A DNA stretch of 64,000 nt, from NCBI RefSeq assembly GCF_007748035.1, contig NZ_CP036278.1, forward strand, positions 6,386,001 to 6,450,000, written 5' to 3'. Made by a program: the position numbers and the translations under genes. The DNA is from Aeoliella mucimassa. GTDB taxonomy: Bacteria > Planctomycetota > Planctomycetia > Pirellulales > Lacipirellulaceae. Positions 1 to 64,000 of this stretch are shown here, piece by piece. The notes beneath the pieces are model-generated. The model was not told where the DNA came from, searched no databases, and worked only from the letters and a program-made list of their open reading frames with translations. Each line of letters starts with the position of its first letter. Within the stretch, counting starts at the first letter, position 1.

Positions 1-2
1 AC

Positions 3-353
3 GAGATGAAAGACGTGATGCTCACCCCAATCGAGAACATGCTGCCGCTCGATGCGATGCCGAGTCGCTCGCTGGCCAAGGCGATCTCGCAGTACGTCGA
101 CCGCCGACGCTACTTCGGACCCGCGCGGCGAGCCGAGATTGCTCGCCATGTCGGTGAAGTGTTCGCCGAAAAATACAACTTGCCGCAAGGCATCGATTAC
201 GACGCGCTGCTGTGCGTGCTGTATCGTCGCACGTTCCTCTCGCACCAGGAAGAAGAACTGGTCGAGGAACTTCCCCTGCCGCCGCCACCCCGGCCGATCA
301 CTGGGCCGAACGTCCCGCGCGATTTCGAAATCCCTCAGGCGCCAACTCAGTAA
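3..353 (+). CDS. RDD-family membrane protein, C-terminal part (partial)
   Basis: The reading frame is open to the left edge of the window, so this is probably the 3' end of a longer gene and the ATG at 6 need not be the start. What is visible is a soluble tail with the segment RRRYFGPARRAEIARHVG (about residues 33-50 from that ATG) and a proline-rich end. Tails of this kind follow the membrane domain of RDD proteins in planctomycetes, and the neighbouring SpoIIM, DUF4129, MoxR and DUF58 genes are usual partners of RDD genes. The membrane domain itself lies outside the window, so the call rests on the tail and the context. The next gene starts 84 bases downstream on the same strand. Confidence 0.5.
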   Translation, partial: EMKDVMLTPIENMLPLDAMPSRSLAKAISQYVDRRRYFGPARRAEIARHVGEVFAEKYNLPQGIDYDALLCVLYRRTFLSHQEEELVEELPLPPPPRPITGPNVPRDFEIPQAPTQ

Positions 354-437
354 CCCCCTGCGATCATCGCCAGGGCGTTTAGCCTGCTCACTCCATCGCT
401 CTCGTATTCGCCATTCCTTTGAACTCCGCATAGTCCT

Positions 438-1427
438 GTGAAAGCTGCCGAACTCATCGAATCGCGAATGGCCGACTGGCGGAAGCTCGAGCAAGCTTGC
501 TTGCGGCTCGAGAGTTCCGACAGCTATAAGCTGAAGGCCCAGCACCGGCTGGAGTTCGCTACGTTGTACCGAGCTGCTTGTGCCGATCTGGCGCTGGCCG
601 ACTCGTACCAGTTGCCAATCGCGACGGTTCGCTATCTGCACCAACTCGTCGGTCGAGCGCATAACCAGCTCTATCGCACGGGGCGCTTTGAAGTATCGCA
701 GTGGAGCGACGAACTGTTTCGCAAAGTGCCCAGGCGGTTGTTTCACGACCAGTACCTGCGGGTAGCGTTCGCCATTTTTTGGGGTGGTTTTCTGCTGGCG
801 ATGTTCCTCTCCAGCAAATGGACCCCGGTGCACAACTTCAAAGAAATCGTGATGACGCCCGATCAAATGGCGGCACTCGAAGCATCGTTCAGCCAAGAGA
901 TTGGTGGCCAAGGCCGAGCCTCGGGCGGCGAAGCGATGATGATGGGCTTCTACATCAATCACAATACTACGATCGGGCTCCGTTGTTTCGCCATGGGTTT
1001 GCTCCTGGGGATCGGCGGGCTGTTTGAAACGATCTTTAACAGTATCTATCTGGGGGCCGCGTTCGGTCACATGACCACGGTTCCGCAGGCCGATAACTTC
1101 TTTCAGTTTGTTACCGCCCATGGTCCGTTCGAACTGACCGCGATCGTGCTCTCGGCAGCGGCCGGCATGAGGCTTGGTTTCTCGATCGTATTCACTCGCG
1201 GGTACCGGCGTGTCGATTCGCTCATTCGCGCGGCGATCGAGAGCATTCCGATCATGATGCTGGCGGTCGTGATGTTCTTTCTGGCCGCGATCATCGAAGG
1301 GTTCCTGTCCCCCTCGCCGGCTCCGTACGCATTCAAGGCAGCGGTCGCGATGATTTCGAGCATGAGCATCATGTTCTACATCGTCGTGCTTGGTTACTCC
1401 TCCGAACCGCTCGAGGACGAACAGTAA
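438..1427 (+). CDS. Stage II sporulation protein M (SpoIIM) family membrane protein
   Basis: 329 residues from a GTG start. The N-terminal 110 residues are soluble and basic. They are followed by about five hydrophobic segments, including FAIFWGGFLLAMFLSS (near 111-126) and a run near residue 185 rich in Gly and Leu. This layout and the position between RDD and MoxR/DUF58 genes match the SpoIIM family found in non-sporulating bacteria, where the biochemical role is not established. It is a likely inner-membrane component of the same locus as the downstream AAA ATPase. There is no sign of truncation. The next gene probably starts at 1486, 58 bases after this stop. Confidence 0.8.
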   Translation: MKAAELIESRMADWRKLEQACLRLESSDSYKLKAQHRLEFATLYRAACADLALADSYQLPIATVRYLHQLVGRAHNQLYRTGRFEVSQWSDELFRKVPRRLFHDQYLRVAFAIFWGGFLLAMFLSSKWTPVHNFKEIVMTPDQMAALEASFSQEIGGQGRASGGEAMMMGFYINHNTTIGLRCFAMGLLLGIGGLFETIFNSIYLGAAFGHMTTVPQADNFFQFVTAHGPFELTAIVLSAAAGMRLGFSIVFTRGYRRVDSLIRAAIESIPIMMLAVVMFFLAAIIEGFLSPSPAPYAFKAAVAMISSMSIMFYIVVLGYSSEPLEDEQ

Positions 1428-1485
1428 CCACGCCAACGTTTCGCTAAGTTTTGTTTCCACCCATCGCCTTAACCAGCCTTTCTTC

Positions 1486-2304
1486 ATGCAACTAGACCAA
1501 ACACGCATTGCGATTCGCGAACGTGGCTTCGGCGAGATCATGGGTCTTGCGCTGCAGGTCATTCGGGCGTGGTTTGGTTGGTGGTTCGGGCTGATGCTGC
1601 TGGGAAGCGTGCCGTTTTTCTTTCTGAATTGGCTACTTACCGACAATCTGCTCATTGAGGAGCTCGAGTACGAAGAAGGTTTTGGCGGGTACTGGACGCT
1701 GCTGCTGCTGCTCGTGGCGATCGAAACTCCGCTGGCGACCGCGTTTATCACCATCTTCATGGGCAAGATGATGTTCGGCGGCGAATTTCGTTTTCGCGAA
1801 ATGGTGATCGATTTCATTCGGAGCTTGCCTCAGTTAGTGCTGTACCAGGTGGTGTTGCGGTCGGTGATGATGATGATCGTGCTGCTGCCTTACTGGTTGA
1901 TGCCGTACACGGGCGAACTGATTTTGCTGGAACGCAATCCGTTGTTTTCGGGCAAGAAAGGGCGGCTCACGACGAATCGCCGGAGTCGGAATTTGCACAC
2001 CAACAACGGCGGCGAGCTGTTCGGTCGCTGGACGTTGGCCACCCTTACCGGCGGCGTGATGACCCTCGCCCTCGGGCTTGGCATCCAGGTGGTGTTGGTC
2101 CAGATATTTGGCGTTGAACTCGAAGCGTATCATCTCCATGCGTTTGTGTACCCTGCGGCGTTGTGGATCGTGGTAGGATGGCTGGCGGTGGTGCGGTTCT
2201 TGGCTTATCTCGATCTGCGGATTCGCCGCGAAGGTTGGGAAGTAGAGTTATTAATGCGGGCGGAAGCCTCGCGGCTGCGGCGGCAATCGGCACTGGTGAG
2301 TTAG
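1486..2304 (+). CDS. Multi-pass membrane protein of the MoxR/DUF58 locus
   Basis: 272 residues from the ATG at 1486. An upstream in-frame start at 1390 would overlap the preceding gene and add an unconserved-looking hydrophilic stretch, so I prefer the internal ATG. There are about five to six hydrophobic segments (near residues 25-45, 60-85, 115-140, 185-205 and 220-240). A basic loop in the middle (GKKGRLTTNRRSRN, about 155-170) is presumably cytoplasmic. No family was recognised. It sits between SpoIIM and DUF4129 on the same strand with short gaps, so it is probably co-transcribed and part of the same membrane assembly. Confidence 0.7.
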   Translation: MQLDQTRIAIRERGFGEIMGLALQVIRAWFGWWFGLMLLGSVPFFFLNWLLTDNLLIEELEYEEGFGGYWTLLLLLVAIETPLATAFITIFMGKMMFGGEFRFREMVIDFIRSLPQLVLYQVVLRSVMMMIVLLPYWLMPYTGELILLERNPLFSGKKGRLTTNRRSRNLHTNNGGELFGRWTLATLTGGVMTLALGLGIQVVLVQIFGVELEAYHLHAFVYPAALWIVVGWLAVVRFLAYLDLRIRREGWEVELLMRAEASRLRRQSALVS

Positions 2305-2326
2305 CAAATTCAATGACAGGGGTGGG

Positions 2327-3112
2327 ATGATTCCCAGCGATCGGCAATTCGAACGACGACTCCCTAGCTGGGCAGCGGTGCTGCTGTGGCTCGTCGCCTG
2401 CTGGGCGTGCAGCACGCTGGCCGTGGCCGAGAGCGATCTCTCCGAGCCAGAGCAAGCCGTGCAAGCGGGACGCGAAGCGCTGAGTTCGTCGCCGAAGATT
2501 CCGTGGTACGATCCCGAGACCGACGACTTTCGCGCGGCCAAGGTGCAACCACCTCCGAAGCCGCGTGTTACTTCGCAGGGAAGCCTGACGTTTTTGGAAT
2601 TTCTGGTGGTTCTCGGCTGGGTGGTGCTCGCCATCCTGCTGATTGCGATTGTGTACATGATCACCAAGAAGTTCCTCTATCGCGAAGTGCAGGGGAGCAT
2701 CGTCGTCGAACGCACCGCCGTGGGTGCCGACATCGTTCGCGTCGAGGAACTGCCGGTTTCGCTCGAAAAAGCCCCGTCCGACTACCTCGACGAAGCCCAG
2801 CGACTGTACCGCAATGGTCAATTCGAGCGGGCGATTATTTATCTGTTTAGCCATCAGTTGCTCCAACTCGATCGCCGGCACTGGCTGCGATTGATCAAAG
2901 GCAAGACGAACCGCCAGTACCTGCGCGAGATCCGCCGCCACGGCACCGCCGAAGCGGAGCAACTCTCGCTGATGTTCGAAAAAACCGTGCTGCTGTTCGA
3001 AGAGGTCTTCTTCGGCAAGCGGGTGCCCGATCGCAATAACATCGACGAAGTCTGGCGCGAGATCGACCAGTTTGAATCGTTGGTACTCGTCATGGAGCAG
3101 CGCGCCGCATGA
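2327..3112 (+). CDS. DUF4129 domain protein
   Basis: 261 residues. There is a signal-like hydrophobic N-terminus (AVLLWLVACWACSTLAVA, about 17-34), a periplasmic stretch, one transmembrane helix at about 90-112, and a cytoplasmic C-terminal half. That half carries a TPR-like pattern (AQRLYRNGQFERAIIYLFSHQ, split here as AQRLYRNGQFERA then IIYLFSHQ) and ends in the helical EVWREIDQFESLV region. This is the DUF4129 layout. Such proteins are encoded beside MoxR-DUF58-transglutaminase modules. The stop overlaps the start of the next gene by four bases (ATGA at 3109), indicating translational coupling. The molecular role is unknown. Confidence 0.8.
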   Translation: MIPSDRQFERRLPSWAAVLLWLVACWACSTLAVAESDLSEPEQAVQAGREALSSSPKIPWYDPETDDFRAAKVQPPPKPRVTSQGSLTFLEFLVVLGWVVLAILLIAIVYMITKKFLYREVQGSIVVERTAVGADIVRVEELPVSLEKAPSDYLDEAQRLYRNGQFERAIIYLFSHQLLQLDRRHWLRLIKGKTNRQYLREIRRHGTAEAEQLSLMFEKTVLLFEEVFFGKRVPDRNNIDEVWREIDQFESLVLVMEQRAA

Positions 3113-4371
3113 TCCATCGACTCCCCGCCACCCTCCGAACTACGACCACCACGCGATGGCTGGTATCGCTCGTCATGCTGGTGCTGCTCAGCACGCTCTC
3201 CGGCTGCTACGACCAAGTGCCGTCGCACTATGGCAGTCGCAGCGGCTATCCCAGCACCAGCCTGAATGGCACCCGCATTCTCGGCGAGATGTTCGAAGAA
3301 GCAGGGCACCATGTTCGCAGTTGGTATTACTTGTCGCCGTCGCTCGATAACGCCGACGTGATTGTTTGGTTTCCCGACGACTTCGAAGCCCCCACGTACG
3401 AAGTGGAAGAATGGCTGAACTACTGGCTGATCGAGGGCGATCCCGAACTGCCGCCGCGGGTGCTGATTGTCGTTGGTCGCGACTACGATGCAGCTCCTGG
3501 CTACTGGAAACGGATGCAAGGCAACGCGCCGGCCGGACTCAAGAACGAATACAGCCGCCGACTCTCCGAAGCGCAGTCCGAAGCGGTCGGCAATCGCCCC
3601 ACTTCGCTTTCGCACGACAGCACCGAAAACTGGTTTAAACTCGACGACTCGAAAGCGAAGAAAACGGTTCGCTCGCTCACCGGCCCTTGGGCCAACGGAG
3701 TCGACGAGTCGAAGACCGACATCGTCCGCCATACCCGCATGAACCCGCTCGGTCGCAAGAGCGACTACAAGACGCTGCTGGCCGACGGAGCCGGCGACGT
3801 GCTGGTCAGCGAAATAGAGATGGCCGACGACTATCGCTACTACGACTATTACACTCCCAGCTCGGGACGAGTGATCATGGTCGAAAACGGCTCCTGGCTG
3901 CTCAACGCCCGCTTGGTAAATCACGAGCATCGCAAGATCGCCGGCAAGCTGGTCGATTCGATCGGCGACCCTCGCCGGGAAGTGGTGTTCCTCGAGTCGC
4001 ACGAGGGGGGGCCGATGATCCGCGAGGAAGACCCCAGCAGCCAGCCGCCGACAGGGCTGCAGATGTTCCGGGTCTGGCCGATCGGAGCGGTGCTCACACA
4101 GATTGCTGCCTTGGGCATTGTATTCTCCTTGATGTGCTGGCCGATCTTTGGCATCCCTCGCACCTGGCTCAAAGACACCACCAGCGAGTTCAGCAACCAT
4201 ATCGTCGCGCTCGGCCGACTGCTTTCTACTTCGCGAAATCGCGGTCATGCGATTCACCTCCTTCGACTTTACCGCCAGTCGCTTCGGCGCGAGCATACTC
4301 CGGCCACGGAGATCTCGCCCAACGCTGGCATTCTTCCTACACCTTCCTCTGATCCACCTGCCTCGGAATGA
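3109..4371 (+). CDS. DUF4350 domain protein with lipobox
   Basis: 420 residues, starting inside the stop of the DUF4129 gene. An N-terminal hydrophobic segment ends in LSGC (Cys33), a plausible lipoprotein signal. The middle is a Rossmann-like extracytoplasmic domain: YPSTSLNGTRILGEMFEEAG, then DADVIVWFPDD-type strands near 80-90. That is typical of DUF4350, a GATase/ThuA-like sensor fold. A C-terminal membrane helix follows at about 323-350 with a cytoplasmic tail of some 65 residues containing RLLSTSRNRGHAIHLLRLYR. A lipobox together with a second C-terminal helix is slightly odd, and the N-terminal segment may simply be a transmembrane anchor. It is coupled downstream to the MoxR gene by an ATGA overlap at 4368. 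Confidence 0.75.
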   Translation: MIHRLPATLRTTTTTRWLVSLVMLVLLSTLSGCYDQVPSHYGSRSGYPSTSLNGTRILGEMFEEAGHHVRSWYYLSPSLDNADVIVWFPDDFEAPTYEVEEWLNYWLIEGDPELPPRVLIVVGRDYDAAPGYWKRMQGNAPAGLKNEYSRRLSEAQSEAVGNRPTSLSHDSTENWFKLDDSKAKKTVRSLTGPWANGVDESKTDIVRHTRMNPLGRKSDYKTLLADGAGDVLVSEIEMADDYRYYDYYTPSSGRVIMVENGSWLLNARLVNHEHRKIAGKLVDSIGDPRREVVFLESHEGGPMIREEDPSSQPPTGLQMFRVWPIGAVLTQIAALGIVFSLMCWPIFGIPRTWLKDTTSEFSNHIVALGRLLSTSRNRGHAIHLLRLYRQSLRREHTPATEISPNAGILPTPSSDPPASE

Positions 4372-5468
4372 ACGATCCACAATTCAACCCTGAAACGGAC
4401 CTGAACTTCGACCCCGATGGCGTGCCGACCGAGCCCGCGCCGGCGCCCGAGCCAACGCCGCCGCTCCCCGAAGCACCGCATCCGGTCGCAACAGGGCGCG
4501 TGAACACGGGGCGCTTCGAACCAGTTCGCCAGCTCTACCAGCGCATCTGCTCCGAAGTCAGCAAGGTGTACGTCGGCCAGGAAGAACTGGTACTCTCCAC
4601 CTTGGTTGCGTTGTTCTCGGGCGGGCACGTGCTGATCGAGAGCGTGCCAGGGCTCGGCAAAACGCTGTTCGTCCGCACGCTCGGCAAAACGCTCGGCACC
4701 AAGTTCGGCCGCATTCAGTTCACCGCCGACTTGATGCCGTCGGACATTACCGGCGCGCCGATCTTCAACATGAAGACCCAAGAGTTCACCTTCCGCCCTG
4801 GTCCGGTGTTCACGCAGATTCTGCTGGCGGATGAAATCAACCGCTCGCCGGCCAAGACACACGCTGCGTTGCTCGAAATCATGCAGGAGCGTCGCGTTAC
4901 CGTGGAACGCACCACGCATCAACTCGAGCCCCCCTTCCTGGTGATGGCCACCCAGAACCCGATCGAGAGCGAAGGCACCTACAACCTGCCCGAAGCCCAG
5001 CTCGATCGTTTCATGTTCAAGGTGATGGTCGAGTATCCCACCGCAATGGAGGAAGTCCGCGTACTCAAAGAGCACAGCGGCCAGGTGGCGGTCGAGCAAC
5101 GCCTGGAGGACGAAGTCGCAACCGTGACCGGGCCGGAGCAAATCATGAAGGCGATTCAGCTCTGCAGTCAGGTGCTCGTGGCCGACGAGCTGTTCGATTA
5201 CATCAACAACATTGTTCGCCAAACCCGCTCGTGGCCGCAGTTCCACATCGGGGCCTCGCCCCGGGCGGGCATCGCCCTGGTGCAAGGTGCCCGCACTCTG
5301 GCTGCGTTCAACGGCCGCGACTACGCGATTCCCGACGACGTCGGCGAAATCGTGCTGCCGGCGCTGCGCCACCGCGTGGTGCTCACCGCCGAGGCCGAAG
5401 TGGAGGGCCATCAAGTAGACGAAGCCTTGCGCAACATGATTCGCACGGTCGAAGTACCGCGCATGTAA
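4368..5468 (+). CDS. MoxR-family AAA+ ATPase
   Basis: 366 residues. After a proline-rich leader of about 45 residues comes a complete AAA+ core. Walker A is VPGLGKT (about 93-99), Walker B with the MoxR insert is ILLADEINRSP (151-161), sensor 1 is VMATQNPIE (192-200), and LDRF follows near 212. MoxR ATPases act as chaperones that remodel or insert metal into partner proteins, commonly VWA or DUF58 proteins encoded next door, as here. It is coupled to DUF4350 by an overlapping start and separated from DUF58 by 64 bases. All catalytic motifs look intact. Confidence 0.93.
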   Translation: MNDPQFNPETDLNFDPDGVPTEPAPAPEPTPPLPEAPHPVATGRVNTGRFEPVRQLYQRICSEVSKVYVGQEELVLSTLVALFSGGHVLIESVPGLGKTLFVRTLGKTLGTKFGRIQFTADLMPSDITGAPIFNMKTQEFTFRPGPVFTQILLADEINRSPAKTHAALLEIMQERRVTVERTTHQLEPPFLVMATQNPIESEGTYNLPEAQLDRFMFKVMVEYPTAMEEVRVLKEHSGQVAVEQRLEDEVATVTGPEQIMKAIQLCSQVLVADELFDYINNIVRQTRSWPQFHIGASPRAGIALVQGARTLAAFNGRDYAIPDDVGEIVLPALRHRVVLTAEAEVEGHQVDEALRNMIRTVEVPRM

Positions 5469-5532
5469 CGCCCGCCATTGCGGCTCACGATCTCCCCTCG
5501 ATATTCGCTCCACTGCATTCCCCCTTCGATTC

Positions 5533-6984
5533 ATGATCTACGTGTTCTGGATACTCGGCTTGCTGCTACTCGTGCTCATCGGCTTGGCACGCTGGGGCGG
5601 TACGTATCCGCATCGCCCGCTGGTCATGCTGTTGCTGGTGCCGAGCTTTCTGTCGATTTGGATTGTGTTTCTGCCGAACATGTGGCCGCTCGTCGTGCTG
5701 ATCGACACATTGCTCGCGGTGGTCGCGCTGATCGATCTGCTTCCCCTGACCCAGGCCAAGCAACTCACGGTCGAGCGTCACCTGGGACTCATCGCGTCGC
5801 TTGGTCAGCCGCACAAGGTGTCGCTGACCGTGGTGAATCGCTCGTCGCGGCAATGGCCGGTCTGGATTCGCGACGGGGTGGTCGAACACCTCGAAGCCGA
5901 ACCCTCGGAGTTCAACGTGGTGTTGCCGGCCGAACGCCGGGCGACGCTTGAATACCATTTGCGACCTCGCCGACGAGGGGCGTTTGAACTCACGCACACC
6001 TACTTGCGAGTCCGCAGCCCGTGGGGCTTTTGGAGTCGCTACCTGCAGGTGCCGTGTCACTCGCGGATGAACGTCTACCCCGACATGAAACAGCTCGGCG
6101 AGTACGCACTGCTGGCCCGTACGAATCGGCTGAGTCTGATGGGCTTGCGCCGTACCCGTCGAGTGGGCCAGGACAACGAGTTCGAACGCCTGCGCGATTA
6201 CACGATCGACGACAACTACCGCCACATCGAATGGCGGAGCACCGCTCGCCGCAACAAGCTCACGGTCAAGGACTTTCAGGCCAACCAGAGCCAGCGGGTG
6301 ATGTTCATGGTGGATTGTGGGCGGATGATGACCGGCACCTGCGAAGGAGTGAGCCTGCTCGACCACGCCCTGAACGCGATGCTGATGCTCAGCTACGTGG
6401 CCCTCGCTCGCAAAGACCAGGTGGGGCTCATGTGCTTCTCGAACGAGATTCACACGTTCGTGCCTCCCAAGGGTGGCAGCGGGCAGATGAATCACCTGCT
6501 GCACGCGGCGTACGATCGGTTTCCGCAGATGGTCGAGTCGCGCTACGACGACGCGTTCCTGCACCTGGCAGCCCACGTTCGCAAGCGGACGCTGGTGGTG
6601 CTCATCACCAACGTGATCGACGACGTCAACGCCCATCAAATCGAGAAGCACCTTACCGCGTTCACCGGCCGGCACCTGCCGATGGCGGTGCTGCTTCGCG
6701 ACCACTCGCTCTACAACGCGGTCGACGCGGTCGATCACGAACTGCAGCAAATGGAGCAAGACGAGAACGAAACGCCCGGCATGCCGAACATCCGCGCGTT
6801 CGCCGACGTGCCCGACGACCGACTCTACCAGGCGGCCGGGGCGGCCGACATCCTCACCTGGCGACGCCACGTGCTGGCCGACCTCGAGATGAAAGGCGTG
6901 CTGCTGGTCGACGCGTTCCCCGAGCAGCTCACCGGCAATTTGGTGAACCGCTACCTGGAAGTCAAAGCTCGGCATTTGCTGTAA
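5533..6984 (+). CDS. DUF58 domain protein
   Basis: 483 residues. Two N-terminal hydrophobic helices occur within residues 1-65, followed by an extracytoplasmic beta-rich region (about 75-150). The DUF58 signature GQDNEFERLRDYTIDDNYRH starts near 213 and continues into IEWRSTARR. The C-terminal half is a VWA-like fold (MFMVDCGRMMTG near 257-268, although the MIDAS DxSxS is not canonical: DCGRM). DUF58 proteins pair with MoxR ATPases. The upstream genes on the same strand form one probable operon from RDD to here. The downstream intergenic region holds a stem-loop but no poly-T. Confidence 0.9.
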   Translation: MIYVFWILGLLLLVLIGLARWGGTYPHRPLVMLLLVPSFLSIWIVFLPNMWPLVVLIDTLLAVVALIDLLPLTQAKQLTVERHLGLIASLGQPHKVSLTVVNRSSRQWPVWIRDGVVEHLEAEPSEFNVVLPAERRATLEYHLRPRRRGAFELTHTYLRVRSPWGFWSRYLQVPCHSRMNVYPDMKQLGEYALLARTNRLSLMGLRRTRRVGQDNEFERLRDYTIDDNYRHIEWRSTARRNKLTVKDFQANQSQRVMFMVDCGRMMTGTCEGVSLLDHALNAMLMLSYVALARKDQVGLMCFSNEIHTFVPPKGGSGQMNHLLHAAYDRFPQMVESRYDDAFLHLAAHVRKRTLVVLITNVIDDVNAHQIEKHLTAFTGRHLPMAVLLRDHSLYNAVDAVDHELQQMEQDENETPGMPNIRAFADVPDDRLYQAAGAADILTWRRHVLADLEMKGVLLVDAFPEQLTGNLVNRYLEVKARHLL

Positions 6985-6992
6985 TTGCCCCC

Positions 6993-7044
6993 GCCCGAGG
7001 CTCCCGCACCCCACCTGCAAGCAGGTGCACGACCGCGGCTCGGG
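6993..7044. repeat. Intergenic nested stem-loop
   Basis: An inner perfect hairpin CACCTGC (7012-7018) / GCAGGTG (7021-7027) has a two-base loop. It lies inside an outer CCCGAG / CTCGGG pair around 6993 and 7039. There is no T-run, so it is not a standard intrinsic terminator. It may be a REP-like palindrome or mRNA end-stabilising structure after the DUF58 gene. Confidence 0.45.
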
Positions 7045-7192
7045 TAAATCTGGTGCTACAGCTCTACATTCGCTCGCTAGCCGGCTGACTGTTAATGCTG
7101 GTTTTCTCGGGCTATATTCATGGTTTCGCCATCTGCACGGCGAATCATAAAACTCAGGCATTTGGCACCTTCCGATCGATTGGAAAATTAGC

Positions 7193-8440
7193 GTGGGTAA
7201 GTGGAAGCAGTGGTTGAAAATTCTCGGCATCGTTCTGGCATTGCTGGTAGCAGCCGGCGTATGGGCGTTTTTCCATTGGCTTAGCTTCTTGCTGGTCGAC
7301 CCGCTGCCGGCCAGCGAAGACTACCAATGGCCGATGACCGTGGTTGCGGGCACCGGAATGCCTGGCTACGCCGATGGCTCGGAGGCCCAATTCGACAAGC
7401 CGCTGCGGCTGGCTCCGTTCGGCGACGACACCATTCTGGTAGCCGATATCAACAATCACGCGATTCGCATCGTGCACCACGACGGGCAGGTCGACACCCT
7501 GGCCGGCGGGCCCGAGCTCCAGGGCTACCTCGATGGCCCAGCGGCCGAGGCGCAGTTCGACTCGCCGCACGGCGTTGCGGTTCGCAGCGATGGCACCATC
7601 GCAGTGGCCGAGGTGACCAACAACACCATTCGCTTGATCACGCCCGACGCGGCCGGCGCCGCCCCCGACGAAACCACCTACACCGTGTCGACCTTGGCCG
7701 GCACCGCTGGCGAAAAGGGCTACCTCGATGGCCCTGCTTCCGACGCACTGTTCAACGCCCCGCACGCGGTCGCCTGGGGACCCGATGGCTCGCTGTACGT
7801 CGCCGATATCGGCAATGCGCGCGTTCGCCGCATCCACGAAGGCGAAGTGACCACCGTCGCCGGCACCGGCGACTACGGTCAGGCCGATGGCCCGCTCGGC
7901 GTCGGCACCTTGCAGTACCCGATCGATCTCTGCATGAACGAAAAGGGCCATCTGCTGATCGCCGATGCGGGCACCAGCCTGCTCCGGTACTACAAACCAG
8001 GGCAGGGGATCTCGACCCCTTGGCCATCGCTGACACTCGACATGCCGCACGGCGTGGCCGACGCCAGCAACGAGCAAGCCGTGGTGGCCGAGATGTTCGC
8101 CCATCGGGTCTGTATGCTGACTAGCGACCAAAAGCTCGTCGCGCTCTGCGGAACCGGCACCGCCGGGCCTGGCGACAACGAACTCAACAAGCCAGCCGCG
8201 GTGCTGGTGCATTCCGGCTACCTGTGGATCGCCGACCTCGGCAACCACCGCATCATCACCACCCCCTGGCCCACCGCCGATGATGACGCCGATGATGACC
8301 AGCCAAACGACGATAACGCTGCCGAGGCGCAGCAGGATGAAGCAGAAGCGGGTGATGCAGCCGAACCAGCAGCGCCCGCGCCCGACACCGAAGCCGAAGC
8401 CGAAGCCGATTCGGACGAAACCGACGCCAGCCGGCAGTAG
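7193..8440 (+). CDS. Membrane-anchored NHL-repeat beta-propeller protein
   Basis: 415 residues from GTG at 7193. One N-terminal membrane anchor (about residues 8-32) is followed by repeated NHL blades: VAGTGMPGYADGSEAQFDKP, LAGGPELQGYLDGPAAEAQF, LAGTAGEKGYLDGPASDALF and VAGTGDYGQADG, each with a following LYVADIGNARVRRI-type strand. The blades span about 45-355. The last 55 residues are an Asp/Glu/Ala-rich acidic tail. NHL propellers are ligand or protein-binding scaffolds and no enzyme active site is apparent. It is transcribed alone and ends 17 bases before a strong terminator. Confidence 0.85.
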   Translation: MGKWKQWLKILGIVLALLVAAGVWAFFHWLSFLLVDPLPASEDYQWPMTVVAGTGMPGYADGSEAQFDKPLRLAPFGDDTILVADINNHAIRIVHHDGQVDTLAGGPELQGYLDGPAAEAQFDSPHGVAVRSDGTIAVAEVTNNTIRLITPDAAGAAPDETTYTVSTLAGTAGEKGYLDGPASDALFNAPHAVAWGPDGSLYVADIGNARVRRIHEGEVTTVAGTGDYGQADGPLGVGTLQYPIDLCMNEKGHLLIADAGTSLLRYYKPGQGISTPWPSLTLDMPHGVADASNEQAVVAEMFAHRVCMLTSDQKLVALCGTGTAGPGDNELNKPAAVLVHSGYLWIADLGNHRIITTPWPTADDDADDDQPNDDNAAEAQQDEAEAGDAAEPAAPAPDTEAEAEADSDETDASRQ

Positions 8441-8457
8441 ACCGTCGATCGTTTTAT

Positions 8458-8499
8458 GCCCCCAGAATCGGGAAATCGATTCGTGGGGGCTTTATTTTT
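8458..8499 (+). terminator. Rho-independent terminator after NHL gene
   Basis: The stem GCCCCCA (8458-8464) pairs with T-GGGGGC (8484-8490), and GAATCG (8465-8470) pairs with CGATTC (8477-8482). There is a one-base bulge at 8483 and the loop is GGAAAT. TTTATTTTT follows directly. Confidence 0.9.
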
Positions 8500-8907
8500 G
8501 GTTCTGCAAAACCTCTCGTCGTCGCAACTACTTGTTAATACTCGACTTACAACCATCGCTCTCAATCCCCCTAAAATCATTTCGCCCCACCCCCGTTCCA
8601 CTGGGGGCAAAAGCCCAAAGTTAACCGACAATCAATCACCTCCTGCGTTCGACACATATATACATTCGAACACTATCCCTTTATAGCAGAACAGGTGGCC
8701 ATTTCCCAATGAAAAACGGGTGGATTGCGCAAGCCAGAAGTCGGTTTCGCAACGAAACCGAAGGGGTCGGCTAGAAAAGTGAATCAAACGCAGCGACGAC
8801 TAGCGATTGGCGGAAAGCAGCACGAGTGGCTTCCCCGGTAGTAAGCGATGCTTGCCCCAGAAAATATGAAAATTGAAAAAACTGGCCTGTAAACTTATTA
8901 ACCACTA
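8500..8907. other. Gene-free stretch between NHL gene and retron-like cassette
   Basis: I see no convincing gene here. It contains a short copy of a dispersed repeat (8688-8716, see its own entry) and a perfect 9-bp hairpin TCGGTTTCG (8741-8749) / CGAAACCGA (8753-8761) with a CAA loop and no T-run. The DNA is visibly more AT-rich than the flanking core genes. Confidence 0.6.
8688..8716 (+). repeat. Short copy of ACAGGTGGCC dispersed repeat
   Basis: The text AGAACAGGTGGCCATTTCCC and following AATGAAAAA resembles the 45-base repeat at 30661-30705 and 43441-43485 (AGAACAC-CACAGGTGGCCAATTCC...GTGAAAA). It lacks the left half that forms the hairpin in those copies. It marks the left edge of the retron-like accessory segment. 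Confidence 0.5.
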
Positions 8908-8936
8908 TTGACACCCAATCTGTGATGGGCTCTATT
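8908..8936 (+). promoter_or_regulatory. Candidate sigma-70-type promoter of the retron-like cassette
   Basis: TTGACA at 8908-8913, a 17-base spacer and TCTATT at 8931-8936 (four of six matches to TATAAT). Transcription would begin near 8943, about 55 bases before the structured RNA. This is a motif call only. Confidence 0.4.
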
Positions 8937-8998
8937 TGCATTCGCTGGCTGTGAAAGCCTGCAATCGTTCTTTGACAACTTGCTGAGCCTCATTGTGT

Positions 8999-9195
8999 GG
9001 ACTTCATCCCACTGCCGGCAACCGTGCCGGAGGCGAACGATCTCGTGCCCGACACGGTCACGAACTTGTCGCCGATCGACCACCTTCCCGGGTGGTAGCG
9101 GTTGAGGACCGTAGCAGCTAACAACTGCTGCGTGTGGCCATGATCCCCCGAAACGGACTCCTAAGGTGGTTTCCGTTTACTTGTTCTTGAAGTCC
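8999..9195 (+). ncRNA. Candidate retron msr-msd-like structured RNA
   Basis: An exact 8-bp inverted repeat, GGACTTCA (8999-9006) and TGAAGTCC (9188-9195), brackets 181 bases that hold five independent hairpins. These are CCGGCA/TGCCGG (9015-9020/9025-9030), TCGTG/CACGA (9043-9047/9059-9063), ACCACC/GGTGGT (9079-9084/9091-9096), GTAGCAG/CTGCTGC (9111-9117/9125-9131, one G-U) and AAACGGA/TCCGTTT (9151-9157/9172-9178). The outer pair would correspond to the a1/a2 repeats that bound a retron non-coding RNA, and the total length of about 200 fits. It lies directly upstream of the genes leading to a retron-type reverse transcriptase. I could not identify the branching guanosine or divide msr from msd with confidence. 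There is no convincing ORF through it. Confidence 0.55.
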
Positions 9196-9217
9196 CGCTT
9201 TCTGAAAGGAATATCCT

Positions 9218-9502
9218 ATGAAGGCAACACTTCGAGGTTCCGCAACACGCCCCCGCGATTTGCTCCGTGAAGTCGAAAGACGAGCGGTTGCCATTCGCAA
9301 GCTGCTCAATACTCTTGGGCAGGGTCAAGGTCGTGAGATGCGGGGGGTTGTGGATGACGCAGTGAAGCTTGCTGAATCCATTGAGCATATTGCTCATTGG
9401 GGCCAGTCTTGCCCTGCGGCAGATGTGGTAGAAGTTGAATTTCGAGTTGAGGTTTTAATCTCACTCCTGGAAGTTGAAGTCGACCATATTTTTGCATCCT
9501 GA
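9218..9502 (+). CDS. Small hypothetical protein of the retron-like cassette
   Basis: 94 residues with a good ribosome-binding site (AAAGGA, spacing about eight). No family was recognised. The N-terminus is basic (RGSATRPRDLLREVERRAVA) and the rest looks alpha-helical, with hydrophobic heptads in LAESIEHIAHW and VEFRVEVLISLLEVEVDHIF. It has no signal peptide or membrane segment. It lies 22 bases after the candidate non-coding RNA and 61 bases before the HTH gene, all co-oriented with the reverse transcriptase. This position suggests an accessory component or regulator of that cassette. Its function is unknown. Confidence 0.65.
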   Translation: MKATLRGSATRPRDLLREVERRAVAIRKLLNTLGQGQGREMRGVVDDAVKLAESIEHIAHWGQSCPAADVVEVEFRVEVLISLLEVEVDHIFAS

Positions 9503-9563
9503 TGTCCAAGATCGGTGAACAAACGATCTGTCCAACATACCATAGATAAGGAGTCTTTCCGTC

Positions 9564-9941
9564 GTGAGTAAACAGCTGGGAAAGACCATTAGAATATTGC
9601 GACAGGCAAAGTCACTGAAAATGACGGAGGTCGCAGGCGAGAGTGGTGTAAGTGTGCCGTACTTAAGTTTAGTGGAGAATGGAGAGCGTCAGCCATCATT
9701 GGAGGTGATGAGGCGAATTGCTGAAACACTTGGTGTTCCCTCCGAAGCACTAATAGTGATGGGTGTGGGTGATAGCTCTTTGATGTCTAGTGACAAGCGA
9801 ACTTCCGAATTGACTGGCATGGTTGGCCAGTTAATCGAGATCGAGAATAAATTGACGTCACTGCTCGGAAAGGATGCAAAACGTGCTGCCACATCAAATA
9901 AGGCCAGAACACCTCGCCGAGGCAATGGGCCTAAGCGTTAA
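9564..9941 (+). CDS. XRE-family helix-turn-helix protein (retron-cassette partner)
   Basis: 125 residues from GTG at 9564, preceded by AAGGAG about ten bases upstream. Residues 5-60 form a clear XRE/Cro-type HTH: LGKTIRILRQAKSLKMTEVA, then GVSVPYLSLVENGERQPS and a following IAETLGVP helix. The C-terminal 60 residues are helical and then strongly basic (ARTPRRGNGPKR), consistent with nucleic-acid binding. The 3' end overlaps the reverse-transcriptase frame by up to 68 bases, so translation is probably coupled. Retrons with small HTH-protein partners are known. It may be an effector, a regulator of the cassette, or both. Confidence 0.85.
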   Translation: MSKQLGKTIRILRQAKSLKMTEVAGESGVSVPYLSLVENGERQPSLEVMRRIAETLGVPSEALIVMGVGDSSLMSSDKRTSELTGMVGQLIEIENKLTSLLGKDAKRAATSNKARTPRRGNGPKR

Positions 9942-10980
9942 TATGCTGTGGTCCTTCGCCCGGAACATGGACGCGTGCTTCAAGCCCCGCAGGATGCAAT
10001 GGGATGGCAAAAAACACCGTCCCATTGATCCACTCTATAAGCCTCCGAAGCGTCTCCTCAAAAAACTGCATCGGTTTCTGCAAAACCATCACCTATGCCA
10101 CCCTGCGGCACACGGTGGAGTACGACGGCGCTCGACCTTCACAAGTGCTCAAATCCATGTCGGAAGTAGGAACGTGTGGACCCGGGACGTTACCGACTGC
10201 TACCCGTCGATTTCGCAAGCAGCAATGTTCTCTCAGCTTCGAAAGTTGAAATTTCAGCATGACACGGCATTGGTGCTATCAATGCTGTTTACCTATCGCG
10301 ATGGCGTGCCTCAAGGATCGCCCATCAGCGGAGATGCTTTGAACATTTTCTTTTGGCCGCTTGACCAACTACTAGCGTCAATGGCTGGTAGCCTCAAGCT
10401 TCGGTATGGGCGAAATGCCGATGATTTTGTCTGGTCTGGAAGCAACCGCGAGAATGGAGATAAGCTGGCAGCGCGGCTCGAAAGTGAGATCGAGTTACTC
10501 GGTTTGAAGATCAATGAGAAAAAGAAAAGGGCAAACGGCCTACAAACCAGCTCCGACGAACGCTTGGTTCATGGCATCTCTGTTTCAAAGCCTAGCGGAA
10601 CAGCGATCAGTCGACTGCAGAGTAAGAAAGCACTGGCATTAGGCGAAAAATACGTTGCCGCATGCCGTTCAGTCACAGCTGATTCTCTCGAAGCAGTTGC
10701 GGTTAAGCGAGCGCAATTAGCGGGTTGGATGTACTACTGCAGGCAAGCTCATATTGGACCGGCTCGAACTATTAGGCAGCTGCTGGAGGCAGGGGACCGC
10801 CACGTTTTGAAAAAACTCCGAGCAATTGGTTTAAGCTCCCAAAAAAACAAATGGTGGATCATCGATTATAGGCCTAGACGGAACAAACCGAGCCGTAATG
10901 AGCCGAAGCGGCTAGCAAACGCATGGCGGACACGACTCGCACGCATGAGCCACAAGAATGTTGTGGCCACCGGACTTTAA
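9874..10980 (+). CDS. Retron-type reverse transcriptase with NADD active-site box
   Basis: 368 residues if started at 9874; an ATG at 9925 (residue 18) is an alternative. I prefer the longer form because LAEAMGLS (14-21) matches the LAxxLGIS helix at the front of retron enzymes. Recognisable RT features in order are HGGVRRRSTFTSAQIH (80-95, where SAQIH stands for the retron NAxxH motif), VWTRDVTDCYPSIS (101-114, with the first catalytic Asp105), VPQGSPISG (145-153), RYGRNADDFVWSG (177-189, the YxDD box with Tyr replaced by Asn181 but both Asp kept) and LKINEKKKR. LVHGISV (231-237) follows at the place of the retron VTG motif. A basic C-terminal extension of about 100 residues has DYRPRRNKPSRNEPKR. 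No maturase or endonuclease domain is visible, which argues against a group II intron. Activity is inferred, not shown. Confidence 0.85.
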   Translation: MQNVLPHQIRPEHLAEAMGLSVNMLWSFARNMDACFKPRRMQWDGKKHRPIDPLYKPPKRLLKKLHRFLQNHHLCHPAAHGGVRRRSTFTSAQIHVGSRNVWTRDVTDCYPSISQAAMFSQLRKLKFQHDTALVLSMLFTYRDGVPQGSPISGDALNIFFWPLDQLLASMAGSLKLRYGRNADDFVWSGSNRENGDKLAARLESEIELLGLKINEKKKRANGLQTSSDERLVHGISVSKPSGTAISRLQSKKALALGEKYVAACRSVTADSLEAVAVKRAQLAGWMYYCRQAHIGPARTIRQLLEAGDRHVLKKLRAIGLSSQKNKWWIIDYRPRRNKPSRNEPKRLANAWRTRLARMSHKNVVATGL

Positions 10981-11027
10981 TGAATGCTCTTCTTGGGCAT
11001 CATGCAATTGACTCACGCCCCACCACA

Positions 11028-11065
11028 CAAAAAACAGGGCCGGTGTCGTGTGACACCGGCCCTGT
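11028..11065 (-). terminator. Strong terminator of the ClpP-like gene, between convergent genes
   Basis: A perfect 14-bp stem at 11034-11047 and 11052-11065 has a GTGT loop. Read on the minus strand it is followed by six T residues (A-run at 11029-11034), so it terminates the leftward ClpP-like transcript. On the plus strand it ends in GTGGGTTT, so it may also slow transcripts arriving from the reverse-transcriptase gene. Confidence 0.85.
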
Positions 11066-11101
11066 GTGGGTTTCGGAGGTGGCAGCGTTTGCTGCTGATT
11101 A

Positions 11102-11266
11102 GCCTATCTCATTAAAGCTAATCTCATTAAAGCTAATCTCATTAAAGCTAATCTCATTAAAGCTAATCTCATTAAAGCTAATCTCATTAAAGCTAATCTT
11201 AGTAAAGCTAATCTTAGTAAAGCTAATCTTAGTAACGCCAATCTCAATAGCGCCAATCTTAGTAAC
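11102..11266. repeat. Eleven 15-bp tandem repeats at the 3' end of the ClpP-like gene
   Basis: Eleven consecutive 15-base units are seen. Most are GCTAATCTCATTAAA (first five after the initial variant), then GCTAATCTTAGTAAA and GCCAATCTTAGTAAC variants. The array grades from near-identical units on the left to diverged units on the right. The last unit overlaps the stop codon (11259-11261) of the minus-strand ClpP-like gene. On the plus strand, one frame reads ANLIK repeated, then ANLSK, ANLSN and ANLNS. That is the A(N/D)LxX pattern of pentapeptide-repeat proteins, but this frame has no start codon after the TGA just left of the array. There are no spacers, so it is not a CRISPR. Confidence 0.9.
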
Positions 11267-12764
11267 GATAGTATCCGGTTGGGTTGTACAGCAACCAGGC
11301 GTCGAATGGGCCGCCCTTCGGCAGGCGGACGTAGGTGTGACCTTGGTCGTCGACCTTTTCTTCCAGCTTGGCTTCGTAGCGTTCCAGGTAACCAGTCGCA
11401 GCGGGCTGGTCGGCTTCGAGGCTCAGAATCCGTAGGCCGGTGTTTCGCGAACCAGTGGGCCGCTCGCGAATGGCTTCTTCGCGAACCAGCTTCACCAGGT
11501 GCTTCACCCACCCGCGCTCTACGGCTTCGTCGCCGAACAAGTCCCAGTCGCCCGACGAGCGATTTTCGTACATCTCTTCGACGAAGCCTTCCTGGGTGGT
11601 GCCGACCTTCTCGGCGACCGCGCCGATCAGGCGACGCGAAATCTCGTCGAACATCTTGCGTTGATCTTCGAGCAGGCGGCCGTTACCGCTCATCGAAGTG
11701 CTCGCCTGGTGATGCAGGATGATCGCATCGGGGTAGCAGTACGATTCGTCGGCCAGGGTGGTGATGATGGCAGCCATGCTGGCGGCAAAACGCTTGACCA
11801 CCACATGCACGGGAGCCTTGCTCTCTTTGATCGCTTGCACGATCTGCATGCCTTCCATGGCCGAACCGCCAGGGCAGTTGTCGATCACGAGGAAGATCGG
11901 CTTGTCCGACTGGTTGTTGAAGTAGTCGAGACGCGAGCAAACGTAATCGGCCGCGCCCGACATGATGGGGCCATTCAGCTCGATGCGGCGGACGCTAATC
12001 GACAGCACCCCGTCTTCCAGCGGATTCATGGGGTACTTCTCTTCGCCGATCACACGATCTTCCAGTCGTTCCTTGGCGGCTTCGACTTCGAGCTTGGTTT
12101 CGACTTGCTTTTTCTCGGCCAGAAGTTCGGCGAGATCCGACTGCACCTTTTGCATGTCGAGTTCATGCCGCATCTTCAGCACTTCGGCCTCGAGCTTCAG
12201 GCGATCGCGCTCGCGTTCGAGCGAGGCATTCTGGGCATCGACGCGCTTGGCTTCGAGATCGAGATCGATCTTCGACTTCTCGATCGCCAGGCGTTGGGCT
12301 TCGAGTTCGTGCTTGTAGAGGGCAATCTTGTGCTTGAATTGGGCCTCAAACAACTCGGCTTCGGCCTTCATCTTCTTGGCTTCCTCGGATTGAGGATCCT
12401 TGGCCGGGGCTTCTTCCTTGGCTTCTTCTTCTTTCTCTTCGCCTTCGGCAGCTTCTTCGCCTTCAGCGGCTTCCGCCTCTTCTTCGTCGGCCGATTCTTC
12501 TTCCGCTTCTTCGGCGGCTTCTTTCATTTCGGCCAGTTTTGCCTCGGCCACTTCCTTCAGCTTCTCGCGAATTTTCTCGCGGACGTCGTCCGGCAGGTGG
12601 GCGGTTTGTTCGTCAATTTGACGTTCGATTTCATCCGGCAGTTCGGCAACTGTCTGAGTCGCGGTGGCTTCGGCAGCCGTGGCTTCGATCGGGTTGGTAT
12701 CGCCGAAGCTGGGAGCCGAAAGAATCAGGACTGCCAGGAACGGGGCTAGACACTTCAGCAGCAT
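11259..12764 (-). CDS. ClpP/crotonase-fold serine protease-like protein with coiled-coil domain
   Basis: 501 residues from the ATG at 12764, chosen because it opens a signal peptide (MLLKCLAPFLAVLILSAPSF). The N-terminal half is a long, highly charged region: an acidic Glu/Ala stretch, then a coiled coil (about 130-225) of the EAKRVDAQNASLERERDRLK type. The C-terminal domain (about 250-440) has the ClpP/SDH fold with DNCPGGSAMEGMQIVQAI, where Ser in GGSAMEG is the probable nucleophile. HHQAS supplies the probable catalytic His, and GDEAVERGWVKHL is typical of ClpP-like ends. Export plus coiled coil suggests an envelope protease rather than cytoplasmic ClpP. It ends in a tandem repeat array followed by a terminator. 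Confidence 0.8.
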   Translation of the reverse strand: MLLKCLAPFLAVLILSAPSFGDTNPIEATAAEATATQTVAELPDEIERQIDEQTAHLPDDVREKIREKLKEVAEAKLAEMKEAAEEAEEESADEEEAEAAEGEEAAEGEEKEEEAKEEAPAKDPQSEEAKKMKAEAELFEAQFKHKIALYKHELEAQRLAIEKSKIDLDLEAKRVDAQNASLERERDRLKLEAEVLKMRHELDMQKVQSDLAELLAEKKQVETKLEVEAAKERLEDRVIGEEKYPMNPLEDGVLSISVRRIELNGPIMSGAADYVCSRLDYFNNQSDKPIFLVIDNCPGGSAMEGMQIVQAIKESKAPVHVVVKRFAASMAAIITTLADESYCYPDAIILHHQASTSMSGNGRLLEDQRKMFDEISRRLIGAVAEKVGTTQEGFVEEMYENRSSGDWDLFGDEAVERGWVKHLVKLVREEAIRERPTGSRNTGLRILSLEADQPAATGYLERYEAKLEEKVDDQGHTYVRLPKGGPFDAWLLYNPTGYYRY

Positions 12765-13012
12765 CAATGCTTCTCCCTTTGAACAATGGTAAACGGTTAA
12801 TCGGCTGTCGCTGAGAAAGCGACGGGCCGCGGAGGACCCAGGCAAGAGCGCCGGTCGTGCGCGCAGCAGGGGTAGGACGCCGGACCGAAAAAGGCCGAGC
12901 GATATGTAGTACTACTATTAAAGACACAAAAGAGTTTCGTCGTAAGAGAAAAAGTTTCCGAAATCGCTAAACTTACCCATCTCCCCGACCGACTGACCGG
13001 CACTCGGACCGG

Positions 13013-13795
13013 CTAGACGATGCGGCAACGCTCTTTTTCCAGGCGATTTGCGACGAACTCCACCGCCGTGGGTGCCATGGCGTGGAAGTAATCCCAGCCG
13101 TGCCCGCCGTGCGAGGTGACCAGATCGCACTCATGCGGAATACCTAAAGAGGCTAACTTCATCTGCAATCGATCGGCCCCTTCGTGCCAGTGATCGAGCG
13201 GGTCGCTGCAGAAATACTGGAACGGCGGCCATGCTAGCGGGTGCACGTGCAGCGTAGCGGTGTCCTGCCGGGCGTCTTCGGGGTCGCGGTACAATTGCCG
13301 CAGGGCGTGGGCGACTTCCCCCTGCGCCGGCGGCGAGTCGATCCACTGGTGGAAGTCGATCGCTGGGGCCACGGCCGCTACCACCGGGAAACGCCGTGAG
13401 TATTTGTAGGCGATCCGCAGCGCGCCTTGGCCTCCCATGCTGACCCCCAACAAGCCGACCCTGGGCGACTCGATGTCCCACCGCTGGTGGATGTACTGCA
13501 TCAGATCTTCGACCACGTACGCCTCGGCGGTCCGCTCGCTGTCGAACGCGGGGTAGATGCGGTTGCTCCACCAGCTTTCGTCCCCGCGGGGAGCAACCAC
13601 GCGAAGCCCGTGCCGGGCGAACTCGGCGGTAAACACGGAGTCGTCGGCTAAGCATTCCCCCCCGACCGAGTGCAGGTAGATGGCCACGTAGCCATGTTTA
13701 TTCGGCACTTGGGGCTCGAATAGATCGACCGCGTGCCCGGCGACCTCCACGACCTCCCACGCGCCAGTTGGGTTGGATTGCTGTATCATGCTCAT
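13013..13795 (-). CDS. Alpha/beta-hydrolase (esterase D / dienelactone-hydrolase type)
   Basis: 260 residues. The core motif GVSMGG places the nucleophile at Ser119. An oxyanion-type LHSVGGE (41-47) precedes it, and SHGGHGWDYF near 231-240 supplies the probable catalytic His. There is no signal peptide, so it is probably cytoplasmic. The layout and length match S-formylglutathione-hydrolase-like esterases, but the substrate cannot be told. It is divergently oriented from the glycosyltransferase gene with only 37 bases between the starts, so the two promoters must overlap the other gene's 5' end. Confidence 0.8.
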   Translation of the reverse strand: MSMIQQSNPTGAWEVVEVAGHAVDLFEPQVPNKHGYVAIYLHSVGGECLADDSVFTAEFARHGLRVVAPRGDESWWSNRIYPAFDSERTAEAYVVEDLMQYIHQRWDIESPRVGLLGVSMGGQGALRIAYKYSRRFPVVAAVAPAIDFHQWIDSPPAQGEVAHALRQLYRDPEDARQDTATLHVHPLAWPPFQYFCSDPLDHWHEGADRLQMKLASLGIPHECDLVTSHGGHGWDYFHAMAPTAVEFVANRLEKERCRIV

Positions 13796-13832
13796 AGCCC
13801 TTGTCGTTTTGCTCCCGATGCTCCGCCTGTAG

Positions 13833-14936
13833 ATGTCTCACCGTATCCTGCATGTTGTTCGCTCGCTAGACCGCTACACCTCGGCCGAGTCGCTGTTAGG
13901 GTTGCTCGACGCCAGACCGGCCGACGACTGGGACCATCGGGTCGTGGTGCTCGGGAGTCCGCAGGGCGAACTGGCCGACGCGTTTGCCGAGCTGCAGGTG
14001 CCGCTCACCTTCATGCAGCAACGCTGGCGACTCGACCCGACGACCGCGGGGCGGGTTTCGAGTGCGATCCGCCAGCACGACCCCGAAGTGCTGCACGCCT
14101 GGGACAGCAGCTCGCTGCACTACGTGCTAGCAGCGGCCATGGCATCGAGCGTGCCGCGGATGGTTGCCGAGTGGGATCTCGACGCGATTGACAACACCCT
14201 TTCGCTCCCCACCAAGTGGCTCGCGCTACCCAGGCGGCAACTCCGCTTTGTGGTCCCCAGCCAGCGCGTCGGCGATTGGCTCGGCCAGCGCGTGTCGCCT
14301 GCGCGGATTTCGACCATCGCCCCCGCGTGCAAGCTGCCGAGCGAGCCAGGTGTCGACCGCGACGCGGTGCTAGCAGAGTTTTCGCTGCCAGCCGACGCAG
14401 TGCTGGTAGGCACCGCCTGCCCGCTACAAGTGGAGTTCGGCGTGAAGGAGCTAATCTGGGCGGCCGACATGGTTCGCGTGCTGCATCCACAGCTACGGTA
14501 CCTGATTGCCGGCGACGGCCCCGAGCGGCGGCACCTGGAGCAGTTCGGCCGCACCGCTGCGGTGCCGGAGAACATTTGCTTCCTCGGCGACACCGACCGT
14601 TGGCCGGCAGTGCTGCCCCACTTGCAGGCGTACTGGCAAGGCACCGAGGCGAATGCCTCGTCGCCGACCACGATGCTCGACGCTATGGCGGCCGGGGTGC
14701 CGGTGATTGCGAGCGACACGCCGCAGCACCGCGATTGGATCGAGCACGAACAAACCGGCTACCTGGTAAACTACGACGCGCGGGCGGAGCGGACCCGGCT
14801 GACCCATTTGCTGCTGGAAGACGCTTCGGTGGCCGAAACCCTGGCTGCAGCAGCGAAAGACCTGGTGCGCGATACCTATTCACCAGATACCCGAGTTTCG
14901 GCCTACGAAAAACTATATGTTGATCTCCTGGCATAA
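13833..14936 (+). CDS. GT-B glycosyltransferase (GT4-like)
   Basis: 367 residues. The C-terminal donor-binding half has VGTACPLQVEFGVKELIWAA (about 191-210), LIAGDGPERRHLE (about 226-238) and SSPTTMLDAMAAGVPVIASD (about 274-293), a typical GT4 end motif. The N-terminal half is diverged, as usual for the acceptor domain. The family acidic residue of the EAMAAG motif is Asp here (DAMAAG). There is no membrane segment. The acceptor is unknown, and no other sugar genes are adjacent, so a specific cell-envelope polymer cannot be named. Confidence 0.85.
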   Translation: MSHRILHVVRSLDRYTSAESLLGLLDARPADDWDHRVVVLGSPQGELADAFAELQVPLTFMQQRWRLDPTTAGRVSSAIRQHDPEVLHAWDSSSLHYVLAAAMASSVPRMVAEWDLDAIDNTLSLPTKWLALPRRQLRFVVPSQRVGDWLGQRVSPARISTIAPACKLPSEPGVDRDAVLAEFSLPADAVLVGTACPLQVEFGVKELIWAADMVRVLHPQLRYLIAGDGPERRHLEQFGRTAAVPENICFLGDTDRWPAVLPHLQAYWQGTEANASSPTTMLDAMAAGVPVIASDTPQHRDWIEHEQTGYLVNYDARAERTRLTHLLLEDASVAETLAAAAKDLVRDTYSPDTRVSAYEKLYVDLLA

Positions 14937-15017
14937 ATCGCTCATAGTAACAGATGTACACTCGACGGTCGCGTCTCTCCGGGCCGGCCTCCACTGCACA
15001 CGGTAAGGAGACCCGTT

Positions 15018-16700
15018 TTGCCTAGTCCCAGCAGCGAGCCCATGTTGTTCCGTGTTCCCAAGTCGCCAGCCGATGGCGATCTGCCGGAGGAGCTGCATCT
15101 CGAACTCTTAGTGCGCGATCGCGAAGTGATTGCCGCGCTCGAAGAACTGGAGTCGGACGAACGTCGCGAGGCATTCGCGCTCGACGCGCTCCGCATTGGA
15201 GTGATGGCCTTGCGCCATGCTGGCACGCGGATGGATGCCGACCTACTGCGTCGCGAAACGTCGCAACTACTCGGCACCTTGTCGCAAACCCTCGATCGCT
15301 ATTCGCAATCGACCGGCGATCAGCTCAATCGCTCGCTCAAAGAGTACTTTGATCCGAACGATGGCCGCTTCAACGAACGGGTCTCGCGACTGGTGAAGGA
15401 AGATGGCGAGCTGGCCACCTTGATGCGTCAACAGATCGACGGCGAGAACAGCAGCCTCGCCCGCACGCTGATGACCCATGTCGGCAGCGAAAGCCCGCTG
15501 ATGAAGATGCTCGATCCCGCGCAGTCCGAAGGCTTGCTCTCGGCCTTGCAGCAAGCGGTCGAGGGGCAGCTGACCAAGCAAAGCGAGCAGGTGCTCCGCG
15601 AGTTTTCGCTCGACAACCGCGAAGGGGCCCTCGCCCGGCTGGTGCACGAACTCAACACCAAGCATGGCGATCTCTCGAAGGATCTGAAATCGAAAATTGA
15701 CGACGTGGTCAAGGAGTTCTCGCTCGACGACGAAGGCTCGGCCTTGAGCCGCCTGGTGCGCAACGTGGATCGCGCCCAACGGACGATCACCAACGAGTTT
15801 TCGCTCGACAACAACGAGTCGGCGTTGTCGCGGTTGCGCGAGATGCTGCAGGAAACGCAGGGGGCGATTCACAAGAACCTGACGCTCGACGAGGATGGCT
15901 CGCCGCTCGCGCGGCTGAAGAAAGAGCTGCTCGACCTGCTCAAGTCGGCCGACGAAAAGAACAACGAGTTCCGCGAGCAGGTTCGCGTGGCGCTGGCCGA
16001 AATGACCGCGGCCAAGAAGGAAGCCGAACGCTCCACCCGCCATGGCGAAGTGTTCGAAGAAGCGGTCTACGACTTCGTGGCTCGCGAAGCGCAGCACGCC
16101 GGCGACATCGCGACCCCCACCGGGGCTTCGACCGGGCTGATTCGTAACTGCAAGAAGGGGGACTGCCTGGTGGAGCTGGGCCCCAGTTGCCTGGCCGCAG
16201 GCGAGAAGATCGTGGTCGAAGCCAAGCAACACGGCGGCTACACCCTGGCCTCGGCCCGCGAAGAACTCGACATCGCCCGCAAGAACCGGGGAGCCGGTAT
16301 CGGCGTGTTCGTGTTCTCCAAACGCATGGCCCCCTCGGGGCTCGATGGCTTTAAGCACTACGGCAGCGACATCATCTGCGCCTGGGATGCCGACGACCCG
16401 TCGACCGACATCTGGCTGAAAGCCGCGCTGGTAACCGCCAGGGCGTTGTCGGTTCGTCAGGCGGGTTCGTCTCCTTCGCAGGAAGTCGACTTCGAAGCGA
16501 TCGATCGGGCAGTGCTCGACATCGAAAAGCGAGCGGAGAATCTCGACTCGATTCGCACGTCGGCCAAGACCATCGTCAGCAGCGGCGAGAAGATCATCAA
16601 GCGGGTCGATACCGACGAGAAGGCGCTTGAAAAGCAGCTGGTCATCCTCCGCGAGAACCTCGACGACGTTCGCGTAGCCTTGGGTAAAGAGAAGAGCTAA
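15018..16700 (+). CDS. Coiled-coil protein with PD-(D/E)XK-like C-terminal domain
   Basis: 560 residues from TTG at 15018, which is supported by AAGGAG at 15005-15010 (spacing seven). The first 340 residues are helical. They carry four copies of a motif EFSLDxxxSALxRLxxxL, at about 195-213, 233-250, 260-277 and 287-308 (the last reads NLTLDEDGSPLARL). A degenerate fifth may lie near 110. Residues 340-480 look like a PD-(D/E)XK fold: GDCLVELG with Asp382, then IVVEAK (Glu401, Lys403) and GIGVFVFSK. The C-terminus is another coiled coil. No membrane segment is present. The architecture resembles RmuC-like or DNA-processing coiled-coil nucleases in outline only, and I do not recognise a named family. 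It stands alone on its strand. Confidence 0.7.
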   Translation: MPSPSSEPMLFRVPKSPADGDLPEELHLELLVRDREVIAALEELESDERREAFALDALRIGVMALRHAGTRMDADLLRRETSQLLGTLSQTLDRYSQSTGDQLNRSLKEYFDPNDGRFNERVSRLVKEDGELATLMRQQIDGENSSLARTLMTHVGSESPLMKMLDPAQSEGLLSALQQAVEGQLTKQSEQVLREFSLDNREGALARLVHELNTKHGDLSKDLKSKIDDVVKEFSLDDEGSALSRLVRNVDRAQRTITNEFSLDNNESALSRLREMLQETQGAIHKNLTLDEDGSPLARLKKELLDLLKSADEKNNEFREQVRVALAEMTAAKKEAERSTRHGEVFEEAVYDFVAREAQHAGDIATPTGASTGLIRNCKKGDCLVELGPSCLAAGEKIVVEAKQHGGYTLASAREELDIARKNRGAGIGVFVFSKRMAPSGLDGFKHYGSDIICAWDADDPSTDIWLKAALVTARALSVRQAGSSPSQEVDFEAIDRAVLDIEKRAENLDSIRTSAKTIVSSGEKIIKRVDTDEKALEKQLVILRENLDDVRVALGKEKS

Positions 16701-17039
16701 GCGAACCACCCCGCGATTGGACCTGCGTTTTAAGGCCGAATCGCACGATGTCAAACTTTGCCGCCTGGCCAAACCCTGCCCGGCGGCGAAGCCCTAGCAC
16801 TCGCGGTGCGTTGGCGGTTTGTGGCGAACGCAGCGAAGCAGCTGTCGCATTTCTTGGGGAACTCGCTTGCGATTCGTTTGCTCTGTGCTAACTGGCGTGT
16901 AGTGTTGTGTGTCGCCACGAGAGGCACAAACGACACCACGAACGACCTGCTAAAAAACTTCCTCTCGAGCGGCGGCCTGGCGGACCACGACGGCTTCGCC
17001 TGCCTACCTTTCTTCCTGCCTGCGAGATGGAACAGAACT
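16701..17039. other. Gene-free stretch upstream of small lipoprotein
   Basis: I see no gene. A GC-rich imperfect hairpin GCCGCC / GGCGGC lies around 16760-16790 without a T-run. An open frame runs through the region into the lipoprotein gene, but the upstream part looks unlike protein and has no ribosome-binding site. Confidence 0.5.
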
Positions 17040-17276
17040 ATGAACAAAATGCTTCGCCTTGGAGCCGTGCTAATGCTATTAGCCGGCAGTACGGGTTGCG
17101 GATGCCTGGGCATCCTTCGCCCACGTTCGCATGCGGTTGCCATGCCTGCAGTGAGTTGTACCCCCAGTTGCAATGTATGTTCGCCGTGCGACTCGTGTGG
17201 CTGCAATCCCTGTAGCTGCAACAACGGGGTCATCTACGGTGGCGAAATGATGGGTACGCCGACCATGGCCCAGTAG
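17040..17276 (+). CDS. Small Cys-rich lipoprotein
   Basis: 78 residues from the ATG at 17040. It has a short basic start, a hydrophobic core (LGAVLMLLAGSTG) and a lipobox ending at GSTGC (Cys20). The mature part is rich in Cys (CTPSCNVCSPCDSCGCNPCSC), a pattern that could bind metal or form disulphides, and ends in a polar tail. An in-frame extension upstream to 16758 exists but would bury the signal peptide, so I reject it. Transcription probably stops at the hairpin at 17368. No function is known. Confidence 0.65.
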   Translation: MNKMLRLGAVLMLLAGSTGCGCLGILRPRSHAVAMPAVSCTPSCNVCSPCDSCGCNPCSCNNGVIYGGEMMGTPTMAQ

Positions 17277-17367
17277 TTTTCTTGAGACAACAACGCTGAA
17301 TAGGCGAACGCCCATTCTGCCGGCCCTGGGAGTGGTGCCCCTTGAGCTGTGCGGGTGTCGCCAGGTA

Positions 17368-17420
17368 AGACGCCGACCGGTCCCTTCCCCCCTTCCAGTG
17401 GACCGGTTGGCGTCTTTTTC
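17368..17420 (+). terminator. Rho-independent terminator after small lipoprotein
   Basis: A long stem has left arm 17368-17383 and right arm 17400-17415 (AGACGCC pairing with GGCGTCT, and ACCGGTCC with GGACCGGT, around one mismatch). It has a C/T-rich loop and is followed by TTTTTCT. Confidence 0.85.
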
Positions 17421-17627
17421 TATGCGCTGGTAACACTTGTCTGCTGAGCAGCTCAAAGCGGCCTGAGAGCTCCTATTTCCGGAGAATTGCATGTGTACCA
17501 CAGAAAAATCCGCCGCCACTTCAGAACATGGGTGGGCAACTTGCACTAGAATAGCAGAGTAGCCTAGGCTAGCTCGCTGGCCTGATGTTTCACGATACTC
17601 CGCAGCGAACAACCCACCACTGGTCCC

Positions 17628-19049
17628 ATGGACATCGATCCTCAACTGCTTCGCGATTCGCATATTCGTACCTCCGCGCTGGTGGTGCTCACGTTTATCG
17701 CCATGGCCGCGGCCATGTACTTTCTCCGCCCGGTGCTGATGCCATTTGTGCTCGCGCTGTTCATCGCCAGCGGGTTGGCTCCTGTGCTCAACGGGGTGCA
17801 GAAGCTGTTTGGGTCGACCCGCCCGATGACGATCTTCATTACCGCGCTGATTAGCATCACCGTAACCGTCGCCCTCTGCGTGGTGATCTGGGTCTCGGTG
17901 CTGGGACTGATCGACCAGCAAGGTCAGTACCGAGCCGGGTTCAACGAAATGCTCGGGCACATCAGCGACAAGATCGAGGAGTTCTACCCGGCCGAAACCT
18001 CGCAATCGGCCCCCGGTACGATACCAACAACAAAACCCGCGCCCGCCGAAACAGCAGCGGCCGAGGCAGCAGCGACTCCTCTCGTGGAAACCGAACCAGA
18101 GGAGCCAGAAGTTACGGAGCCAACCGTAACCGATCCGGTGGAAACAGAAGATGCCGAGAAGGAGGAACCGGGAGCAGCAAAACCATCCGAAACCGAACAG
18201 GAGGAGACCGAAGAGACTCCACCACCTAAGCAAGACAAAGAGTCGCCGAGCGAGGATCTCTCAGAAGACGACCTGGAACAAATTGCGAAGTATTCCAACA
18301 AGGGGCGACTGGCTCCATTGAATACGTTCATTGGCAATCGCATCGAGGTAATCGTTCGACTGGTCGCCAACGAACTGATCGTGGTGTTCTCCAGTGGTCT
18401 GCTGGTGATGATCTTCTTGTTCTTCCTGCTGCTGGGAGGAAGCAACGTAACGCTTCCTGAGGAGAACATCTGGCGCGACGTCGATGGTCATGTCCGGCAG
18501 TATATCGTTACCAAGTCGCTCATTTCGCTCGTCACCGGAGCAGTGTTTGGGTTGGTGCTCTGGCTGTTCGGCGTGCCGCTGGCGTTCGTGCTCGGCATCC
18601 TGGCATTCCTGCTTAACTTCATCCCTAACCTGGGACCGATCATCGCTTCGTTGTTGCCGCTGCCGCTGATTTGGGTGGTGATGGAAAGCACCTGGGCGTA
18701 CGAGGCCGCGGTCGAAGCTGGGCAGACCCCCACCGGCGAGAACCCCGGCATGTCGATGACCAAAGGCATTATCGCCCTCGCTCTGGTGAGCATCGTGCAG
18801 TTCACCAGCGGCAACGTGGTGGAGCCTAAAATCATGGGCGATCAGTTCCGCCTGCACCCGATTGCGATCCTGCTGTCGCTGATGTTCTGGTACATGATCT
18901 GGGGCCTGGTCGGCGCGTTCCTCGCGGTACCGATTACCTCGGCTTTGAAGATTGTGTTCGCCGAACTCGAAGGAACCCGCCCGGTGGCCGACCTGCTGGA
19001 AGGCAACCTGTCGATCCTGGCAAAGCGCGACACGCCGCAGCAAGCGTAA
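17628..19049 (+). CDS. AI-2E family transporter (PerM-like) with acidic insert
   Basis: 473 residues with about seven to eight membrane helices: two early (about 15-50), one at about 70-95, then a cluster from about 245 to the end. The family motif region is visible in the C-terminal half (GVPLAFVLGILAFLLNFIPN, continuing to LGPIIASLLPLPLIW). Between helices three and four, residues of roughly 120-225 are a low-complexity acidic Glu/Thr/Pro-rich stretch. This is much longer than the usual amphipathic loop, which normally lies between the third and fourth helices. AI-2E family members export small molecules or ions. The specific substrate is not indicated here. Confidence 0.88.
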   Translation: MDIDPQLLRDSHIRTSALVVLTFIAMAAAMYFLRPVLMPFVLALFIASGLAPVLNGVQKLFGSTRPMTIFITALISITVTVALCVVIWVSVLGLIDQQGQYRAGFNEMLGHISDKIEEFYPAETSQSAPGTIPTTKPAPAETAAAEAAATPLVETEPEEPEVTEPTVTDPVETEDAEKEEPGAAKPSETEQEETEETPPPKQDKESPSEDLSEDDLEQIAKYSNKGRLAPLNTFIGNRIEVIVRLVANELIVVFSSGLLVMIFLFFLLLGGSNVTLPEENIWRDVDGHVRQYIVTKSLISLVTGAVFGLVLWLFGVPLAFVLGILAFLLNFIPNLGPIIASLLPLPLIWVVMESTWAYEAAVEAGQTPTGENPGMSMTKGIIALALVSIVQFTSGNVVEPKIMGDQFRLHPIAILLSLMFWYMIWGLVGAFLAVPITSALKIVFAELEGTRPVADLLEGNLSILAKRDTPQQA

Positions 19050-19069
19050 GCAAGTTGCGAGGGGCGAGC

Positions 19070-20104
19070 TTACTTCTGCTCGGTTTGGTAGTCGTCGCAG
19101 GCGAGTCCCGCAGCGCCGATGTAACCAGCATCGCCCCCTAAGCGGGCGAAGTCGATGGCAATCGTATCTTTGAGATTCTCGAAAATCCGCTTACGAGTCT
19201 GCGTGCGAACCTCTTCGAGGAACCGCTCGCCGAGCGCGTTGCCGGCGCCGCCGAAGGTCATGGCCCCGCCGATCACGACACTCTCGGGATCAACCGTGTG
19301 GATGACACTCGCCATGCCGATGGCCAGCATCTTGGCGGTTTCCATGATGATCGACGTGGCTAGCTCGTCGCCCGCCTCGGCCGCTTCGGCGATGGCCAGC
19401 GGGGTTAGATCGTCCCCCTCGAGCTTCGCCAGCGACGTGTTGCCGTCCGATTGGGCGATGGCGGTCCGCGTGCGGGCGAGCACTCCGTAGGCACCGCAGT
19501 AGCCTTCGAGCGTGCCGCGGAGGTTGCATGTGTTGTTCGGGGCGTCGTCGCGACAGTCGATCACGATGTGCCCGACTTCGCCACCGGCACCGTGCGAGCC
19601 GACCAGCAGTCGGCCGTCGACGATGATGCCGCCGCCGACTCCGGTGCCGAGCGTGAAGAGCACCATGTTGCGAACTTCCGCGCCGGCTCCGGTCCAGAAC
19701 TCACCAAACGAAGCCGCGTTGGCGTCGTTCGCAAACGTAACCGGCACCCCGCACGCTTGGCTGAACAAGTCGCGAACCGGCGAAAAGTGCCAGGCCCTCA
19801 GGTTGCCTGGTTGCAGCAGCAAGCCTGCGGGGATGTCCATCGGCCCGGGAGTCGCCAGTCCGGCGCGAACCACATCGGTGGGCTTGCCTCCGACGGCATC
19901 GATCAACGACGCGAGCGACTCGGCGCTTCGCTCCGCGGCCCGCTGGGGTCCTTCTTCCTGCCGGGTCTCGATCTTGGTGAACGCGATGCGCTCGCCGGTC
20001 GAGTCGACGATGCCGATCTTGATATTGGTTCCACCAACATCGATGCCAGCGAACAGTGGTAATTTTGCCTGGTCGAGGGGAAGAAAGGTTTCGATCTCAG
20101 CCAT
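19070..20104 (-). CDS. ROK-family sugar kinase (glucokinase-like)
   Basis: 344 residues. The phosphate-binding DVGGTNIKIG lies at about 22-31. The catalytic region FANDANAASFGEF (about 122-134) contains the ROK Asp, and LGTGVGGGIIVDGRL follows. The zinc-binding CxCGxxGCxE motif of ROK proteins is degenerate here: CNLRGTLEGYCG keeps only the first cysteine of the motif, with another Cys further on. Some active glucokinases vary in this motif, so the enzyme may still function, probably phosphorylating glucose or a related hexose with ATP. It is cytoplasmic. It is convergent with the AI-2E gene, with a 20-base gap between stops. Confidence 0.85.
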   Translation of the reverse strand: MAEIETFLPLDQAKLPLFAGIDVGGTNIKIGIVDSTGERIAFTKIETRQEEGPQRAAERSAESLASLIDAVGGKPTDVVRAGLATPGPMDIPAGLLLQPGNLRAWHFSPVRDLFSQACGVPVTFANDANAASFGEFWTGAGAEVRNMVLFTLGTGVGGGIIVDGRLLVGSHGAGGEVGHIVIDCRDDAPNNTCNLRGTLEGYCGAYGVLARTRTAIAQSDGNTSLAKLEGDDLTPLAIAEAAEAGDELATSIIMETAKMLAIGMASVIHTVDPESVVIGGAMTFGGAGNALGERFLEEVRTQTRKRIFENLKDTIAIDFARLGGDAGYIGAAGLACDDYQTEQK

Positions 20105-20431
20105 CGCGGTCTCGCTTCAGCGTGCTTGCTTCACCGGGGAAATGGTGACTCGGAAAGGGGGGAACAACGCCCCCAGGGGTGCTTCGCACCGCTCGCAGGG
20201 GCCCAAGGGTAGGGGGCAGGTGCACCCGTTGTAACCCATCGACGCGACCATGCGGAGGGGTCCCACACGCTTGTCGGCGGTGGATTCGTCTGGCAACTGG
20301 TCTTATTGGGGGAACATCGTGGCCGCACGTTACAAAGCGACTAACGGGTCCAGATTACCAAACAAGCGGATCGCACGCGATCGCTCTTCGACAATCAACA
20401 GCTTGCGAATCGATTTCTGCAATCGATTTAG
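20105..20431. other. Gene-free stretch between ROK kinase and PQQ protein
   Basis: No convincing coding frame or strong hairpin was seen. It presumably holds the promoter of the ROK gene and the 3' end of the PQQ protein transcript. Confidence 0.45.
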
Positions 20432-21667
20432 TTATTCGCCAAACAGGAACAGTTTGCCGCGGGTGCGAACCAGCAGCTTTCCATCCACCGGCACCGGCGT
20501 TGCGACCGACTCGTCGCCCAGGTCGTTCTCGGCCAGCAACTCGTACTGGTCGGCCGCGACGACGAACAAGGTACCATCACCACGCAGGCAGTAGAGATTG
20601 CCGCCGGCCAGCAGTGGGGAGCTATAGAACTTGTCGCGGCTGCGCGGCAATCGCTCTTCCCACAGTACGTCGCCGGTCGCGAGGGCCAGGCAGGTGAGCT
20701 GACCGCCATCTTCGAGCACATAGACTTTGCCATCGTGCACCACCGGCGAAGGCACATCGGTTCCGATTCCCTTCTTGAGCCAGCGACGCTCGCCGGCTGA
20801 GTCTTCGGAGCCGAGTGGTTCGCAAGCCAGGTACTCCGCACGACCAAACGGAATGATGGCCACCCCATCGGCGATGGTCTGCGAAGCGATGACGCGCCAC
20901 ATGCCTTTGTCTTGCGGGTTGAACCCGTCGCGCTGCCAGAGCAGCTTGCCCGTCTCGGCGCTGTGCCCGGTCAGATGATCGGCACCGAAGGTGACGATTG
21001 TTTCCTGACCATCAACATCGAGCACAGTCGGCGTGGTGTAGGCCTGATCCGATTCGCTCGGGCGTTCGTACTGGCGGCGCACCTTCCAGACTTCGTCGCC
21101 GGTCTCGAGGTCCAAGGTCACCAAGTAGCTATCCCCCTCCTGCATCACCGCGATGCAGACGCCGGCCGAGGTGAGCACCGGCGAGGTACCAAGGTCCCAC
21201 CATAAGGTGTCGGCCCCGTATTTGTCCTGCAAGTTCAGCGACCACTTCTTTTCTCCCTCGGTCGTGAGGCAGGCGACTTCGCCGCTCTTGAAGTAGCAGA
21301 CCACGAGCTTGCCATCGGTCACCGGCGACGAGTTGCTGCCAGTCGCCGCGCGGTTCTTGCCGCCGCGGGCTTCGCCGAGCGTCACGCGCCAACGCTCGGT
21401 GCCTTGCAGGTCGTAGCTCGCGATGACATCGTGCTCTTCTTGGTCGAGCGTGACGTAGATATTGCCATCGGACAGGATCGGGGTCGATGCTCCTTCGCCA
21501 CCGAGGTCGACTTGCCACAGGCAGTTCTTCTCGGGCGAGAACTCTACCGGGTAATCGCCAGAGGGAGCCACCACGTTGGCGCTCGGGCCTCGCCATTGCG
21601 GCCACTGCGCCCGGGCGTTAGACGCACAAACAACTAACGTAATGGCAAGCAAGGCTCGAACTGGCAT
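20432..21667 (-). CDS. Secreted PQQ-like beta-propeller protein (BamB-like)
   Basis: 411 residues with a signal peptide ending near ASNARA-Q (about residue 20). It has repeated PQQ-type blades: QWRGPSANVVAPSGD, LSDGNIYVTLDQEEH, WKVRRQYERPSESDQAY, and others with the [VI]YALDxxTGExLW-like pattern such as GHSAETGKLLWQRDG. This family is abundant in planctomycetes and is often named outer-membrane assembly factor BamB-like. It has no evident dehydrogenase active site and is probably a periplasmic scaffold. It is transcribed towards the ROK gene and separated from it by about 330 bases, in which I see no gene. Confidence 0.85.
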   Translation of the reverse strand: MPVRALLAITLVVCASNARAQWPQWRGPSANVVAPSGDYPVEFSPEKNCLWQVDLGGEGASTPILSDGNIYVTLDQEEHDVIASYDLQGTERWRVTLGEARGGKNRAATGSNSSPVTDGKLVVCYFKSGEVACLTTEGEKKWSLNLQDKYGADTLWWDLGTSPVLTSAGVCIAVMQEGDSYLVTLDLETGDEVWKVRRQYERPSESDQAYTTPTVLDVDGQETIVTFGADHLTGHSAETGKLLWQRDGFNPQDKGMWRVIASQTIADGVAIIPFGRAEYLACEPLGSEDSAGERRWLKKGIGTDVPSPVVHDGKVYVLEDGGQLTCLALATGDVLWEERLPRSRDKFYSSPLLAGGNLYCLRGDGTLFVVAADQYELLAENDLGDESVATPVPVDGKLLVRTRGKLFLFGE

Positions 21668-21688
21668 ACGTAAGACTCCTCAAGGTAG

Positions 21689-22060
21689 TTATGGTTCTAG
21701 CACCGCGCGAACGCGCTCGACCGTATCGGCCGCGTCCAATTCTAACTTACCGAAGCCCTGGATGGCACCAATTGCCTGGGCCGCCTGCTGATGTTCAGGA
21801 AAATTCGTAATCAGCATCACCGGAATCTCCCCCAACTCAGGGGTCGATTTGATTTGCTTGATCACGTCGATGCCATCGGAATAGTCGATATCGAGCTTAC
21901 GATTCACCACCACCAGATCGAAGGGGTGCTGCTTGAGCTTCGCCAGGGCGTCGTCCGCCCGATCGGCTTGCGAGACCTCGCAGTCGAAGTGTTTGGTGAA
22001 GAATCGCTTGAGGGCGCCGTGGTCGGGCCCGCAGTTGCCAACGTCGAGAATCTGTTTCAT
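21689..22060 (-). CDS. Receiver-like (pseudo-receiver) single-domain protein
   Basis: 123 residues from the ATG at 22060; an ATG two codons earlier is also possible. A longer frame starting inside the IS element at 22177 is rejected. It has the alternating pattern of a CheY-type receiver: KQILDVGNCG, FDLVVVNRKLDIDYSDGIDV, IPVMLITNFPE and a conserved Lys in GFGKLE. The phospho-acceptor Asp at the end of strand three is Asn53 (VVVN), and the N-terminal acidic pair is reduced (Asp6, Asn9). It is therefore probably not phosphorylated in the usual way. No kinase gene is adjacent. An IS element is inserted about 100 bases upstream of its start and may alter its expression. Confidence 0.75.
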   Translation of the reverse strand: MKQILDVGNCGPDHGALKRFFTKHFDCEVSQADRADDALAKLKQHPFDLVVVNRKLDIDYSDGIDVIKQIKSTPELGEIPVMLITNFPEHQQAAQAIGAIQGFGKLELDAADTVERVRAVLEP

Positions 22061-22163
22061 AGCCATATCGTAGAGTAGGGGAATGTCGCCGGATGGGGTG
22101 GCTGGCACGGCCCATCGACCATCGGTGCGGTGCTTCAGTAAGGCACCTAATAACGGAACACTA

Positions 22164-23011
22164 GGTCGTGTTGACATTTATGTAGCGTAGATTTTGTCGA
22201 AATGGTATCACGGTGTCGTCCCCTACTTGCTCATGGAGGAGCGAATAGATGCGACGGCACGAACTGACAGACGAACAATGGTTGAAGATTCGAGGCCATT
22301 TGCCTGGCAAATCCGGCGATCCCGGTCGAACCGCGGCGAGCAATCGTCGGTTCGTGAACGCGGTGTTGTGGATCGCCCGCACAGGCGCGCCGTGGCGCGA
22401 TCTTCCCACTCGCTTTGGCCCTTGGAATTCGGTATTTCAGCGTTTCAATCGATGGTGCAAGCGTGGCGTCTGGCGGCAAGTCTTGGAGACTCTGGGCGAA
22501 GAGCCCGACTTGGAGCACTTGCTACTCGACTCGACAACGGTCCGAGCCCATCAACACGCAGCGGGCGTAAAAGGGGGCTCGGTGGCGAAGCCATGGGCCG
22601 CTCGCGCGGAGGTTGGGGAACGAAAGTCCACGCCGCGGTAACGGGCGATGGCCGCCCGGTTCGTCTGACTTTGACGGGTGGCAACCGACACGACATGCAC
22701 CAAGCAGAAACGCTGCTGGAAGGACTAACTCCCGAATACGTCGTCGCCGACAAAGGGTATGATTGCCATTGGTTTCGCGATCAGATTCGTCGCCAAGGCG
22801 CGAAGCCGGTGATTCCGACTCGCCGTGGGTTTCGACAGAAAAGGTACGATCGCACACGCTATAAACTCCGAAATGTCGTGGAGCGGTTCTTCAACCGGTT
22901 AAAACACTACCGTAGGGTCGCTACACGATACGATAAAACTGATCGAAACTACGATGGATTCCTCTGCCTGGCGTCACTCATGATCAGCTTGGCATGAATG
23001 TCAACACGACC
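22164..23011 (+). mobile_element. IS5-family (IS427-type) insertion sequence, intact
   Basis: The element is 848 bp with perfect terminal inverted repeats: GGTCGTGTTGACATT from 22164 and its complement ending at 23011. The repeats are 15 bp, or 16 if the flanking A/T is counted. It is flanked by a TA duplication (22162-22163 and 23012-23013). It carries one transposase read in two overlapping frames. The exact ends and target duplication indicate a recent insertion. It lies between the pseudo-receiver gene and a PQQ-protein gene and appears to interrupt no coding region. Confidence 0.92.
22249..22997 (+). CDS. IS5-family DDE transposase, -1 frameshift fusion of two frames
   Basis: Frame one (22249-22641) encodes the N-terminal part with LTDEQWLKIRGHLP, RTGAPWRDLPTRFGPWNSVF and the first catalytic region LLLDSTTVRAHQHAAGVKGG. 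Frame two, shifted by -1, continues with LGGEAMGRSRGGWGTKVHA, the second Asp region YVVADKGYD, and NVVERFFNRLKHYRRVATRY with the catalytic Glu. The shift must occur at the AAAAGGGGG run near 22569-22577. Such programmed frameshifting is well known for the IS427 group. Without it the frame-one product ends at 130 residues and could act as a regulator. Confidence 0.9.
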
Positions 23012-23125
23012 TAATCTTCGCGAGCCTGCCAAGCGAGGTTGGCTACGACTCGCGTCGATTAGTGTTCGTGAAAACTTCGTCAGGGTACGCTAGGCAGTCG
23101 CCTGCCAGTTGGCGAGCGGGTGAGC

Positions 23126-24820
23126 CTAGTTGGCGGGCTCTGCTCCTTGCTCAATGGCGAACAAGTGGGTGCGGTTGGCGATGTACAAAATGTTGCCAGC
23201 CACGATCGGCGTGGAGTACACGCTGTTGCCCATTTCGATTTCGCCGTAGTAAGGCAGCATCTCACCACCGTCGTCGACCATGGCGACGTTCGGATCGGCC
23301 GAGTGACGGAAGATAGCAACTTGGCCATCTTCGTCGCCGATGTAAACCTTGCCATCGACCACCAACGGCGTGCCCCAGCACTGGGCCAGCATGTCGTAGC
23401 TCCAGTTGAGCTTGCCGGTCTTCGCGTCCAGGCAGTGGAACAATCCACTGAAGTCGGCGATGTACAGAATGCCGTCTTTGATGGTCACGGTACCGCAACT
23501 ACGGTGCATGGTTTCTTCGTAGGCAATGTCGCCATCGCCATCGGCGTCCTGCTCGCTGTAGTGCCAGACCGCAGCCGAGTTCGGATTCGGACGCACGAAG
23601 TCTCCTTCGTCGGGATCCACCGCCTTGATCCGCTTGTGCGAGATCGGCTCGCTGGGATTCGACGAGTTGAAAGCCAGTTCGGGGCTCACGTCGCCACGGC
23701 CATTGGGATCGATGCACCACAGGTGACCAATGCCTTCTTGATGCTCAGGATCCTGTCCCACGGCCACGTAAACGAGCCCGTCGTACACCACGGGGGTCGC
23801 GATAATGTTGTTACGCGTGCCGCGGCCGCCGAGAATCCACTCCGACTCCTTGGGATTCGCGTCGAACTTCCACAGCAGCTTGCTGTTGCCATTGCCATCG
23901 CCGGCAGGATCGAACGCGTAGACCCAACCGTCGCCACCGCCGAAGATCACCATTGCCTGGCCATTGATCTCCGCAAAAGTGGGGCTCGACCATTGCCCGT
24001 GCAGAATGTTCAGCCCTGGCGAGCTATCGCTCCAGAGTACTTTGCCGGTGTTCTTGTCGACCGCCATGAAGCTGGGGGCTTCGGGAGCGGGCAGGTTGAT
24101 GTGCGACTCGTCGAGGCCGTTCGAGGTGTTAACGAACAGGATGTCGCCTACGCCGGTGATGGAGCAACTGCACATGTTGTGCTGGCTCACGTAGTACGGC
24201 TCGGCCATGAAGTTCAGCACCCATACCACGTCGGCTTCGTCTTTGCTTTGGACGGGCTCGTCCTGGTAGGGACCATCGTTCTCGCCGTCGTAGAAGCCTT
24301 CGGTATCGACGCAACGCACTTCGCCACGGCTGGTGACGAACCACAAACGGTTACCTTCGACGTAGGGAGCACAGCAGATGCCTTGCTCGGGCCAGTCGTG
24401 CACGCGACCGGTCTTGAGCTTCTCGCTGGAGTGCTGCCAGCGGAACTCACCGGTTTCGCGATCGAACGCGAGCAGCACGCCGAGGTCGACACTGGTGGGA
24501 TAGCGCTCGAGCCAGCCACCGTTGTTGTTGGTACCAACGTACACTTTATCGCCAGCGACGACGGGGTTGCCATAGCTCTGCGAACCGAGCCGCGCGACCC
24601 ACTTGATGTTCTTCGCTTCGGTCGAGTCCCACTCGCCGGTTTCGGGATCGAAGTCGCCGACTTCCCACTCGGTGGGGATGTTATTGCCGACCGGGGTGTT
24701 GTTGCGCATCGAGTCGCCACCCCATTGCGCCCAGTCCTGAGTGATGTCCTCAGCCAGGGCGAAAGAACTGCATGCAGCAAACACCGCCACGATGCATAAG
24801 CTGGTTCGTGAATTGGTCAT
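23126..24820 (-). CDS. Secreted PQQ-like beta-propeller protein
   Basis: 564 residues from the ATG at 24820, which opens a signal peptide (SLCIVAVFAACSSFALA). The mature protein begins DWAQWGGDSMRNNTPVGNN, a typical start of planctomycete PQQ-domain proteins. It repeats blades such as NPVVAGDKVYVGTNNNGGWL, LLAFDRETGEFRWQHSS, FMAVDKNTGKVLWSDSS and LDAKTGKLNWSYDM. Several Asp-rich calcium-like loops are present (DADGDGDIAY). It shares strand and type with the next upstream gene (24891-27269), only 70 bases away. The pair is probably co-transcribed and acts in the periplasm. Confidence 0.85.
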   Translation of the reverse strand: MTNSRTSLCIVAVFAACSSFALAEDITQDWAQWGGDSMRNNTPVGNNIPTEWEVGDFDPETGEWDSTEAKNIKWVARLGSQSYGNPVVAGDKVYVGTNNNGGWLERYPTSVDLGVLLAFDRETGEFRWQHSSEKLKTGRVHDWPEQGICCAPYVEGNRLWFVTSRGEVRCVDTEGFYDGENDGPYQDEPVQSKDEADVVWVLNFMAEPYYVSQHNMCSCSITGVGDILFVNTSNGLDESHINLPAPEAPSFMAVDKNTGKVLWSDSSPGLNILHGQWSSPTFAEINGQAMVIFGGGDGWVYAFDPAGDGNGNSKLLWKFDANPKESEWILGGRGTRNNIIATPVVYDGLVYVAVGQDPEHQEGIGHLWCIDPNGRGDVSPELAFNSSNPSEPISHKRIKAVDPDEGDFVRPNPNSAAVWHYSEQDADGDGDIAYEETMHRSCGTVTIKDGILYIADFSGLFHCLDAKTGKLNWSYDMLAQCWGTPLVVDGKVYIGDEDGQVAIFRHSADPNVAMVDDGGEMLPYYGEIEMGNSVYSTPIVAGNILYIANRTHLFAIEQGAEPAN

Positions 24821-24890
24821 GAAATTAAGCCTTGGTAAAACGCGAGTATGATTGTGGTCGGCATCGCTCAAGTGTCGAGCGAACCGGTGG

Positions 24891-27269
24891 CTAGTTCTCG
24901 GTGACTTCAATGTTGTCGACGTAAGCCTCGGCGACCTTCGAGTCGCCGAACAAGCCGGGGGCTCCCTGCAGGTTCGGGGCTTTGTCGACGAACTCCAGGG
25001 TCCAGTCGCTGGGCTCGTCGGTGCCGCGTTCCCACACCTTACCCATCACGTGGGCGTGGTCTCCTTCGGGAACGACCTTGAGCTTCAGAGTATACCACTT
25101 GCCTGGTTCGAGCTTTTTGCTCAGCGTCCCTTGAGTGCGTTCGGGATGAGTGCACCAGCTGTAGAGTCGCACTTCCTGATTCGGTCCGAACAGGGCAAAC
25201 GTGTAGCAACTGTTGATCACGCCGATCGTCGGCAGCGTGGCGTTCGCTCCGTCAGCCGATTCGCTCGGGAACTCAGGCACGTCCTCTTCGGTCGCACCCT
25301 CAACGCCTGGCTTGCCGACGGTCATCTGCACGTCGGCCTGGATGGTGTAGTCGCTCATTTCTGGCGACCCCATCCACATCTGGCTACGCGTACCGAGCTT
25401 CGTGGTCGGCGCGCCTGGCTTGGTCGGCAGTTCCGTCGGCTTGGCAATGTAGTGATTGCCCTCTTTGCCTTCGCGAACCACGTAACGGATGCGGCCACCG
25501 ACCCACGTGAGCGGCACGTCGTCGGCTTGCTCGAAGTCGAACTTCCAAGGCAACTCCGGCACGATGCGAATGCGGGCGTCGCCCTTCAGTTCGCCCATGG
25601 TGCAGGTGACCAAGGCCGACTGGTGAGCGGCATCTTCCGGGGCGGTGTAAGTGCCATCGGAGGTGATCGATCCGGGGCCGGTCACCACGAACGATAGCTC
25701 ATCGGACTTCGCATCGCGAATGTATTCGCCTTGGGCGTTGTAAACACGGACGCGAACCTCTTTGGTGTCGCCGGGGGCGACAAGCGAATCGTAGGGCACC
25801 ACCTGCAGGTGAGCTGGCTGGTCGGCGATCGATGCATCTTCGCTCGACTCACTGGCGAGCGTCGCCTTGCTGTTCTTCGCCGCTTCGATGCTGGCTTCGG
25901 TGCCGATGCAGTACAGGCCGTCGGACATCGGAATGTAGATGCGGCCCTGGGCGGCAATCGGCGAACCATCGGACGATTGCCCGCTGATCCGCATCTTGTG
26001 CAGCACCTCGACGCCATCTTCGGTCGGCTTCAAGGTGTACCAACGACCGTTGTTGGTGCAGACGTAGATTTTGCCGTCGGCGTAAAGCGGAGTGCTCCGC
26101 TGCACGGTGCCGAGCGCCTTCTTGGCGATCTGCTCGCCGGTCTCGAGGTCGAACACGAACAACTTCGCGCGATCGTCGACCACGTACACTCGGTTGTCGA
26201 TAATCAGCGGCGAACTCTTGCCCGCCATGACTTCGTAGTTCTTCCAGATCTCCTGGCTGGCCGATCCGCTGGTCGCGTTGCCATCGAGCGCGACCATGGC
26301 GCCCATCGTGTTGCCAACCGTGTTTTCTTCGCTGTGGCCGGTAATCACTTTGCCATGCTTGGTAACCTGCGGGGCGACGTTCAAACCGCGGCCCGACAGT
26401 TCGTAGCTCCAGATCGGCAGCCCGGTGCCGGCTTGCATGGCCCACACCTTGCCATCGCCGGAGCCGAACACCAACGCGTCCTTGCCACCCAGGGTAGTGA
26501 GCGTCGGGGTGCTGTAGGTGGTATCGTGCGGAATGAGCGTGGTGCCCTTGAGCCAGCGAAGCTCGCCCGACTTCTTATCGAACGCCATGAAGCGGTGCGC
26601 CGGCTTGGCCAACAAACCCCACTGCGGGGTATCGCCCCAGCCGATGACGACCGCGCTGATGATAACCGTATCTTCGTAAATCAGCGGAAAGTTGGTCCGC
26701 CCGCCGTACGTACTGAGCAATCCATATTCTTCATGCAGACTGCGATCCCACTCCAGCTTGCCTGTTTCGCCATCCAGGCAGCAGAAATATCCACAAACCC
26801 CTAAAGCGTAAACTCGCCCCGTTTCGGGATCGCCGACCACGCTCGACCAACCGACGCGGGTGTCGGGTACGTCGGACAGGTAGACATTGAATTCATATTC
26901 CCACAGTTTTTTGCCGGTTGCTGCGTCGAGGCATACGACTTTCTCGCCTTCGAGATCGGTGCCAGGGTGATTTCGGGTAAGCGTATAGAGCTTGCCATTC
27001 ATCACGATCGGGGTGCTGCGACCGCCGAGATCTTCGTTTTTCCAAAGCAGGTTGCTGCCTTCGCCGCCGCGGGGGTCCCACTCTGCAGGTAAATTAGTCG
27101 CTGGCGAAGTGTGGTCTTGCACAGGACCTTGCCAGATGGGCCAATCGAGCGGATCGGTTCCGGGCGTCACGATGTTCTGACCGTAGGTCGGCGACATTGC
27201 CGCGCATAACGCGAACATCAGCACCGAGGCGCAATGAGTGAGCTGGTAACGGTTGGTAAGCCGTTGCAT
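24891..27269 (-). CDS. Large secreted PQQ-propeller protein with C-terminal Ig-like and jelly-roll-like regions
   Basis: 792 residues from the ATG at 27269. It has a signal peptide (HCASVLMFALCAAMSPTYG) followed by a PQQ-like propeller (about 30-460) with blades such as VVCLDAATGKKLWEYEF, CLDGETGKLEWDRSL and FVFDLETGEQIAKKALG. Next comes an Ig-like segment (about 490-560: LVAPGDTKEVRVRVYNAQGE). A C-terminal region of some 220 residues has DYTIQADVQMTV, GKWYTLKLKVVPEGDHAHV and AYVDNIEVTEN, resembling concanavalin-like/DUF1080-type jelly rolls. The combination suggests a periplasmic or surface binding protein. It precedes the 564-residue PQQ gene in one transcription unit. Confidence 0.82.
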   Translation of the reverse strand: MQRLTNRYQLTHCASVLMFALCAAMSPTYGQNIVTPGTDPLDWPIWQGPVQDHTSPATNLPAEWDPRGGEGSNLLWKNEDLGGRSTPIVMNGKLYTLTRNHPGTDLEGEKVVCLDAATGKKLWEYEFNVYLSDVPDTRVGWSSVVGDPETGRVYALGVCGYFCCLDGETGKLEWDRSLHEEYGLLSTYGGRTNFPLIYEDTVIISAVVIGWGDTPQWGLLAKPAHRFMAFDKKSGELRWLKGTTLIPHDTTYSTPTLTTLGGKDALVFGSGDGKVWAMQAGTGLPIWSYELSGRGLNVAPQVTKHGKVITGHSEENTVGNTMGAMVALDGNATSGSASQEIWKNYEVMAGKSSPLIIDNRVYVVDDRAKLFVFDLETGEQIAKKALGTVQRSTPLYADGKIYVCTNNGRWYTLKPTEDGVEVLHKMRISGQSSDGSPIAAQGRIYIPMSDGLYCIGTEASIEAAKNSKATLASESSEDASIADQPAHLQVVPYDSLVAPGDTKEVRVRVYNAQGEYIRDAKSDELSFVVTGPGSITSDGTYTAPEDAAHQSALVTCTMGELKGDARIRIVPELPWKFDFEQADDVPLTWVGGRIRYVVREGKEGNHYIAKPTELPTKPGAPTTKLGTRSQMWMGSPEMSDYTIQADVQMTVGKPGVEGATEEDVPEFPSESADGANATLPTIGVINSCYTFALFGPNQEVRLYSWCTHPERTQGTLSKKLEPGKWYTLKLKVVPEGDHAHVMGKVWERGTDEPSDWTLEFVDKAPNLQGAPGLFGDSKVAEAYVDNIEVTEN

Positions 27270-27902
27270 GCAATATCTCCAATTATGTGTGCGGCACCAG
27301 AAAGGTGAAGGAAGGTACGCAGGGGGATGTAGCTGGCCGTAAGTTTCGCTTACCCAAGCGGGGCGGTGAGCGAAACTCTCCAACTGCGCGGTAGTGAAGC
27401 ATAGCACAAACAGACCAAAACAACCATCAGTTTCAAGTAATTTCGGGCGGATGATCCGCACAACCGCTACAGCTTACGGGGCCCTCAAACTTTGCGCAAA
27501 AATTGACCTAAACCATTCGCCCAAAAACAGTTGCGATGATTCAAGGGTCGCCGGCAAAGGGCCCGATAGATGTGGATGTTGTCGGAAATGGCAGTCATGC
27601 TTTTGAAGACGACACCCCGCGACATGCGTCAACAAACCGGCCCAAACTGAAATCGAGTCAAGGATTGGCTCGACTGGTGTTGACGTCCCCTGTGAAGATC
27701 CCCCCACGCCATAGCTCGCCCCAAGTTGACTCCCGGTTCGAGCGGACCGGCCACCTAGGCTCTCCGCGACCCACCTTACCGAACACCGGGGGAACGGCCA
27801 TCGGAACGATGAGCGGACCTTAGGTTGCGCTGTTCCGGTCCTCGGCCGAGGATTCAACCCTAAGCAAGGCCAAGGGAGGTCTCGCATGAATAGGAGATAG
27901 AT
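27270..27902. other. Long gene-free stretch between divergent genes
   Basis: It holds the divergent control regions of the PQQ operon (minus) and the Cys-rich gene (plus). I see no convincing ORF. A perfect 14-base palindrome TCCTCGGCCGAGGA lies at 27839-27852, about 50 bases before the Cys-rich gene, and could be an operator or a leader hairpin. I recognised no known RNA. Confidence 0.5.
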
Positions 27903-28847
27903 ATGATGAAATGGAACCTGTTCGGAGCGCTCCTCGCGAGTGCCCTACTTGCGAGCCCCAGCTTTGCCGGTGGCTTGTGTGGTTGTGAGCCTAGCTGTTG
28001 TGCTGCTGACGACTGCTGCTCCAGCGACCCTTGCTGCGGCGACACCTGCTGCTCGAAGCCTTGCTTGCTCGACAAGCTCTTCGGCAAGCTGAAGGGTCAC
28101 GGTTGCTGTGATCCTTGTGGCGAACCAAGCTGCTGTGCTACCGACGATTGCTGTGGTACCGACCCCAGCTGCTGTGCTGCTGATCCTTGCTGTGGCGATC
28201 CTTGCTGCTCGAAGCCCGGTCTGCTGAACAAAGTGTTCGGTAAGATCAAGGGTCACGGTTGCTGCGATCCTTGCGGTTGCGAACCCAGCTGCTGTGCTAC
28301 CGACGATTGCTGTGGTGCTGATCCCAGCTGCTGTGCTGCTGATCCTTGCTGCAGCGATCCTTGCTGCTCGAAGCCTTGCTTGCTCGACAAGCTCTTCACC
28401 AAGATCAAGCACCGTGGTTGCTGCGATCCTTGCGGTTGCGAACCCAGCTGCTGTGCCACCGACGACTGCTGTGGTAGCGAACCTAGCTGCTGTGCTACCG
28501 ACGATTGCTGTGGTGCTGATCCTTGCTGCGGATCGACCTGCTGCTCGAAGCCTTGCTTGCTCGACAAACTGTTCGGCAAGCTCAAGAAGTCGAACTGCTG
28601 CGATTCGTGCTGCGAGCCCAGCTGCTGTGCTACTGACGATTGCTGCGAGCCGAGCTGCTGTGCCAGCGACTGCTGCGGTGGAGCCGTTACTCCCGCTCCT
28701 GCCGCCCCAGCCGAAATGGAAGCTGCTCCTCAACCAGTGGAAGCCACGGACGCCCGTTTCCGTCCAGTGCCTCCTCGCCCGATGGCCGACCCCAACGCTG
28801 CTATTGGCCGTCAGCGCGACGTCGTACGCACCAGCTTCACTCGCTAA
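27903..28847 (+). CDS. Secreted Cys-rich tandem-repeat protein
   Basis: 314 residues with a signal peptide (MMKWNLFGALLASALLASPS, continuing to FAGG). The mature chain is about four and a half repeats of roughly 50 residues. Each starts EPSCCATDDCCG, continues through DPSCCAADPCCGDPCCSK, and ends with a short amphipathic cationic helix PCLLDKLFGKLKGHG and CCDPCG. Cysteines occur mainly as CC pairs. The last repeat is truncated and followed by a Pro/Ala-rich tail with basic residues. I do not recognise the family. Metal binding, a disulphide-crosslinked envelope polymer or a membrane-active repeat peptide are all possible. A terminator follows at 28907. DNA-level repeats suggest recent internal duplication. 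Confidence 0.85.
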   Translation: MMKWNLFGALLASALLASPSFAGGLCGCEPSCCAADDCCSSDPCCGDTCCSKPCLLDKLFGKLKGHGCCDPCGEPSCCATDDCCGTDPSCCAADPCCGDPCCSKPGLLNKVFGKIKGHGCCDPCGCEPSCCATDDCCGADPSCCAADPCCSDPCCSKPCLLDKLFTKIKHRGCCDPCGCEPSCCATDDCCGSEPSCCATDDCCGADPCCGSTCCSKPCLLDKLFGKLKKSNCCDSCCEPSCCATDDCCEPSCCASDCCGGAVTPAPAAPAEMEAAPQPVEATDARFRPVPPRPMADPNAAIGRQRDVVRTSFTR

Positions 28848-28906
28848 GCAACGTTGCTGCTTAGCAGTAACCATGTGAAGTAAAAGCGTCGATTCCCCCT
28901 TCTGAG

Positions 28907-28949
28907 AACCTGCTCTTGGCAAATTGCCAGGGGCAGGTTTTCTTTTTTT
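28907..28949 (+). terminator. Rho-independent terminator after Cys-rich gene
   Basis: AACCTGC (28907-28913) pairs with GCAGGTT (28933-28939), and TGGC (28917-28920) with GCCA (28926-28929) inside. TTCTTTTTTT follows directly. Confidence 0.9.
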
Positions 28950-29130
28950 ACTAGCCGATGTTTTTCGCATTGCGATTGTTCCCTCGCCCGATATTCGGGT
29001 ATACCGCACGAATATCACTCCGCGCCGAGCGTCATGTCGGACCGCAGTGCCGCGAAACCGATTGCATCGTTCGCACGTAGTAAACGCAACTCGCATCCGT
29101 TTTTCCCTCCATTCCGCTAGTTGGTCATCC

Positions 29131-30168
29131 ATGCCTGCTCCCAACCCGTTGCTCTGGTCGGTTTGCTGCGTGCTGGCATTGCTGTCGAGCACCGCCGCGG
29201 CGGTCGAACCCACTGTCCAGCTGCCAGCGCCTCCATCCACCCAACCACCAGCGACGCTGCAGCTAACCCCGCCTGCCAACGCGAGCGACGTCCAGCCGAA
29301 CGAGGCGGCAACACCAACTCCCAAGCCGGCTCCCTCCTCAGCCAGCGACCACATCTCGGCCAGCGATCGTATGCTCGCCAATTCGCTCGCGGCCATCGTT
29401 CGCGAAGCGATTCCTCGCGAGTACGAGAAGAAGAAGGACTGGGGCAGCACCAAGCACATCACCACTGGCATCACGACCGACGAACCTCTCTACAAACTAA
29501 AACTGCACCGCAAGAAGACCGAAGTCTCGCACGGCACCTGGAAACAGTATCGCGTCAAGTTCATCGATCCCGACGAGCAACTTAGCGTCTCGGTCGAGAA
29601 CCTGCATAGCCTCGAGTCGGCCGGGCTTGGCTTGCGACTCCTGGTCGAAGCGAAGCTCGAAGGTTGGGCGCAGATGCGGCGCTACGAGCGCGGCATTCAC
29701 ATCATCACCCTCACTGCCGAAGGCGACTCGCGACTCAAGCTGGCGATCGACTGCGAAGTTCGCATGCGGGCGACCCCGCAAGGCATGGCCATCGACCCCA
29801 AGGTCACCAACGCCCAGCTCGAGCTGCAACGCTTCAACCTCACGCGCTTCGGCGAACTCCACGGCAAACTCGCCGAGGAGTTCGGCGACGGGCTCGAGTA
29901 CCTGCTGAAGGACCAGCTCGAAAACAAAAAGCTGACCGCAAAGCTGAACCGGGCGATCGACAAGAAACGCGACCGCCTGGTGCTGCTGCCATTCACCACC
30001 GCGAAACCCCAGGCCGATGATGCCAAAACGGGGGACAACACCGCGGGGGACAACACCGCGGGAGACAACACCGCGGGAGACAACATCGCGGGAGACAACA
30101 CTGCAGGGAACCACACCGCGGCCCCCTCGACCAGCAAAACCGCCGCGCAGCCATCCGCCCGCAAATAG
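29131..30168 (+). CDS. Secreted hypothetical protein with C-terminal DNTAG repeats
   Basis: 345 residues from the ATG at 29131, which gives a signal peptide (LLWSVCCVLALLSSTAAA). An upstream in-frame start at 28924 lies in the preceding terminator and is rejected. A Pro/Thr/Ala linker is followed by a domain at about 80-290 with RKKTEVSHGTWKQYRVKFID and a strand-rich core. I recognise no family. The C-terminus has six units of five residues (DNTAG and variants) encoded by 15-bp repeats at 30031-30120. The stop codon TAG lies inside the first AATAGATTCCC motif of the large intergenic repeat, so the repeat may have supplied this 3' end. Confidence 0.7.
   Translation: MPAPNPLLWSVCCVLALLSSTAAAVEPTVQLPAPPSTQPPATLQLTPPANASDVQPNEAATPTPKPAPSSASDHISASDRMLANSLAAIVREAIPREYEKKKDWGSTKHITTGITTDEPLYKLKLHRKKTEVSHGTWKQYRVKFIDPDEQLSVSVENLHSLESAGLGLRLLVEAKLEGWAQMRRYERGIHIITLTAEGDSRLKLAIDCEVRMRATPQGMAIDPKVTNAQLELQRFNLTRFGELHGKLAEEFGDGLEYLLKDQLENKKLTAKLNRAIDKKRDRLVLLPFTTAKPQADDAKTGDNTAGDNTAGDNTAGDNIAGDNTAGNHTAAPSTSKTAAQPSARK
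30031..30120 (+). repeat. In-frame 15-bp minisatellite (six units)
   Basis: Six consecutive 15-base units of the GGGGACAACACCGCG type start at 30031, 30046, 30061, 30076, 30091 and 30106, with the last diverged. They encode GDNTA repeats at the C-terminus of the secreted protein. Unit number is likely to vary between strains. Confidence 0.9.
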
Positions 30169-30412
30169 ATTCCCAACGCTGGCGAATAGATTCCCAATTT
30201 TCCCACCGATGGGAAAATTGAATCGGCACGCACTCTACAAAACCAGTGGTTTTCGACCTCGAATAGATTCCCATTTCCCAAAACGCATCGAGTGGGAATC
30301 TATTTTCTCGCTGGGAACTTATCGCAAGTCGTTTGTCAGTAGAGAGTTGCATCAACACCTCCGCGATAGGTACCCAAAATAGATTCCCATGGGTGGGAAA
30401 GTATTTTTGGTT
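30164..30412. repeat. Dispersed palindromic repeat, copy 1 (AATAGATTCCCA element)
   Basis: About 250 bases with close similarity to 42863-43160. The motif AATAGATTCCCA recurs (from 30164, 30185, 30262 and 30377). Palindromes include AATTTTCCC (30196-30204) / GGGAAAATT (30211-30219), AAAACCA-G-TGGTTTT near 30238-30252, AATAGATTCCCA (30262-30273) / TGGGAATCTATT (30293-30304), and TTCCCA / TGGGAA near 30384-30398. A conserved stretch CGCAAGTCGTTTGTCAG and GTTGCATCAACACCTCCG lies between them. There is no ORF with protein character. Confidence 0.85.
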
Positions 30413-30660
30413 GGGAGTTGGAAGTTGGGAGTTGGAAGAGTCCGTAGCGTGGGTCCAGGAGCTTCCAGCGACGCAGCCCCACGGCCGCTTTCACAACCGC
30501 GCAGCAGCGAACGCCCACGCAAGCGGCATCGCGGTCAGAGACCGCTCCTACAGCGCGCTTGCGTGGTGAATGGCCTTACTAGTTTTCATGTTCACTCGGT
30601 TACATCTTTCCATCCTCCTCCAACAACGGACCACGGACAACAAACAACGGACCACAAGAT
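30413..30660. repeat. Right half of the large dispersed repeat, copy 1
   Basis: A sequence including GAGCTTCCAGCGAC (about 30450-30475) and GCGCAGCAGCGAACGCCCAC (from about 30501) recurs downstream of the second copy, at about 43221-43235 and 43301-43325. Similarity is patchy rather than continuous. It suggests that the two loci share a unit of roughly 540-620 bases that has since diverged. Confidence 0.6.
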
Positions 30661-30705
30661 ACCTGTCCATTAGAACACCACAGGTGGCCAATTCCTAGTG
30701 AAAAC
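30661..30705. repeat. 45-base hairpin repeat, copy at end of large repeat 1
   Basis: ACCTGTCCATTAGAACACCA continues to CAGGTGGCCAATTCCTAGTG and AAAAC. The ends ACCTGT (30661-30666) and ACAGGT (30680-30685) can pair. An almost identical sequence occurs at 43441-43485 and a shortened one at 8688-8716. Confidence 0.8.
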
Positions 30706-30743
30706 TTTGGAAACTCTGAGATGCGCAAATCACTCGAAATCAC

Positions 30744-31047
30744 CCTCCGCGAGCGGAGGATCGGGCTATCAGGCCCGGGGAGGTGGGAAGTGGAAAACGC
30801 GTCTTACTGTTTCAAAGCCGACATCGGATAGCACCCAATTCACAATGAAGAGTGGTAAGGATCCAACCGGTCTCAGGCCACACAAATTCACACGAATTGT
30901 CGCTGGGTGCCACACAGGAATCCCACGCCCCGAAGGGGCAGCTACAGGCCAGCCCGGGACATCGCCCCGGGAAATGGAATCAGTAACCAACGTCAAACCG
31001 TCAGGCCCTCCCCGGGCCTGATAGCCCGACCCTCCCGCAAGCGGGTG
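30744..31047. repeat. MITE-like segment bounded by a 23-bp perfect inverted repeat
   Basis: 30761-30783 and 31007-31029 are exact reverse complements over 23 bases (TCGGGCTATCAGGCCCGGGG then AGG). Each is flanked outside by its own small hairpin, CCTCCGC-GA-GCGGAGG near 30744-30759 and CCCGC-AA-GCGGG near 31034-31045. The interior of about 220 bases has no convincing gene. The arrangement resembles a non-autonomous element or two oppositely oriented copies of a REP-like unit. Confidence 0.65.
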
Positions 31048-31088
31048 GGTGAGTGAAGACATGAGTACTACGAGATTCCCCTCGTACT

Positions 31089-31169
31089 GCCCCCATTCCC
31101 TGAAAGGGAATCGTCGCCCAGCGAAGGGTGGCGCGCCGGCGAGCTCCGCGAGCCAAAGCGCTACTCTGG
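31089..31169. repeat. 81-bp dispersed repeat, copy 1
   Basis: Nearly identical to 48328-48408 over 81 bases. It starts with GCCCCCATTCCCTGAAAGGG, which contains the hairpin ATTCCCT-GAA-AGGGAAT, and continues with a GC-rich part (GCGCGCCGGCGAGCTCCGCG). It lies just downstream of the MITE-like segment and upstream of the convergent DUF1501 gene end. Confidence 0.85.
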
Positions 31170-31267
31170 ATAGCTGTTCTCGCTGACCACCGGTTGAAGC
31201 CCGCGATATCACTCCACTACATGACGAGCCGTCGCGAAACCACTACCCCGATCCTCTGGCATACCCC

Positions 31268-32704
31268 CTACGCTACCACATCGTGGATCACGTAGCCGTG
31301 CACGTCGGTCAGGCGGCGGTCGAGGCCGTTGTAGTAGTAGGTGAGTCGCTCGTGGTCGAGCCCTAGCAGGTGCAGCACGGTCGCGTAGTAGTCCCACACG
31401 GTGGTCGGGTTCTTCACCGCCCGGCGGCCGAACTCGTCGGTGGCCCCGTAGCTTACGCCGCCGCGGACGCCGGCACCCATCATCCAGCAGGTGAACCCGT
31501 CGGGATTGTGGTCGCGGCCTTCGGTGTTCGCCTGATGCGTCGGCATGCGGCCGAACTCGGTGGTCCAGAGCACCAGCGTGTCGTCCAATAGCCCGCGTTG
31601 CTTGAGATCGGTCAGCAGCGCGGCGGTCGGCTGGTCGAAGATCGGCCCGTGCCGTTCGTAGTCGGCCTTAAGCGTCTTATGGGCGTCCCAGTTCAGCAGC
31701 CCGTCTGCGCCGGAGGCTCGCGACGCGCAAAACAGGTTCACGTAGCGAACGCCCTGCTCCAGCAAGCGCCGGGCGAGCAGGCAGTTGCGGGCGTACGACG
31801 CTTTGAGTTCGTTGGTGTCGTTGGTGCCGTACAGCGTGTGAGTAGCGGCCGACTCGCGGGCCAGGTCGCACACTTCGGGCGCGGAGAGCTGCATCCGCCC
31901 TGCGAGTTGATAGGCGGCGATGCGGGCTTCGAGGTCGGAGTTGCCGGGGTGTGCGGCCGCGTGCTTTTGGTTGAGGAAATCGAGGAACTCGCTGGTGTCG
32001 CGTTCCTCGTCGTGCGAGATCGACTCGGGAGTCTGCAGGTTGCGAATTGGCTGCTGGGCGCTGAGCATGATGCCTTGGTGCGCGGCCGGCAAGAATCCGC
32101 TCGCCCAGTTCGCCTTGCCGTTCGGTGGCTCGCCGCGGACGTCGGTAATCGCCACGTAGGCTGGCAGGTTTTCATTCTCGCTACCCAGCGCGTAACTGCA
32201 CCAAGCCCCGGCGCTGGGGAACCCTTCGGTCGGATGGCCGGTGCTCATGAACACGCAACCTGGGCCGTGGGTGTTCGACTTCGATTGCATCGAGTGAATG
32301 AACGCGATGTCGTCGACATGCTTCTGCATGTGAGGAAACAAGCTCGTGATCTGCTTGCCGGTTTCGCCGCAAGGCACGAACGCCCACGGGCTGCGCATCA
32401 GGTTGCCGTTTTTGCCCTGGAAGCTCACAAAGTTCTCTTCACCCGGCAGCGGCTGGCCGTGGTACTTTTCGAGCGCCGGCTTGTGCTCCCACAGATCCAT
32501 GTGCGACGCAGCACCTGGGCAGAAGATCTGCAGCACGCGTTTCGCGCGGGGCTGATAGTGCGGTTGCGGAAGCGTCGCTGCACCCGCTTCGAGGCAGGCG
32601 AGCTTCGCGAGCCCCACGCCGGCCAGCCCGGTGGTAACGCAGTCGAGGAAGCCGCGCCGCGAGAGGACTCGCGCGAGGAAGTCGCCGGAAGGATGGGGAC
32701 TCAT
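31268..32704 (-). CDS. DUF1501 family protein with Tat signal
   Basis: 478 residues. The N-terminus has a twin-arginine motif (SRRGFLDC, about 15-22) and a hydrophobic stretch, so it is probably exported folded. Family features are seen throughout: FCPGAASHMDLWEHKPALEK, FPHMQKHVDDIAFIHSM, GTNDTNELKASYARNCLLAR, and LVLWTTEFGRMPTHQANTEG with the following RDHNPDGF. The fold is alkaline-phosphatase/sulfatase-like. The function is unknown, but this family is massively expanded in planctomycetes. It forms a two-gene unit with the upstream DUF1549/DUF1553 gene, with a 20-base gap, an arrangement repeated many times in these genomes. Confidence 0.93.
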   Translation of the reverse strand: MSPHPSGDFLARVLSRRGFLDCVTTGLAGVGLAKLACLEAGAATLPQPHYQPRAKRVLQIFCPGAASHMDLWEHKPALEKYHGQPLPGEENFVSFQGKNGNLMRSPWAFVPCGETGKQITSLFPHMQKHVDDIAFIHSMQSKSNTHGPGCVFMSTGHPTEGFPSAGAWCSYALGSENENLPAYVAITDVRGEPPNGKANWASGFLPAAHQGIMLSAQQPIRNLQTPESISHDEERDTSEFLDFLNQKHAAAHPGNSDLEARIAAYQLAGRMQLSAPEVCDLARESAATHTLYGTNDTNELKASYARNCLLARRLLEQGVRYVNLFCASRASGADGLLNWDAHKTLKADYERHGPIFDQPTAALLTDLKQRGLLDDTLVLWTTEFGRMPTHQANTEGRDHNPDGFTCWMMGAGVRGGVSYGATDEFGRRAVKNPTTVWDYYATVLHLLGLDHERLTYYYNGLDRRLTDVHGYVIHDVVA

Positions 32705-32724
32705 AACCTGCGGTCGCCTTGGGG

Positions 32725-34923
32725 TTAGTCGAGATAGAGGAACGGGTTGGCATTGAACATCGCGCGACCGAAAGCGGGCAGCCCATGCGTTTCCACCAGT
32801 CGCACGGCCGCTTCGGCCTCGTCGGGGGCAGGGGGGCGGGCGAACGCCAGCTCGAAGGCGAGCGCGACTTGCTCGTGGGGGTCCTCGCTCGCGGCGGCGA
32901 GTCGCTCGGCCAGGGCTTCCGACATTTTGAGCGTGAAGTCGTGGTTCAAGAGCGTGAGCGCCTGCAGCGGCGTCGTGGTGCTCGAGCGGCGCGGCACCGC
33001 GAACGCGCAGTCGGGCGCATCGAACTCGGTCATCAAATCGATTTGCGTCGCCCGCGCGCGATGCTGATACACCGAGCGACGATAGGTCTCGGGGCCATGC
33101 ACGTCGAGCGGGTGATAGGTGGCCACGTTGTCCTGCACGTAACGGAAGAGCCGGAAACCGGGCCCACCCATCTGTGGGTCGAGCTCTCCGGCCACGGCCA
33201 GCATGGCGTCGCGGATTTCCTCGGCCGCCAACCGCCGCGGCGGGTATCGCCAGAGCAGGGTCGAGTCGCCATCCACCTGAGCCATCGCGGGGCGGTACTC
33301 GCTCGATTGACGATACGTGGCCGACAGCATGATTTGCTTATGCAGCGGCTTGAGGTGCCAGCCGTTGGTGCGAAGTTCGCTGGCCAGCCAGTCGAGTAGC
33401 TCGGGATGGGTGGGCTCGCCGCCGAGGAAGCCAAAGTCGCTCGGCGTGGCGACGATGCCGCGACCGAAATGGCCTTGCCATAAGCGATTCACCACCACCC
33501 GCACCGGCAGCGGATTGTCGTCGGCCACGAGCCAGTCGGCCAGCGCCTGGCGGCGGTCGGCTTCTGGCGAGTCGCTCGCCAACTGGTAGGTGCTGGCCGC
33601 TTTGATGCCCGACGGACTAGCCGGCTGCACCAGGCTGCCGAGTTGCTGAGGGCTACCGCCGCCGAAGACATGGAACGGGCCATTCGCGGGATGGTAATGC
33701 CCCTTCCAAGGCTCCGGCGTCTCGCTCACAGCGCGGTTCTCGCTGCCGAGCGAATCGACGTTGTGCGTCACGCCGGCAAACGTGGCGTACATCTGGTAGT
33801 AGTCACGCTGCGAGATAGGATCGAACTTGTGATCATGGCAACGGCTGCAACCAACGGTCATGCCGAGGAACGCTTCGCTGGTGGTGCGAATCATCTCGTC
33901 GATGGTGTTCGCGCGAATCTGCGCTGCCGCAGCGGCATCCTGATTGCCGACGTTGTCGTACGGGCCGCAGACCAGGAACGTGGCCCCCATCGCCGCGGCG
34001 GGATCGTCGGCCGCCATCGTATCGCCGGCCAGGTGCTCGCGGATGAATTGATCGAATGGTTTGTCGTTGTTGAACGAGCGAATCACGTAGTCGCGGAACG
34101 GCCAGACGTTCACGTGAATCACGTTACGCTCGAAGCCGTTGCTCTCGCCGAAGCGAATGACATCGAGCCATCGACGGCCCCATTGCTCGCCATAGTGTGG
34201 CGAAGCGAGCAGGCGGTCGATGAGCGACTCGTACGCGGCGTCGCCCACCTTGCCAGCCTGGCCAGTCTCTTGCTGGCATTCTGCGACAAACTGCGCGACC
34301 TCTTCTGGCGTCGGCGGTAGCCCCAGCAGATCGAACTTCGCCCGCCGCAGGAGAGTCACTGGGTCGGCAGGGGGCGACGGAGTAAGCTCCGCCGCAGCGA
34401 GCCGGCGATAGACGAAGTGATCGATCGGGCTCTGCTGCCATTCGGCAGGTGCTTGGCTGCCAGGAACTTGCGGCTTGGCGATCGGCTGCAGCGACCACCA
34501 ATCGTAGCCCGCTCGCTTGTCGGTGGTGCGGGCGAGAGGGTCGAGCGGCTGCGGCGGATAGTACGCCCCTTGCTCGATCCATCGCTTGATTGCAGTGACT
34601 TCGTCCTCCGACAGCGGTTTGTCGGGGGGCATTTGCCCGCTCGACACGTAGTCGTACAGCAGGCTATCGCTCGCGCTCGACGGGGCCACGGCCGGGCCGC
34701 TATCGCCGCCGGCGAGTAGTTGCTCGCGGGTTCGCAGATCGAGCCCCGCCTGGCCCGATTCGCCATGGCAACTCAAGCATCGGGCGAGCAGCACTGGCTC
34801 GACCTGTTGGTGGAACTGCGCGGCCCCCGACGGAGCTTCCTCCTCTTGCGCGAAGCCGGTTGCGACGACGCAGCCGAACGCCATCGCCCCGAATGCCAAC
34901 GTAAGTAATCCTACGCGCTTCAT
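32725..34923 (-). CDS. Planctomycete cytochrome c - DUF1549 - DUF1553 protein
   Basis: 732 residues with a signal peptide (LLTLAFGAMAFGCVVATGFA). The N-terminal planctomycete cytochrome c motif has LARCLSCHGE (CxxCH near 53-57). DUF1549 follows (about 155-370), including RRAKFDLLGLPPTPEEVAQF, GEQWGRRWLDVIRFGESNGF and a second CxxCH in VGCSRCHDHKFD. The C-terminal DUF1553 (about 470-710) has VRVVVNRLWQGHFGRGIV and RRLAAEEIRDAMLAVAG. It is probably a periplasmic haem protein, and the exact reaction is unknown. It is the first gene of a pair with the DUF1501 gene. The usual length for this fusion in planctomycetes is higher (700-1,100 residues), so it is at the short end. Confidence 0.92.
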   Translation of the reverse strand: MKRVGLLTLAFGAMAFGCVVATGFAQEEEAPSGAAQFHQQVEPVLLARCLSCHGESGQAGLDLRTREQLLAGGDSGPAVAPSSASDSLLYDYVSSGQMPPDKPLSEDEVTAIKRWIEQGAYYPPQPLDPLARTTDKRAGYDWWSLQPIAKPQVPGSQAPAEWQQSPIDHFVYRRLAAAELTPSPPADPVTLLRRAKFDLLGLPPTPEEVAQFVAECQQETGQAGKVGDAAYESLIDRLLASPHYGEQWGRRWLDVIRFGESNGFERNVIHVNVWPFRDYVIRSFNNDKPFDQFIREHLAGDTMAADDPAAAMGATFLVCGPYDNVGNQDAAAAAQIRANTIDEMIRTTSEAFLGMTVGCSRCHDHKFDPISQRDYYQMYATFAGVTHNVDSLGSENRAVSETPEPWKGHYHPANGPFHVFGGGSPQQLGSLVQPASPSGIKAASTYQLASDSPEADRRQALADWLVADDNPLPVRVVVNRLWQGHFGRGIVATPSDFGFLGGEPTHPELLDWLASELRTNGWHLKPLHKQIMLSATYRQSSEYRPAMAQVDGDSTLLWRYPPRRLAAEEIRDAMLAVAGELDPQMGGPGFRLFRYVQDNVATYHPLDVHGPETYRRSVYQHRARATQIDLMTEFDAPDCAFAVPRRSSTTTPLQALTLLNHDFTLKMSEALAERLAAASEDPHEQVALAFELAFARPPAPDEAEAAVRLVETHGLPAFGRAMFNANPFLYLD

Positions 34924-35008
34924 GCGGCCGCCCTCCCGTGTTAGAGAACTTTTGCCACATCGTAACGGCGGGACGCGTCGATCGCAAAGAAATTCGCGTT
35001 GCCTGGGG

Positions 35009-36286
35009 TTACTCTTTGAGTTGGAACAACCGCCGTAATGCGTCGAGCAGGCTGCTGTGATTATCCGACTCGGCTTCGTCGCGGAGCGATTTCATCGGCG
35101 GGTGCAACAGCTTGTTGACGAGCCGATCGGCGAAGCGCGTGATTTCTTCGCGGGTTACCTCGTCGACGTCGCCGAGCTTATTCATCAGCCGAGTGAGTTC
35201 CGCCTGCTTTACCACATCCCACTCGTCGCGCAACTGCACAATCAGCGGCGAGCTGACCTGCATGCGTGTGTCGGTGAGAAACCGCGCGGTCTCCTCGCCG
35301 ATAATCCGCTCGGCCTTCGGCATCTCGCGCTGGCGGTTCTTACGATTCTGATCGCAGGCGGCTGCCAGGTCGTCGATCGAGTAAAGGTACGTGGCCAGTT
35401 CGTCGCCAATGGTCGGTTCGAAATCGCGGGGCATGGCGAGGTCCAGGATAAACAGCGGGCGCTGCTTGCGTTGATTAATGATTTGCTGGCGGTAGTAATC
35501 GAGCGTCACGATCGGATGCCCGGCCGCGGTGGTCGAGATCACCAGGTCGGCCTGGATGAGCTGCTGGTGCAACTCGCCCCAAGTGGCGGCTTTGCCGTTC
35601 CAAGTGGCCGCGAGGCTTTCGGCCCGCTTGTGGTCGCGGTTGAGAATGGTGAATCGCCGCGCGCCGGAGTCGCGGAGGTAGCGCAGGGTTTCGTCGGCCA
35701 TTTCGCCGGCGCCGATTACCAGCACTTCTTTGTCGTCGAACCGCTCGAAAATGCGGCTGGCAAAATCGGCAATCGCCACGCTGGGGATGCTCACTCGATG
35801 GCGGTGCAGGGCGGTCTCGCTGGCCACCCGGCGGGCCACGCGAAGCGCTGCTTGGAAGCAGCCATGCATGTGCGGGCCGGCCGAACCTAGCTCGCAAGCC
35901 AGCTCGTAAGCCGATTTGACCTGGGCCAAGATTTGCGGCTCGCCAACCACCATGCTGTCGAGGCTGGCTGCGACGCGAAACAGGTGCTCGACCACCGCTC
36001 GACCGTCGAGCGACACCAGTTCGCTAGCGACCTGGTCGACCGGAATCGAATGGAAGGCAGCCAGGTACTCGGCCAGGGCTGAGTCGGTGGGGGCCGGCGC
36101 GCCGTCGAGTCCGGCCGCGTAGAACTCGGTGCGGTTGCAAGTCGACAGCAACACCGCTTCCACGCCAGGATGGGCCTGGTGCCAGGCGGTCAAAGCATCG
36201 GCCGCCTCGGTTGGGGTGAACGCCAGTTGCTCGCGGATGGCGATCGATGTCTTGTGATGCGAGCAACCCACCATGCGAAGGTTCAT
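35009..36286 (-). CDS. hemA: Glutamyl-tRNA reductase
   Basis: 425 residues from the ATG at 36286. This start gives an ATGA overlap with the hemX stop and places the catalytic Cys of STCNRTEFY at residue 50, as in well-known HemA proteins. Other marks are GCSHHKTSIAIREQLAF at the N-terminus, SALGSAGPHMHGCFQAALRV-like substrate residues, the NADPH-binding VIGAGEMADETLRYL, and a C-terminal dimerisation helix bundle ending near LRRLFQLKE. It reduces glutamyl-tRNA to glutamate semialdehyde, the first step of C5 tetrapyrrole synthesis. Pairing with a hemX/ccsA-like gene is a familiar arrangement. Confidence 0.95.
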   Translation of the reverse strand: MNLRMVGCSHHKTSIAIREQLAFTPTEAADALTAWHQAHPGVEAVLLSTCNRTEFYAAGLDGAPAPTDSALAEYLAAFHSIPVDQVASELVSLDGRAVVEHLFRVAASLDSMVVGEPQILAQVKSAYELACELGSAGPHMHGCFQAALRVARRVASETALHRHRVSIPSVAIADFASRIFERFDDKEVLVIGAGEMADETLRYLRDSGARRFTILNRDHKRAESLAATWNGKAATWGELHQQLIQADLVISTTAAGHPIVTLDYYRQQIINQRKQRPLFILDLAMPRDFEPTIGDELATYLYSIDDLAAACDQNRKNRQREMPKAERIIGEETARFLTDTRMQVSSPLIVQLRDEWDVVKQAELTRLMNKLGDVDEVTREEITRFADRLVNKLLHPPMKSLRDEAESDNHSSLLDALRRLFQLKE

Positions 36287-37173
36287 TGCCAAACCTCCCC
36301 GCTGGTGGTGCGATCGGCCGCGGTGCTCAATTGCGCGGTGGTATCGCGCGGGGGTGGGCTACCATGGATCGCATTGGAGCTAAACACGATGAGCGTAATC
36401 ACCAGGAACCCAAACGACGCTAACGTTAAGTAGGCCACTTTGCGCCCCACGCGAGCCGAGGGATACACCATGCGAAACAGTTCCGCAGCGACAAGCCACA
36501 GCAGCATGAACAACAGACTAAGCACCACCGGGTCGGCAAGCAAACGATAATTCGCCTCGCCGCCATGCACGATTCGGCTGAGTATGAGTCCGCTGATGAA
36601 CCCACCTGCGACGAGAATGGCCGACAGGCCGAGCGCGCGGCTATTGGTTCGCTCGAGCCATTCGAGGCTTGGCAATTGGAACTCGCGCGACGAGGGCACC
36701 TTACGTTTGAGTCGCCAGCTTTGGATCAGGTACATCAGCCCCGCCAGGAAGCCCACGCACACGGTCACCGTGGCCAGCATCATGAACACGCCATGCAGGT
36801 TGCTCCACAGTTTCGACGCTTGCTGCGCAGCGAATGGTTCGTGGCTGGCCCCTTCGCCGATGGCAATCACTAGTAGCACCAGTGGCAACACAAACAGCCC
36901 CATCGCGGTATTCGGGGCGGTGAACACCACCCATAGGTACGAGGCCGCTAGCACCCAGGCGACCACCAGGTACCAGTTTTCGGGGCTGCCGAGTATGGCG
37001 ACGTCGTCCATCGAATGGCTGGCCAGGAACCACGAGTGGGCGACCAATCCGGCCACGGCCATCACGACCATCGCCAGGCGGTGCCAGCCAAAGCGCACCC
37101 ACAGCCCGGCTACTTCCAGGGCCAAGGCCACCGCGTAGCTAGCGACAAAACAGAAGACGGTCACACCGGACAT
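36283..37173 (-). CDS. HemX/CcsA-type cytochrome c assembly membrane protein
   Basis: 296 residues from the ATG at 37173; an upstream in-frame extension to 37344 is hydrophilic and rejected. About eight membrane helices are seen. The haem-handling core resembles CcsA/ResC/HemX, with HGVFMMLATVTVCVGFLAGL (about 160-180) and HGG and PVVLSLLFMLLWLVAAELF later. The tryptophan-rich WWD motif of true cytochrome c synthases is not clear, which favours the HemX role of controlling HemA level. It is translationally coupled to hemA through ATGA at 36283-36286. Confidence 0.85.
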   Translation of the reverse strand: MSGVTVFCFVASYAVALALEVAGLWVRFGWHRLAMVVMAVAGLVAHSWFLASHSMDDVAILGSPENWYLVVAWVLAASYLWVVFTAPNTAMGLFVLPLVLLVIAIGEGASHEPFAAQQASKLWSNLHGVFMMLATVTVCVGFLAGLMYLIQSWRLKRKVPSSREFQLPSLEWLERTNSRALGLSAILVAGGFISGLILSRIVHGGEANYRLLADPVVLSLLFMLLWLVAAELFRMVYPSARVGRKVAYLTLASFGFLVITLIVFSSNAIHGSPPPRDTTAQLSTAADRTTSGEVWQ

Positions 37174-37434
37174 GGATCTTACCACTCGAATCACTCGGAA
37201 ATCGTCGAATATTGTAGTATCGGCGGGCGAAGGCTGGTTTTCAATGTTCGGGCTCCAGAGGTCGTAAAACCCGCGAGTTTCAGGCCACTCGCCTGGCACG
37301 GCACTCCAAGCAAACCGTCGGCACGACGAACCTCCCTTACGCACTCGAATCTTTAACTTTCACCCAGTCGCCAGCAGTGGCTATACTCTAGCTTAAGCCT
37401 TTGGTTTTACGGTTTTTGGGGAATTCCTGACGCG
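37174..37434. other. Divergent intergenic region, hemX / rhomboid
   Basis: 261 bases between divergent starts. No gene or hairpin stands out. Promoters for hemX-hemA and for the rhomboid gene must lie here. Confidence 0.4.
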
Positions 37435-38643
37435 ATGCTCCTACCAATTTCGACCGACGCACCAGTTTACCACTGGCCATACGCGACGATTGGGCTCATC
37501 GTGGCCAACGTGCTGGCTTTCCCGCTGTTTCACTCCCTGATCGCGACGATTGGGGGCGACACCACAGATCCGGCCGACGCGGAACACGCAGCGCAACTGC
37601 TCTACTGGCTGATTCTCGTCCACGGCGACCTGAACCCCGTGCAGTGGGTCACCAGCCTGTTCATGCACGGAGGCTTCATGCATCTGCTGACCAATATGGT
37701 CTTCCTGTGGGTGTTCGGCCTGATTGTCGAAGGCAAAGTCGGCTGGGCCCGGTTCCTTGGCTTGTACCTTGGCATCGGCGTTCTGCAGTCGGCTTTCACT
37801 CAGTTTGCGACGCTCGCGTCGACCAACGACAACGTTTCGATCGGGGCCTCGTCGGCCATTGCCGGGCTCATGGCGATCTCCCTGATTTGGGCGCCGAGGA
37901 ATAACATCGACTGCCTGTACTGGTTTGGCTTCTTCATGGGCACCACCGAAATCGCGGTGTTCGTGCTCGCCTTGATCTACGCGACGATCGACTTGCTGTT
38001 TCTCGCAATCGAGATCGTCACGACCGGCGATATAATCGGCGGATTGCTGCACCCCATGGGGACCGTACTCGGTGCAATCGTCGGCATCGTGATGGTCAAG
38101 ATGAAACTGGTCGATTGCGAGGGCTTCGACCTGTTCCACGCCTGGAACGGAGCCGACCCGAATGCCGAGGTCGACTATAAGGAAGTCGACGCCCGGGTGG
38201 CGATCAAGAAAGAGGAAAGAGCGACCCAGCAACGACGCGACGCCCACCAGCAGATTCGCGAATACCTGGAAGAAGACAACGTGCGTGGGGCTGCAACGTT
38301 GTATCAAAAGCTCAAGCAACATGGCACTCATGTGGAGCTGGATCGCGAAGAGCTGATCGCGCTGGTCAAAGGACTTCATGAGCGCAAAGAGTGGGCGTTG
38401 TCGGCCCCGCTGATGTACGAATGGGTCGCTCGCTTTCCACAGGGCACCGACAACGTACGGCTGAAGTTGGCCCAGATCTGCGTGACCGCCCTGGAAAAAC
38501 CAGCCCGCGCGCTCGAAATCCTCCAGTCGCTCGACAGTTCGCAGCTCCCGCCCGAAAAACAGGCGATGGCACGCAAAATCGTCGCGAAGGCCCACCAATT
38601 GCAAGCCGAAGGGGTGTACGAGCTCGACGACGAAAGCTGGTAA
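37435..38643 (+). CDS. Rhomboid-family intramembrane serine protease with C-terminal helical tail
   Basis: 402 residues. Six or more helices occupy residues 15-225. Motifs are FMHGGFMHLLTNMVFLWVFG (about 77-96, with the rhomboid HxxxN), the nucleophile region SIGASSAIAG (about 134-143, GxSx with Ser) and the partner His in GGLLHPMGTVLGA (about 202-214). The last 170 residues are soluble, helical and TPR-like (ALEKPARALEILQSLD), which is an addition to the basic rhomboid fold. Rhomboids cut transmembrane substrates, and the tail may select them. It precedes the zinc protease-RimK-AstE genes on the same strand with a 121-base gap. Confidence 0.9.
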   Translation: MLLPISTDAPVYHWPYATIGLIVANVLAFPLFHSLIATIGGDTTDPADAEHAAQLLYWLILVHGDLNPVQWVTSLFMHGGFMHLLTNMVFLWVFGLIVEGKVGWARFLGLYLGIGVLQSAFTQFATLASTNDNVSIGASSAIAGLMAISLIWAPRNNIDCLYWFGFFMGTTEIAVFVLALIYATIDLLFLAIEIVTTGDIIGGLLHPMGTVLGAIVGIVMVKMKLVDCEGFDLFHAWNGADPNAEVDYKEVDARVAIKKEERATQQRRDAHQQIREYLEEDNVRGAATLYQKLKQHGTHVELDREELIALVKGLHERKEWALSAPLMYEWVARFPQGTDNVRLKLAQICVTALEKPARALEILQSLDSSQLPPEKQAMARKIVAKAHQLQAEGVYELDDESW

Positions 38644-38764
38644 TACCGGGCTCGACGAATCTCCCCCGGGTGGGCAATAATCGCCGACTGTCAATAATAC
38701 GAGTAGCTATGGACAGTTTCTCCCCCACTCAACAGAACCGACGAGCCTTGTTTCGACGGGATGG

Positions 38765-39292
38765 ATGAATAGTCGCGTGAAAAAAATCGATCCACGACAA
38801 CTACCCATCATCGGATGGCGGGAATGGGTAGCGCTGCCAGAGCTGGGGGTGTCGACCATCAAGGCCAAGATCGATACGGGGGCTCGCTCCAGTAGCTTGC
38901 ATGCCTTCGATATGGTGACCTTCGAGCGAGATGGTCAGCCGTTTGTGCGTTTCAAGGTGCATCCGTTGCAGCGGAGCAGCAAAGAAACCATCGAAGTGGA
39001 GCACCCAGTGCTTGAGTTCCGCAAGGTACGCAGCTCCACCGGGCACGCCCAGCGGCGGCCGGTAATCGTGACTACCGTCGAGGCCGTGGGTCTAACCTGG
39101 CCAATCGAACTAACCTTGGCGAACCGCGACGCGATGGGCTTTCGCATGCTGCTCGGGCGCGAGGCCGTGCGGGGGCGGATGATCATCGACGCAGCCGGCA
39201 GCTTCTACGGAGGCAAACCAGCAGCAGTCGTCAAACGGAAAAAGCTTACCAAGAAAATTAAGAAGAAACGGCCAGATAAGAAGCCGGAATAA
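38765..39292 (+). CDS. RimK-associated ATP-dependent zinc protease family protein
   Basis: 175 residues. The signature IIGWREWVALPELGVSTIKA, then KIDTGARSSSLHAFD near 35-50, is typical of the retropepsin-like proteins (COG4067) encoded beside rimK. The DTGA motif corresponds to the aspartic-protease-type active-site loop. The C-terminus is a basic Lys-rich tail. Only 16 bases separate it from rimK, so the two are one operon. The family is often annotated as zinc protease although its fold is retropepsin-like, and the substrate is uncertain. Confidence 0.9.
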   Translation: MNSRVKKIDPRQLPIIGWREWVALPELGVSTIKAKIDTGARSSSLHAFDMVTFERDGQPFVRFKVHPLQRSSKETIEVEHPVLEFRKVRSSTGHAQRRPVIVTTVEAVGLTWPIELTLANRDAMGFRMLLGREAVRGRMIIDAAGSFYGGKPAAVVKRKKLTKKIKKKRPDKKPE

Positions 39293-39308
39293 CAGAGGTG
39301 AATCGCAC

Positions 39309-40517
39309 ATGAAACTTGGCATCCTTTCTCGCAATCGCCATTGCTACAGCACGCGCCGACTCCGCGAAGCCGCCGAGCAGCGCGGCCATAAGGTGCGGGT
39401 GCTTGATACCTTGAAGTTCGCTATCGACCTCGAGCAAGGCGAGCCCGACCTTTACTACCATCAGAAGCAGCTCAGCCATTACGATGCCGTGCTGCCGCGC
39501 ATCGGGGCATCGATCACCTACTTCGGCACCGCGGTGGTGCGCCAGTTCGAGCAGATGGACGTGTTCTGCGGCAACTCGTCGGCCGGCATCGCGAACTCGC
39601 GCGACAAGCTACGCTCGCTGCAAATCCTCAGCAAGCACCACATCGGAATCCCCGAAACCACGTTCGTTCGCGATAAGAAAGACGTGCTGCCAGCCATCGA
39701 ACGGGTGGGCGGCGCGCCGGTCATTATCAAGCTGCTCGAAGGCACTCAAGGCGTCGGCGTCATCCTGGCCGATTCGGTGAAAGTAGCCGAAGCGATTATC
39801 GAGACGCTGCAATCCGCGCGGCAAAGCGTGCTGGTACAGAAGTTCGTCGCCGAAAGCAAAGGCCGCGACGTGCGAGCGTTTGTGGTCGGCGATCGCGTGG
39901 TGGCCGCCATGCGGCGAGTCGCCCAAGGGCAAGAGTTCCGCAGCAACGTCCATCGCGGCGGTCGTACCGAGGTCGTGGAACTAGACGACGATTACAAGGC
40001 AACCGCCGTGCGGGCCGCCCAGATCATGGGACTTCGCGTCGCTGGCGTCGACATGCTCGAGAGCAACAGCGGCCCGCAAATCATGGAAGTCAACTCGTCG
40101 CCGGGATTGGAAGGGATCGAAACCTGTACGCAGCTCGACATCGCCGGAGCGGTGATCGACTACATTGCCGCCCAGGTCGACTTCCCCGAAATCGACCTGC
40201 GTCAGCGGCTGACCGTGAGTTCCGGCTACGGCGTGACCGAGATCCACATTCCCGAAGGCTCCGACTACGTCGGCAAAACCGTGCAAGAGTCGGGCCTGCG
40301 CGAAAAGGACATTAACGCACTTACACTCTACCGCGGGACGACCGTTATCCCCAATCCACGTGCCGACCGAGAGCTCGAAGCCGGCGACCGTTTGCTTTGC
40401 TTTGGTAAACTTGAACGCATGCGGGCGATGGTTCCCGAGCGTACCCGCCGTCGCCGACGGCCCAAAGTCAAAGACCTGCCACCGCAGGATGACCAATCGC
40501 ATGAGGACAAAGAATGA
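39309..40517 (+). CDS. rimK: RimK-type ATP-grasp ligase with C-terminal RCK_C-like domain
   Basis: 402 residues. The N-terminal 300 residues follow RimK: MKLGILSRNRHCYSTRRLRE, DAVLPRIGASITYFGTAVVR, the ATP-grasp loop VIIKLLEGTQGVGVILADS and the metal site IMEVNSSPGLEGIE. RimK adds glutamate residues to ribosomal protein S6 or makes poly-alpha-glutamate. The C-terminal 90 residues (ITPEGSDYVGKT-like start, ALTLYRGTTVIPNPRADREL, EAGDRLLCFGKLE) are an RCK_C/TrkA-C-like ligand-binding domain, not present in E. coli RimK (300 residues). This suggests allosteric control. The gene overlaps the next by ATGA. Confidence 0.92.
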   Translation: MKLGILSRNRHCYSTRRLREAAEQRGHKVRVLDTLKFAIDLEQGEPDLYYHQKQLSHYDAVLPRIGASITYFGTAVVRQFEQMDVFCGNSSAGIANSRDKLRSLQILSKHHIGIPETTFVRDKKDVLPAIERVGGAPVIIKLLEGTQGVGVILADSVKVAEAIIETLQSARQSVLVQKFVAESKGRDVRAFVVGDRVVAAMRRVAQGQEFRSNVHRGGRTEVVELDDDYKATAVRAAQIMGLRVAGVDMLESNSGPQIMEVNSSPGLEGIETCTQLDIAGAVIDYIAAQVDFPEIDLRQRLTVSSGYGVTEIHIPEGSDYVGKTVQESGLREKDINALTLYRGTTVIPNPRADRELEAGDRLLCFGKLERMRAMVPERTRRRRRPKVKDLPPQDDQSHEDKE

Positions 40518-41611
40518 AACACCCGCTGGTACCTAAATCGGTAGGCGACTGGAACGGTCAAGTGATCGAACCAGGCCAAACCGGTGACGTGAAACTGGCT
40601 GTTTCCGAAAGCTATAGCGGCATGACTGTCCGCATCCCGATTCACGTGCGTCGCAGCACCGAAGAGGGCCCCACGGTGTTTGTGACCGCCGCGCTTCATG
40701 GCGACGAGATCAATGGTACCGGTGCCATTCGACAGTTGATTCAAGACGAATCCCTGACACTCACCCGCGGTGCGCTGGTGCTCGTGCCGGTACTTAACAT
40801 CCTGGGCTTTGATCGCCACTCGCGATACTTGCCGGATCGCCGCGACTTGAACCGCTCGTTCCCCGGCTCGTCCGACGGCAGCCTGGCCAGTCGCATGGCT
40901 CGCACGGTGTTCGACGAAATCGTCGCCCGCGGCGATTACGGTATCGACTTCCATACCGCTGCAGTGCGTCGCACCAACTATCCCAACGTCCGCGGCGACT
41001 TGCAAATCCCCGAAGTCCGCCGCATCGCCGAGGCGTTTGGTTGCGACTTCATCGTCAACGGCAAAGGCCCCGCAGGTGCGTTCCGCCGCGAAGCGTGCGC
41101 GGCTGGTCGACCGAGCATCATCCTCGAAGGAGGCGAGGTCTGCAAAGTCGAACCAACCATCGTGCAGACCGCCGTGCGCGGCGTGCGGAACATCCTCATC
41201 GAACTCGAAATGCTCGACGAGCAGCCCGAGCGCCCCGACTACCAGGTGATCATCGAGAAAACCAAGTGGGTGCGAGCCGAACGCGGCGGCTTCCTGCAGT
41301 TTCATGTCCAACCGGGCGAGATGGTGCAGCAAGATCAGCCGCTCGCGACCAACACCAACCTGCTCGGCCGCGAACGCAGCGTGCTCGCTGCGCCGTTCGA
41401 TGGAGTCGTGATCGGCATGACCACGCTGCCGGCCGTCAGCCCTGGCGAGTCGGTTTGCCACCTTGGTCAGCTGCCCGATGGAGTCCGACCCAAACGCATC
41501 GACAAATTCCGCGCCAGCCAAGATAGCTGGGAAGGCAAAGTGGTCGACGACCTGGGAACCAACGTCATGGTCTTCGAACGCGACAACGAAAGCGAAAGCG
41601 AGCACCAATAA
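40514..41611 (+). CDS. Succinylglutamate desuccinylase / aspartoacylase family protein
   Basis: 365 residues. The zinc motif is HGDEINGTG (about 58-66, HxxE). GIDFHTAAVRRTNYPN supplies the third ligand and nearby catalytic residues, and PSIILEGGE contributes the catalytic Glu region. The C-terminal third has a beta-rich lipoyl-like segment (FLQFHVQPGEMVQQDQPLAT). The AstE/AspA family cleaves N-acyl amino acids, but members linked to rimK likely act on glutamate-modified products. It is the third gene of a zinc protease-RimK-AstE unit. Confidence 0.9.
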   Translation: MKHPLVPKSVGDWNGQVIEPGQTGDVKLAVSESYSGMTVRIPIHVRRSTEEGPTVFVTAALHGDEINGTGAIRQLIQDESLTLTRGALVLVPVLNILGFDRHSRYLPDRRDLNRSFPGSSDGSLASRMARTVFDEIVARGDYGIDFHTAAVRRTNYPNVRGDLQIPEVRRIAEAFGCDFIVNGKGPAGAFRREACAAGRPSIILEGGEVCKVEPTIVQTAVRGVRNILIELEMLDEQPERPDYQVIIEKTKWVRAERGGFLQFHVQPGEMVQQDQPLATNTNLLGRERSVLAAPFDGVVIGMTTLPAVSPGESVCHLGQLPDGVRPKRIDKFRASQDSWEGKVVDDLGTNVMVFERDNESESEHQ

Positions 41612-41638
41612 ACACGGCCGAGCAAACGACCCGCGAGC

Positions 41639-42577
41639 TTACTGACCCGGCGGGGTCGGCAACTCTTCGGCCGGCGTCGGCTCCGGCATGTTCGCCGGCG
41701 CTGCCAGCGTGGGTTGCTGATAGAACCATGCGTGCAACTCATGCAGTGCTCCGCGAGCTTGCTCGAACGATTCCAGCTTGTTCACCGCTTCGTAAGCGGG
41801 ATCGTTAGCCACCTGATCGAAGTGCTCTATCGACGCAAGCAATTGCTTGCGGCGCTCCGCGGTATTGTAAAACTCACTTGCGTCGACCGATCCGGCCTCC
41901 GGCGCGGGCGCGGGGATCGCCAGGAACTCCATCCACTGCGCGGCCGCATTAGGATTGTCGCCGGCCAGCGAATTCAGTTCGTTCCGCAAAGCAGTCACTG
42001 CGAGCAGCAACTTTTCGGGTGGATTGTACTCACTATTCGGGGGAGCTACCAATCCGCCTTGCTGCGGGGTGTCGGTCGGCACGCGATACGCCTCGGCCAA
42101 CTCAGGTGCCGGGGTCGGCTCGCCAACCTTCGCAGCAGGGGGAGTCGCTCCCCACGATTGCCAGCGACCGTTCGACGACTGCGGCTGCGCTGCATAGTTC
42201 GGCGCTGCTGTATTTGGAGTGGCGTAGTGACCCGCTGGCACGCCTTGGCGCGGTACCAGTACCGAGCGCTCTTGGTAGATCGCCCGCGGCAACGCCGAGT
42301 CGAGCAGAATCTGCACCCGCGGCAAACCGACCGCAACCGGCGGCGCTACCCGGCGACCTTTACGCAGGTCTTCGTAATAGTTCTCCATCCGCTCGGCTTC
42401 CCTGGCCAGTCGCGGATTGCGATCTTCGTAGAAGTCTTCGAGGTCGTCGTAGTACTCTTCCATCGCTTTCAGATCCCGCTTCGTATCGCGACGAAGGATA
42501 AACTGAGCGCTGACAGTTTCGGCAATCGTGCCGGCAGCAAAAAGAGCAACGAGGACCATACTCAAACGGCGGGTCAT
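41639..42577 (-). CDS. Secreted hypothetical protein, Pro/Ala-rich
   Basis: 312 residues from the ATG at 42577, which gives a signal peptide (MVLVALFAAGTIAETVSAQF). A longer frame reaching 43024 runs through the intergenic repeat and is rejected. The N-terminal part has an acidic helical stretch (MEEYYDDLEDFYEDRNPRLA). The middle has a Pro-rich linker, and the end has helical NKLESFEQARGALHELHAW. No family was recognised. It is convergent with the AstE gene, with stops 27 bases apart. Confidence 0.65.
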   Translation of the reverse strand: MTRRLSMVLVALFAAGTIAETVSAQFILRRDTKRDLKAMEEYYDDLEDFYEDRNPRLAREAERMENYYEDLRKGRRVAPPVAVGLPRVQILLDSALPRAIYQERSVLVPRQGVPAGHYATPNTAAPNYAAQPQSSNGRWQSWGATPPAAKVGEPTPAPELAEAYRVPTDTPQQGGLVAPPNSEYNPPEKLLLAVTALRNELNSLAGDNPNAAAQWMEFLAIPAPAPEAGSVDASEFYNTAERRKQLLASIEHFDQVANDPAYEAVNKLESFEQARGALHELHAWFYQQPTLAAPANMPEPTPAEELPTPPGQ

Positions 42578-42862
42578 GACCAGACTCCAACAGTGGATCA
42601 GTTCGTGATTCGGAGAAGGCACTATTGTACGCACCACCGGGAGGGCAGGGCAAACCGGAGCATTTGGGCCAGATTTGCCGATCGAGTCACCGCAGCGTGC
42701 AGGATCTTGCAGGAATCGGCTACCCGAAATCTCCAGCCACGTGCGACAGCAGGCATTTCGACGTCTCCTAAGAAAGTACAACACCATTCGGACCCCGGCA
42801 TCCAATTTACGCGCCCCAACGCTGCTGCTCCGTGAACCCGCGATCGAACTCCCCGCAGGTGC
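42578..42862. other. Upstream region of secreted protein, no gene seen
   Basis: 285 bases between the secreted-protein start and the second palindromic repeat. No ORF with protein character and no strong hairpin was seen. It presumably contains the promoter for the leftward gene. Confidence 0.4.
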
Positions 42863-43160
42863 GAAATAGATTCCCACCGTTCCCGAATAGATTCCCACTG
42901 CGGAGCCGTAGATTCCCAACCCTGGGCAATAGATTCCCAATTTACCCATCGATGGGAAAATTGAATCTTCGCCCACACTACAAAACCAGTGGTTTTCACA
43001 ACGAAATAGATTCCCATTTCCCAAAACGCATCGAGTGGGTATCTATTTCCGCGATGGGAATCAATCGCAAGTCGTTTGTCAGCACTGAGTTGCATCAACA
43101 CCTCCGGAATAGTTGCCCAAAATAGATTCCCATAGGTGGGAAACTATTCTTGGGAAGGGA
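42863..43160. repeat. Dispersed palindromic repeat, copy 2 (AATAGATTCCCA element)
   Basis: Close match to 30164-30412 with an expanded left end. The motif ATAGATTCCCA or its variant occurs near 42866, 42886, 42908, 42929, 43005 and 43121. CCCATCGATGGG palindrome near 42945-42956, AAAACCA-G-TGGTTTT near 42982-42996, and AATAGATTCCCA / TGGGTATCTATT (one mismatch) near 43005-43047. The conserved tail CGCAAGTCGTTTGTCAG and GTTGCATCAACACCTCCG is present. Extra AATAGATTCCCA units on the left distinguish it from copy 1. Confidence 0.85.
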
Positions 43161-43440
43161 CGGATTGGGGATCTGGGATTGCGGATTGCGGAATGGGAAT
43201 AAGCGGATGTCATCTTGAGGGAGCTTCCAGCGACCGAAAGATCTCAGCCAGCCATTTCGAACGCGCTATCAACGAGCGCCCCACGGCCGCTTTGCCACAC
43301 GCGCAGCAGCGAACGCCCACGCAGGCAAACCATCGCCTGCGCGTCGCTAGAAATTCAAGTTCAAAACAAGCATCACATCTGATTCACCTCCAATCACTAA
43401 AAAGCCAACAGCCGAAAGCTGATAGCCGACAGCCTCAAGC
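43161..43440. repeat. Right half of the large dispersed repeat, copy 2
   Basis: It contains GAGCTTCCAGCGAC (about 43221) and GCGCAGCAGCGAACGCCCAC (about 43301), which are also present at about 30450-30525, with unrelated sequence inserted between them. No coding potential is evident. Confidence 0.55.
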
Positions 43441-43485
43441 ACCTGTCCATTAGAACACTACAGGTGGCCAATTCCCAGAGAAATC
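43441..43485. repeat. 45-base hairpin repeat, copy at end of large repeat 2
   Basis: ACCTGTCCATTAGAACACTA continues to CAGGTGGCCAATTCCCAGAG and AAATC. It differs from 30661-30705 at only a few positions. The ACCTGT and ACAGGT ends can pair. Confidence 0.8.
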
Positions 43486-43507
43486 TTGAGCTTCTAGAAA
43501 AATCGTT

Positions 43508-43546
43508 TAGCCCGCAGCCGAAGGCGTAGGCTGGCGATGTGGGCTA
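43508..43546. repeat. TAGCCC/GGGCTA stem-loop
   Basis: TAGCCC (43508-43513) and GGGCTA (43541-43546) bracket CAGCCGAAGGCGTAGGCTGG, which itself holds AGCC/GGCT pairing. Stem-loops of this wording are common intergenic palindromes in Pirellulales, as I recall. The remaining 200 bases to the next gene show nothing recognisable. Confidence 0.5.
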
Positions 43547-43750
43547 CGGGTTTGATAAGCCACCGGAAGCTAGCACGGTGTCTCAGACCATTTTACCAGA
43601 ATCTGCGAACTGGAAGAATCAAGTGACACGATTGCGATGCGACATGAAAGGAGATCGAACCGGGTGATTGCATGCCTTTCGCAAACACATTAGAGCAATG
43701 CATCATTCATTGAGCTGTGGTCGCTGATACAAAACAACTTACTCCATTAA

Positions 43751-45085
43751 TCACGGGTGTCGATAGAACGAACGCTGAAACAATAGCAAGCAGGCAGCTA
43801 CTAGCATGGTGGCAAGCGTGCTCGGTTCGGGAACGATGGTCACGGTATTGCCTGCGATGGCGTCAAATGTGTCGAACTCAGTGGCGTAAGTGGAGTACAA
43901 ATGGGGGTCGACCCAAACGTTGTGAAGTGAGGTTTTGCTCAAAAGGGAATTGAGATCACTAGGGTTACCGTTTTGGAAAGTCATCCAGACCAATGATACA
44001 TCCTCGATACTGGTTGTTCTCTTTGTTATGATGTCCCAGGCATTTTCTGACAGTTCGGAACCATCGAGTCGTAACGAGACAATGGCATCACGATCAATCC
44101 AAAGTTCTCTAAGCTTACTTAGAGTAGCATGTGACAAGTTAAGTTCAGTGAAGTCATTATCAATAAGGTTAATGACTTCTAGCTCGTTCAGTCCTGCTAG
44201 TGCGCCTGAAGCAATACTTTGAATATGATTACCCTGAAAAGTAACAGATTGAAGGCTTATCAACCCGCTCATCGTGTCGGACTTGATGCTCGTCAATTGA
44301 TTGCGAGAGAGATTCAGAAACTTAAGATTAGACAGATTGTCAAAGGTCCCAGAGTCGACGTTCGTAACGTCATTGCGTTCGAGATCGAGTATTAGCAACG
44401 TGTCTAGTTGCTGAAAGGACTCTGAATCGATGTGAGCAATACGATTAAAACTGAAATCGAGGGTACGCGGATGAACCAGCCCCTCAAACATATCCGGCTC
44501 AATACTAGTCAACCGGTTGCGGCTCAAGTCTACTTTTTGCGTGTAGGTTAAACCACTGAAGGTTCCTGCATTGATACTCGTGATTCTGTTCCGGGATAGA
44601 TTGAGTCCTGGCAGATAATCCAGGCCGCTAAATGTACCAGACTCGATGCTCGTTAGCCTATTTGAACTAAGGTCGAGCTGTTGCAGGTAAATCGAATCGC
44701 TGAATACGCCCAACTCCATGTGAGCAATCTGGTTGTCGCTCAAGTCGAGCGTAAGAAGTCGATTAAGGCCGTTGAAATCGCCCGACTCAATACTAGCAAT
44801 TTTATTGTTATCCAAATAGAGCTCTTGTACGTTGACCAACAGATTCGCTCCGTCAAGATCTTGGATCGAGCGAGAGTCAAGATATACACTCTCCCAAGCT
44901 AATGTGGGGTCCATGGGATAACCGGGAGCCTCGCCGACATCGAGCAAGCCATCACCGTCGTCAATAAAAGCTTGTGACATGGCCGGAAATAGAATCGCCG
45001 CAACTAGTATCTCGACTACATAAAACAAGTACAGTCGAGTGACACGAGCGTGGCAGAAAGAGTCTGCTAGGATACGATAAGTCAT
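43751..45085 (-). CDS. Leucine-rich-repeat protein with PEP-CTERM sorting signal
   Basis: 444 residues. A hydrophobic N-terminus acts as signal (LYLFYVVEILVAAILFPAMS). A short DGDGLLDVGE calcium-type loop comes next. About twelve leucine-rich repeats of 24 residues follow (LQQLDLSSNRLTSIESGTFS, LPGLNLSRNRITSINAGTFS and others). The C-terminus is VPEPSTLATMLVAACLLLFQ with a basic end, a clear PEP-CTERM signal. It should be exported and processed by an exosortase-type enzyme, and the repeats suggest protein or surface binding. The DNA here is visibly less GC-rich than the flanking core and the gene adjoins an IS cluster, so horizontal gain is likely. Confidence 0.88.
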   Translation of the reverse strand: MTYRILADSFCHARVTRLYLFYVVEILVAAILFPAMSQAFIDDGDGLLDVGEAPGYPMDPTLAWESVYLDSRSIQDLDGANLLVNVQELYLDNNKIASIESGDFNGLNRLLTLDLSDNQIAHMELGVFSDSIYLQQLDLSSNRLTSIESGTFSGLDYLPGLNLSRNRITSINAGTFSGLTYTQKVDLSRNRLTSIEPDMFEGLVHPRTLDFSFNRIAHIDSESFQQLDTLLILDLERNDVTNVDSGTFDNLSNLKFLNLSRNQLTSIKSDTMSGLISLQSVTFQGNHIQSIASGALAGLNELEVINLIDNDFTELNLSHATLSKLRELWIDRDAIVSLRLDGSELSENAWDIITKRTTSIEDVSLVWMTFQNGNPSDLNSLLSKTSLHNVWVDPHLYSTYATEFDTFDAIAGNTVTIVPEPSTLATMLVAACLLLFQRSFYRHP

Positions 45086-45253
45086 GAAAAGGCCCGATAT
45101 GATAGTACTCTACCTGCAGACCGCATTGTAATTCTGCTTGCAGATAATTGCAAAACACACAGCTAACAGAGTAGACCCCGAAACAGCTGATATCCACATG
45201 TATAGATTAGTAGGCCTTGTCGAACCAATCCCCCGCGACCGCTCGCCGGGTGC
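45086..45253. other. Region between LRR gene and first IS copy
   Basis: No gene was seen. It should hold the promoter of the leftward LRR gene. AT-rich text runs up to the IS boundary. Confidence 0.4.
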
Positions 45254-46778
45254 CACTGGCTTCGCCCATTACTGTCCGGAATTAATCTTAACCGATTCTG
45301 AACTTGCGCGGTGGGGAGTGGTGTGGTACGACATAGTCCATGCCTTCCCAGCGAGTTGCTAAAGACGAGCTACCAGTGTGGCCCGAGCAGGTCATTGGGG
45401 GGAAGTATGTCCGGCTTTTGGAGAAGTTTCTCAAACAACTCCGCTCGGAAGACGCCCACGGTAATCGCAAGTTATTTCTCGATGACGTGTTCGTAGCCTA
45501 CCTGCTGGCGTTCTTCAATCCCACCATCCGCAGTTTGCGAACCATCGAAGATTTCAGCCAAACGGTACAGGCTCAGAAACACCTTTCGATTCGCAAGATC
45601 ACTAGAAGTACGCTCTCAGACTTCAATCAACTGGCCGACCCCGAGCGATTGCAGCCGATTCTCGATGCCCTCCGCCGGCAACTTGCCCGCAAGTCAAAAC
45701 GGCAATCGATAGGTGACGACGATCTCGACGAACTGCTCCAGCAGACCGTGGCCGTCGATGGCACGTTTCTCCCGGCCGTGGCCGAAGTCGCCTGGGCCAT
45801 GTGCAATACGAACAATCATGGGGCGAAGAAGCATCGAGCGCGGGTGGATGTCCATTTGCCGGTGAGCACGTGGCTTCCCGAGGCAATCGTCATTCCATCC
45901 CCTGGCCAGAGCGAGGCCGATTCAGCCATCGAACGGTTGCAGCCCGGTCGTATCTATCTGTACGACCGCGGCTTCATGAGTTTCGCGCTCTTGGCAGCGC
46001 ACTACGACGACACACACGCGTTGCAATCGCACTTCGTGGCTCGTTATCGCCCAGCGGGGGGCAATTCGCCCACGCTGCGGGAAGTGAAAAGTCGCGAACT
46101 CACCGAAAAAGACAAAGCGGCCGGCGTGCTCAGCGATGGAGTGGGACATTTCAAGTCTTCGAATCCGAGCCGACATCGAGTTCCCCGAGTGCAGCTTCGC
46201 GAAGTCATCGTCGCTTGCGAAGAAAAGGGAAAACCGTCGCAACTGCGGTTGATCACCAACCTGCTCGATGTACCGGCGCACGTGATTGCCATGCTGTATC
46301 GCTATCGTTGGCAAGTAGAACTGTTCTTTCGGTGGCTGAAGAGCTCTGCGAACTTCGGACACTTGATCAGCCACGCAAGCGAAGGGGTGCAAACGCACTT
46401 CTACGTGGCGGTCATTGCCGTGTTGCTGATGTACCTGCACACCGGTTATCGACCGAGCAAGTACCTGTTCGCCCTAATGGGACAGGTCGGCCGCGGGGCG
46501 GCAACCCTGGAAGAGATCCTGCCGATCCTCCGCGAGCGAGAACGTCAGAACGAACTGGCCCGGCAGTCGGCCGCGCGGCGGAGCGAGAAAAAGAAACAGC
46601 AATCGACTTAGAGACGCTGCCACTCGGCCGCGATTCTCACGCTGCCGCCTGCGCAATGTGAAAGGAAAAAGGCGGCGAGTCTTGATCGCGTAAGCCAATC
46701 CATGCAATCATAAGACGCCGCGCAACACTCCCGGAATGCAAAGAACCGAACTCCGGACAGTAATGGGCAGAGCCAGTG
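45254..46778 (+). mobile_element. IS4-type element A, copy 1
   Basis: 45246-46768 is identical to 49339-50861 (1,523 bases). Terminal inverted repeats are CACTGGCTTCGCCCATTACT followed by GTCCGGA at the left (45254-45280), and the complementary TCCGGACAGTAATGGGC, then AGA, then GCCAGTG at the right (46752-46778). The left and right ends differ in the three-base patch. Element B starts within the last bases of this copy (46776). A single transposase gene is present. Confidence 0.88.
45340..46611 (+). CDS. IS4-family DDE transposase (element A, copy 1)
   Basis: 423 residues, full length and identical to the product at 49433-50704. The catalytic acidic residues are visible in TVAVDGTFLPAVAEV (first Asp), IYLYDRGFMSFALLA (second Asp), and YRYRWQVELFFRWLKSSANF with the Glu, the IS4-type YREK-like signature. 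The C-terminus is basic (RRSEKKKQQS). The gene lies 86 bases inside the left end, and about 165 non-coding bases follow to the right end. It moves the element by cut-and-paste, and there are no frameshifts. Confidence 0.92.
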   Translation: MPSQRVAKDELPVWPEQVIGGKYVRLLEKFLKQLRSEDAHGNRKLFLDDVFVAYLLAFFNPTIRSLRTIEDFSQTVQAQKHLSIRKITRSTLSDFNQLADPERLQPILDALRRQLARKSKRQSIGDDDLDELLQQTVAVDGTFLPAVAEVAWAMCNTNNHGAKKHRARVDVHLPVSTWLPEAIVIPSPGQSEADSAIERLQPGRIYLYDRGFMSFALLAAHYDDTHALQSHFVARYRPAGGNSPTLREVKSRELTEKDKAAGVLSDGVGHFKSSNPSRHRVPRVQLREVIVACEEKGKPSQLRLITNLLDVPAHVIAMLYRYRWQVELFFRWLKSSANFGHLISHASEGVQTHFYVAVIAVLLMYLHTGYRPSKYLFALMGQVGRGAATLEEILPILRERERQNELARQSAARRSEKKKQQST

Positions 46779-48297
46779 CCACTCTACGCCGTTAACCCTT
46801 TCTTTGCCTTAAAAAAGAGGTCTCGATGTAACAGCGTATTTCGGCCATCCTTTCAGTTGAACCAAGGAAGGGGCGGCCATCACTTACCCGAAGGGAATCG
46901 GGCATGTTACATCGAGACACTCAAGTGCGGCTGAATATCGTGTGCCTTCGGCAATGTTTGCGTTGGTTGTTGGCGGGAATCTGTTGGCGAACGATCCGCT
47001 TCCGCAACGACTGCAGTTGGACTCCTCGGTCACTAGTGGCAGCCGCGCTGTTATGGGCCTGGTCGGACGAGCAGACTCTCACCGAGCGTTTTTTCGTTGT
47101 GCGTAAGATACTACTCTGCCTCGATAAAGAGCAACAGCAACTGGCCACTTCCTACCAAGCCTTCATAAAAATCCTTCGTCGCTGGACGAAGCCGCTCGCC
47201 GCGTTGTTGCAGTCAGTGCTGCAACAACGGATGCAAGCGACGCTGACCGATTGCTGGCTCACCGCGGGATACCTCGTATTCGCGGTCGATGGTAGTCGCC
47301 TTGAATTGCCTCGCACCCGCTCGCACGAACAAGCCTATTCGACGATTCGTCACGCACGACGGGTAAAGAACAGTCGCTACAAGAGACGGCAGGCCAAAGA
47401 TGCGAAGAAAGTCAACTCGCCTCAACTCTGGCTCACAACGATGTGGCACATCGGTACGGGATTGCCGTGGGACTGGCGGGTCGGACCTGGTGACAGTAGC
47501 GAACGTGTCCACTTGCGGGAGATGCTCACTAGCTTGCCAGCCGGGGCTTTGATAACGGCCGATGGCGGATTCATGGGGTACGAAGGGCTGCAAGCGATTA
47601 TCAAAAGTGGCCGACACGTCCTGCTGCGAGTGGGAGCCAATGTGCGGTTGCTGAAACAGCTTGGTTATGTACGGGAATGGACCGGCACGGTCTATCTATG
47701 GCCCGATCGGGAATCGAAGCGTGGCAACGAACCGCTCGTGTTGCGACTGGTGGTCGCTACGGATGGCAAGCAGCCGGTCTACCTGGTTACCAATATCCTT
47801 TCTCGGCGTGAATTGAGCGACAAGCAGGTGATTGCATTGTATGCACGTCGCTGGGGCATCGAACTATTCTATCGCCATCTCAAGCAGACCTTTCACCGTC
47901 GAAAACTCCTCTCTCGCGAAGCCGAGAACGCCAAGCTCGAAATCACCTGGTCGTTGTTCGGCTTATGGGCGATGTCGCTGTTCGCGTTGGTCGAAGCGAT
48001 GAAGCAAGGCATCACACCAGCAAAGTTGAGTTTCGCCAAGCTGCTGTTGGCGTTTCGCCGCACGATGCGTGATTACCTGCATCCAACGGAGAAAAACGAA
48101 CGCCTGTGCGAGAGGCTTCGCCAAGCCATCATCGACAGCTACAAGAGAGCAAACAAAACCAGCCGCAACTACCCACGAAAAAAACAAGCCAAACCGCCAG
48201 GAGTACCACAACTGCTCACTGCTACCAAGACACAGGCCCTGCGAGCAAAGCAAATCAAACCAGTACTACGAAAAGGGTTAACGGCGTAGAGTGGCAC
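46776..48297 (+). mobile_element. IS4-type element B
   Basis: It is bounded by a perfect 26-bp inverted repeat: GTGCCACTCTACGCCGTTAA then CCCTTT at the left (46776-46801), and its complement at 48272-48297. A possible three-base CCA duplication flanks it (46773-46775 and 48298-48300). The left end coincides with the right end of element A copy 1, so B probably inserted into or immediately beside A. One transposase gene fills most of it. Confidence 0.92.
46904..48289 (+). CDS. IS4-family DDE transposase (element B)
   Basis: 461 residues, unrelated at sequence level to element A's product except in catalytic pattern. Acidic residues are in LVFAVDGSRLELPRTRS (first Asp), GALITADGGFMGYEG (second Asp), and YARRWGIELFYRHLKQTFHR with the Glu. 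The C-terminus is a Lys/Arg-rich tail reaching into the right inverted repeat. It is full length with no frameshift. A Gly-rich string near 230-245 is typical of the family. The start at ATG 46904 is 128 bases from the left end. Confidence 0.92.
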   Translation: MLHRDTQVRLNIVCLRQCLRWLLAGICWRTIRFRNDCSWTPRSLVAAALLWAWSDEQTLTERFFVVRKILLCLDKEQQQLATSYQAFIKILRRWTKPLAALLQSVLQQRMQATLTDCWLTAGYLVFAVDGSRLELPRTRSHEQAYSTIRHARRVKNSRYKRRQAKDAKKVNSPQLWLTTMWHIGTGLPWDWRVGPGDSSERVHLREMLTSLPAGALITADGGFMGYEGLQAIIKSGRHVLLRVGANVRLLKQLGYVREWTGTVYLWPDRESKRGNEPLVLRLVVATDGKQPVYLVTNILSRRELSDKQVIALYARRWGIELFYRHLKQTFHRRKLLSREAENAKLEITWSLFGLWAMSLFALVEAMKQGITPAKLSFAKLLLAFRRTMRDYLHPTEKNERLCERLRQAIIDSYKRANKTSRNYPRKKQAKPPGVPQLLTATKTQALRAKQIKPVLRKGLTA

Positions 48298-48327
48298 CCA
48301 CGACAATGTACTACTTCCATCCTCAGC

Positions 48328-48408
48328 GCCCCCATTCCCTGAAAGGGAATCGTCGCCCAGCGAAGGGTTGCGCGCCGGCGAGCTCCGCGAGCCAAAGCGC
48401 TACCCTGG
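48328..48408. repeat. 81-bp dispersed repeat, copy 2
   Basis: Almost identical to 31089-31169 (one or two base differences seen, for example GGGTTG versus GGGTGG). It carries the same ATTCCCT-GAA-AGGGAAT hairpin and GC-rich segment. It lies between element B and the DUF2695-like gene. Confidence 0.85.
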
Positions 48409-48626
48409 CAGCAGCTTTGCAGCCAACCCGCCTAGAGCGATTGCCCTGCCATGGCTTTTGCTTGTATTGACGATTGGATCGGGATAAGATGTTGCCATGA
48501 CAAGAGTTCCGTCGTTGGGCGGAGCTGTGGTGGTCGTGTTACTTACGCCTGCATGCATAAGACTTCTCCTTATTGAATACGAGGCGTCCGTGCATCGTTG
48601 AATTTAGTCTTTCCCCAGGCACCCAG

Positions 48627-49238
48627 ATGCCCCGAACAGCAGCTGAAATCGTTGATGACTTGCGTCTATTCATCACACCGTCGTATCCTGACATCGACAT
48701 CCGTGTTCAGCCTTGGGATCAAGACCAAAGCAGGCTCGCGATCTACTTCATTGACGAGAAGTTTTCGCTCCTTTATCCCTACCAGCGTTGGCACTATCTG
48801 ACGCACCTCATTCCAAGTGATTACCAAGAACAACATCTGTCCACGTCCGTTTGGTTTGAACTAGCCCCCGGCGAAACGCCCGAAGATCTACGATATCCCG
48901 ATGAACAATTGGTCGAGGATATAACCCCTCACGTAATGCGGATTCTCAGCCGCACGGGATTCTTCAAACAACTTGACGACATCATGTGTCCGGCCGATGA
49001 CGAATTACGACCGTCACCGTGCTGGGGCGATTTCCGAAACTCGATACCCCTTCTCCACAAATGTGGAATCACTGAAGATGAACTCTTCGACGTGTGTCAT
49101 GTCCTCATGTTGCAAGGTGGCTATTGCGATTGCGAAATCCTCTATAATATCGTTGAAGAAAACCGACTAAAGGCAGCGTACTGGATGGCACGGGCTGAAG
49201 GCTTGGAACCGTACAATCCGCACAACGGGTCCGATTAA
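48627..49238 (+). CDS. Hypothetical protein with DUF2695-like C-terminus
   Basis: 203 residues from ATG 48627, or 221 from 48573; neither start has a strong ribosome-binding site. The N-terminal half looks like a small alpha/beta domain (TAAEIVDDLRLFITPSYPDI, LLYPYQRWHYLTHLIPSDYQ). The C-terminal half contains the pattern seen in DUF2695: LHKCGITEDELFDVCHVLML followed by QGGYCDCEILYNIVEEN. The CDC motif may bind metal. The function is unknown. It is enclosed by the two direct copies of IS element A and may be a passenger of a composite element. Confidence 0.65.
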   Translation: MPRTAAEIVDDLRLFITPSYPDIDIRVQPWDQDQSRLAIYFIDEKFSLLYPYQRWHYLTHLIPSDYQEQHLSTSVWFELAPGETPEDLRYPDEQLVEDITPHVMRILSRTGFFKQLDDIMCPADDELRPSPCWGDFRNSIPLLHKCGITEDELFDVCHVLMLQGGYCDCEILYNIVEENRLKAAYWMARAEGLEPYNPHNGSD

Positions 49239-49346
49239 AAGGATGAACGCGAGCCCGATCAGGTCGGCTGGCTTCGCTCGGCAAAGGATCACCTCCCGAC
49301 CGCGTTATGCTGGTCGTTATTTGGCTCAGATGAGAACTCCGGGTGC

Positions 49347-50871
49347 CACTGGCTTCGCCCATTACTGTCCGGAATTAATCTTAACCGATTCTGAACTTGC
49401 GCGGTGGGGAGTGGTGTGGTACGACATAGTCCATGCCTTCCCAGCGAGTTGCTAAAGACGAGCTACCAGTGTGGCCCGAGCAGGTCATTGGGGGGAAGTA
49501 TGTCCGGCTTTTGGAGAAGTTTCTCAAACAACTCCGCTCGGAAGACGCCCACGGTAATCGCAAGTTATTTCTCGATGACGTGTTCGTAGCCTACCTGCTG
49601 GCGTTCTTCAATCCCACCATCCGCAGTTTGCGAACCATCGAAGATTTCAGCCAAACGGTACAGGCTCAGAAACACCTTTCGATTCGCAAGATCACTAGAA
49701 GTACGCTCTCAGACTTCAATCAACTGGCCGACCCCGAGCGATTGCAGCCGATTCTCGATGCCCTCCGCCGGCAACTTGCCCGCAAGTCAAAACGGCAATC
49801 GATAGGTGACGACGATCTCGACGAACTGCTCCAGCAGACCGTGGCCGTCGATGGCACGTTTCTCCCGGCCGTGGCCGAAGTCGCCTGGGCCATGTGCAAT
49901 ACGAACAATCATGGGGCGAAGAAGCATCGAGCGCGGGTGGATGTCCATTTGCCGGTGAGCACGTGGCTTCCCGAGGCAATCGTCATTCCATCCCCTGGCC
50001 AGAGCGAGGCCGATTCAGCCATCGAACGGTTGCAGCCCGGTCGTATCTATCTGTACGACCGCGGCTTCATGAGTTTCGCGCTCTTGGCAGCGCACTACGA
50101 CGACACACACGCGTTGCAATCGCACTTCGTGGCTCGTTATCGCCCAGCGGGGGGCAATTCGCCCACGCTGCGGGAAGTGAAAAGTCGCGAACTCACCGAA
50201 AAAGACAAAGCGGCCGGCGTGCTCAGCGATGGAGTGGGACATTTCAAGTCTTCGAATCCGAGCCGACATCGAGTTCCCCGAGTGCAGCTTCGCGAAGTCA
50301 TCGTCGCTTGCGAAGAAAAGGGAAAACCGTCGCAACTGCGGTTGATCACCAACCTGCTCGATGTACCGGCGCACGTGATTGCCATGCTGTATCGCTATCG
50401 TTGGCAAGTAGAACTGTTCTTTCGGTGGCTGAAGAGCTCTGCGAACTTCGGACACTTGATCAGCCACGCAAGCGAAGGGGTGCAAACGCACTTCTACGTG
50501 GCGGTCATTGCCGTGTTGCTGATGTACCTGCACACCGGTTATCGACCGAGCAAGTACCTGTTCGCCCTAATGGGACAGGTCGGCCGCGGGGCGGCAACCC
50601 TGGAAGAGATCCTGCCGATCCTCCGCGAGCGAGAACGTCAGAACGAACTGGCCCGGCAGTCGGCCGCGCGGCGGAGCGAGAAAAAGAAACAGCAATCGAC
50701 TTAGAGACGCTGCCACTCGGCCGCGATTCTCACGCTGCCGCCTGCGCAATGTGAAAGGAAAAAGGCGGCGAGTCTTGATCGCGTAAGCCAATCCATGCAA
50801 TCATAAGACGCCGCGCAACACTCCCGGAATGCAAAGAACCGAACTCCGGACAGTAATGGGCTTCGCCAGTG
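49347..50871 (+). mobile_element. IS4-type element A, copy 2
   Basis: Base-for-base copy of element A at 45254-46768, in the same orientation and 4,093 bases downstream. The right end reads TAATGGGC, then TTC, then GCCAGTG, where copy 1 has AGA. About 16 bases beyond it, GGCACCCGG (50887-50895) is the exact complement of the left outer text CCGGGTGCC, suggesting the original end was longer and is split by a short insertion. No obvious direct target duplication is seen. Confidence 0.88.
49433..50704 (+). CDS. IS4-family DDE transposase (element A, copy 2)
   Basis: 423 residues, identical to the transposase at 45340-46611, including the three acidic-residue regions and the basic tail. Complete identity of both copies, including non-coding ends, indicates very recent duplication. 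With copy 1 it brackets element B and the DUF2695-like gene in direct orientation, a layout able to move or to delete the interior by recombination. Confidence 0.92.
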   Translation: MPSQRVAKDELPVWPEQVIGGKYVRLLEKFLKQLRSEDAHGNRKLFLDDVFVAYLLAFFNPTIRSLRTIEDFSQTVQAQKHLSIRKITRSTLSDFNQLADPERLQPILDALRRQLARKSKRQSIGDDDLDELLQQTVAVDGTFLPAVAEVAWAMCNTNNHGAKKHRARVDVHLPVSTWLPEAIVIPSPGQSEADSAIERLQPGRIYLYDRGFMSFALLAAHYDDTHALQSHFVARYRPAGGNSPTLREVKSRELTEKDKAAGVLSDGVGHFKSSNPSRHRVPRVQLREVIVACEEKGKPSQLRLITNLLDVPAHVIAMLYRYRWQVELFFRWLKSSANFGHLISHASEGVQTHFYVAVIAVLLMYLHTGYRPSKYLFALMGQVGRGAATLEEILPILRERERQNELARQSAARRSEKKKQQST

Positions 50872-51068
50872 AAGAAACTCTGTGGGGGCACCCGGCTATC
50901 GGAAACGTGTTATTCGGAACAGTACCGTCCTCACACACTTCGACAGGATAGCTAACCACCGACTGCAGTTGACCGGCGACGCCCGCGAGTAGAATGGTGT
51001 GGTCGGTTGGACGCCTGCTGCCACGGGCGGCCGGCAATTGAGCCTTTTACGTTAGACGTCACAAATTA
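50872..51068. other. Gap between element A copy 2 and PD-(D/E)XK-like gene
   Basis: About 200 bases with no gene seen. It includes the GGCACCCGG text at 50887-50895 noted with the IS end, and must carry the promoter for the next gene. Confidence 0.4.
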
Positions 51069-51959
51069 ATGCCTCGACGAACCAACGACTTCCAGTGCCT
51101 TGTCACTCTACTTACAGCAACGCTTGCTGGGAAGGCGCAAGTTATTGAATCCGCGATGCTCACTGATCGCGTGAGTGATGAGGAGCGAGAGGTTGACATA
51201 CTGGTTGTAGCGGAAGCCGGAGGCTACACAGTACGAATTGGTATTGAAGTGATCTCATGGGCTCGGCCAGCCGATACGCCATGGATCGAGAAGATGCGAG
51301 CCAAGCACGAAAACTTAGCGACAGACAAGTTGATTCTTGTCTCTGAAAGTGGTTTCTATAAGCCTGCTCGCCGCAAAGCCGAATTCTACGGTATAGAAGT
51401 GCTCACGCTCGAAGAGGCAGACGAAGCGGATTGGCCACTGATAGCTAATCTGACAGCTTCCGGTGTCTTTGAGGTGATGACAATCAGCTTCGACGTGACA
51501 GGCATTCTGCAACAGGACACTGGCATCCGAGAGCAGATTCCAATTTCTCTTGCGACTTCGCTCTCAACGGCTCAGGGGCCAGTAACTATGGATCAGTTCG
51601 TCCGCTCCATCCTGGACAAGCTGGAGGTGCGAGATGTGCTTCGGCAGAACATCTCATCTGATAAACCACATGATTTCTGGTTTCGTTACTCACATCCCAA
51701 TGGCTTGTGGCGATACGAGGAAGAGGGAAAGGCCGGCCAGTTCGTCGAACTGCGCGTTGGCTTGAAAGTGCTCAACTCGGCTTCTCCTGTACAATATGCA
51801 TCTGGCACATTCCGATCAGTGCCTTTTGTTTCCGGCACTTCGACATCAGGCAAGCCCGTTCAGTTCGTCTTGGCAAAGAGTCCAGACGGCACTTCCTCCG
51901 GATACCTTATCGACCATTCAGGCGTTCGAACTCTGTCATCCAACGTGGTGATGAAATGA
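51069..51959 (+). CDS. PD-(D/E)XK-like hypothetical protein lacking the catalytic Lys
   Basis: 296 residues. The N-terminal 120 residues look like a restriction-endonuclease-like fold: EREVDILVVAEAGGY with Asp43, then RIGIEVISWARPADTPWIEK with Glu60, and LILVSESGFYKPARRKAEFY continuing to GIEVLTL. In relatives the strand reads ExK or ECR, but here it is EVI, so the basic catalytic residue seems missing. The remainder is a beta-rich domain of unknown type. It may be a DNA-binding or degenerate nuclease. It follows an IS element, and its codon use is less GC-rich than the core genes. Confidence 0.65.
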   Translation: MPRRTNDFQCLVTLLTATLAGKAQVIESAMLTDRVSDEEREVDILVVAEAGGYTVRIGIEVISWARPADTPWIEKMRAKHENLATDKLILVSESGFYKPARRKAEFYGIEVLTLEEADEADWPLIANLTASGVFEVMTISFDVTGILQQDTGIREQIPISLATSLSTAQGPVTMDQFVRSILDKLEVRDVLRQNISSDKPHDFWFRYSHPNGLWRYEEEGKAGQFVELRVGLKVLNSASPVQYASGTFRSVPFVSGTSTSGKPVQFVLAKSPDGTSSGYLIDHSGVRTLSSNVVMK

Positions 51960-52309
51960 GGTCAAACATGGGCCTGAAGTCGAGTCCGTACTGCGCCGTC
52001 GAGTTTGGCTCTTTTTCTTCGCCGTCGTAATAGGCGCAGTACGGTCCAGCTTAGGCTTGACGTTCGCTGGAAAGACGCTGCCTCACAAATACGCCCCCCT
52101 ATATGACAACTGCGGATCCTCACCAATCGGACTCAAGACCCGACACTTTCCATGCGAAAGCTGCCGCGATGGTGGCTTTTGTGCGATCGCATTAGTTCTC
52201 ACTACAATCTTTGCTCCCATCACTTGGCTCAAAGCACTCGCCGACGGTTTGCTTTTCGTGACAATATTTCCGACCGTGGGGCTCCCACCGACATCCAGCC
52301 AAACGCCAG
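51960..52309. other. Gene-poor stretch with a 12-bp inverted repeat
   Basis: No real gene is apparent. CCGTACTGCGCC (51986-51997) and GGCGCAGTACGG (52033-52044) form a perfect 12-bp inverted repeat with a 35-base interior containing TTTTTC. It could end the upstream transcript or be a remnant of a mobile element. The open frame 52057-52386 overlaps the next gene antisense and has no protein character. Confidence 0.55.
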
Positions 52310-52903
52310 TTACCGAACCTGTTCGCCGTCGAGGTGGTAGATGGCTAGGTGGGTGCCGTCGAGACCTAGCACTTCGTCGATGCTAAAGGTGCCTTCCACG
52401 GCGATGGGGCGGGCGCTGAAGTCGGCCGTCTTGCCTGCTTCCATTTCGACAAAGATGCAGTCGAACAGCGCGGCGCCGGGGCCGAAGCAGCACTCGAGGT
52501 TGTCGCGGACCAGCACGAACTGCGTGATGCCCGACCGCTGCATCGTGGGATACATGTAGCCCCGAATGCGGATGCGCTGGCCATCGAGGTTCACGATTTC
52601 GTCGGTCAGCATCTCGCGCTCAAACGGCTCGTCCGGTTCGATATCAAACTTCATGTCGTCGAACGTCTTGTCGACCAGCTTGCCAGTCGGCCCTGGATCG
52701 GCGGTCGCTTTCGCAGGCTCGTTGGCTGCAGTGGTTTCGGTCGCGGTCGACGGGGACGACTCGTCCGGCTCGGCGGTCGACGACATTTCGGACAACGTGG
52801 TCGTGGTCGACGAGTGGTCGCAACCGGTGGTCGCTACGACGACCACGGCCAGCATCGCCAGCGTGCTACGTAGGCTCAAGGGTCTGATCGAGTGGATGCT
52901 CAT
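52310..52903 (-). CDS. Putative lipoprotein with CCFG motif (DUF3299-like)
   Basis: 197 residues from ATG at 52903, chosen because it opens a lipoprotein signal (LAMLAVVVVATTGC, Cys about 28). A Ser/Thr/Glu-rich linker follows. The C-terminal domain has GYMYPTMQRSGITQFVLVRD, then NLECCFGPG and AVEGTFSIDEVLGLDG, an OB-like pattern resembling DUF3299. The pair of Cys in CCFG may bind a metal. It shares this motif with the next gene upstream (52980-53708), with which it probably forms a unit. The role is unknown. Confidence 0.7.
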   Translation of the reverse strand: MSIHSIRPLSLRSTLAMLAVVVVATTGCDHSSTTTTLSEMSSTAEPDESSPSTATETTAANEPAKATADPGPTGKLVDKTFDDMKFDIEPDEPFEREMLTDEIVNLDGQRIRIRGYMYPTMQRSGITQFVLVRDNLECCFGPGAALFDCIFVEMEAGKTADFSARPIAVEGTFSIDEVLGLDGTHLAIYHLDGEQVR

Positions 52904-52979
52904 CCCTGCTCTTCCGAAGATAGACGGTTCGAGTCGGTCACCATGACTCATGGATCGACGAACGATAGGTCGCGGACAA

Positions 52980-53708
52980 CTACTCGATGTAATCGGCCAT
53001 CATGCCATACACCGGGTTGCTGGTGCCGAAGTTCTGCGGATAGCAGACCAAGCGCCCCCCCAGGCGAGTGACCGACAGGTCGGTATCGGCCGTGAGTCCG
53101 GGCGAGAGCGTGACCAGCACCTGATCGAAGTACTTCACGTTTTGCAGGTCGCCAAAGCAGCAGGTGTTGTTGTCGCGTACCAACAAGAACTGCGTAGCGC
53201 CGCTTCGCGAGTCGGAACTTCCAGGGCGGATGTAGCCTTTAATGAACACCGGTTCGCCATTTTCCAGCACGTCGGTGATCTCTTTAGGAATCGCCCGGCC
53301 TGCTTCTTCGTCCTTTTGACTCGGCTGCAATGTCGAGAACGAAATCCGCCCATAGCCCTCCGGCACCTCGGTCGCATGCTTGTACGAAGCCCAGCCGACG
53401 CCCCAGCAGAGCATCGAAAACGACAGGACGAGTCCCAGGAGGGCGAACTTCTGCCCGGTGTAGATGTCGCTGTTGTTCTTGATTTTCTTCAGCGCCATGA
53501 GCGAGGCGACGATGCCAACCACCGGCACCACCGCGGCGGCGATGGCCACGTCGATAAAGTCGGTCACCGCCAGCATGAACAGCGAGGCGAACCCCAACAA
53601 CGCAGCGATCAACGCACCGGAGTGGAGCGCACGATACTGCAGGGTCGCGTCTTCGAAAGCAGCGGACGTATCGGTTTCGGGCAAGGGCTCGGCGAGAGTC
53701 GTGCTCAT
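52980..53708 (-). CDS. Membrane protein with two helices and CCFG-motif domain
   Basis: 242 residues. The N-terminal half has three hydrophobic helices (about 32-52, 55-72 and 90-110), similar to DUF4190-type anchors. The extracytoplasmic C-terminal half has FIKGYIRPGSSDSRSGATQF, then LLVRDNNTCCFGDLQNVKYF and the strand DQVLVTLSPGL. The last 110 residues resemble the CCFG domain of the lipoprotein at 52310-52903 (LVRDN..CCFG in both), so the two are probable paralogues or partners in one envelope complex. The gap between the two genes is 76 bases. Confidence 0.72.
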   Translation of the reverse strand: MSTTLAEPLPETDTSAAFEDATLQYRALHSGALIAALLGFASLFMLAVTDFIDVAIAAAVVPVVGIVASLMALKKIKNNSDIYTGQKFALLGLVLSFSMLCWGVGWASYKHATEVPEGYGRISFSTLQPSQKDEEAGRAIPKEITDVLENGEPVFIKGYIRPGSSDSRSGATQFLLVRDNNTCCFGDLQNVKYFDQVLVTLSPGLTADTDLSVTRLGGRLVCYPQNFGTSNPVYGMMADYIE

Positions 53709-53790
53709 GGCAATCGAAATACGTAGAAAGGGCGGGAAAGGAAACCGGGAATACTACATTGTAGTTATACGTTCGAAACAGGCGAATGGA

Positions 53791-55524
53791 TCATCCGCCG
53801 CCCCGCATGACTCCCCAAACCAGTACCACCAGCACCCCGGCGGCTACCAGCACGAAGATCATCGCCTTGCCACGGGTGGGGGGCTGGATCGCAGGATCCG
53901 TGGAGCTTTCCTCGAGACCATCGTGCGAAGCATCGGTGCTGTCGGCCACCTGATTGGCGGGCGATCCGGCCGTTTCGGCGGCCACGGCCTCGGTGTCGGG
54001 CGTGTCGGCCGGGGCCTGCGGCTGGTCGCTGGCGACCGCATCGGCGGACTCTTTGACGGCGGCCGAGTCGCTCACTTGCGAGTCGATGGCCGCGTCTGGC
54101 TCTTCCAGCGTGGGTGCGTCGGAACTGTCGGCTGTAGCGAGCGACGCGTCGCTTGACTCTTCGCCGGAGTCGGCCGCGGAGTCCTCGGCAGTTGGCTTGT
54201 TGAGCGCCGGGGCAGTGTCGGCCGGGCGGCTCCCCGCGCGGGCGTATCCCAGGAAGCCAAATGCGGTGAGTGTCCGCGCCCGCTTGAAGGCCTTGGGATC
54301 GAGCGGTTCGAGTTCGGCCAGCGCGGCGGTCGCCTTCTCACCGACCTCGCCTTGTTGCTTGGCTGCCTGATCGAGGTAAGCGACAATCGTATCGCGCACG
54401 TAGCTGCTCTTGTCGGCTTCCTTGAACATGGTGACCAGCTGGTCGAGCACGCCCCAGTCTTCCCAGCGAGCCAGGTCGCGAATGGCCTGCTCGGCCGCGT
54501 CGGGCTTGGCCAGGATCAGCCGCATCGACTGGCACAACCGCTCGAGCGGTACGTCGTCGGTTTCGTCGCCGAGGAACCGCAAGGCGAGCAGCATGCCGTA
54601 CACCTTGGTGGGATCGTCGCTCTCGCTGCTCAGGAACTCGCGATCGAGCAGGTCGAGTCCTTCGGCGCCGGTGAGTTTCAGGTAGCAGCCGACCATCGCG
54701 TTGAAGCCGAGCTGTTTTTGCCGTTGCTCCATGGCAATCATCTCGGGCATCACCGGCAAGGTGATCGCCCCGCCGAGTCCCATGCTGGCGGCGGCCGCGG
54801 CTTCGGCGGCCGAGCGGAGCACTCGGTTGTCGGCCAGCATCATCTCTTCCAAGCGGTGCTGATCCTCCTCGGTACCGACGATGCCGAGCATGGTGAAGTA
54901 CAGGCTGCGGCGGTTGGCGCTAGCCATCGGGTCGATCAGCCATTGCCACAGCTTCTCGCGATCGAAGCCTTCGGAGATCTCCACCAGATCCGAGTACGGT
55001 GCCCGCGCGAACTCGTCGTATGCGTCCTGAGCCAGCAGCGGATCTTCGTGCTGCAGGTAAGGCAGGAAATACTCCATGCGACCAGCCCCATTCTCGGGCA
55101 GGGTCAGCACGTGTTCCACGTACTCGGCAGCGGTTGGCGACACCGCAATGGGAATGTTCCAGTCGAGGCGGTCGGTGCCGCTGCCGCGGATGAAGTAGAG
55201 CTGATCGGCGTTCGCTTCGCCGAAGAACACCGCTTCGATCTCTTCGATGCCGGTCATCACCTCTTCGCCGACCAGCACTTTGACCACGCGGAACTTGGCC
55301 ATGCCGGTGTCGGGGTCGACCACGCCGAACTGCCCGAGTTCGTTCGGTCCCTCGCCCGACTGCGCGGCTGGCTTCACCAGCTTGGCCAGCACCACGGCGT
55401 CGCTACCGGCCATTTCTTCGGCCAAGGTAGCCCGCTCCACGGTACAGAAAGGGCACGCGACGGCCGACTGCCATTGGGCAACCAGCAGGAGTAGAACCAG
55501 CGAACAAACAAATGCATTGCGCAT
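53791..55524 (-). CDS. Secreted protein with C-terminal membrane anchor
   Basis: 577 residues from ATG at 55524, which gives a signal peptide (FVCSLVLLLLVAQWQSAVA). The mature N-terminus has CPFCTVERATLAEEMAGSDA with a CxxC motif, followed by an OB-like/beta region (residues 40-130) and a helical, repeat-like domain to about 420. A Ser/Asp/Ala-rich linker of some 120 residues leads to a single C-terminal helix (AMIFVLVAAGVLVVLVWGVM). It is probably anchored in the membrane and exposed outside the cytoplasm. No family was recognised. It lies just downstream of the ABC exporter genes on the same strand. Confidence 0.7.
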   Translation of the reverse strand: MRNAFVCSLVLLLLVAQWQSAVACPFCTVERATLAEEMAGSDAVVLAKLVKPAAQSGEGPNELGQFGVVDPDTGMAKFRVVKVLVGEEVMTGIEEIEAVFFGEANADQLYFIRGSGTDRLDWNIPIAVSPTAAEYVEHVLTLPENGAGRMEYFLPYLQHEDPLLAQDAYDEFARAPYSDLVEISEGFDREKLWQWLIDPMASANRRSLYFTMLGIVGTEEDQHRLEEMMLADNRVLRSAAEAAAAASMGLGGAITLPVMPEMIAMEQRQKQLGFNAMVGCYLKLTGAEGLDLLDREFLSSESDDPTKVYGMLLALRFLGDETDDVPLERLCQSMRLILAKPDAAEQAIRDLARWEDWGVLDQLVTMFKEADKSSYVRDTIVAYLDQAAKQQGEVGEKATAALAELEPLDPKAFKRARTLTAFGFLGYARAGSRPADTAPALNKPTAEDSAADSGEESSDASLATADSSDAPTLEEPDAAIDSQVSDSAAVKESADAVASDQPQAPADTPDTEAVAAETAGSPANQVADSTDASHDGLEESSTDPAIQPPTRGKAMIFVLVAAGVLVVLVWGVMRGGG

Positions 55525-55582
55525 CGATAAACCTGCCAAGCGAGATGGAGGGAACACTACCAGCTCAAACATTCTACCGAAT

Positions 55583-56911
55583 TTATCGCGTGCCGCTTAG
55601 GGCTTTTGCCACATCGGTGCGATACGCGGTAAACGCAGGAAGGATGCCCGCGACGATGGCCAGGAGCACCAATCCCGGAATCACCCAGATTTCCACCGGG
55701 TCGAAGGCCAGCATCTCGAGCGTGACACCGGTTTGCCGCTCGACGTAGGGGTTTGCGACCCCCACCATCAGGTGCCCCAGCACGATGCCGGCCAGCCCGC
55801 CGAGCACTGCTAGCAAAATGGCTTCGAGCAGCACGATGGTCTGCACCGCCATGCGACTGGCCCCCAACGCCCGCATCACGGCAATATCGTGGGCGCGCTC
55901 CGACATCGAGTTGTAGATGCTCACCAGGATGCCGATGGCTGCGACCAGCACGATCAGCGCGGTAAGCACCAGCAGCACCACCCGTACGGGGCCGATGATA
56001 TTCTGCAGGAGCTGGGTGACGGTTTCGGCGGGGGCGACCGCTTGGGCGCCGGTGCCGCTTTTGTTGATGACCACCATCATGTCGCGCGACGCCATGGGAT
56101 TCTTCGCCCGCACCAGGATCGAGGTCACCTCGCGGCGATCTTCCGGCAGCGGCTCGACTTCGTTGCCTTCGTTGTCGTAGCCAATAGTCGGAGCCCCTGG
56201 CTCGGGGGTGGTCGCCGCAGCGGTGTTGTCGGAGGTTTTTGCCTTGCTGCTCAGCGAGTGCCCTTCGAGCAGGTAGAACCCTTCCATATTGGCAAACACC
56301 GCACGGTCGTTGGCCGTGCCGGTGGGGGCCAGCACGCCGACCACTTTGAAGTCGTCGTGCTTGTTGCCTTCGCCGCTGAGGCCGTGCGTTGGTTTGAACG
56401 TGTCGCCGAGCTTCAGGCCGCCTTGCTTTGCGACCACTGAGCCAATGACCGCTTCGAAGAAGTGGTCGCGCTTGAAGTTCTCCCCTTCGGCGAACTCGTA
56501 GTTGTGCAGGCCATCGTACTTGAGCTTGTCGAACAAGTCGGGCGTGGTGGAGACCACGCGGTACTTGTACTCGCCGACTACCAGCGAATCGCCCAGGCAG
56601 TACGGCACTGCCGCGTCGGTCAGGGGAGCGTACTCCCCGTCGGTGAACTTGCGGTAGTAGTTGTACGAAATCGGATAGAGCGGCTTGCCCAGGTGGTACA
56701 CGGTGCTCAGCACCAACTCGGTGCGGCCGCCGGTTCCGCCGACAATGAAGTGGTATCCTTGGGCGTCCTGCTCGAACTGATCGACCGCGACACGATGGAT
56801 CACCAGCACCACGATCACCGCGGCAACGCCGAGGGCCATCGAAAGTCCGGTAAGGGTCGACGCGAGCGGGCGCTCGGTCATGTTTCGCCAGGCAATGGTT
56901 AAGTAATTCAT
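55583..56911 (-). CDS. ABC transporter permease, MacB/FtsX type
   Basis: 442 residues. One N-terminal helix (LTGLSMALGVAAVIVVLVIH, about 18-37), a large periplasmic domain (40-310) and three C-terminal helices (about 318-345, 370-400 and 405-430) match the MacB_PCD-FtsX layout. The FtsX motif ERAHDIAVMRALGASRMAVQ lies at about 345-364. It is coupled with the ATPase by an ATGA overlap (56908-56911). Such pairs use ATP to push lipoproteins, peptides or envelope signals rather than to import solutes. The substrate is unknown. Confidence 0.9.
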   Translation of the reverse strand: MNYLTIAWRNMTERPLASTLTGLSMALGVAAVIVVLVIHRVAVDQFEQDAQGYHFIVGGTGGRTELVLSTVYHLGKPLYPISYNYYRKFTDGEYAPLTDAAVPYCLGDSLVVGEYKYRVVSTTPDLFDKLKYDGLHNYEFAEGENFKRDHFFEAVIGSVVAKQGGLKLGDTFKPTHGLSGEGNKHDDFKVVGVLAPTGTANDRAVFANMEGFYLLEGHSLSSKAKTSDNTAAATTPEPGAPTIGYDNEGNEVEPLPEDRREVTSILVRAKNPMASRDMMVVINKSGTGAQAVAPAETVTQLLQNIIGPVRVVLLVLTALIVLVAAIGILVSIYNSMSERAHDIAVMRALGASRMAVQTIVLLEAILLAVLGGLAGIVLGHLMVGVANPYVERQTGVTLEMLAFDPVEIWVIPGLVLLAIVAGILPAFTAYRTDVAKALSGTR

Positions 56912-57597
56912 GCTGCGCGTACCACCCTGTTGAGTTCTTCTAAGGCAATCACATGGTCAAACTGATCGGAGACTTCCGGCGAGTGCGTGACCATGAGCAT
57001 GGCTACCTGCTCTTGCACGCAAACCTCGCGAAGCATGTCGACCACTTGCTGCTGATGCCCCGGGTCGATGTTCGCGGTTGGCTCGTCGGCCAGCAGCAGC
57101 TTCGGCTTGTTCACCAGCGCCCGGGCGACCGCGGTGCGTTGCTGCTCGCCGACGCTCATCGACGATGGCTTATGGTGCATGCGATGGCCAAGGCCGACCT
57201 CTTCGAGCAACGCGATCGCCCGACTGCGATCTTTCGGCCGACCGGTAAAAGTCATGCCGAGCATCACGTTCTCGAGCGCGGTGAACGCGGGGAGCAGGTT
57301 GAACGTTTGAAACACGTAGCCGATGTGGTGCGCCCGAAATCGGTCGCGTCCAGCTTCGGCGAGTTCGTGAAACCGAACCCCAGCGAACATGATGCTGCCC
57401 GAATCAATCGGCGTAAGACCGGCAATCGCGTGCAGCAGCGTGGTCTTTCCACAGCCGCTCCGCCCGCGGATCACAATCTGATCGCCCGGCGAGATCGCCA
57501 AGTGCTCGATATCGAGAATCGGCAACAGGTCGCCGTTCGGCTCGCGGTACGCCTTTTGAACGTTCTTGAGTTCAACGAGTGTTTTTTTGTCGGACAT
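56908..57597 (-). CDS. ABC transporter ATP-binding protein, LolD/MacB type
   Basis: 229 residues with Walker A GRSGCGKTT (about 44-52), the Q-loop region GYVFQTFNLLPAFTALENV, and Walker B LLLADEPTANIDPGHQQQ. The signature is SMSVGEQQRTAVARALVNKP, in which LSGGQ is replaced by SVGEQ, a tolerated MacB-type variant. The catalytic His is in MLMVTHSPEV. It is the first gene of the pair with the permease and overlaps its start by four bases. Confidence 0.93.
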   Translation of the reverse strand: MSDKKTLVELKNVQKAYREPNGDLLPILDIEHLAISPGDQIVIRGRSGCGKTTLLHAIAGLTPIDSGSIMFAGVRFHELAEAGRDRFRAHHIGYVFQTFNLLPAFTALENVMLGMTFTGRPKDRSRAIALLEEVGLGHRMHHKPSSMSVGEQQRTAVARALVNKPKLLLADEPTANIDPGHQQQVVDMLREVCVQEQVAMLMVTHSPEVSDQFDHVIALEELNRVVRAA

Positions 57598-57744
57598 GGG
57601 ATTCCACGTGGAAATACGACCCCCGCCCCGCTGTCGTCGAGGGAGGCCGGTGCTTACCCGCTCCGTCGCCAGCTGCGGTGCAGTTGGAGGAGCCCTGGTT
57701 CTCGCAATTGAATTGCAAATGCAATTCTACCTACAAAACAACGC

Positions 57745-58788
57745 TTATTCTACTGGCATTCCATGTTCTACGGAAACTGCCCCCGGTTGGTTGACCCACT
57801 CGGGCCAAATTCGCCGTTTTATCGCCGGAACACCCGGCATCAGGGCGAGTACCACGAAGATCACCACCCCCCAAATCTGGCCGTAGTCCAGCTCACCACC
57901 TGAGTAATAGGCATCGAGCTGGTTCTCGTCGAACGTTTCTCCCCCGTTGGCTGTTAGCAGGGCGACCGCCAGGTCGCGCGGTATCGGTACCGGCACTCCT
58001 CGCACGCGGCAATCGGCCATGGCAACGCCCCGTACCCGGCCTGGCTTACGAAAGTAGCCATAGTCAACGATATGTCCATCGGTACTGTCGGCCGGCAGCG
58101 GAGTGGTGAGCAACTCCAACGCTTGCTCAAACGTCAGATCGACCGGCTCGGTCCAATGCACACCGCGCCCGGCCGCTTCGATCAGCAGGATCGTGTTGGA
58201 AGCGCCATCGGTCGCCTCGCGTAAGGTTCGCGGTTCCCCATCGCCCCAGATGGTCTGGGGACCTGTCACGGCGAAATAGTTCGTATGACAAGCAACATCA
58301 CTCTCGGGGCACTCATATACCTCAGTTTCTATATGGGCGAACTGCTTGCGATTGCTGGGTCCATCCCAGGGCTCAGCGAAGTTGTAAGCATCGAACAAAG
58401 ATTGCTGATCGATCTGTGGCAAGATGAGCACTCGCCAACTGCATGGCACCGAGTTTTGATTTGCCTTATCGCCCACGGGTGGGAAGTTGCCAGTCGCAGA
58501 TTCGTATTTGCTTACCCCCCACGCTAGTTGCCTGAGATTTTTCACACACCTCGCTCCACCTGGGGACTTCAAGCTATAGCACAACCCATGCAACATAAAG
58601 AACATGATCAGCAGTAGCATCGCAGCACCGATTAACACAAAGGCGTACCCTCGCCAGAGCAAATAAAAGAACACCGACCAGAAGCCCAACACCATGGCGG
58701 CGACCACCAGGCCGGATGTGCCAAAAACCGCAATTGCTGCGGCGATCAACGCGAACAGATACAGGAACGTGGCGAGGCGAAAGGTCAT
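57745..58788 (-). CDS. DUF1559-type protein with replaced membrane N-terminus
   Basis: 347 residues. The usual DUF1559 protein starts with a type-IV-pilin-like helix, but here three N-terminal membrane helices occur within residues 1-75. The DUF1559 features follow: CVKNLRQLAWGVSKYESATG (about 81-100, the conserved C.NLKQL region), NFPPVGD, SWRVLILPQIDQQSLFDAYN and REATDGASNTILLIEAAGRG. A C-terminal helix (IWGVVIFVVLALMPGVPAI) adds a second anchor. This is therefore an integral membrane variant of the planctomycete DUF1559 family. It has no neighbours on its strand. Confidence 0.8.
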   Translation of the reverse strand: MTFRLATFLYLFALIAAAIAVFGTSGLVVAAMVLGFWSVFFYLLWRGYAFVLIGAAMLLLIMFFMLHGLCYSLKSPGGARCVKNLRQLAWGVSKYESATGNFPPVGDKANQNSVPCSWRVLILPQIDQQSLFDAYNFAEPWDGPSNRKQFAHIETEVYECPESDVACHTNYFAVTGPQTIWGDGEPRTLREATDGASNTILLIEAAGRGVHWTEPVDLTFEQALELLTTPLPADSTDGHIVDYGYFRKPGRVRGVAMADCRVRGVPVPIPRDLAVALLTANGGETFDENQLDAYYSGGELDYGQIWGVVIFVVLALMPGVPAIKRRIWPEWVNQPGAVSVEHGMPVE

Positions 58789-58887
58789 CGTTTGGGCTTC
58801 GAATGATTACCTAACTCGTGGAGGTTCTGTCGATTCTACTCGGTTTTCATGTGGACCTCCGTGTCGAGCTTCGCAAAACGAATGTGT

Positions 58888-58918
58888 TTGACATAGAAAC
58901 CGAATAAATTCTTACAAT
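58888..58918 (+). promoter_or_regulatory. Candidate promoter of the tdh-kbl operon
   Basis: TTGACA (58888-58893), a 19-base spacer and TACAAT (58913-58918). The spacing is one to two bases longer than ideal. It would give a leader of about 220 bases before tdh. Confidence 0.45.
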
Positions 58919-59029
58919 TTTGCCTTTTTGGATGTTTTCGGGAATGAAATTCTGCCTTCAGTAGCTATACATAACTTAGCAGTGGTTGCTAAATCATTAG
59001 TCGACCACTCATTCTTGTGCCCCCCTGAT

Positions 59030-59079
59030 ACACACTGGGGACTTGCGGGTTCTACCCAAGGGTCCCTGGTGTGTTTTTA
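59030..59079 (+). terminator. Terminator-like hairpin in the tdh leader (possible attenuator)
   Basis: ACACACTGGGGAC (59030-59042) pairs with GTCCCTGGTGTGT (59062-59074) over 13 pairs including two G-U. The interior holds a second small stem, and TTTTTA follows immediately. It has the shape of an intrinsic terminator, but no plus-strand gene precedes it. It stands about 70 bases before the tdh start, so it may regulate tdh-kbl by premature termination. No glycine-riboswitch consensus was seen upstream. Confidence 0.6.
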
Positions 59080-59147
59080 TTTGGTCGATTAGCGTGAGGG
59101 GATTCGCTTCTATTGCTTTCCCCTTTCCCTCTCAGCGGGTCCCCACC

Positions 59148-60176
59148 TTGAAAGCCTTGGTCAAACTGCACGCCGAGCCTGGTTTATGGCTCGAAGATGT
59201 GCCTGAACCGACAATTGGAATTAACGATGTCATGATCCGTGTCCAAAAGACCGGCATCTGTGGCACCGACGTACACATCTACAACTGGGACGCCTGGGCC
59301 CAGAAGACCATCCCTGTGCCGATGGTTGTTGGCCACGAGTTCGTTGGCGAGATCGTCGAGATCGGCTCGAACGTCAAAGACTTCCGCCCTGGCGATATCG
59401 TCAGCGGCGAAGGCCACGTGGTCTGCGGCCGGTGTCGCAACTGCATGGCTGGCCGGCGGCATCTTTGCAAAGACACCAAGGGCATCGGTGTGAACCGCCC
59501 CGGCGCGTTCGCCGAGTACCTCTCCCTACCGATGACCAACGTCTGGCATCACGCGCCGGGCGTTGATCCCGAAGTGGCTTCGATCTTCGATCCCCTTGGC
59601 AACGCTGTGCACACCGCGCTGTCGTTCCCCGTGCTCGGCGAAGACGTGCTCGTGACCGGCGCCGGACCGATTGGCATCATGGCCGCCGCGGTGGTTCGCC
59701 ATGCCGGCGCGCGTCACGTGGTGATCACCGACGTCAATCCTTATCGCCTGGAACTCGCCCAGAAGGTGGGTGTTACCCGAGCGGTCGATGTTCGCACGAC
59801 GAAGCTGGCCGACGTGCAGAAGGAACTCGGCATGACCGAAGGCTTCGACGTCGGACTCGAGATGTCGGGCAACCCCAGCGCGTTCCGCGACATGATTGGC
59901 AACATGTGCCATGGTGGTAAGATTGCCATGCTCGGCATCCCCGAAGGGGAGATGGCCATCGATTGGAACGAGGTGGTGTTCAACATGCTCACCATCAAAG
60001 GCATCTACGGCCGCGAGATGTACGACACCTGGTATAAGATGACCGTGATGATCCAGAGCGGTCTCGACATCCGCCCGGTCATTACGCATCGGTTGCCGTA
60101 CACCGAGTTCCAACAAGGCTTCGACGCAATGCGTTCGGGCAACTCGGGCAAGATCGTGCTCGATTGGACCGCATAG
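59148..60176 (+). CDS. tdh: L-threonine 3-dehydrogenase
   Basis: 342 residues from TTG at 59148, matching the usual 341-residue length and N-terminus ([20 protein letters not shown]). The catalytic zinc region is [20 protein letters not shown] with [12 protein letters not shown]. The structural zinc cysteines are in [15 protein letters not shown], and the NAD site is [20 protein letters not shown]. The signature [20 protein letters not shown] is close to the well-studied enzyme. It oxidises L-threonine to 2-amino-3-ketobutyrate, which the next gene product cleaves to glycine and acetyl-CoA. An upstream in-frame start at 59043 lies in the leader hairpin and is rejected. Confidence 0.96.
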
Positions 60177-60290
60177 CGTTTCCCGTTTATCAAGCAGGCT
60201 GCACGCGGTGCACCGGTTCGCATAACCATAGTGCATCGCTTGTGCCTTTCCCCCGTTCATCGTGGCACTCCCAGCCCCCCGCAGAATATC

Positions 60291-61475
60291 ATGCCAACTT
60301 CCCTTGCTAACGTCCAAACCACACTCGACGAAATCCGCGACGCGGGACTCTACAAGAACGAGCGACTGATCGACTCGCCACAACGGGCGCACATTGAAGT
60401 CGGCAGCGGCCAAGAAGTGCTGAATATGTGCGCGAACAACTACCTGGGTCTGGCCGACAACGCCGAGATCATCCAGGCCGCGCACGACGCACTCGATCGC
60501 TGGGGCTACGGCATGTCGAGCGTGCGGTTCATCTGCGGCACGCAAACCTGTCACAAAGAACTGGAAGAAGCGGTCACCAAGTTTCTGGCGACCGAGGACA
60601 CCATTCTGTACTCCTCGTGCTTCGATGCGAATGGCGGCTTGTTCGAAACCTTGCTTACCGCCGACGATGCGATCATCAGCGACGAGCTGAATCATGCATC
60701 GATCATCGACGGCGTGCGGCTCGCCAAGGCGAAGCGGTTCCGCTACAAGACGTGCGACATGGACGACCTCCGCAGCAAGCTACAGGAAGCCGATGCCGCA
60801 GGGGCGAAGACCAAGCTGATCACCACCGACGGAGTATTCAGCATGGATGGCAGTGTCGCGAAGCTCGACAAAATCTGCGACCTGGCCGACGAGTTCGGCG
60901 CACTGGTGCATTTCGACGATTGCCATGCAACCGGTTTCTGGGGCCCCACCGGCCGTGGTACCCACGAGCACTGTGGAGTGATGGGACGCATCGACATCAC
61001 CACCGGCACCTTTGGCAAAGCCCTCGGCGGTGCCAGCGGTGGCTACACCAGCGGGCGGAAGGAAATCATCGACCTCCTGCGTCAACGTTCGCGGCCCTAC
61101 CTGTTCTCCAACACGTTGGCCCCGGCCATCGTCGGCGGTTCGCTCAAGGCGTTGGAGATCGCCAGCCGCTCGACCGATCTGCGCGACAAGCTGATGAAGA
61201 ACACCGAGCTGTTCCGTAGCGAAATGACCGAAGCCGGCTTCGACATCCTGCCGGGCGAACACCCGATCGTGCCGATCATGCTAGGCGACGCTCGGCTCGC
61301 CACGTCGATGGCCGACAAGCTGCTGGAACTCGGCATCTACGTCATCGGCTTCTACTACCCGGTGGTGCCGATGGGCAAAGCCCGCATCCGCGTGCAGATT
61401 TCCGCTGCCCACAGCGAGAAAGACCTCCGCGGTGCGGTCGAGAAGTTCAAGCAAGCCAAGGCGGTCGTCGCCTAA
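60291..61475 (+). CDS. kbl: 2-amino-3-ketobutyrate CoA ligase (glycine C-acetyltransferase)
   Basis: 394 residues from ATG 60291. The PLP enzyme core is complete: [40 protein letters not shown], the Asp motif [20 protein letters not shown] and the PLP lysine in [16 protein letters not shown]. It cleaves 2-amino-3-ketobutyrate with CoA to glycine and acetyl-CoA, or runs in reverse. It follows tdh after 114 bases on the same strand and forms the standard tdh-kbl pathway. An upstream start at 60231 in the same frame is less likely. Confidence 0.95.
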
Positions 61476-61738
61476 CCGGCGGAATCACTCGGCAAGCGGT
61501 TCGACTTGCCGCAGAGGGCCAAAACTTGCCGCGGCGGGCGACAAACAGGAGTAGCAAACCAACTCGGCCGTTGGTATGCTCAAAGGGTGCATTCTCCGTC
61601 AGGTGATTGCTTTCGCATTCCAGATGCGCGGGTAGGGGAAACGTGGAGTCGCTGATGTCGACGAGCGAAGGGGTACCTTCGGTCGGCGGGCGGCTTCGTA
61701 TCCAAGTTCGCATTCACTCGCCCCCGTCCCTACCCACC
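61476..61738. other. Intergenic region kbl / apbE
   Basis: 263 bases with no gene. An in-frame open stretch from 61607 continues into apbE but lacks protein character. No strong hairpin with T-run was seen. Confidence 0.4.
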
Positions 61739-63232
61739 ATGAACATTCTTTGTGTGTCGCGCCGCGTTTCGCTGGTGCTGCTGCTCGTTATCAGTCTCGC
61801 ATCCACTTTGGGTGCCGAAGAGTTTTCGTTCCACCACGAGAACGTGCTCGGCACTTCGCTCGACATGAAGGTCGCGGCCACCAATCAGGCGGCTGCCAAC
61901 AAGGCCGAACAAGTTGCTCTGGCCGAGATCGATCGCCTGAACCTTGTGCTCAGCAGCTACACCGCCGAGAGCGAACTGTCGCAATTCGCCGCCCTCGAGA
62001 ATGGCGAGTCGATGCGGGTGTCGAAGGACCTGGCCGAGGCTCTCGACCTGAGCGAGCAATGGACCACTACCAGCCAGGGTGTGTACAACCCCGCGGTCGA
62101 ACTACTCACCCAACAGTGGACCGAAGCCGCCAAGGAGGGCACGCTGCCGACCGAAGAAGCGTTGAGCAGTGTGGTGCAGGAAGTCGAGCAAACGCAATGG
62201 CGAGTGATGAAAGCCCTGCGTCGCGCAACCCGAACTGGCAACGCCCCGCTGTGCTTGAATGCGATTGCCAAAGGCATGATCCTCGACCGCGCGGCCGAGA
62301 AAGTGATTGCCAGCTCCAAGGACGTAACCGGCGTCATGCTCAACATCGGCGGCGACATCCGCGTGGCCGGCGAACTCACCGTGCCAGTCGCGATTGCGGA
62401 TCCCAAGAACGACGCGATCGGCGCTCCGGCCGCAGCTACTTTCCCACTGACCGCCGGCGCGGTTGCCACCAGCGGCGATTCGGAGCGCGGCTGGACCATC
62501 GATGACAAGCACTACTCGCATCTCATCGACCCCCGCACAGGCAAACCAGCCACGCAGATCGTGAGCGCAGCAGTGATGGCCCAGGACGCCGCCACGGCCG
62601 ACGTGCTGGCGACCATCTGCAGCATCCTGCCGCCCGAGGAGAGCATGGAGCTGATTCGCTCGATCCCGCGCGTCGAGTGCCGACTCGAAACCGTCGATGG
62701 CAAAGTAACCACCACCAAAGGTTGGGGGGAGGATCCCGCCAGCAAGTCGGCTCCCCAGAGCATGGAGATGACGGTTGAATTCGAAATCGCCCGCCCTGCA
62801 AACTCGGGCCGCTACCGCCGCCCTTACGTGGCCGTGTGGGTCGAAGACGAGTCGGGCTTCCCAGTCAAGACGCTCAGCTTGTTCCTCATGCAGCAGCAGC
62901 CTGGTCCACGTTGGTATCGCGACCTGCGTCGCTGGTACTCAGCCGACCAAGCCCGCAAGCGTGTTCAAAAGGTCGATTTGATTACCACGATCTCGAAGCC
63001 TTCGCGGAATCCTGGTTCGTATCGCGTCGCCTGGGATGGCAACGACGAACTCGGCAAGCCGGTTCCGGCTGGCGTGTATACGTTGTTCATCGAATCGGCT
63101 CGCGAGCATGGCAGCTACGTACTCATGAAGCACTCGTTTGATCTCTCCGATGGTTTCTCGAAAGACCTGGAACCGAACAGCGAGATCAGCTCGGCCAAGA
63201 TTCGCTACACCGTTGGAAGCGAAGGGAAGTGA
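61739..63232 (+). CDS. ApbE-type FAD:protein FMN transferase fused to DUF2271 domain
   Basis: 497 residues from ATG 61739, which gives a signal peptide (LVLLLVISLASTLGA). The ApbE domain (residues about 25-320) has CLNAIAKGMILDRAAEKVIA, GVMLNIGGDIRVAGE and the metal site region KHYSHLIDPRTGKPATQIV. The remaining 170 residues are DUF2271-like: EFEIARPANSGRYRRPYVAV then WVEDESGFPVKTLSLFLM and RNPGSYRVAWDGNDELGKPV. ApbE flavinylates partner proteins in the periplasm. DUF2271 is often found as a separate partner of PepSY/ApbE loci, so this is a fusion of two usual neighbours. It overlaps the next gene by GTGA. Confidence 0.9.
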   Translation: MNILCVSRRVSLVLLLVISLASTLGAEEFSFHHENVLGTSLDMKVAATNQAAANKAEQVALAEIDRLNLVLSSYTAESELSQFAALENGESMRVSKDLAEALDLSEQWTTTSQGVYNPAVELLTQQWTEAAKEGTLPTEEALSSVVQEVEQTQWRVMKALRRATRTGNAPLCLNAIAKGMILDRAAEKVIASSKDVTGVMLNIGGDIRVAGELTVPVAIADPKNDAIGAPAAATFPLTAGAVATSGDSERGWTIDDKHYSHLIDPRTGKPATQIVSAAVMAQDAATADVLATICSILPPEESMELIRSIPRVECRLETVDGKVTTTKGWGEDPASKSAPQSMEMTVEFEIARPANSGRYRRPYVAVWVEDESGFPVKTLSLFLMQQQPGPRWYRDLRRWYSADQARKRVQKVDLITTISKPSRNPGSYRVAWDGNDELGKPVPAGVYTLFIESAREHGSYVLMKHSFDLSDGFSKDLEPNSEISSAKIRYTVGSEGK

Positions 63233-63939
63233 GTACCATCAACCCCTCCGACCAACCTGCACCGCTAGTCCAGCCTTCGCCGAACCCACGGCCCCGACGC
63301 ACGTTGTCGGCCGGCAAGGAGTTTCGTCGCTGGCTTGCCAAGTGGAGTCGCTGGCTACACATCTATCTTTCGATGTTCGGCCTGGCTGCCATTTTGTTTT
63401 TCAGTGCGACTGGCATCACGCTCAACCATCCTGATTGGTTCTTCGAAGAGCACCTGGTGCAACTCGAAGGCAAGCTGCCTGTCGCCTGGCTGCACGTGGA
63501 TGGTAATCCGCCAAACGACTGGGACGGCTACGACCTGTCGCACGAAGTCGACAAGCTCGAAGTCGCCGAGCACCTGCGGGCGGAGCATCGACTCACAGGG
63601 CGGCTTTCGGACTTCCTGGTGTTCGACGACGAGTGCGAGGTAACCTTCGAAGGGCCGGGCTACGCGTCGACCGCCCGCATTTCGCGGGAGTCGGGCGAGT
63701 ACACTCTGGATGTCACCAGCAACGACCTGGTGACCGTGATGAACGACCTGCACAAAGGCCGCCACACCGGCGAGGTATGGTCGTGGGTCATCGACATCTC
63801 GGCCATCATCGGCGTGCTGGTGTCGCTCACCGGATTTGTGCTGATTTTCTTCCTGCGACTGCGACTCAAATCGGCACTGCTAGTCGCCCTAGCCGGCACA
63901 CTCGCCTTGTACGCGGTTTACTGGGTCGCCCGCGGGTAG
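63229..63939 (+). CDS. PepSY-associated membrane protein
   Basis: 236 residues from GTG at 63229, overlapping the ApbE stop by four bases. The N-terminal helix region is WSRWLHIYLSMFGLAAILFF, then SATGITLNHPDWF, the PepSY-TM signature. A periplasmic domain follows (about 80-165), with MNDLHKGRHTGEVWSWVIDI entering a second and third helix (about 185-235). These proteins pair with ApbE/DUF2271 genes in iron- or redox-related flavin systems. It is complete at its C-terminus (VYWVARG), and 61 further bases reach the window edge with no further gene. Confidence 0.85.
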   Translation: MSTINPSDQPAPLVQPSPNPRPRRTLSAGKEFRRWLAKWSRWLHIYLSMFGLAAILFFSATGITLNHPDWFFEEHLVQLEGKLPVAWLHVDGNPPNDWDGYDLSHEVDKLEVAEHLRAEHRLTGRLSDFLVFDDECEVTFEGPGYASTARISRESGEYTLDVTSNDLVTVMNDLHKGRHTGEVWSWVIDISAIIGVLVSLTGFVLIFFLRLRLKSALLVALAGTLALYAVYWVARG

Positions 63940-64000
63940 TGCAGTTTTTACTTTGCCAGCGGTCGTGCAAGGTATACTATGGGGCTGCGCCATGTTTGGC

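Follow-up and report, generated by a model that had tools for sequence, protein, structure and literature searches.

It is an old question why bacteria maintain palindromic repeats by the hundred and whether such repeats are selfish or structural. In the REP, BIME and REPIN papers cited here (PMC2817692, PMC3116915, PMC3733652), palindromic units lie in both orientations, as mosaics, in intergenic DNA and in more than 100 copies, with a lineage-specific word and with insertion sequences (ISs) hitting them; the family described here is alike in all these respects. It is unlike them in its length of ~0.5 to 0.7 kb, in having a fixed core followed by a separate box at the far end, and in that its copies avoid each other over kilobases; for REP neighbors in P. 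fluorescens SBW25, no deviation from random was seen above 200 bp (PMC3116915). REPs also serve as IS targets (PMC1525189). The atypical structures of class 3 TnpA genes in Planctomycetes and others (PMC6006769) share with our family the high-copy hairpins and a phylum reported to carry them; the CnGA foot given there differs from the stem-adjacent bases here, we identified no class 3 gene, and these structures are a lead, not a match. Two handles on the old question, neither of which we saw in the REP papers cited here, are an exclusion distance observed in three genomes and a difference in stem word between congeners whose loop and far-end box can still be recognized; they make "selfish copying with immunity" versus "chromosome spacing site" testable.

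Transposons with target immunity (Tn7, Mu, Tn3) carry arrays of ~21- to 22-bp units at one end and exclude one another over kilobases. Our element resembles them in its end array of such units and in its kilobase-scale mutual avoidance, but no target duplication, matching terminal inverted repeats or internal transposase gene was found in it. DNA uptake sequences are short lineage-specific words, often in inverted pairs. The word here is, in contrast, almost confined to one kind of element: AATAGATTCCCA (≤1 mismatch) recurs elsewhere within ~2 kb of the element at only 2 of 97 loci, one of these being a decayed hairpin D, and this speaks against an uptake sequence. A search of open-licence papers turned up nothing that we recognized as this element.

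The window, a stretch of 64,000 nucleotides from the chromosome of Aeoliella mucimassa (G000 below), contains two copies, which are laid out as follows.

30164..30707, plus strand: copy 1, whole element (5' unit, core, tail and D9), from left and right edge analysis
30164..30196, plus strand: copy 1, a pair of direct AATAGATTCCCA units, of which the second opens hairpin B, from the motif count
30189..30224, plus strand: copy 1, hairpin B (helix 1, 94.7% of cells paired)
30239..30253, plus strand: copy 1, hairpin C, AAAACC AGT GGTTTT (helix 2, 97.0% paired)
30262..30304, plus strand: copy 1, hairpin D, AATAGATTCCCA ... TGGGAATCTATT (helix 3, 99.7% paired, no pair with two-sided change)
30323..30362, plus strand: copy 1, conserved loop E with CGCAAGTCG and GTTGCATCAACACCTCC, recognizable at several loci of other genomes
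30376..30407, plus strand: copy 1, hairpin F, its 4-nt loop occurring in both orientations among copies
30412..30660, plus strand: copy 1, variable tail with 7-nt repeats and other dispersed modules
30661..30707, plus strand: copy 1, D9 box, the right end of the element, from the conservation edge and the D9 profile
42865..43487, plus strand: copy 2, whole element with three extra 5' units
42928..43153, plus strand: copy 2, hairpins B to F, from the alignment
43441..43487, plus strand: copy 2, D9 box

Inspection of the window confirmed what a preliminary description had proposed, namely two copies built of AATAGATTCCCA/TGGGAATCTATT units and hairpins, with CGCAAGTCGTTTGTCAG and GTTGCATCAACACCTCC as conserved segments. 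As corrections to it, CCCATCGATGGG proved to be the form that the loop takes in copy 2, CCCACCGATGGG being that of copy 1 and of most of the 96 aligned copies, and the extent of 30164 to 30412 given for copy 1 is too short, the element reaching the conserved box at 30661 to 30707 (42865 to 43487 for the whole of copy 2). ATAGATTCCCA (≤1 mismatch) is found 14 times in the window, against a mean of 0.48 and a maximum of 3 in shuffles. That these might be the only two copies genome-wide, a case also raised there, is false: exact AATAGATTCCCA occurs 586 times in G000 (331 forward, 255 reverse) and its reversed control 0 times, the loop word GTTGCATCAACACCTCC (≤3 mismatches) has 145 sites against 16 for its control, and the D9 profile has at least 150 matches. 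The family thus numbers about 150 dispersed members in this 6.6-Mb chromosome. Of the 586 AATAGATTCCCA and 145 loop-word sites, 100 places each were listed; the 100 loop-word places were sampled, two being the window copies and the other 98 being retrieved, and 99 copies including both window copies were retained (L095 was dropped, an IS interrupting its hairpin F). Spacing counts use 98 copies, hairpin B not being detected in L141, and column statistics use the 96 of equal length.

From the left, the order is 0 to 4 extra AATAGATTCCCA units, hairpins B, C and D, loop E within a weaker stem, hairpin F, the tail and D9, so that a palindromic core and a variable tail are followed by a conserved 47-bp box, with both edges of the element sharp. 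The number of 5' units varies, as the preliminary description had supposed: 0, 1, 2, 3 and 4 extra units were counted in 37, 42, 13, 4 and 2 of 98 copies, under a permissive rule (≤3 of 11 mismatches), with a spacing of 20 to 22 bp in 86 of 88 cases, and by eye some copies show additional, more degenerate units. The distance from hairpin B to the anchor is 160 nt in 96 of the 98. On the left, no more than 3 of 99 loci have anything in common past ~330 nt from the anchor, and on the right conservation ends with the end of D9 (86 loci). With a search range of 900 nt, D9 was located in 86 of 99 copies, and 10 of the 13 copies without a match carry an IS in the tail. The window tails at 30412 to 30660 and 43154 to 43440 consist of 7-nt repeats (GGGAGTT, GGATTTC, GCCGATA and others) and shared modules that are alike in many copies, and to the right of the element many loci hold other dispersed repeats. 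Also in the window, at 8672 to 8718, a D9-like remnant (68% identical to a D9 copy) lies downstream of a gene without a recognizable core.

The element works like REP/BIME but is not filed there, because it lacks the GT[AG]G foot, we recognized no RAYT gene flanked by the copies and the spacing differs. In the alignment, read by eye, no GTAG or GTGG foot lies within 0 to 2 nt 5' of a 20- to 40-nt hairpin, which is the REP/BIME trait; the bases 5' of hairpin D are mostly TCG or CCG and those of F are GCCC, and CTAC beside hairpin C is on the wrong side for a REP foot on either strand.

Copies carry ~22 substitutions per 226 nt relative to the consensus (mean pairwise identity, 85.7%), and these are distributed very unevenly, the stems and motif blocks being nearly invariant across the 96 copies and other columns varying up to saturation. 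Hairpins B, C, D and F belong to the nearly invariant part, with not a single pair of D changed on both sides; the stem around loop E is looser (72.4% paired, some two-sided change in 5 of 13 pairs). Each of the two window copies has a better fold than its shuffled versions (z = -4.37 and -5.61). Covariation within G000, in contrast, is not clearly above that of shuffles, the score being reached by 28 of 500. Since the stems are invariant without covariation, it looks as though within G000 the sequence itself is what is read. Rfam gave no match at gathering score for the window and one weak match around copy 1 (E = 1.2). The loop of hairpin F reads CCCA in 38 of 96 copies and TGGG, its reverse complement, in another 38, a sign of small inversions at this hairpin. 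Association between variable columns drops to baseline within ~20 nt, a rapid decay that we read as a sign of short-tract exchange between copies.

A minus-strand coding sequence (GGAGGTG-TTG-ATG) was considered and is not supported: 77 of 96 copies keep its frame open, yet a synonymous share of 0.235 versus 0.202 and values of 0.102, 0.087 and 0.097 at the three codon positions give no coding signature. Stops number 25 in this antisense frame against 72 simulated, 12 of the 25 being a single change; they are also rarer than simulated in two other frames and commoner in one. Selection on structure, which the preliminary description had suggested in place of a decayed gene, or on sequence is supported by the column constraint, by the missing coding pattern and by conserved blocks at an orthologous slot (see below).

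The word itself changes between genomes. The core matched 1 of 196 genomes of the order by BLAST, G000 itself, and among the other 96 relatives AATAGATTCCCA occurs 0 to 4 times per genome, with 0 in three congeners. A D9 search in G018, which belongs to another genus of the same family, gave 21 matches (control, 0), and upstream of D9 the same architecture appears with GTTTTGTCC ... GGACAAAAC; two stem subtypes account for 45 and 21 of 68 elements there, the last two being one mixed element and one with neither. A 46-position D9 profile, trained on 20 G000, 20 G018, 2 G005 and 4 G001 sequences, replaced a stricter D9-half pattern over the 97 relatives and found at least 64 matches each in G000 and G018, 46 in G005, another related genome, 34 in G003, the sole carrier independent of the training, and 7 in the congener G001. 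No profile match was found in G002, of the same genus as G000; the 1 to 3 matches in each of 16 other genomes we take as noise. In the 400 kb of G001 that was read, three elements carry GTTTTGGGCC, two of them with D9, and further G001 loci mix GTTTTGGGCC, GGTCC and GTTTTGTCCC forms; one of the two G003 loci read uses GTTTTGCCCC and the other GTTTTGTCCC. The four other carriers thus use GTTTTGNCC-like words, not always uniformly, and keep D9 and a recognizable loop, and G000 is the outlier among carriers in having one word throughout. Next to TTTTGTCC, 79 of 88 hairpins of G018 (46 when shuffled) and 21 of 23 of G005 (11 when shuffled) have a complementary base pair, which differs on both arms between subtypes in both genomes, these counts representing inherited subtypes and not independent events; the second pair shows a weaker excess of complementarity, and the third and fourth show none. 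In one G003 copy loop E forms a long hairpin. No match was found in phages or plasmids by BLAST or in viral contigs with a hairpin pattern, nor in plasmids for the G018 element; single hairpin-pattern matches in a Peptoniphilus and a Dyadobacter contig were taken as chance.

Comparison of 30 G005 with 68 G018 elements, both sets being incomplete and their flanks short, gave two pairs that share slot and orientation (L366/L337 and L343/L338), where 0.3 to 0.7 shared slots would be expected by chance (a hand estimate). Two further pairs (L350/L199 and L364/L317) touch the same gene on different sides, L356 has weak 56-residue matches only, and 25 G005 elements are without any match; among 12 G005 loci with 4-kb flanks, a more distant gene is common to the members of two additional pairs. 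The gene flanks of L366/L337 are orthologous, and within this slot hairpin D (32/35), the F arm (14/14) and D9 (32/37) keep 86 to 100% identity, about as much as the adjacent coding stretch (92/103), amid spacers at about 40 to 52% (41/79, 47/118 and 34/76). Such block conservation amid saturated spacers is more than would be expected of a neutral insertion. In L343/L338 the slot is the same and the stem subtype different, which indicates either a core replaced in place or two insertions.

The copies are also spaced. Among the 113 cores listed for G000, 3 gaps fall below 11.5 kb against 20.0 expected; for the 150 used of at least 150 D9 boxes the figures are 8 and 34.3, and for the union of 159 sites 11 and 38.0 (below 5 kb, 4 and 17.8), none of these counts being matched in 3,000 simulations, with thresholds picked after the gaps had been inspected. 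The sets leave out a decayed hairpin D at 767935, which lies 1.8 kb from an element and would add one short gap. The spacing of the union is more even than random (coefficient of variation [CV], 0.69 versus 0.99), as is that of the 46 elements with exact motif matches in the first 2.13 Mb (CV, 0.69 versus 0.97; P = 0.004), where 11 further D9 boxes have no listed core; an intergenic-slot null, applied to this subset alone, gave P = 0.006. In G018, 67 sites leave 1 gap below 11 kb (7.2 expected; P = 0.003) and 3 below 15 kb (9.6 expected; P = 0.005). In G005, 43 of the 46 matches, with the sizes of 2 of 11 contigs assumed, leave none below 12 kb (3.7 expected; P = 0.013), the smallest being 21.9 kb. 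Eight of the 113 core gaps in G000, including that of the window pair (12,743 bp), measure 12.0 to 13.5 kb. Pairs closer than 11.5 kb are few whichever way the two copies point (8 in the same orientation, 3 in opposite ones). Target immunity, a function in spacing or selection against repeats that lie near each other could each account for the avoidance. D9 shows an excess on one strand of G000 (94 plus, 56 minus) with no obvious replichore pattern. By a simple open reading frame (ORF) heuristic, the left gene is on the plus strand in 41 and on the minus strand in 51 of 92 called cases, and the 49 gene pairs with both members called comprise 20 divergent, 13 convergent and 16 tandem.

We tentatively favor, as a possibility falling somewhat short of probable, a composite BIME-like element that acts as DNA and not as a gene or structural RNA, has a putative protein reader, is copied between sites and shows immunity-like spacing. 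A putative DNA-binding or DNA-cleaving protein would recognize the motif in the direct units and in the hairpins around the conserved loop, and the D9 box would serve as the far end. Copies may have been multiplied and overwritten by intergenic site-to-site copying, through single-strand transposition or homing-type gene conversion, which would keep the motif uniform in G000, let a new word replace an old one and leave no target duplication, and bound copies would exclude new ones from the surrounding ten kb or so, as target immunity does. One word throughout G000, other words in congeners and mirror-image arms point to a trans-acting reader; copying between sites is indicated by short-tract exchange and by a slot in which the cores differ. 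Counting against this reading are the failure of the search to find a protein or an autonomous element, the mixed words of G001 and G003 elements (GTTTTGGGCC, GTTTTGCCCC and GTTTTGTCCC), the slot kept with motif and D9 conserved since two species split, the scarce stops in one antisense frame and the plus-strand excess of D9. A bolder version, which we regard as unlikely, is a self-spacing, word-switching element: a putative protein would read ~150 palindromic sites dividing the chromosome into segments mostly of at least 12 kb, a change of word would lead to rewriting of the whole set of 586 motif copies by homing-type copying via the conserved loop and D9 flanks, and site and reader would co-evolve genome-wide.

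The main rival, to our minds rather doubtful, is a host site that organizes or insulates the chromosome, where a nucleoid protein binds the motif and selection keeps spaced intergenic sites. The even spacing in G000, the scarcity or absence of short gaps in G018 and G005, an orthologous slot where motif blocks and D9 are conserved and the lack of orientation preference relative to genes are what such a site would show, but the slots and orientations common to only two of the G005 elements, in sets that are incomplete, fit it poorly, and selection by itself could hardly have exchanged each binding word of G000. That the hairpins are the stems of a large structured RNA family is improbable; the folding of the window copies, the long loop E hairpin in G003 and the two-sided change beside the stem core between subtypes speak for it, set against main stems that are nearly invariant without covariation and the lack of an Rfam match at gathering score, so that this reading, offered in the preliminary description, found no support within G000. 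The mobile or protein-binding readings offered beside it fit better, given one motif here, another in congeners and mutual avoidance, except that an ordinary miniature inverted-repeat transposable element (MITE) is unsupported. Such a MITE, or a decayed IS amplified by a DDE transposase, would account for dispersed copies at their level of pairwise identity and is nonetheless highly improbable: the ends are not mutual inverted repeats, the left being a unit array and the right the D9 box; invariant blocks adjoin saturated ones; and target duplications, suggested earlier as a thing to look for, left no excess of shared 4- to 9-mers at the edges of 85 loci, which argues against DDE transposition.

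For the favored reading, copying of a DNA element between sites, we recognized no autonomous parent or gene of its own, the genes inside elements being IS110-type, IS5-like and IS200-like insertions (the first two named from reading translations). The 13 Y1_Tnp matches in G000 comprise six identical IS200-like copies, three fragments and four others, and one of the genes that are not IS200-like (1323018 to 1323353) lies 313 nt from a D9 box at 1322665 to 1322704. Two of the nine IS200-like matches are inside elements at TCTATT of the motif (L095:2055-2635 and L247:1379-1960), four more are within 0.9 kb of a D9 box and one is outside any element (L239:1379-1960); this IS prefers the elements described here. 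An IS110-type IS sits at an identical tail module (GTAG/GGGTGGGTCCAGGAGC) in four loci (L099, L120, L136 and L147), and an IS5-like IS sits at varied tail places in five (L071, L085, L111, L129 and L155). Elsewhere in the window, identical 300-nt stretches at 45246 to 45545 and 49339 to 49638, 4,093 bp apart, lie at the start of transposase-like ORFs and are perhaps two IS copies; an ORF at 27903 to 28847 encodes a cysteine-rich protein with internal repeats of ~53 residues; and a 15-nt tandem repeat within an ORF at 11071 to 11290 resembles pentapeptide repeats.
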